Origin: a virus
Reading direction: 5' to 3' (one strand)
Virus record (IMG/VR): IMGVR_UViG_3300035698_005244
Span: 1 to 21,495 of that record
DNA: 21,495 bases
Shown: positions 1 to 21,495 of the stretch, piece after piece
Numbering within the stretch: the first letter of the stretch is position 1
How the letters are laid out: each line of letters starts with the position of its first letter
Made by a program: the position numbers and the translations under genes
Notes under the pieces: generated by a model
Databases searched by the model: none
Seen by the model: the letters and a program-made list of their open reading frames with translations, nothing else
What the model was told of the DNA's origin: nothing

Positions 1-176
1 ACAAGTAGTTTTTGCTCCTCAGTCAGGCCGTATAGTAATTCCTGTGTTAATTTACTATTCTTATCTTTTTTGTATTTCCGAAAGGCTAGATTTACATGCC
101 TCATATCTGATAAATTAATGTCTAGCGAGGCGATTTTTTCCTTCATTGCTACAATTTCTTTTTGGTTACGCATCAT
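1..176 (-). CDS. Hypothetical protein, partial (runs off the left edge)
   Basis: An open minus-strand frame starts at an ATGATG pair (174-176 or 171-173) and stays open to base 1, giving 58 codons of a longer protein. A weak SD-like GATAGG lies upstream, inside the end of the preceding gene, 8 bases away. The protein is lysine-rich and helical. It begins MMRNQKEIVAMKEK and includes DMRHVNLAFRKYKKD and LTEEQK. Its pattern (M-K-x2-I-A-x-L, then M-x3-N-x-AF-x-K, then LTEEQ) resembles residues ~150-195 of the 323-aa protein encoded at 433-1404, so it may be a paralogue of that module. Sixth and last visible gene of the leftward operon. Function unknown. The main uncertainty is which of the two adjacent ATGs is used. 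Confidence 0.7.
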   Translation of the reverse strand, partial: MMRNQKEIVAMKEKIASLDINLSDMRHVNLAFRKYKKDKNSKLTQELLYGLTEEQKLL

Positions 177-184
177 TTTAATAC

Positions 185-319
185 CTATCTGTAAAGTTTA
201 TAGTGGCAAGTGTCGAAGCTGTGAATTTTAGTGCAAGCTTGCAACGCTTCCGCGTTGCCTTTGCCTAAATAAGCAAAGAAGATCGCGAGCAAAAAGACTA
301 GTGATAATATTTTAAACAT
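185..319 (-). CDS. Secreted or membrane-anchored 44-aa microprotein
   Basis: This 44-codon gene begins with a classic export signal: MFK, then a hydrophobic stretch ILSLVFLLAIFFAYL (residues 4-18), then GKGNAEA with an A-x-A signal-peptidase-like site ending at residue 25. The predicted mature part is only ~19 residues with two cysteines, LQAC...DTCHYKLYR (C29, C38), which could form a disulphide in the periplasm. LQAC is also a weak lipobox, so a lipoprotein is possible. A clear GGAG lies 7 bases before the ATG, inside the coding end of the upstream gene, and the two genes overlap by 8 bases, suggesting translational coupling. Small phage proteins with a signal peptide and a C-x(n)-S-x-DTC ending are familiar to me from other phage genomes, but their role is not known. 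It is not an evident holin or spanin. Confidence 0.72.
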   Translation of the reverse strand: MFKILSLVFLLAIFFAYLGKGNAEALQACTKIHSFDTCHYKLYR

Positions 320-431
320 TTAGCAACTCCATTTCTTTTATGCGTTCCAATTCAATTCTTGCCAGTGCCTTGCGTGTGTAATAGTCAAGCACCATACATG
401 GCTTGTGTTTGTCAAATATTGCTATTGTCAT
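312..431 (-). CDS. Hypothetical 39-aa protein
   Basis: A 39-codon gene, starting MTIAIFDKHKPCMVLDYYTR and ending ELERIKEMELLNV. GGAG precedes the ATG by 8 bases and lies in the last codons of the 323-aa gene, whose stop is 1 base away (stop 433-435, ATG 429-431). Its 3' end overlaps the start of the 44-aa microprotein gene by 8 bases and supplies that gene's SD. The C-terminal half is charged and probably helical; no domain or membrane segment is recognisable. The compact placement, good SD and overlap support it as a real gene. Function unknown. Confidence 0.65.
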   Translation of the reverse strand: MTIAIFDKHKPCMVLDYYTRKALARIELERIKEMELLNV

Positions 432-432
432 T

Positions 433-1404
433 TTATTCACTCCCCAGTTTGTAAATTGTCATAATATCATTATGTAATAGCCTCTTTGTGGCTGCAATCG
501 CGTTCAGTGTTAATTTACGTTGCCAAGCCGTAAAACGTGGCGACCACCTGAAACCCATAGATTTTAGTAGCGTGCGTGTTTTTTCGCCAGGCACATCATC
601 AAACAGCAATTGTATACGGTCTTCCGAAAAATTACGTCTAACTACTAGATTATTTAATTGTGTATCTAAGGATGGCGATTCTTCTAATGCTTCGTTTTTC
701 TTTTCTAGTGTTAGAAGATGTTGTTTCATGCGCTTAATTGTAGCGTTGTTATTAGTTAACTGAAAAGGCGCGAAAGGGTGCGGCTCCCAAGAATATTTAG
801 AAACATAATCTCTAACAATTTTCTGGTGTGACTCTGACAATTCAGACATCAATGCAAGTGTTGTTTTACTTTCGTTGTCTTTTACAAAGGCTTTATGCGC
901 TTTATTAATTGCCTTCATATCTTCTTGAAGTTTTATATTTGCGGCAACCTTTAATCTATAGTTTTCAAGTTCAGTCAATTGCTTTTCTTCGCTTGTGTAT
1001 ACTTTATCAAGATTTTTCAAGGCGTATTTTTCTAAGTCATTGTGAAAATCAAGCCACTCATCAGACCGTTTACGCTCAGTTGCGTTCGCCTTTTCGTTGC
1101 GCCTCACTGGAAAATTTGCGGGGCCTGTTATCATGGGTGACATACAACGGCTTTGTGCTGATAATAAAGCTAGCGTTTTTGTTTTATATCTATCTTTCAA
1201 ATTATCAAAAACAGATTGCGCAACGGCTTTTTGTTTATCATCTTTTGCATTGTTGGTTATAAAAGCTGCCAGTTGCTTCATAGTTTCAATATAACTATCA
1301 ACTACGCAATCTCCCCTTTTTTCAGGTGAGAAACTAGTCCCGTGGTATGCGCGTCTAGCTTCTTCACGGTCTATATCTGTTTCTATTGTGTTTATGTTAA
1401 TCAT
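433..1404 (-). CDS. Conserved phage/plasmid-type hypothetical protein, 323 aa
   Basis: A soluble, highly charged protein with three recognisable conserved blocks. The N-terminal block has YHGTSFSPEKRG (residues 20-31) and SRCMSPMITGPANFPVRR (85-102). A helical middle carries LTNNNATIKRMK (216-227). The C-terminal block has RIQLLFDDVPGEKTRTLLKS (263-282) and GFRWSPRFTAWQRKLT (284-299). I recognise this combination from proteins of many phages, plasmids and mobile elements, usually in early or accessory regions; no biochemical function is established to my knowledge. The basic, tryptophan-containing C-terminal block could bind nucleic acid, which is inference. The SD TTTAGGAG sits in the end of the upstream gene, 4 bases separate the genes, and the start codon lies inside a TAATCAAATGATTA dyad. 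Largest gene of the leftward operon. Confidence 0.85.
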   Translation of the reverse strand: MININTIETDIDREEARRAYHGTSFSPEKRGDCVVDSYIETMKQLAAFITNNAKDDKQKAVAQSVFDNLKDRYKTKTLALLSAQSRCMSPMITGPANFPVRRNEKANATERKRSDEWLDFHNDLEKYALKNLDKVYTSEEKQLTELENYRLKVAANIKLQEDMKAINKAHKAFVKDNESKTTLALMSELSESHQKIVRDYVSKYSWEPHPFAPFQLTNNNATIKRMKQHLLTLEKKNEALEESPSLDTQLNNLVVRRNFSEDRIQLLFDDVPGEKTRTLLKSMGFRWSPRFTAWQRKLTLNAIAATKRLLHNDIMTIYKLGSE

Positions 1405-1411
1405 TTGATTA
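1398..1411. repeat. Stop/start dyad TAATCAAATGATTA, copy at a gene junction
   Basis: On the minus strand this 14-mer is an inverted repeat (TAATCA / TGATTA around AA). It contains the stop codon of the 107-aa gene (TAA) and the start codon of the 323-aa gene (ATG). An identical copy is at 1726-1739, and partial copies (CAAATGATTA) are at 2051-2060 and 2074-2083, all in the same orientation at successive gene starts. Each of the three gene-start copies follows an AGGAG SD. Confidence 0.7.
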
Positions 1412-1732
1412 TTCTCCTAAAGAATTATAAATAGTTTCTGCATAGTCACGGCCTGCAATATATCCACCTGGAACGCCTAAAAGCTCAAGTGTCATACGGC
1501 TTGCACCATGCTGATAGTGCGTTTTTCCATCTAATTTAACAGCGTTAACTATGCCTTTAAAATCGTTATTATTTACTACAACCGCTGCAAATAGATTGCG
1601 CTGCATATCCATTAGCTGGATGCAACCTTTGAGCTTTTTGTAGAATCCAAATGCTGTAGAGCCTGTTTCAAATAATGAGTTAGTAAATTCTTTATCATTT
1701 TTTGCAAATTTAACGTTATTGATAATAATCAT
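1409..1732 (-). CDS. Hypothetical protein, 107 aa
   Basis: A 107-aa soluble protein starting MIIINNVKFAKNDKEF. The middle (TAFGFYKKLKGCIQLMD, then AAVVVNN) looks like alternating strands. The C-terminal part holds HYQHGASRMTLELLGVPGG. I recognise no domain, signal peptide or membrane segment. The gene is second in the leftward operon, 4 bases after the preceding gene; SD TATAGGAG overlaps that gene's last codons. The start codon lies in the dyad TAATCAAATGATTA, as for its downstream neighbour. Probably an early or accessory phage protein, on location alone. Confidence 0.75.
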   Translation of the reverse strand: MIIINNVKFAKNDKEFTNSLFETGSTAFGFYKKLKGCIQLMDMQRNLFAAVVVNNNDFKGIVNAVKLDGKTHYQHGASRMTLELLGVPGGYIAGRDYAETIYNSLGE

Positions 1733-1739
1733 TTGATTA
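1726..1739. repeat. Stop/start dyad TAATCAAATGATTA, second copy
   Basis: Identical to the 14-mer at 1398-1411. It joins the stop codon of the 106-aa gene to the start codon of the 107-aa gene. The encoded proteins do not resemble each other beyond the first residues (MIN/MII), so the similarity is in the translation-initiation region and not in the genes. Confidence 0.7.
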
Positions 1740-2057
1740 CGCTCCTATATTATATTGAAGTTTTGCAGCATCTATATGCTTTTCAAACTCAAAGCGTGCG
1801 ATATTATGACAGTCTTTTACGCCTTTTTCAGTAGCGCGGTTTTTCGGAAATACCATCACATTTTCGCTATAATCTTGGAGCAAGATACAGGTTCTATTTC
1901 CATCGTTTGTGATATCAAAAACACTCGCATAAGTACCGATACACCGTAAACGCTTTGTTGTAACAATGGATAAGATTTTTGTAGGTGTTAAGTTTATGAC
2001 TGTTTCAGCTTTCCAGCCAGAAAAGACGCTCTTTGATATTGTTGTTTCATTAATCAT
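1737..2057 (-). CDS. Hypothetical protein, 106 aa, first gene of the leftward operon
   Basis: A 106-aa protein. The N-terminal two-thirds look beta-rich (SGWKAETVINL, LSIVTTKRLRCIGTYASVFDI, TCILLQDYSENVMVF), followed by a helical tail RATEKGVKDCHNIARFEFEKHID. It carries no signal peptide or transmembrane segment, and I cannot assign a family. AGGAGAG lies ~10 bases before the ATG. This is the promoter-proximal gene, ~55 bases downstream of the expected transcription start from the promoter at 2117-2145, so it should be the most directly expressed early product. First-gene position would suit an anti-host or regulatory protein, but nothing in the sequence proves that. Confidence 0.75.
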   Translation of the reverse strand: MINETTISKSVFSGWKAETVINLTPTKILSIVTTKRLRCIGTYASVFDITNDGNRTCILLQDYSENVMVFPKNRATEKGVKDCHNIARFEFEKHIDAAKLQYNIGA

Positions 2058-2086
2058 TTGGTTTTCTCTCCTTTAATCATTTGTAA

Positions 2087-2106
2087 GGCTAAAAGCTATC
2101 TTAGCC
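2087..2106 (-). promoter_or_regulatory. Leader hairpin in the leftward operon's 5' UTR
   Basis: On the minus strand GGCTAA and TTAGCC form a 6-bp stem with an 8-nt loop in the predicted 5' leader, a few bases after the transcription start and upstream of the SD at 2068-2071. No T-tract follows, so it is not an intrinsic terminator. It may protect the mRNA 5' end or affect translation. Short, so moderate confidence only. Confidence 0.4.
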
Positions 2107-2116
2107 CCTGTAGATA

Positions 2117-2145
2117 ATAATATCAGCTTAGACGAGCTTTGTCAA
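2117..2145 (-). promoter_or_regulatory. Sigma70-type promoter for the leftward operon
   Basis: Minus strand: a perfect -35 TTGACA (2140-2145), a 17-bp spacer, and -10 TATTAT (2117-2122), 5 of 6 to consensus. Transcription would start near 2110 and run left through all six minus-strand genes, whose intergenic gaps are 8 bases or less. It lies just left of the TGTTTACAC box array (nearest box 2211-2219), so a protein bound there could influence it. Best promoter match in the window. Confidence 0.8.
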
Positions 2146-2391
2146 ACACCGAATCACAGAAAGTTATATTTAATTAGTTTTATTCGTTGAAGGGTTGATA
2201 TTTACCCAATGTGTAAACACTATTTATAGGCTGGCTGTTTACACTATTCTTTATATATATCAAAGGCTTGTAGAGGCGTGTAAACAAGCGGTTTAAAAAG
2301 TGTTTACATCTAAGCCATTGAAAAACCTCAATAAAACGGCATGTGTAAACAAAAACGTGTGTAAACAATAAAAACACATAGGCCTTGCACT

Positions 2392-2415
2392 TGTGCGCAT
2401 GTGTGCGCGTGTGTG
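2392..2415. other. Alternating purine-pyrimidine (Z-DNA-prone) tract
   Basis: A perfect 24-nt alternation of pyrimidine and purine made of TG, CG and CA steps, starting TGTGCGCATGTGTGCG. It lies between boxes 6 and 7 of the array in the longest G+C-rich patch of the control region. Such tracts favour left-handed DNA under negative supercoiling. The local structural effect is inferred from composition. Confidence 0.6.
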
Positions 2416-2458
2416 AGTGGGCGCGTATGAAGGGTGTGTTTACTGTATATCTGTTTAC

Positions 2459-2493
2459 ATATATATATATTTATATAAATTATATATATATAT
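2459..2493. other. 35-bp pure A/T tract (possible DNA-unwinding element)
   Basis: A run of 35 bases containing only A and T, mostly alternating TA, directly abutting box 8 (2453-2460) and close to an imperfect palindrome. Tracts like this melt easily and serve as unwinding elements in replication origins. Its position beside the box array is the reason for proposing that role. Confidence 0.55.
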
Positions 2494-2581
2494 CAGTGGC
2501 TTAGCATGGCAGCAAATATGGCAGCACTCCATTTTTAACTGTTTACACATTTTTCTAACCTATTGAAATATATAGATAATA

Positions 2582-2604
2582 GTGTAAACAGTTGTTGTTT
2601 ACAC
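2582..2604. promoter_or_regulatory. Perfect 23-bp operator-like dyad
   Basis: GTGTAAACA and TGTTTACAC form a perfect 9-bp inverted repeat around the 5-nt centre GTTGT. This is the tightest pair in the array and has the layout of a dimeric repressor operator. A GATAAT (2575-2580, 5 of 6 to a -10) ends 1 base before it, without a good -35. If that is a rightward promoter, the dyad covers its start site, ~80 bases upstream of the first virion-arm gene. Confidence 0.65.
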
Positions 2605-2672
2605 ATATCTATCTTGCGTATTTGTCAAACAATTAGTAATATGTAATCTATTAATTAAAAGGATTTCATAAA

Positions 2673-3014
2673 ATGGTACTACCAACAATCGGAGAAACAG
2701 TTAAATATATGCGCTACAATCAACAGCAAGCACTAGAGAAGGGTGAAGGCGTTGTTCTAGGTGTCAATCTAGATGTAAACAAAAGGTTGAGCGTTTTCAT
2801 CGAGCTTAGTAGCAAAGAGAAAATTAACGTTGATTTGGCTTGTGTTGATTATCAAGAGAGCTTTGTTGATGTTTATACAAAGGCAATCGAGGAGATTAAA
2901 GAGTTAAGCGAAGAAGGTAATAAGCGCGTTCAATCTGTTATTTCCGATTACAACAAACAAGTAGATTTGCTATATGATGATTTGCTTGGAAAACCTGTCG
3001 TTTTTAACGTATAA
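2673..3014 (+). CDS. Hypothetical protein, 113 aa, first gene of the rightward arm
   Basis: A 113-aa soluble protein. Residues 1-58 look like a small beta domain (GETVKYM, EGVVLGVNLD, LSVFIELSSKEKINVDL). Residues 64-105 form a charged helix, probably a coiled coil (YTKAIEEIKELSEEGNKRVQ). AAGGA lies ~9 bases before the ATG. The gene follows the control region and precedes the terminase small-subunit gene by 19 bases, so a packaging-associated or regulatory role is possible. I recognise no family. A TGTTTACAT-type box occurs inside the gene at 2773-2781. Confidence 0.75.
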   Translation: MVLPTIGETVKYMRYNQQQALEKGEGVVLGVNLDVNKRLSVFIELSSKEKINVDLACVDYQESFVDVYTKAIEEIKELSEEGNKRVQSVISDYNKQVDLLYDDLLGKPVVFNV

Positions 3015-3033
3015 CAAATTCGAGGTAAATTCG

Positions 3034-3483
3034 ATGAATAATCCACAAAATCTTACAGTGCCTAAGAAAGGCGAAATAAGGAACCCAAAAGGCAGGACTA
3101 AAGGCTCTCGCAACCGCTCTAAGGTCTTCAAGGAGCTACTAGAGCAAGCTTCTTTAGCTAATATCAGTAAAAGGCAATTAAAGCAGCTATCTGACGGCGA
3201 TGATATCGGTATGGAATTGCCGCAAGGCACAATAGCGGACCAGGTTGCTTGTGCTTTATTGATCCAAGCGCTTAAAGGTGATGTTTCGGCAGCTAAAGAG
3301 TTGCTAGATTCCACTTATGGCAAGCTTACCGATAAGATAGACAATGCCCACTCATTTACAAAGATGGGTAGTGTGGAGGCTAAAGTTGCGGGAGGCAGTG
3401 AGAATAATACAAAAGAGGCTATCAAGTTGACGTTTGATGTTGGCGAAGACGCCTTACATGATGTTATAGAAGGGGAAGAATAG
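3034..3483 (+). CDS. Probable terminase small subunit (DUF5681-like)
   Basis: 149 aa, immediately upstream of the large terminase gene. Residues 13-32 carry the basic motif GEIRNPKGRTKGSRNRSKVF, typical of DUF5681-type phage proteins, which are often found next to TerL and proposed to bind DNA at packaging initiation. The rest is mainly helical (KELLEQASLANISKRQLKQL; DVSAAKELLDSTYGKL), with an acidic C-terminus. I chose ATG 3034 because GAGG lies ~9 bases upstream and the motif then sits at the N-terminus as in relatives; an in-frame start at 2974 would overlap the previous gene by 41 bases. Expected role: recognising phage DNA and delivering it to TerL. Assignment rests on motif and position. 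Confidence 0.75.
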   Translation: MNNPQNLTVPKKGEIRNPKGRTKGSRNRSKVFKELLEQASLANISKRQLKQLSDGDDIGMELPQGTIADQVACALLIQALKGDVSAAKELLDSTYGKLTDKIDNAHSFTKMGSVEAKVAGGSENNTKEAIKLTFDVGEDALHDVIEGEE

Positions 3484-3489
3484 GCATTT

Positions 3490-4905
3490 ATGGCTAATGA
3501 TGTGCAATATTCAAGCTTGAAACTGCCAGAAATACTTGTTATTCCTCCAAAGCTACACCCGATCATTACTGATTTTAATAATTATATCTATTTTCTGCTA
3601 ATAGGCGGGCGGGGTTCTGCTAAGTCTCAATCAGTGGGCAGGCTTCTGCTTTATCTTGGTGAGGTTCGAAAGCTGCGTATTGTGTGCGGTCGTGAGATTC
3701 AAGCAAACATTGAAGAATCAGTGCACGCTTTACTTTCCGATTTAATCAGCCAATACGGCCTAGCTTATGACATATTCAAGCATGAGATTAGGCACAAGAC
3801 CAGTGGAACAGTATTTAAGTTCAAGGGTTTTAGGGAGCAGGGCAATGTTAGCGTGAAAGGTCTTGAGGGTGTTGATATCTTGTGGATTGATGAAGCCCAA
3901 AGCGTAACTAAAAGCACTCTTGATATCATCCTGCCTACATTGCGTAAAGAGCGGCTCATTAATGGCCGTTTGCAGTCGTCCAGAATCTTCTTTACTATGA
4001 ATAGATTCATGAGGGAGGATTCAGTCCCCGATGCTATGGCGGGAAACTCCGATTGCTTGCACATTGTAGTTAATTACTTTGACAATCCCTTTTGCCCTCT
4101 CAACCTAAAGGTGCTAGCTGAGAACACACGCAACAAGAGCGAGCGAGACTATAAGCATATATGGCTAGGTCAACCACTATCGCAAGCTGATGATTATCTA
4201 TTTAACTTTGAGAAGCTAGTGGCAGCCTTTGAGATAAAACCTTTTGGAGAGTTCCCTAAGAAACAACGGATACTTGCTATTGATTTTGCGGCGCAAGGCA
4301 ATGATCAGTGTGTTGCAACTGTTCTTGATCGTGTAAGTAACCAGCATTGGAACTTAACGGAGTCTTTGCCTTGGGATGAACCTGACACGATGATAAGCGT
4401 GGGCAAGATTGTCAACCTAATAGGGCAATTCAAGCCTGATGTTACTATCTTAGATATTGGCGGCATGGGCAAGCCTGTCTATGATCGGCTGGTCGAAGTC
4501 GGAATGAACATAGAGCCTTTTGACGGTGGAAGCACACAGGGCGTTGATATTAAGCATTACGCTAATAGGCGGGCGCTTGGTTACTTCACTCTTCGGGATT
4601 GGTTCGACTCTGGCTTTCTATGCGTAGATAGGAGGCAGCATGGCGAGGTTATCAAGCAACTAGAAAAAATCAAATTCAAGTACCGCTCTAACGGCTGCAA
4701 GTTGATACAAGCTAAGGTTGACATGAAAAAGGAACTTAAATACTCACCTGATGATGCTGATAGCTTGATGATGGCTGTTTTTGCAGCGGTTACACACCTA
4801 GGGCAATCATCAAATACTGGCTCCGCTTCATCAAATAAGACACCAGAAAGGCGGTCAAGGTCTTCGCGTGGTCACACTCCTTCGCGTGGTCGTGGAAATA
4901 AGTAG
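3490..4905 (+). CDS. terL: Terminase large subunit (packaging ATPase and nuclease)
   Basis: 471 aa, the normal length for the PBSX/Terminase_3-type family. The ATPase domain shows Walker A GGRGSAKS (residues 39-46), Walker B DILWIDEAQ (129-137; the E is the catalytic carboxylate) and the coupling motif RIFFTMN (165-171). The RNase H-fold nuclease domain shows acidic motifs AIDFA (D265), TILDIGG (D322) and SPDDADSLMMA (D421, D422, D424), which coordinate metal for DNA cleavage. TerL docks on the portal, pumps DNA into the procapsid using ATP and cuts the concatemer. The gene starts 6 bases after the small-subunit stop. An unusual Arg/Ser/Gly tail (residues ~450-471, RRSRSSRGHTPSRGRGNK) extends past the nuclease domain. 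All motifs are intact. Confidence 0.95.
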   Translation: MANDVQYSSLKLPEILVIPPKLHPIITDFNNYIYFLLIGGRGSAKSQSVGRLLLYLGEVRKLRIVCGREIQANIEESVHALLSDLISQYGLAYDIFKHEIRHKTSGTVFKFKGFREQGNVSVKGLEGVDILWIDEAQSVTKSTLDIILPTLRKERLINGRLQSSRIFFTMNRFMREDSVPDAMAGNSDCLHIVVNYFDNPFCPLNLKVLAENTRNKSERDYKHIWLGQPLSQADDYLFNFEKLVAAFEIKPFGEFPKKQRILAIDFAAQGNDQCVATVLDRVSNQHWNLTESLPWDEPDTMISVGKIVNLIGQFKPDVTILDIGGMGKPVYDRLVEVGMNIEPFDGGSTQGVDIKHYANRRALGYFTLRDWFDSGFLCVDRRQHGEVIKQLEKIKFKYRSNGCKLIQAKVDMKKELKYSPDDADSLMMAVFAAVTHLGQSSNTGSASSNKTPERRSRSSRGHTPSRGRGNK

Positions 4906-4964
4906 TCAATATATAGCTTGCATGTTAATATATTCTGATAATCAAAACATATAGTAGGTATATC

Positions 4965-5312
4965 ATGGGTATTGGAGCGGCTATTGTGGCGGGTTTGGCT
5001 TCTATCGGGGGTGGTTCGGCTGTGGCGGGTGGTATTACAGCTGCTAGTGCGGCGGCTGCTGTTGGTGGCTCGATTGCAACTGCAAGTGCTGCTAATAGAG
5101 CGAGTAAAAGGCAAAGTGGTATTGCGGAGGGCGCAAGGTTAGACGCAATACAAAACGCTATTAAGGCTCAGGAGGCCACTGACTCAATTAAGGAAGAAAA
5201 AGCTGACATAAAGAAGAAGCGTCTGAGCTTATTCAATACTGAGGGTGGAATCCAAGGCGAGGAATTACAGACTGGACAGGTTGGAAAAAGAAACACATTG
5301 TTAGGTAATTAG
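4965..5312 (+). CDS. Small Gly/Ala-rich probable virion protein, 115 aa
   Basis: Residues 1-43 are almost entirely Gly, Ala, Ser, Ile and Val (GIGAAIVAGLASIGGGSAVA onwards), a flexible hydrophobic segment that could insert in or fuse with membranes. Residues ~44-85 form a charged helix (SKRQSGIAEGARLDAIQNA, EEKADIKKKRLSLF), and the tail is polar (QTGQVGKRNTLLGN). Proteins of this build occur between terminase and portal or among ejection proteins in podoviruses. The N-terminus is similar in style to the gp14-like protein at 14312-14827. A minor virion or ejection role is inference. TAGGTA precedes the ATG; the portal gene starts 1 base after its stop. Confidence 0.7.
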   Translation: MGIGAAIVAGLASIGGGSAVAGGITAASAAAAVGGSIATASAANRASKRQSGIAEGARLDAIQNAIKAQEATDSIKEEKADIKKKRLSLFNTEGGIQGEELQTGQVGKRNTLLGN

Positions 5313-5313
5313 T

Positions 5314-7119
5314 ATGGACAATCAATCAGACAAAAGAAACATTCAAGAGCTATGGTCTGGCTTGAAAGAAAACGGCGAGCGCTATAGACCTATATGGGAT
5401 GACATTTCCAAATACACAGGGATAACGGTAGAGCCTGATTATATGTGGCATAACAAAGGCGCAAAAGACCATGAGCTTGATGAATTTGTTGACGATCCTA
5501 CTAGTGCCATTAGTGTCAATCAATCTGGTGACTATCTTATTGGTATTATGTGGGGTTCTGGGCAAAAGGTATTTGATATTGTTCCTTCACGCTATGTTCT
5601 TGAGCTTGAAGATCAGGCTGTTATTGCTGATTGGTATAGTTTCTGCACAGATCAAACGCTATACCATATGAATCATGGTGATGGTGGCTTACATACGGCT
5701 TTGCGTCCATACGCTTATGATCAAATGAGTTTCGGCACTTCTGGCCTTGGTTGCTTCCCTAATAATGATTTTAAAGAAAAGCTAGCTGATAACGCTCTAA
5801 TATTCAGTAACTATGGAATTGACAACACAAGGATAGACGAAGGAAAGAGCGGTGTTCCTGATATCGTAGGTTGCACTTACCATTGGAAGGTAAATAGAAT
5901 TATAGCAGAATTTGCTACCGTTGGTGGTGTTATTGATGGTACACTGTTGGAGAAGCTACCGAAGTCTATCAAGAAAGCATATGAAGCTGGAAAACTCAAC
6001 GAAGAATTTGATATAGTGTGCCTAATCTTTCCGCGTTCTGATTTCGATCCTAAGTTGAAAGGCAAAAGATCGGCTAAGTATCGTGGTGTTTGGTTTATGG
6101 ATAGGGCAAATGAAAATAGTATCTTCTACGAAGAAGATTTCAAAGAAAAACCAATAGCGATAACTAGGCAGATCAAGGTTAGGGGGGAAGTCTATGGACG
6201 ATCTTCTGGCACTATCCTTATTAGCTCAATTCGTGCTGTCAATTTTCTGGTTGGGACTGTCATTGAGATACTCGAAAAAATGTCTCGTCCTTCTCTTGGT
6301 ATGTTTAATAACGCTATATTCGGTGATTCTGTTCTTGATACGTCTGCTGACGGAATAACGATATTTAATAGTGCTATGGCTGGTAATGCTAAAACTCCTA
6401 TGTTCCCTATACATGATGTAGGTGATCCAAGTGGCATTATTAATTTTCTGGTTCCTTATTTGAATGATAAGATAACCACAGCTTTTAAGGTTGATGCTTT
6501 ACTTGATTTCAATAACTCAAAAGATATGACGGCCACGGAAAGCTTGCAGCGCTTTGCTATACGCGGCAAATCTATTTCTGGAATGTTACAGCAGCAAAAG
6601 GTTGAAGGCTTAGAGCCTCTATGCAAGCGGGCTATATCTGTTCTTCTTGATATGGGTGAGTTGGGAGTAGATCCTAGTATTGATGAAGAAAGAGCAGAGT
6701 CTTTACGCTCTAGGGGTAAGAGTGAGCGTGTTATTCCTCAAGCTGTACTTGATGTTATGGAAAGTGGCCGCCCTTGGTTTGAATTAAAGTTCAACAATGA
6801 GATGGAAAAGCTAATGCGTACTGAGGCAGTTCAAAACCTGCTACAAATATTACAAGCTATTACTGCTATAGCTGCTCTTTATCCAGAGATCATACAAGGC
6901 GTTAACTGGTATAAATTACTAAAAGATATCAATGATAACCTTGATTACAATAACCAAATACTAATGAGTGAAGTTGCGTTCAAGGAGCAAGTAGCACAAG
7001 CCGCACAAGCTAGGGCTGCCGCTATGCAAATGCAAGCAGGCCAAGTTAATGCTGCAACGCAAAAGGATTCTGCACAAGCAAACAAAACACAAAGAGAGGC
7101 TGAGAATGTCGGAGTCTAA
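5314..7119 (+). CDS. Portal (head-tail connector) protein
   Basis: 601 aa, in the size range of podovirus head-tail connector proteins (T7 gp8 / Bbp21-like). The N-terminus has the typical LWSGLKENGERYRPIWDDISKY, followed by NQSGDYLIGIMWG and PSRYVLELEDQAVIADWYSF. The middle shows YGRSSGTILISSIRAVNFLV (the connector 'YGRGP..A..D...LN' region), DLLDFNN-like VDALLDFNNSKDMTATESLQRF and a helical core. The C-terminal ~45 residues are Ala/Gln-rich coiled coil, expected to line the portal barrel. Twelve subunits form the DNA channel at one capsid vertex, bind TerL during packaging and later the tail adaptor. Positioned directly after terminase as usual; its 3' end overlaps the next gene by 14 bases. 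Confidence 0.9.
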   Translation: MDNQSDKRNIQELWSGLKENGERYRPIWDDISKYTGITVEPDYMWHNKGAKDHELDEFVDDPTSAISVNQSGDYLIGIMWGSGQKVFDIVPSRYVLELEDQAVIADWYSFCTDQTLYHMNHGDGGLHTALRPYAYDQMSFGTSGLGCFPNNDFKEKLADNALIFSNYGIDNTRIDEGKSGVPDIVGCTYHWKVNRIIAEFATVGGVIDGTLLEKLPKSIKKAYEAGKLNEEFDIVCLIFPRSDFDPKLKGKRSAKYRGVWFMDRANENSIFYEEDFKEKPIAITRQIKVRGEVYGRSSGTILISSIRAVNFLVGTVIEILEKMSRPSLGMFNNAIFGDSVLDTSADGITIFNSAMAGNAKTPMFPIHDVGDPSGIINFLVPYLNDKITTAFKVDALLDFNNSKDMTATESLQRFAIRGKSISGMLQQQKVEGLEPLCKRAISVLLDMGELGVDPSIDEERAESLRSRGKSERVIPQAVLDVMESGRPWFELKFNNEMEKLMRTEAVQNLLQILQAITAIAALYPEIIQGVNWYKLLKDINDNLDYNNQILMSEVAFKEQVAQAAQARAAAMQMQAGQVNAATQKDSAQANKTQREAENVGV

Positions 7120-7426
7120 TTTTAGCAACCCTCTGTATAGTAATGATTCAATAGATAAAATTAAAAAGAATAGGGAGAAGTCTGCTAGTGACAGATTGAA
7201 GCTTAAAGAAGAGGAAGAACAGTACGCACTTTCAATAAATAGACTCTTCTCTTCGGAGGATGGTTTGTTTTTTCTTAATAAGATGAAAAGAGCTTGCGGA
7301 ATCAATTTGTTTGACAATGAGTTAAATCCAGCTAAGTTGGTAGAGGATAGGGGACGTGCTTCAGTTTGGCATAAGTTAATCCGCGATCATATAGATGTTG
7401 AAATTCTTAGAAAAACGGAACAATAA
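7106..7426 (+). CDS. Bbp19-like phage protein
   Basis: 106 aa from ATG 7106; AGAGAGG lies ~7 bases upstream, inside the portal gene, and the two genes overlap by 14 bases. A longer in-frame start at 7049 would bury 71 bases in the portal gene and has no such SD. Residues ~46-95 (NRLFSSEDGLFFLNKMKRAC, then EDRGRASVWHKLIRDHI) match the pattern of the Bbp19-like domain: a helix, a loop, and a charged 'GR..V...L' helix. The domain is found in small proteins next to portal and scaffold genes of BPP-1-type phages. The N-terminal ~45 residues are a charged coiled coil (SIDKIKKNREKSASDRLKLK). Precise function unknown; location implies head assembly. Confidence 0.7.
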   Translation: MSESNFSNPLYSNDSIDKIKKNREKSASDRLKLKEEEEQYALSINRLFSSEDGLFFLNKMKRACGINLFDNELNPAKLVEDRGRASVWHKLIRDHIDVEILRKTEQ

Positions 7427-7428
7427 CC

Positions 7429-7662
7429 ATGGCAAAGGAACAAGCACCTGTTGTTATAATTAGCGACACAGAGGAAGGCAGATTTCGCCCTAAGGATAAA
7501 ATTTTGACGACAAAAGATAAAGCTCTGCATGATGACATTAAGGAATCCGCTAGACGGCTAGAGTCTCTAATCAACCAAACGGGTGCTGGTCGTTATAACT
7601 CATTAGCTATGACATCTCTTGAGGAATCAGTTATGTGGGCAGTAAAGCAACTTACAATGTAA
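7429..7662 (+). CDS. Acb2/Tad1-like (anti-CBASS sponge family) small protein
   Basis: 77 aa. After a short N-terminal tail comes FRPKDKILTTKDKALHDDIK (19-38), a first helix ESARRLESLI (39-48), a loop NQTGAGRY (49-56) and the conserved final helix LAMTSLEESVMWAVKQLT (59-76). This helix-loop-helix, with a 'GR..aLA.T.LEEavMWA.k.l' ending, is what I know from the Acb2/Tad1 hairpin-domain family. Characterised members bind cyclic di- or trinucleotides made by CBASS or gcADPR made by Thoeris, and so block host abortive defence. Whether this member binds a nucleotide cannot be read from sequence. It lies 2 bases after the Bbp19-like gene and 14 before the scaffold gene, so it is expressed with head genes. 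The alternative is a structural accessory using the same fold. Confidence 0.72.
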   Translation: MAKEQAPVVIISDTEEGRFRPKDKILTTKDKALHDDIKESARRLESLINQTGAGRYNSLAMTSLEESVMWAVKQLTM

Positions 7663-7676
7663 TAAAGGATTAAATA

Positions 7677-8582
7677 ATGCCCACTGATACTGTAGAAGAT
7701 AGTGGCGCTCCTGTTGAGACTCAAGTAGAGACTCCAGTTGAGGCCAACACCGAGGCGGCTGAAACACCAGCGGAAGCTCCTGTTGAAACACCAGCGGAAG
7801 CTCCAGCAGAAGCCCCCAAGGAAGAAACTACACCAGAAGAAGCGCCTAAGAGTGAATTTAAAATACCAGAACAATATAAAAACTCTCCTTGGGCTGCTAA
7901 AGTAGAGGTTGAATCCGACCTATATAAGCAACTAGATAATCTATCTTTGATGGTTGGTAAAAAACACGCTTACCCTTCGGAAGATTCCACATCAGAACAA
8001 TTATCAGAATACTATTCGGGATTACGCCCTGATAGCGCGGAGGCTTATAACTTTGGTGAGGATCATCCACATCCTGAGCAAGCAAAGGAATTCGGTGATA
8101 TGTTGTTTAATTCCAACATCTCCAAACACCAAGCAGAGCCACTTATTAAAGCTTATCAAGAATATGAGGCGCGTATTATAGCAAACTGCACAAGCGCAGA
8201 AGGCCACGAAGCTGTTATGACTGAGAAGTTCGGCAAGGGCTATGATGCTATCGTTGTTAATGTTGAAAACTGCCTTAAAAAACACACCACACAAGCTTCT
8301 CAAGAAATGTTAAGCAAAATGCCTAATGATTATCTAGGCGCTGTGTATGAGTACACAAATAACATGATGAAGGCTTACGGCGTTAATGAAGGCGGCGACA
8401 CTCTCCATTCAGGCAAAGGTGGCGCTAATCCTGTATCTCAAACCTTTGAGCAAAAGAAAGCGAGTATAACTGCTGAACTCAACGAGCTTGTAAAGAACCC
8501 TTACCATACTCAAGCACAAAAAAACGAACTCCTAAACGCTAGGCAGGCTTTATTTGAAGAGCGCTATCCCAACAAAAAATAA
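7677..8582 (+). CDS. Scaffolding protein (predicted)
   Basis: 301 aa between portal-linked genes and the capsid gene, the classical place for a podovirus scaffold. Residues 1-58 are acidic, disordered Pro/Glu/Thr/Ala repeats (ETPVEANTEAAETPAEAPVE). The rest is largely helical: SPWAAKVEVESDLYKQLDNL, AKEFGDMLFNSNISKHQAEP (a 'gls..qA..l' motif common in phage scaffolds) and KASITAELNELVKNPYHTQA. A basic C-terminus, NARQALFEERYPNKK, would bind the inner capsid surface. Scaffold is expected to direct procapsid assembly and then leave. No protease motif is visible, consistent with T7-like assembly without a separate maturation protease. AAGGA precedes the ATG. Confidence 0.85.
   Translation: MPTDTVEDSGAPVETQVETPVEANTEAAETPAEAPVETPAEAPAEAPKEETTPEEAPKSEFKIPEQYKNSPWAAKVEVESDLYKQLDNLSLMVGKKHAYPSEDSTSEQLSEYYSGLRPDSAEAYNFGEDHPHPEQAKEFGDMLFNSNISKHQAEPLIKAYQEYEARIIANCTSAEGHEAVMTEKFGKGYDAIVVNVENCLKKHTTQASQEMLSKMPNDYLGAVYEYTNNMMKAYGVNEGGDTLHSGKGGANPVSQTFEQKKASITAELNELVKNPYHTQAQKNELLNARQALFEERYPNKK
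7760..7804 (+). repeat. 21-bp direct repeat in the scaffold gene
   Basis: TGAAACACCAGCGGAAGCTC plus C occurs at 7760-7780 and again at 7784-7804, a 24-bp period (8 codons). It encodes ETPAEAPV-type units in the disordered N-terminus. Neighbouring, more degraded units (AEAPAEAPKEE) suggest repeat expansion in frame. Confidence 0.85.
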
Positions 8583-8594
8583 GGAACATAAATT

Positions 8595-9440
8595 ATGTCA
8601 AGAAAGAAAAACCAAAACAACGTTACAGAAACAATGAGTATTGGCGGTGAAAAGCTTCCGTTTATTAACGATGACGGCGATGCGTTAATGACAAGAGCAG
8701 AGTTTGAGGCATCTAATAAAAAAAGCGAAGATGAAAAAATAGATAAAGATGGTGGTGATGATTTCTTTGAAGTTACTATTTCGGGTTCTTATTATGATTC
8801 CCGCAAGGAAATTATCGACTATGACGATGTGAAAGTTAAGATTCCAGCTTGCGATAAAGACGCAGTACAAATGCATGTTCAAGGTCGTTACGCTGTCGCT
8901 GCTATTAAATCTACGATTAAAGAAAACGGCGATCCTAAGTATCCACAAAGAATTGATAAAATAAGACAAGTGCATATAGATGATGTTGTTGAAACTAAAG
9001 GTAAGTACACTTTTGTCGGGCAGGATATTAGAAAATTAAGTTTAGACGAAATGCAAGATTTAGCTGTTCGTAAGGATCTGCGGTTTATCCCGCTTCCAAA
9101 GTCTGGCCTTGATAGGCGGGAAATGGCTACTAGGGTATATGTTGCGTTTTCTAGTAAGGTTCTTAATAGAGAAATTAAATACCAAGATGAAGCATTTAAT
9201 CTTTCTAAAGAGCCTGTTGTAATTGCTGATGGTCGCAAAAGAATTGAGGGAAGCTCTAAAATAACCAATGAAGAAATGATCGAAAAAGAGCAAACTAATA
9301 AATCTCAATATGGATCAAGAGACAATCCAAAAAACAGGTTTACTATTGAGGAATTAAAATCCATTGCTTCTGACAAAGGCATAGAGTACCCCGAAAACTT
9401 TGGGTTTGATGACCTTTACAGACGCTTATTTTCGGGCTAG
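8595..9440 (+). CDS. Unrecognised protein between scaffold and capsid genes, 281 aa
   Basis: A soluble 281-aa protein. Residues 1-57 are charged and likely disordered (SNKKSEDEKIDKDGGDD). Residues ~58-130 look beta-rich (FFEVTISGSYYDSRKEI, DVKVKIPACDKDAV). Residues ~140-205 contain TFVGQDIRKLSLDEMQDLAV and REMATRVYVAFSSKVLNREI. The last ~35 residues (RFTIEELKSIASDKGIEYP...DDLYRRLF) resemble a SAP/HeH-like helix-extended-loop-helix, known in other proteins for DNA or capsid-tip contacts. I cannot assign a family. AAGGAAC lies upstream and the gene is 12 bases after scaffold. It is the last gene before the terminator at 9465, so a virion or assembly role is likely. Confidence 0.75.
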   Translation: MSRKKNQNNVTETMSIGGEKLPFINDDGDALMTRAEFEASNKKSEDEKIDKDGGDDFFEVTISGSYYDSRKEIIDYDDVKVKIPACDKDAVQMHVQGRYAVAAIKSTIKENGDPKYPQRIDKIRQVHIDDVVETKGKYTFVGQDIRKLSLDEMQDLAVRKDLRFIPLPKSGLDRREMATRVYVAFSSKVLNREIKYQDEAFNLSKEPVVIADGRKRIEGSSKITNEEMIEKEQTNKSQYGSRDNPKNRFTIEELKSIASDKGIEYPENFGFDDLYRRLFSG

Positions 9441-9464
9441 TATAAACACACGCACCCACCAAGG

Positions 9465-9498
9465 AAAGGCCACCTCTTCGATTAGGTGGTCTTTTTTT
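9465..9498 (+). terminator. Rho-independent terminator before the capsid gene
   Basis: GGCCACCT (9468-9475) pairs with AGGTGGTC (9484-9491), an 8-bp stem with one G-U pair and an 8-nt loop. It is followed by seven T residues (9492-9498) and can be extended by the A's at 9465-9467. It lies 25 bases after the stop of the 281-aa gene and ends the packaging/scaffold transcription unit. Confidence 0.88.
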
Positions 9499-9500
9499 GT

Positions 9501-9528
9501 TTGTAAACGTAATTTTTTATGCAATAAT
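9501..9528 (+). promoter_or_regulatory. Possible sigma70-type promoter for the capsid module
   Basis: TTGTAA (9501-9506, 4 of 6 to -35), a 16-bp spacer, and AATAAT (9523-9528, 5 of 6 to -10), directly after a terminator and ~140 bases before the capsid start codon. The -35 overlaps TTGTAAAC (9501-9508), a 7-of-8 match to the GTGTAAAC boxes in the control region; this could be chance. The long untranslated leader up to 9667 contains no gene I can support. Confidence 0.45.
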
Positions 9529-9667
9529 GTATTTTATTGGATACGTGTTACTAATTTACGCCCCGATTTGCGGTTAAGCTGCCCAAAAATGCTAGAAGCC
9601 CTTACAAGGATACCTTCGATAAAACTAATAAAGCAAATCATATTCAATTTTTTTTGGAGCATTTAAA

Positions 9668-10594
9668 ATGTCCTCTACAATTTCACCAAATATTGACCAA
9701 GCTGCTCAACAAAATTTCCTAGATAGTTTCCATGAGTTAGCGCAACAAACAAAATCAAAGTTAGTTGCTACCAACGCGGTTAAGTATTTAACCTCTAAGG
9801 GTAAAACTAACAACATGGCTCGCATAGGCCGTATTGAGCTTACAGAAGTTGATTCTCGCAACCCTGATAAGCAGTATGGTGATTACAGTGTTGATAACCG
9901 CCAGTTCAGCAAAAGACGCTTTACTAAAACAATCACGATTGATGCTAAACATGATATCAACGAATTAATTAAAGATCCTACATCTGATATCCTAGCTCAA
10001 CTTGACCATGCAAAAAATCGCGTTACTGACCGTATCGCAATTGCTGCTGCTGTCGGTGCTGTTTTGACTGGCGCTCCTGATGCCGCGCCAACCTCCACAT
10101 CTGCCGCTACTGATGGCGTTCTAACCATCTCTGGCACTGCTGGATTCACTTATGGTGTTGTAAAATCTATCACTCAAAACTTCATTAATAATGATGTTGA
10201 TTTCAGTGTATTCTCTGGTTCTACAATTTGTGTGACTGGTAAAGAAAACAGCGATCTTATGAGCGAAGTTGAGTTTATCAACAACGATTACATGAGAGGC
10301 ACGCCTGTTGCTTCTGGTATTATGGATAATGCTGGCACGTATCGCGTCCAGCTTTTTGCTGGTTCTGAAAACGGTGGCATTACTGTTAACAATCCGATCC
10401 TCCCAGAGGGAGCAAGTACACGTAGTTGTGTTGTTCTTGCACCTGGAAGTATCGCTATGTCCATGGAGCTTGATTCACTTGATGTTACTAAATCAACTTC
10501 AAAAGTAAATTCATACGATATCACGATTGATTTCTGGATTAATGCTATGCGTACAGAAGGTGTTCTTGTTCAAATTATCACTACTACGCTTTAG
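9668..10594 (+). CDS. Major capsid protein (Bbp17-like)
   Basis: 308 aa, similar in length to BPP-1-type capsid proteins (Phage_capsid_2-like). Typical features are an N-terminal helix with QQNFLDSFHELAQQTKSKL (14-32), YGDYSVDNRQFSKRRFTKTI (70-89), TSDILAQLDHAKNRVTDRIA followed by AAAVGAVLTGAP (105-137), and a C-terminal strand region with VNSYDITIDFWINAMRTEGV. It is expected to have the HK97 fold and form the icosahedral shell. The gene has its own long leader after a terminator and a clear GGAG 9 bases before the ATG, fitting high-level expression. It follows scaffold and precedes a decoration-type gene. No delta domain or N-terminal cleavage site is evident. Confidence 0.88.
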   Translation: MSSTISPNIDQAAQQNFLDSFHELAQQTKSKLVATNAVKYLTSKGKTNNMARIGRIELTEVDSRNPDKQYGDYSVDNRQFSKRRFTKTITIDAKHDINELIKDPTSDILAQLDHAKNRVTDRIAIAAAVGAVLTGAPDAAPTSTSAATDGVLTISGTAGFTYGVVKSITQNFINNDVDFSVFSGSTICVTGKENSDLMSEVEFINNDYMRGTPVASGIMDNAGTYRVQLFAGSENGGITVNNPILPEGASTRSCVVLAPGSIAMSMELDSLDVTKSTSKVNSYDITIDFWINAMRTEGVLVQIITTTL

Positions 10595-10662
10595 TGTGAA
10601 TTAATCACCAGCAACACCCTTTAATGCAAACATTAGTTAAATAACATATAGGAGTAAATACG

Positions 10663-11169
10663 ATGGCTACAGGTATCCGTTCAAATGGGTTTACAGAGTT
10701 TCCTAGAAACCCTGGTAACAGTGTTGGGAAGAAATTACTTTCTGTTCCTTACCAAAAAACTATTGCTACAGGCGCAGGCACGAATACTCTACATATTCTT
10801 GCTGGCCCTTTTGGCTTTGATAGTAAAATCGCCGAGATCGTTGGGGCAACACCAGCTCTTACCTCTGCTAATAATAACGATCTAGGTTTCTATAAGAAAG
10901 AACAAGATGGTACGTTTACAGCCATTGGAAGCGGTGATGAGCTTTGGGACGGTGTAAACCTGACCTCTGCTCTTTCTTATCGTGAGCTACTCGGAACTCT
11001 AAACACTGCACTGGATCGCGATAAGAATGTTGGTGGCATTTTGTCACTAAGTTCTGAAAGCGAGCCTACAGGTGGTACTTATTTGGGGCTTTTAATTCGC
11101 ACAGCCTCAACTGCTACCTCGGAAGTTCTAACTGTTAAAGTTATGATTGAAGAAGCCAATACTAAATAG
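10663..11169 (+). CDS. Probable capsid decoration/cement protein (Bbp16-like)
   Basis: 168 aa directly after the capsid gene and before a strong terminator, the usual place of a cement protein in BPP-1-type phages. It is predicted beta-rich, with no membrane segment: KLLSVPYQKTIATGAGTNTL, HILAGPFGFDSKIAEIVGA, then GGILSLSSESEPTGGTYLGL and a terminal strand TSEVLTVKVMIEEA. These small beta proteins bind the outside of the shell and stabilise it against DNA pressure. TAGGAG precedes the ATG by 9 bases. It is probably cotranscribed with the capsid gene; 68 bases separate the two. The Bbp16 link is by position and general pattern, not a strong motif. Confidence 0.65.
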   Translation: MATGIRSNGFTEFPRNPGNSVGKKLLSVPYQKTIATGAGTNTLHILAGPFGFDSKIAEIVGATPALTSANNNDLGFYKKEQDGTFTAIGSGDELWDGVNLTSALSYRELLGTLNTALDRDKNVGGILSLSSESEPTGGTYLGLLIRTASTATSEVLTVKVMIEEANTK

Positions 11170-11182
11170 CAGTAGTTTGGTA

Positions 11183-11219
11183 TAGTGTGGGGTGGTAAGG
11201 TTCACCCCACACTACTTTT
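11183..11219 (+). terminator. Strong rho-independent terminator after the capsid module
   Basis: A perfect 12-bp stem, TAGTGTGGGGTG (11183-11194) with CACCCCACACTA (11203-11214), an 8-nt loop and a following CTTTT. It starts 13 bases after the decoration gene and ends ~20 bases before the tail gene ATG. No promoter lies between hairpin and tail gene, so tail expression must come from read-through or from a start upstream of the hairpin. Confidence 0.88.
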
Positions 11220-11239
11220 ATTTACTTAGGGATGTTTAT

Positions 11240-11872
11240 ATGTCTATTACTTCTGCGGAAGGTATTTGCAATCTAGCTGTTAGTCAGTTAGGGAATTATG
11301 CAACAGTAAATAATATATCCACGCCTACAAATGATATTGAGCGTAGCTGCGCTCTATGGTATGACACTTGCAGGGAATTAACCCTAAAAATGATAATGCC
11401 AAACTTTGCACTAACAAGAATTGTCGTCGCAAAATCTAGCGAAGTTCCTGTCTTTGGGTATAAGTATTTCTATAGCTATCCCATTACAGCCCTAAAAGTT
11501 TTAGGTGTTGGTAATATTGAAGATAAAAGAAATGATTATAATATAGAGCGCACACCCAACGGCGTTAAGGCTATATCGCATGATACAGACTATACAACGG
11601 GTATGCCTATTAGGATTATTAGGGATATAACTGATATAAATAGTTGGTCTGTTGAATCTAAATTATTGCTATCTCAATTTATAGCGGCCTACACATCATT
11701 GCCTATTACTCAAGATGTGGCTAAATCTAATAAACTAATTTCCGAATTACCGACAACAATGTCGATTGCCTCTGGCTTGAACGCTCAGGAGAACAGGCCT
11801 ATAAGGATAAGTAATTCAAAATTTAAAGCCGCTCGCTCTAATAACAGCCCTAGTTTTTCGAGTAAAAAATAA
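11240..11872 (+). CDS. Tail tubular protein A-like head-tail adaptor (T7 gp11-like)
   Basis: 210 aa from ATG 11240, with TAGGGA upstream; an in-frame start at 11192 would lie inside the terminator hairpin and is rejected. The pattern is that of gp11-type adaptors: an N-terminal ICNLAVSQLGNYATV, ERSCALWYDTCRELTLKMIM followed by PNFAL (the 'alyd.aRd.~L...pWnFA' signature), then YSYPITALKVLGVGN, and a C-terminal helical region SVESKLLLSQFIAAYTSLPI. Twelve copies form a ring below the portal that binds the nozzle. It overlaps the nozzle gene by 1 base (TAATG), a common coupling arrangement for two proteins of one complex. Confidence 0.85.
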   Translation: MSITSAEGICNLAVSQLGNYATVNNISTPTNDIERSCALWYDTCRELTLKMIMPNFALTRIVVAKSSEVPVFGYKYFYSYPITALKVLGVGNIEDKRNDYNIERTPNGVKAISHDTDYTTGMPIRIIRDITDINSWSVESKLLLSQFIAAYTSLPITQDVAKSNKLISELPTTMSIASGLNAQENRPIRISNSKFKAARSNNSPSFSSKK

Positions 11873-13899
11873 TGGCAAAAATAGACAGTTCATTTAATAA
11901 CTTCTCAAGGGCAACACTCGACCATGATATGATGGGTCGTTATGATCTTCCTATATACCAATCTGGTGCTGATGTTGTTGAGAATTGGGTTACGAATTTT
12001 AAAGGAAATGCTATTTATAGAACTGGTTTTGAGAATATTTATTTATTTCAAGACTGCGCGTTTATTGAATTTAAGTTTAGTAAGGAACAGTCGTATTTAT
12101 GCGTTTTCTATAACACTGTTGTTAGGTTTTTATCTTATGCTAGTGATGGGTCTTTTGGTTGGGTGCTATCTAGCGGAAGCCCTTTAGAGGTGACTACGCC
12201 TTACGATCTAGCAGAGAGTAAGCAAGTTGACTTCGCGCAGAAAAATGATGTTATGTATATTGTCCATGAGCTATTTGCTCCGCGTAAGCTTACCCGCACA
12301 GGAGCAGCCGCGTTCACACTAGCAACATATACCCGAACAAACGATCCCTTTACTGGGTCGGGCTTATATCCAAGTTGTGTCTGCTTCCATAAAGGTAGAT
12401 TGTACTTTGCTGCTCCAAGTTCTAAAAAAACAACCATTTACGGCACTGTCTTGGGTGACTTTGATGTTCATACTACGTCACCAGTTACCGCCACAAGTGC
12501 GCTTGAAGTAACTATTGCTGAAATATCGGAAAAAATTGAGTGGTTATTTTCTGGGGAAAACTCCCTTTTCGCTGGTGCAACTGATGGTATTGTAGTTTTA
12601 AACGGTGGTAGCGTTGGAACTGCCATAACTGCTGGAACTATTGAGGCATCTGTAACATCTGCCGAGCCTTGCAATTCCGCACGCCCATTCCTAAAAGATA
12701 GTTATATTTTCTATGTTAGTTTGGATGGTAGACGCTTGCTCCATTTTCAATATGATCTAATATCAGAATCCTTCCTGTCTCAGGATGCTAATTTTATTAG
12801 CTATGATATCACACAGGGGGGGATAACTAAACTTCGCTGGAAAAAAGATAGAAACGATCTTATCTATTGCATTACTGGTGCTGACAACGGGCAAATGCTT
12901 ACTTGTAATTTTGAAAAGAATGAAAATATATCAGGTTGGCATAACCACACGACATTTGGTAAGTTTAAAGATTCTGCTATTATCACTGATAATGATGGTA
13001 TACAGCAATTCTTTGCTTTGGTTTTGCGTGGCACAGCGTATTATATAGAGCGGCAAAGCAAATATGTTGAATTTAAAGAAAGAAGTAAATTCTTTAGTGG
13101 CGAGAGTAATAAAGCTTTAGATGATATTGCACATAATAGATATGTCGCTGAACAATTAAAGCAATGCATATACCTTGACCAAGCTGGAGTTGTTAGTAAT
13201 TTACAAACACAAACAGGCATTTATGATTCTGATGCTGGAACATGGACTGACACGGATGGTGTGTTCGTTTCTGGTGATGTAGGTAAGCACATTGTTTATA
13301 AAACTGACACTGGCTATGAGAGTGGTCGATTTGAGATAACGGCAGTTAATAGCTCCACAGAGGTCGATGTTATCGTTCTGCAAACTCCAACTTCTACAAC
13401 TTCGGGGACTTGGTATTTAACATTTAGCTCCTTATCTGGGCTTTCTGCCTACAACGGGACTACAGTGGGGATTGTTACTGACGGTGGTTATTTGAATGAC
13501 TTTGCGATAACTGGCGCTGCCCAAGAATTAGGAAAGCAGGTTACACATGCTGTTATTGGCTATAGATACAAAGGGATGATTAAGTCGTTTTCTCTTGGCT
13601 TCCAAATCCAAGGACTCAATACACAAAGAATGATGAAGGCTCTTAATGAATTTTCCGTCCGTTGTGTTTCAAGCGCAGGCCTTACTGTTGGGTCTTCTCC
13701 TTATAGACTAACTGACGTTCAAGATCTATCGCCTGATGATATTAACTATCTACCTCCTATACCTATTGATGGTACTAAATCAGTATCTTTTTCTGATGAT
13801 AACGAGAAAGATAAGTATTTTTACCTAGTGCAGGATGTGCCATTACCCGCAACTGTCACGTCAGTTATTTTAACAGCAAATTACACAACAAGTGGATGA
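11872..13899 (+). CDS. Tail nozzle / tail tubular protein B-like protein
   Basis: 675 aa, beta-rich throughout, directly after the gp11-like adaptor, where T7-like phages carry gp12. Recognisable are an N-terminal RATLDHDMMGRYDLPIYQSG with VTNFKGNAIYRTGFENIY ('g....RpG..~i', common in nozzle proteins), repeated propeller-like strands including AQKNDVMYIVHELFAPRKLT, CVCFHKGRLYFAAPSSKKTT and ISEKIEWLFSGENSLFAGAT, and a C-terminal domain with HAVIGYRYKGMIKSFSLGFQ. BPP-1-type and gut podoviruses have similar long proteins. Six copies would form the tail tip through which DNA leaves. The stop overlaps the next start (ATGA). Confidence 0.82.
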   Translation: MAKIDSSFNNFSRATLDHDMMGRYDLPIYQSGADVVENWVTNFKGNAIYRTGFENIYLFQDCAFIEFKFSKEQSYLCVFYNTVVRFLSYASDGSFGWVLSSGSPLEVTTPYDLAESKQVDFAQKNDVMYIVHELFAPRKLTRTGAAAFTLATYTRTNDPFTGSGLYPSCVCFHKGRLYFAAPSSKKTTIYGTVLGDFDVHTTSPVTATSALEVTIAEISEKIEWLFSGENSLFAGATDGIVVLNGGSVGTAITAGTIEASVTSAEPCNSARPFLKDSYIFYVSLDGRRLLHFQYDLISESFLSQDANFISYDITQGGITKLRWKKDRNDLIYCITGADNGQMLTCNFEKNENISGWHNHTTFGKFKDSAIITDNDGIQQFFALVLRGTAYYIERQSKYVEFKERSKFFSGESNKALDDIAHNRYVAEQLKQCIYLDQAGVVSNLQTQTGIYDSDAGTWTDTDGVFVSGDVGKHIVYKTDTGYESGRFEITAVNSSTEVDVIVLQTPTSTTSGTWYLTFSSLSGLSAYNGTTVGIVTDGGYLNDFAITGAAQELGKQVTHAVIGYRYKGMIKSFSLGFQIQGLNTQRMMKALNEFSVRCVSSAGLTVGSSPYRLTDVQDLSPDDINYLPPIPIDGTKSVSFSDDNEKDKYFYLVQDVPLPATVTSVILTANYTTSG

Positions 13900-14312
13900 T
13901 TAGAAACTTTAATAAAATGGATGTTCGTAGGCTCAAGGCTAATAAATATAGCAGCATAGTAGGCTTTGAAGCGATATTTGAAAATCCTGATTTCTATAAG
14001 ATGACTTTGGTAGATGAAAATAGCTCAGTTCGTGCTATTATGTGCTTCACAAGGTATTGGGGGAATTGCTTTATTGCTTTCTTCCTTTGTTGTGAAGATA
14101 TAAATATGGGAGATGCTGAACACTTGAGGGCATTTCTCTATGAAACTATAGTTATTTTCGATGCTGATAGAGTACAAACAGATAGTGTAGCGTGTCCGAA
14201 GCTAACAAGGTGGCACAAGTTTTTAGGCTTTCAGAGCGAGGGCGTGCGTGTTAAAATGATAAATAATGAAGATCATGAAATGTGGGCTATTATAAAAGGG
14301 AGGGATTTCTAA
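13896..14312 (+). CDS. GNAT-like acetyltransferase-fold protein in the tail operon
   Basis: 138 aa with a GNAT-like plan: a beta-rich centre (VRAIMCFTRYWGNCFIAFFL), a helix DAEHLRAFLYETIVIF, and the C-terminal RWHKFLGFQSEG (105-116) followed by HEMWAI (127-132), which resembles the final GNAT strand block 'rf~eklGFk.eg......~~~ya'. A clear acetyl-CoA pyrophosphate loop (Q/RxxGxG/A) is not visible, so the enzyme may be inactive or structural. T7 gp13 is also 138 aa and sits at the same place between nozzle and gp14, and many podoviruses carry a GNAT-like gene here. Overlaps both neighbours (ATGA, TAATG). Function inferred as tail/ejection assembly. Confidence 0.68.
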   Translation: MIRNFNKMDVRRLKANKYSSIVGFEAIFENPDFYKMTLVDENSSVRAIMCFTRYWGNCFIAFFLCCEDINMGDAEHLRAFLYETIVIFDADRVQTDSVACPKLTRWHKFLGFQSEGVRVKMINNEDHEMWAIIKGRDF

Positions 14313-14827
14313 TGGGAGCTGCTGGATCATTAATTTCTACTGGCCTTATGATTTTTCAGGCAACTTCGCAAATAAGTACAGCAAGTAGAAATGCGGAACT
14401 TGCCAATAGAAACGCTATTGCGAAATCTGATGCCTTAAAGATAGAGGGCGATCTAGCTGTTAAAGAGAAAGCTAAAGAAGTTAGATTGAGGGCTGCTAGG
14501 CAGGTTTCATCTTTTATTACTTCTGGGTTGACTCTTGATGGGAGTCCAATGGATGTCCTCAATGAAACCTTTGATGTTGGTATAGAGGATGTCGAAAATA
14601 TTGGAAGAAATTTCCAAACTAGCAGAATGAACGCCTTGAGTTCTGGCGCGGCTGGAGCGCAAAGCTTTATTAATAACGGAAAAAACCAAGCTCTAGGGAC
14701 TATTGCTAGCAGTTTTTCGAGTATGAGTTTTGATTCTGGGTCTTTATTCGGAACAGCTAGTAAATCTAATAGAGGCGCTGGTGGTATACCTATACCAGTT
14801 CCTAAACCACAAGGGGGGTTTGGTTGA
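14312..14827 (+). CDS. Ejection (internal virion) protein, T7 gp14-like
   Basis: 171 aa from ATG 14312 in a TAATG overlap with the GNAT-like gene; AGGGA lies ~8 bases upstream. The start is a short hydrophobic segment AAGSLISTGLMIFQA (3-17), then a long charged helix AELANRNAIAKSDALKIEGD, and the familiar SGLTLDGSPMDVLNET (71-86), close to the 'sGvd...GSp..vl' block of gp14-type proteins. The C-terminal 60 residues are Gly/Ser/Pro-rich. In T7, gp14 is ejected first and forms a pore in the outer membrane; the same is expected here. Shares 1 base with the next start (TGATG). Confidence 0.82.
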   Translation: MGAAGSLISTGLMIFQATSQISTASRNAELANRNAIAKSDALKIEGDLAVKEKAKEVRLRAARQVSSFITSGLTLDGSPMDVLNETFDVGIEDVENIGRNFQTSRMNALSSGAAGAQSFINNGKNQALGTIASSFSSMSFDSGSLFGTASKSNRGAGGIPIPVPKPQGGFG

Positions 14828-16398
14828 TGGCAGATAGGCTCACAGATAATAACTTTAGAACATCAACAAACCAAGTAGCTGAACAATTAGCTGCGGCAGA
14901 TGGCGTTCCTATAGGGCAAACAATAGCCCAAATAGGAAGGAATATAATAAAGCAAGGGCAAGAGGCTAAGATAGTTGAAAGCTTTTCTAGCGCTCAGAAT
15001 GAGGTTAATAATCTTAATAGGCAATTTCAGGTTGATTTTGGGCATGATCCATTTAATAAAAATGGACTTGATAAACTAAAGCAAGATAAATCTGCTGCCT
15101 ATAACCGTAGTGGCGAGGGTATTTCTCCTTTATTTAAGCGCCCCTATGAAGATGCAACAAGGCGGCTTGATATTCAGAGTGATGGTGTTATCGAGGCGTT
15201 TGGTTACACACAAACAAGAAAGAACACTGTAACAAGTATAAATAATAGCATAAAGAATAGCCTAAACCAAGCTACCGTTGATGGCGAAAGCGGCGCTAAT
15301 CTTGGTGTGGCTATGCTTAATTTTGAGAGTAGTAAAACATCTTTGGTTAAAGCTGCTGATGGCATTCTTAGCGAACCAGAAGCCACAGCTATGTTGGAAG
15401 ATTTCGACCAAGATTATCTAAAAATGCATTTAAGTGGTAAAGCTATTTCTGATCCTGTTGGCGCATTGGAAATGATGGATAGCGAAGAAGTAAAAGGAGC
15501 ATTTAAGGATCAAAAACAATATATTGAAATGAAGGATGCGTTTAAAAATAGAGCGCAAAAGTTCCAAAGTATAGCGATTGAAAATGAAGTTATAGGAGTA
15601 TTAAAAAGCGAATCAGGATTATTTAAAAGCGGGAAACCTTTGTCTTATGCTGATTTACAATCTGTATCTAATAAAATGAGTAAGCCTGCTAAAGAGTTTT
15701 TTATGAAAACAAATGGATTTTCTCCCTCAAAAAGCAAAAAACTTGATACGTCTGAAAAAATCCAGATAAAATCCAGCTTAGTTAATATGATATCTTCCGC
15801 AATGCAAGAAGATGAACTTACTAGCAATGACCTTAAAAAAATGCAGGATAGTGTTTTTGACGCTATGTCTAGGGGTGCTTTAAGTGAAAAAGACGGGTTA
15901 GGTCTAATCAACCAAATTATAGAACCTGCTTTAAAAGGAAAAGAGGAATTAATTAATACACCCACACTTGATTCAGGTGAATGGAATCCATTTAAGGAAA
16001 ATGTAGGCTTGCCTGTTCTAAATTATTTCTATGATAACGAGGTGTTAATAAAACCAGCAGAAGGCGAGGATGATGTTGGTTTAATAAGTAAGACTCTTAA
16101 TAACACTAATAAAGCAAATCTATATGATTATTACTTCCAAGACTTAACTGCCTCTGCTATTAAAAACAATACTACAATCGCAGGGATAAGCGGCCTTTCA
16201 TCAAGTAAAAAAACAGCTATTTATAAAAAAGCCTCTGACGTTGCCAGGGCTGAGTTTAAAGCCAACACATCACCTTTGGCTCTCCGCTCCTCTATCCCCC
16301 AAGCGGCAATAAAAGCTTTAATTAGCAACCCTGATAAGTCTAGTGACTTTGATCTTAAATTTGGAACTGGCGCTGCAAATAGGATTTTAGGTAAATGA
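14827..16398 (+). CDS. Ejection (internal virion) protein, T7 gp15-like
   Basis: 523 aa from ATG 14827 (TGATG overlap); a TTG one codon upstream is possible but less likely, since AAGGGGGG sits ahead of the ATG. The protein is soluble and almost wholly helical, with long coiled-coil stretches (AKIVESFSSAQNEVNNLNRQ; KDAFKNRAQKFQSIAIENEV) and repeated EF-like acidic helices (LSEPEATAMLEDFDQDYLKM). No enzyme motif is visible. Order and size match T7 gp15, which together with gp16 builds the tube that crosses periplasm and inner membrane. The stop overlaps the next start (ATGA), consistent with the two proteins forming one complex. Confidence 0.75.
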   Translation: MADRLTDNNFRTSTNQVAEQLAAADGVPIGQTIAQIGRNIIKQGQEAKIVESFSSAQNEVNNLNRQFQVDFGHDPFNKNGLDKLKQDKSAAYNRSGEGISPLFKRPYEDATRRLDIQSDGVIEAFGYTQTRKNTVTSINNSIKNSLNQATVDGESGANLGVAMLNFESSKTSLVKAADGILSEPEATAMLEDFDQDYLKMHLSGKAISDPVGALEMMDSEEVKGAFKDQKQYIEMKDAFKNRAQKFQSIAIENEVIGVLKSESGLFKSGKPLSYADLQSVSNKMSKPAKEFFMKTNGFSPSKSKKLDTSEKIQIKSSLVNMISSAMQEDELTSNDLKKMQDSVFDAMSRGALSEKDGLGLINQIIEPALKGKEELINTPTLDSGEWNPFKENVGLPVLNYFYDNEVLIKPAEGEDDVGLISKTLNNTNKANLYDYYFQDLTASAIKNNTTIAGISGLSSSKKTAIYKKASDVARAEFKANTSPLALRSSIPQAAIKALISNPDKSSDFDLKFGTGAANRILGK

Positions 16399-19300
16399 CA
16401 AATTTTTTCGATTCATATGACCAAGCTCCATCTAATGTTAAAGTTGATGAAACAAGCGCCAGTACGGGAGGAAACTTTTTTGACTCCACAACAGGCGGCG
16501 TTACTATTGATGAATCTGAGCAGAAGGTAATCAGCGAAGTAAATTCAATTAAAATAAATACTCCTGAAACCTTTGGACTAACAACAATACCTAAAGATAT
16601 CGGGCTTGGTTTTGCTCGTGGCATAGCTGAAATGCCACAGCATGTTGGAGCTTCTCTCGTTGAGGTGGGCGAAACAGCAGAGGGTTTTTCAGGAAAAAGT
16701 TCTTTTGAAACGGCTAAAAGCTCATACGTTAATAGGTTGCGATCACATATTAAAGAAGGCGATGGGATGCCTAATATATTTGAAACTGCTCTTATTGGGA
16801 TGGGCGTGGAAAAAGATGTGTTACTTAATGCGGCTTTTGGTAAAAAAGGTTCTAAAGTTATCACAAATGCTGGCCTGAATATGATTAAAGAAAATAAAGA
16901 GGCGCTACAAAATATTGGATTAATCCCGAAAGGGGAAACAAGTATAGCCCATGATGTCGGGCATGGCTTGTCGTCCACTTTTATTTCTATTGGCTCTATT
17001 GTGCTAACTAAAAGCCCAGCAGTAGCTAGTTCTTTTATGGCGTGGATGATTAACGGGGGTGATTATTTAGAAGCTAGGGCGGCAGGAAAAACACCCGAAG
17101 AGTCTTCGGCTATTGCCGCCACATCTGCGGCTTCTCAAGGGGCTTTAGAGTTTCTTGGTGGTAAATATTTTATGGCAGCTGCTAAGTCAAGTAGCTTTGT
17201 TAAAACTAGTTTATTGCGTATTTTCGGTCAAGGTGTCGAGGAAGAGGCGCAATCTTTAGTAGAGCAAGGAATAAAAAATGTAACTGGAGTTCGAGACTCT
17301 ACAGCTTTAGAAATAGCTAAAGAAGCTATGTATGCGGGATTTATTGGGGCAATGGCTGGCGCTCCTGTAGTAACTGTTGTTTCGGGTGTTGAGAGCTTCG
17401 GAAAGTCAAAGGGACTTTCTGATAAAGAATCTAAAAAACTTGCGGATACTGCTGGTGAAAAATATGGAGAACTTCAAGATTTAGCGGCTGCTTTTATTGA
17501 TAAAGAATCTTCTGGGCTTGGTACTGATAAGTCCGTATTAGAGGCTAGTAACGCGGCCACTAATGAGGTTATTAAAAAAAGGGAAGAGGAATTAAATGAA
17601 ATAGGCTTTGAAGAGGCAATGAGGCGTTTTGACAAAATAACTAGTCAATCTGATACCGATCAATTAAATTCGGAATCCGCTACACTTGCAGATTTAGAGG
17701 CTGTTGATCTTGAGGGTCTTAATCCTGAACAGGTGAAATCAGTTGAGAATAAAATAGATGCTCAGTCAATTAAAGTTGAAAAGATACAAAGTGTTATTGA
17801 AAAGCGCCTTATTGAAATTCAAGCGCAAAATGGCGAAGGGACTATATCAGTTCCAAAGAAGCCTGAAACATTATCTAAATTTCTGAAAAGCAAAGGCGGG
17901 CTAAAAATCGACACTCGCGAGTCTAGGAGGTTCACTAGGAAGGAAAACCCGCAATTAGATGGTGTTGCTAGCAATAGAGGCACTTTGTCTCTGGAGGACG
18001 CACGAGAGCTTGCCGTAGAGGCTGGCTTTATAGAAGATAGAGCAAGCGGCGTTAATGAGGTTACGGAAAGCGATATCAATGATTTAGTAGATGCTTTAGA
18101 TAATGAGGCATCAGGCGTTTCTGTTGTAAGGGATTCCGATATAAACGAGTCCCAAGAAAGGGATCAGATTATAGAGTTTAATAACCAGCAACGTGAGTCT
18201 AACCAATATATAGCTGAAAATTCCAAGAAAATTAAAACCATAAAAGCGGCATTTAAAGAAGGCGCTTCTGCGGCTAAGAAAGATATTAAGGCCGCTCAGG
18301 AGTCTATCATAAAAGCCCTTGATAGAGCTAAGTTACGTCCAGAGGATAAAGCCAAATTTATAAAGACAATTAAGAATATCCAAAGTGCTGAACAGCTAGA
18401 AAAATCAATAGATTCAATTGAAAAGAAAGTCCTTGAGTTGCTGGATGCTGACACCAAAAGAAACCTAAGAAAAAGAATAGAGAGGGTGATTAGTTCCGCA
18501 AAAAAACGCAAAGATTTAGCTGTTGATGTGGTTGATAATGTCCGTAATTTCGAGACAACTTTAAAAGGAACAGGGATATTAGGAGCTGGGATAAAGGAAA
18601 TGTCTATAGCTGACTTCCAAACCGCACTTGATAGCGCGATATCTCTTACTTCTGAGGGGAAATTTAAACTTACTGTTATAAAAGCGCAGAAACAGAATAA
18701 ATTTACTGCGAGAATAGACCAATTAAAAGTAGATACTGTCGCATTAGGAAATAAGGATACAAAGCAAGCGGGACTAAATGAAACTCTTAGTGCTTTCGAT
18801 AGAATGAAAAACCTGTATATCGAGGGGCTTAATAAAGTTCAAAGATTCGACATAAACAAAAACCCTATGGATGTTATTTTTGATATCATGGATGGCCTTA
18901 AAAATTACTCTGGCGCTAATAGTACTATTTTCAAAAGAACAATTGATAGAGCGCATAGTAATTATTTACAAATAAGAGAGTCCACATCTAGGGATGTTAA
19001 AAATCTTTCAGATAAGCTGGATCTTAGTGAAGTTAGTTATAAAAGAATTGGCGCTTGGGCTGCCTTGCAACAAGAGGGTGGTAAAGATAAGTTAATAGCT
19101 ACTGGAATCACTGAGAAAGAAATATCCAACCTATCCCTTACTGATAGCGAAATGCAAATGTATAATCTCATGCGTGAGAAATTGGATAGTTTGCGTCCTG
19201 CCCTAAAAGAAGTTATGCGTGTTGCTTATAATAAAGATTTTTCTAATGTGAAAGAATACTTTCCTTTTATGACTGACTTTAAGGCAATGAAGGACGCAGA

Positions 19301-20636
19301 AATACAAGATATGTTTGGGGATGATGTGATTACTATTTCTGATCCTATTCAAGATTTTAACAAGAAGGATGTTAAAAAAGGTTTTACTAAAGAACGCACA
19401 TTAGGTAAGCAGAAAATCCGAATTGACGCTATGGGCATATTTTTGAACCATGTAGACAATGCCACTTATTTAATTGGCATGGGGCAAGATATAAAAGAGC
19501 TTGGTGAATTGGCGCAATCTAAACAATTCGGAAATATAGCGGGCGATCTTGGCCAACAAGTAGTTTCTGACTGGATAAATCTTTTAGCTAATAAAGGGCA
19601 AGCAGCAGGTCAAAATGACTTCCTAAATGCTTTGCGGGTTCACGCTGGTGCGGCGGTTCTTGGTTTTAAGTTATCATCCGCTTTAATACAGCCCACGGCT
19701 CTTGCTGACGGCGCTACCTTAATAGGTGGTACATATGTGGCTAAGGGGGTTAGGAATGTGGTTGATAGTGAGTGGCGACAATTTATGTATGATAACATGC
19801 CTGAAGTTCGCCAGCGTGTAGGTGATGATCCAAATTATCTTGATATGGGTGGTGACGGGCTTATGGCAAAGCAAAGGGAAATGGGTTTTTACGTCCTTAA
19901 AAAATTAGACATGTTTGCTGCATCTTCTGTCGCAGCGGGCGCTTACACAAAATCTGTTGAGGATAGGGGTGGTAAGGTGGATCTATCGAACCCTGATTCC
20001 ATAGCCATTGAATACGCACAGTTGATAATGAGAAGAACTCAATCATCTTCATTTGCAAAAGATGCTATACCAATAATAAGCCAAGGTAAGTTTACGGGTA
20101 ATGTTTCGGTTGATAAATTACTTTTCCAATTCCAATCCTTCATGTTTAATCGCTGGTCACTTATCCAGCACGATCTTTATAACGCTGGGATAAAAAAGGG
20201 AAAAACAAAAGAAGCTGCGAATATTGCAATGTGGTTAATGCTAGCTAACCTAGCGGAGTATAATGTTAGGCGCTGGACTAAAGAGCTTGTTTCTTTAATG
20301 TTCGGTAATGATTTTGATGATAAGGATGAAGATAAAAACGCACTTGAGATAGCGGCTGCTCAAGCATTGAGTAATGTGCCTGTTGTGTCGTCTCTTGTGT
20401 CCTCTGCTGAATTTGGCTCTGTTCCTGTTCCAGCTATTAGCTTAATTGAAGGTGTATTTAAGAGAGCTTCCTACATAAGTAAATCAAAGAGCCAAGAAAA
20501 GAAAAATAAACATAGGGCTTTATTGGCTGTTGAAGGTATGGGGCTGCTTATAGGCGTGGGTGGGACTCTCCAACTAAAGCAATTCATACAAGAAGCATTA
20601 AAAGAAAAGAAAAAAGGTCAAAGATCGACATTATAA
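16395..20636 (+). CDS. Large ejection (internal virion) protein, T7 gp16-like
   Basis: 1413 aa, close to T7 gp16 (1318 aa) and in the same gene order. Residues 1-55 carry two FFDS-type repeats (NFFDSYDQ, NFFDSTTG). Residues ~185-335 form a Gly/Ala-rich amphipathic helical module with HDVGHGLSSTFISIGSIVLT, FGQGVEEEAQSLVEQGIKNV and MYAGFIGAMAGAPVVTVVSG. Residues ~580-730 are Lys/Glu-rich coiled coil. The C-terminal half has FKLSSALIQPTALADGATLI, RRTQSSSFAKDAI and KLLFQFQSFMFNRWSL, blocks I know from giant phage ejection or 'polyvalent' proteins. I see no lytic transglycosylase (SLT) motif, unlike T7 gp16. It should be ejected with the DNA and span the inner membrane. Confidence 0.8.
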   Translation: MTNFFDSYDQAPSNVKVDETSASTGGNFFDSTTGGVTIDESEQKVISEVNSIKINTPETFGLTTIPKDIGLGFARGIAEMPQHVGASLVEVGETAEGFSGKSSFETAKSSYVNRLRSHIKEGDGMPNIFETALIGMGVEKDVLLNAAFGKKGSKVITNAGLNMIKENKEALQNIGLIPKGETSIAHDVGHGLSSTFISIGSIVLTKSPAVASSFMAWMINGGDYLEARAAGKTPEESSAIAATSAASQGALEFLGGKYFMAAAKSSSFVKTSLLRIFGQGVEEEAQSLVEQGIKNVTGVRDSTALEIAKEAMYAGFIGAMAGAPVVTVVSGVESFGKSKGLSDKESKKLADTAGEKYGELQDLAAAFIDKESSGLGTDKSVLEASNAATNEVIKKREEELNEIGFEEAMRRFDKITSQSDTDQLNSESATLADLEAVDLEGLNPEQVKSVENKIDAQSIKVEKIQSVIEKRLIEIQAQNGEGTISVPKKPETLSKFLKSKGGLKIDTRESRRFTRKENPQLDGVASNRGTLSLEDARELAVEAGFIEDRASGVNEVTESDINDLVDALDNEASGVSVVRDSDINESQERDQIIEFNNQQRESNQYIAENSKKIKTIKAAFKEGASAAKKDIKAAQESIIKALDRAKLRPEDKAKFIKTIKNIQSAEQLEKSIDSIEKKVLELLDADTKRNLRKRIERVISSAKKRKDLAVDVVDNVRNFETTLKGTGILGAGIKEMSIADFQTALDSAISLTSEGKFKLTVIKAQKQNKFTARIDQLKVDTVALGNKDTKQAGLNETLSAFDRMKNLYIEGLNKVQRFDINKNPMDVIFDIMDGLKNYSGANSTIFKRTIDRAHSNYLQIRESTSRDVKNLSDKLDLSEVSYKRIGAWAALQQEGGKDKLIATGITEKEISNLSLTDSEMQMYNLMREKLDSLRPALKEVMRVAYNKDFSNVKEYFPFMTDFKAMKDAEIQDMFGDDVITISDPIQDFNKKDVKKGFTKERTLGKQKIRIDAMGIFLNHVDNATYLIGMGQDIKELGELAQSKQFGNIAGDLGQQVVSDWINLLANKGQAAGQNDFLNALRVHAGAAVLGFKLSSALIQPTALADGATLIGGTYVAKGVRNVVDSEWRQFMYDNMPEVRQRVGDDPNYLDMGGDGLMAKQREMGFYVLKKLDMFAASSVAAGAYTKSVEDRGGKVDLSNPDSIAIEYAQLIMRRTQSSSFAKDAIPIISQGKFTGNVSVDKLLFQFQSFMFNRWSLIQHDLYNAGIKKGKTKEAANIAMWLMLANLAEYNVRRWTKELVSLMFGNDFDDKDEDKNALEIAAAQALSNVPVVSSLVSSAEFGSVPVPAISLIEGVFKRASYISKSKSQEKKNKHRALLAVEGMGLLIGVGGTLQLKQFIQEALKEKKKGQRSTL

Positions 20637-20645
20637 AAATAATGT
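20628..20645 (+). other. Small hairpin at the end of the large ejection gene
   Basis: ACATTAT and ATAATGT form a perfect 7-bp inverted repeat around AAAA, overlapping the stop codon of the 1413-aa gene. It is A/T-rich and not followed by a clean T-tract, so it is at best a weak terminator or an mRNA-processing or stability element ahead of the tail-fibre gene. Confidence 0.3.
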
Positions 20646-20677
20646 ATTATAGTAAATAATATTTAACGAGGTAAAAA

Positions 20678-21495
20678 ATGGCTGTTTCGGATAATTATCT
20701 ACCTACTAAAGATATCGGGAATGGCACTACTGTGGAATTTACGGCGACATGGAATGTAATTTCATCTGCTTTTATTAGAGTTTATTTAGAAACTATTTCT
20801 ACAGGCGTACTTGTACTTCAAACACTTAATACGGATTTTTCACTTTCTTTTAACGCTAGCGGCCTTACTGTTGATTTTACAATTGGGACTGCGCCTCCAA
20901 GCACTGTAAATGTAATAATTGCTCGCGCTATATCCTTAACACAAGGCGATCCTTACAAAACATCTCAAGGATACCAAGGAGCTGTTTTAGAAAACAGCTT
21001 TGATAAAGTTACAAGTATTACCCAAGATATCCAAGACGATGTTCTTAGGTCTTTAAAGTATCCTCTCGCTAGTGGAAAAACTGGCTCTATACCTAATCCT
21101 GTAGATGACGCTGTGTTAGCTTTTGACGGCACAACTGGCGCTTTAAAAACAGGCGCTACTAATACTAGCCTAGTGGCAGGCGCGGCGGCTGCATCAACTA
21201 GTGCGGATGAAGCGGCGGCAAGTGCCGCGACTGCGTCTTCCGCTTCTAGTTCTGCTTCTAGTTCCGCAAGCGCTGCGTCAACTAGTGCGGATGAAGCGGC
21301 GGCAAGTGCTGGTAGTAATAATATAGCAGCACCAACAGCAAGTAAGCATGGCGCTGTATTGTATCAGAATGATGCGGATGATGGTTATGATGCGTTAACA
21401 TCTCAAGGCACATCTGGTCAAATACTAACAAGTAACGGCGCGGATGCTGCACCTAGTTTTCAAGCTGCACCGTCTGCTGGCTTCACTATGGGAAC
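20678..21495 (+). CDS. Tail fibre or tailspike, N-terminal part (continues past the right edge)
   Basis: Too near the window end to be complete: 272 codons from ATG 20678, with GAGG ~8 bases upstream. Residues 1-135 match the T7 gp17-type tail-fibre N-terminal domain that anchors the fibre to the tail: MAVSDNYLPTKDIGNGTTVE, then a beta domain with FIRVYLETISTGVLVLQTLN, VNVIIARAISLTQGD, and the signature QGYQGAVLENSFDKVTSITQ with DIQDDVLRSLKYP. Residues ~165-212 are an Ala/Ser-rich low-complexity linker with two STSADEAAAS units. After this come NIAAPTASKHGAVLYQNDA and GQILTSNGADAAPSFQ, phage-fibre style repeats. The receptor-binding end lies outside the window, so host range cannot be judged. 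Confidence 0.88.
   Translation, partial: MAVSDNYLPTKDIGNGTTVEFTATWNVISSAFIRVYLETISTGVLVLQTLNTDFSLSFNASGLTVDFTIGTAPPSTVNVIIARAISLTQGDPYKTSQGYQGAVLENSFDKVTSITQDIQDDVLRSLKYPLASGKTGSIPNPVDDAVLAFDGTTGALKTGATNTSLVAGAAAASTSADEAAASAATASSASSSASSSASAASTSADEAAASAGSNNIAAPTASKHGAVLYQNDADDGYDALTSQGTSGQILTSNGADAAPSFQAAPSAGFTMG
21188..21309 (+). repeat. 84-bp-period repeat in the tail-fibre linker
   Basis: A 38-bp block at 21188-21225 recurs at 21272-21309 with one difference (GCA against GCG), an 84-bp period equal to 28 codons, preserving frame. It encodes AASTSADEAAASA. Between the copies lies an SSASSSASS-type stretch. The near identity, including third codon positions, points to recent duplication. Confidence 0.88.

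Follow-up and report, generated by a model that had tools for sequence, protein, structure and literature searches.

What does a tailed phage do with eleven copies of one short DNA box set between two divergent operons? The question is raised by a 21,495-base IMG/VR fragment of a tailed phage whose head-tail genes are podovirus-like (hereafter the window, meaning this whole stretch), in which the boxes occupy a 394-bp array at positions 2211-2604. We conclude that the array is very probably the DNA replication origin of this phage, an iteron origin of the P4/SaPI type, and that the recurring TGTTTACAC boxes most likely serve as iterons marking the start of replication. The observations behind this reading are the boxes and their geometry, the AT-only and alternating tracts among them, the match to the ori and crr repeats of P4, the association of this box and its sister box with vapE genes, and the kinship of the VapE C-terminal domain with PriRep1. 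Because the initiator gene lies outside the fragment, beyond its end, we infer the identity of the initiator: it would belong to the VapE or a related family, bind the boxes and start replication at the array. The same layout, with the window's box or a related one, is present in dozens of other phages, and we regard this spread as a more interesting matter than the single origin.

Composition and geometry of the box array

The array holds eight exact TGTTTACAC 9-mers, two one-mismatch TGTTTACAT copies and one core-only TGTTTACTG, in both orientations (Table 1); a recount and shuffled sequences confirm that the boxes reported in the initial annotation are real. Ten exact TGTTTACA 8-mers fall within a 501-bp segment, whereas 2000 shuffles averaged 0.10 and never exceeded 2. 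With up to one mismatch allowed, the whole window contains 15 matches, where shuffles gave 4.97 ± 2.17 and reached 15 in 0 of 100 cases, and across the whole window no other 8-mer exceeds three copies in any 400-bp stretch. Searches for Rfam families and tRNAs found none, and the reading of the array as an RNA element was rejected for want of an Rfam match.

The spacing of the boxes is as distinctive as their number. A distance recurring three times had been described as 41 bp; the recurrence holds, and its value is 42 bp from start to start for the 9-mers (43 bp for the 8-mers), at 2236/2278, 2301/2343 and 2540/2582, with TGTTTACAC on the plus strand followed by GTGTAAACA on the minus strand. 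In terms of 8-mers, all three convergent pairs consist of TGTTTACA on the plus strand and then TGTAAACA. For ten boxes placed at random, the chance of three forward-to-reverse (F-to-R) pairs at exactly 43 bp is about 2.5e-5, and the chance that any single F-to-R distance occurs three times is about 7e-4. The remaining close 8-mer spacings are 24 and 22 bp (R-F), 16 bp (R-R), 15 bp (F-F) and 13 bp (R-F), so that the gaps run 24, 43, 22, 43 and 16, with 43 and 13 following toward the right end. Boxes of the same orientation come no nearer to each other than 15 and 16 bp; tandem 9-11-bp boxes, which are frequent in sister arrays and are not known as a requirement of a P4-type origin, are absent from the window.

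The boxes form two sets (2211-2460 and 2540-2604) around the AT-only tract, which is the layout of PICI origins. The array also contains a perfect alternating purine-pyrimidine tract, and the longest such run elsewhere in the window is 11 bp. Tracts of this kind can adopt Z-DNA. Alternating runs of at least 14 bp were present in 15 of 48 origin regions; control stretches taken from these loci had them in 4 of 838 cases. The 14-bp threshold was chosen after the data had been seen and some of the loci are related; we treat the alternating tract at origins as a lead and not as proof. In L010, a relative described below, alternating (near 6513-6544) and AT-rich tracts align with those of the window, though the boxes differ, and in another phage locus (L258, 5058-5353) an array of the sister box TGTTGACA has alternating and AT tracts between two box sets, a layout close to that of the window.

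A second short sequence, ATGGCAGCA, occurs in two copies within the window's array (2506-2514 and 2518-2526). The iteron of L010 is ATGGCAGA/TCTGCCA, and the two copies in the window may be a remnant or represent a second type of box.

Table 1. Positions of the array, its boxes and tracts, and neighbouring genes in the window
Feature	Position	Strand	Remarks
Intergenic region between divergent operons, holding the array	2058-2672		
Whole iteron array, inferred replication origin	2211..2604	.	box counts; geometry like P4 ori/crr
Iteron TGTTTACAC	2211..2219	-	
Iteron TGTTTACAC	2236..2244	+	left arm of 43-bp convergent pair 1
Iteron TGTTTACAC	2278..2286	-	right arm of pair 1
Iteron TGTTTACAT	2301..2309	+	left arm of pair 2
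Iteron TGTTTACAC	2343..2351	-	right arm of pair 2
Iteron TGTTTACAC	2359..2367	-	
24-bp perfect alternating purine-pyrimidine tract TGTGCGCATGTGTGCGCGTGTGTG	2392..2415	.	between iteron sets; aligned to L010
Iteron-like TGTTTACTG	2437..2445	+	core only
Iteron TGTTTACAT	2452..2460	+	
35-bp AT-only tract, candidate melting element	2459..2493	.	iterons on either side; also in L010
Iteron TGTTTACAC	2540..2548	+	left arm of pair 3
Iteron TGTTTACAC	2582..2590	-	right arm of pair 3
Iteron TGTTTACAC	2596..2604	+	inverted repeat with 2582-2590
113-aa protein of unknown function	2673..3014	+	first gene of the rightward operon
Terminase large subunit	3490..4905	+	query for finding relatives
Portal/head-tail adaptor	5314-7119		
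Major head protein	9668-10594		

Genes around the array

To the left of the boxes lie three leftward genes, encoding proteins of 106, 107 and 323 aa (nearest start 2057), and the fragment ends soon beyond them. The array is flanked by the 106-aa gene on the minus strand and the 113-aa gene on the plus strand, with no rep gene adjoining. Homologues of the 113-aa gene are found ahead of terminase genes in L010 and L011 and after an iteron array in the contig G004 (E 8e-20, 1e-13 and 1e-8). VapE and SNF2 profiles matched no gene of the window, and no other initiator gene was seen in it, the window being a 21.5-kb fragment of an incomplete genome. The 323-aa protein, which bears the PHROG name "primase", was rejected as a clue to the box-binding protein, having no Pfam primase domain and no relative in IMG/VR. 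No close DNA matches were found in annotated phages.

The box in other genomes and its association with vapE

IMG/VR was scanned with a three-box pattern that includes the 43-bp pair (TGTTTACA-N32..38-TGTAAACA-N1..31-TGTWWACA). The pattern was found at 45 loci, many of which are real arrays of 5-12 boxes each, and a scan with the box written backward, our negative control, gave 4. A spacing variant (TGTTTACA-N46..52) gave 33 loci; it could not serve as a negative control because most of its matches are other iteron arrays, whose F-R distances peak at 54-55 bp, a full helical turn longer.

The initial annotation had proposed looking for a gene that co-occurs with the boxes, and for a constant position at the divergent junction. 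Such a gene exists: it encodes a VapE-type primase-helicase (PF05272), and in about 31 fetched loci, judged by local profiles and including some near-duplicates, the array lies no more than about 45 bp from the vapE stop codon. Rather than at a divergent junction, the array of most other phages sits between co-directional replication genes, right after vapE. Gene clustering and Pfam assignments give the common order VapE-type primase-helicase, array, VRR-NUC, SNF2-type helicase, with DNA polymerase A, an Enc34-type ssDNA-binding protein and DUF2800 nearby. The order is seen both in contigs of viruses and in genome or MAG records, those of Bacillaceae, Ruminococcus and Lachnospiraceae among them. 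In a second set of loci (L016, L018, L021 and L024) the array is directly upstream of terminase genes, as in the window. One of these, L018, possesses vapE, VRR-NUC and SNF2 genes, yet its array is beside the terminase genes and away from vapE; in L258, the TGTTGACA array sits between a CHC2/SF3-type primase gene and the terminase genes. Other primase types also accompany TGTTTACA arrays, a DUF3987/Prim-Pol gene adjoining in L013 and L020 and a CHC2-type gene being near in L014 and L015. In 46 of the 94 loci with at least 4 boxes, the sequence available showed no primase-helicase gene of these types; many of these loci are fragments, and some are bacterial or archaeal contigs.

The box has sisters. 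A scan for TGTTGACA returned 47 loci. Each has a cluster of 3 or more boxes, and in 30 of them vapE was no more than 60 bp away. The vapE/VRR-NUC gap of isolated phages holds iterons of differing sequence: TGTTGACA in Listeria LWP01, TGTTGCAT in Staphylococcus LH1, TGTTGCAG in Paenibacillus ABAtENZ and GGTTGTCC in Corynebacterium SamW. Three peaks stand out among the convergent distances, at 43-44, 52-55 and about 65 bp. They are separated by roughly a helical turn, and the first two are favoured by the patterns chosen for scanning.

Clusters of TGTTTACA also occur in other settings. Five Ferruginibacter MAG contigs (L110, L114, L146, L147 and L153) carry regular arrays that alternate RR and FF pairs (12-15 bp apart); no replication gene among those tested lies near them, and here another use of the box is possible. 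Archaeal clusters with no VapE match were seen in Thermoplasmata (L136, 13 boxes in 350 bp) and in Nitrosocosmicus (L131, 4 boxes).

Relatives sharing the terminase genes

Phages related to the window through their terminase offer a second view of the array. The initial annotation had named, as a finding that would count against it, related phages with the same genes and no boxes, and this is in part what we see. The TGTTTACA cluster is absent from the terminase relatives L009-L012 (53-77% identity; the upstream sequence available is short in L009 and L012), and no second array resembling that of the window was found among about 70 terminase-related loci. Two of the relatives that share capsid and terminase genes and lack the window's box nevertheless carry other iterons at the syntenic place. 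In L010, ten TCTGCCA boxes lie upstream of the 113-aa homologue and the terminase genes, and the leftward operon encodes a primase-helicase of Toprim/AAA type that shares 36% identity with the one in L014. The contig of L012, G004, has vapE followed by eleven TGTCCCAC boxes (gaps of 42/43, 24 and 9 bp) and then by the 113-aa homologue; in the stored form of this contig the terminase genes are at its opposite end, so that their adjacency to the array assumes a circular or permuted map. L011, a close structural relative, has TGCTAGCA repeats within a 202-aa O-like gene (6030-6235), followed by a DnaB-like helicase gene, and looks like the bearer of a lambda-type origin. The place of the array is thus kept in L010 and G004 with a different box, which suggests that the box changes with the replication module, and the box differences among terminase relatives are those that swapping of replication modules would predict.

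G004 contains a further repeat, CATCGCCA, present 15 times at 9300-9900 (L074) in a coding tandem repeat with Ala/Leu/Met-rich frames, between genes for an ssDNA-binding protein and a DNA polymerase.

Alternative functions for the array

Several other functions could place clustered boxes at this site. If the array were an operator, a phage or host transcription regulator would act through it on the leftward (106/107/323-aa) and rightward (113-aa and terminase) operons, and both its location exactly between them and the promoter-like matches that overlap it fit such a role. Those matches, however, are not above shuffles (3 versus 3.9), eleven boxes over 394 bp make a long operator by general standards, P4 has the same geometry in its annotated origin repeats, and in most other phages the array follows vapE among co-directional replication genes; regulation of transcription is therefore an improbable function for the array. 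The small-terminase gene just downstream of the array in the window, as in L016, L018, L021 and L024, would suit a packaging (pac/cos) site or a set of TerS-binding boxes, but the candidate small-terminase proteins encoded next to the arrays belong to unrelated types although the box is common to them, and most arrays neighbour vapE rather than a terminase gene, which makes packaging a very unlikely role. Recombinase arm sites (attP) and parS-like partition arrays likewise consist of clustered short inverted boxes near helical spacing. With no integrase among the window genes read, an attP arm repeat in P4 that is different and separately annotated, and a box that associates with primase-helicase genes, we find either of these hardly credible.

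A question of another kind is which protein reads the boxes. The array could be an origin and its boxes could be bound by a host factor, or by one shared protein other than the cognate primase-helicase, and the finding of one TGTTTACA box with three primase-helicase types (VapE, DUF3987 and CHC2) points in this direction. Against it, the box varies among phages with the same module (TGTTTACA, TGTTGACA, TGTTGCAT, TGTTGCAG, GGTTGTCC) and among the relatives of the window too, as phage-encoded specificity would give, and in SaPI Rep it is the C-terminal domain that recognises the iterons (PMC7581432). We assign a small chance to such an outside reader, and favour a replication origin read by the phage's own primase-helicase.

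A model for initiation and its implications

We propose that the C-terminal winged-helix domain of a phage-encoded primase-helicase, VapE or a related protein of AAA+/SF3 type, would bind TGTTTACAY. Convergent boxes 43 bp apart, about four helical turns, could then organise helicase assemblies of opposite orientation. The AT-only tract at 2459-2493, between the box sets and next to the alternating tract, would melt; the helicases would load themselves at the melted tract and move apart, and priming by the phage primase would allow replication to begin.

If this model is right, an unexplained repeat becomes a testable origin, and a simple pattern, pairs of TGTTNACA 43 bp apart, may find likely origins in uncultured phages from their sequence alone. 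The arrays would also supply a natural range of specificities among boxes (TGTTTACA, TGTTGACA, TGTTCACC, TGTTGCAT, TGTTGCAG and others) together with C-terminal domains that possibly read them. They occur in many tailed phages, sometimes beside terminase genes, where exchange of an origin could include its initiator or leave it behind. More tentatively, and with considerable doubt, we raise the possibility that several different primase-helicase types, in phages of both Firmicutes and Bacteroidetes, share a single origin format: the same TGTTNACA iteron, convergent boxes phased at 43 bp (and ~54 bp), and in many cases an added Z-DNA-prone alternating tract. Were this true, the alternating tract would act in these origins as a functional element that has yet to be described.

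Comparison with known origins

The closest counterpart of the array is found in P4. The initial annotation knew of no phage initiator with this box; this does not hold, for a single base separates the window's box from the core of the type 1 iteron of the P4 alpha protein, annotated in the P4 record (NC_001609) as TGTTCACC, and the two share the 43-bp convergent spacing. Both systems have 8-bp TGTT-core iterons in both orientations, with eleven boxes (TGTTTACAY/TG) in the window. The gaps between P4 type 1 repeats are 9, 43, 18 and 14 bp in each crr repeat and 10, 11, 22, 43 and 10 bp in ori; the 43-bp convergent pair is therefore present in ori and in both crr repeats, and the 22-bp R-F gap in ori, as the window has 43 (three times), 22 and 24 bp. 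The systems differ in the box itself (TGTTCACC versus TGTTTACAY), in the tandem 9-10-bp boxes of P4, which the window lacks, and in the division of the P4 sites into ori and crr, whereas the window has one array in the sequence at hand. P4 is moreover a satellite phage, and the window a fragment of a tailed phage without the initiator gene.

Origins of PICIs are located directly 3' of rep, and in all of them an AT-rich region lies between two sets of iterons (PMC6092414). The window has the second of these features but, in contrast to SaPI5 (PriRep1) and SaPIbov1 (Rep), its array has no adjoining rep; for this reason we do not class it as a PICI origin, although it would work like one. The likeness extends to the VapE proteins encoded beside TGTTTACA arrays. 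Their helicase core is homologous to PriRep1 (7pds, E 1.7e-76), a profile of their C-terminal 142 residues matches PriRep1 as well (7pds_A, E 7.8e-16), and a predicted model of the C-terminal region (pLDDT 81) aligned with "PriRep1 with dsDNA" at a VIA-align Z of 13.7 over 107 residues (rmsd 2.5), far above the next match at 5.4. The P4 origin-binding domain (1ka8) was not among the VIA-align matches listed, which does not exclude kinship.

Among tailed phages, the vapE-VRR_NUC-SNF2 module is the nearest relation. In Listeria LWP01 the box TGTTGACA is one base off that of the window and the convergent pair measures 44 bp. The array of this module lies in the vapE/VRR-NUC gap (Listeria LWP01, Staphylococcus LH1) and that of the window beside the terminase operon, a relocation that L018 shows while possessing the module. 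Of the new initiator/iteron or repressor system suggested at the outset, the iteron and initiator part stands, a repressor is not needed, and the P4-like box and 43-bp spacing speak against novelty: as an origin, the array is a further specificity, with a box of its own, of the known P4/SaPI type and not a new system.
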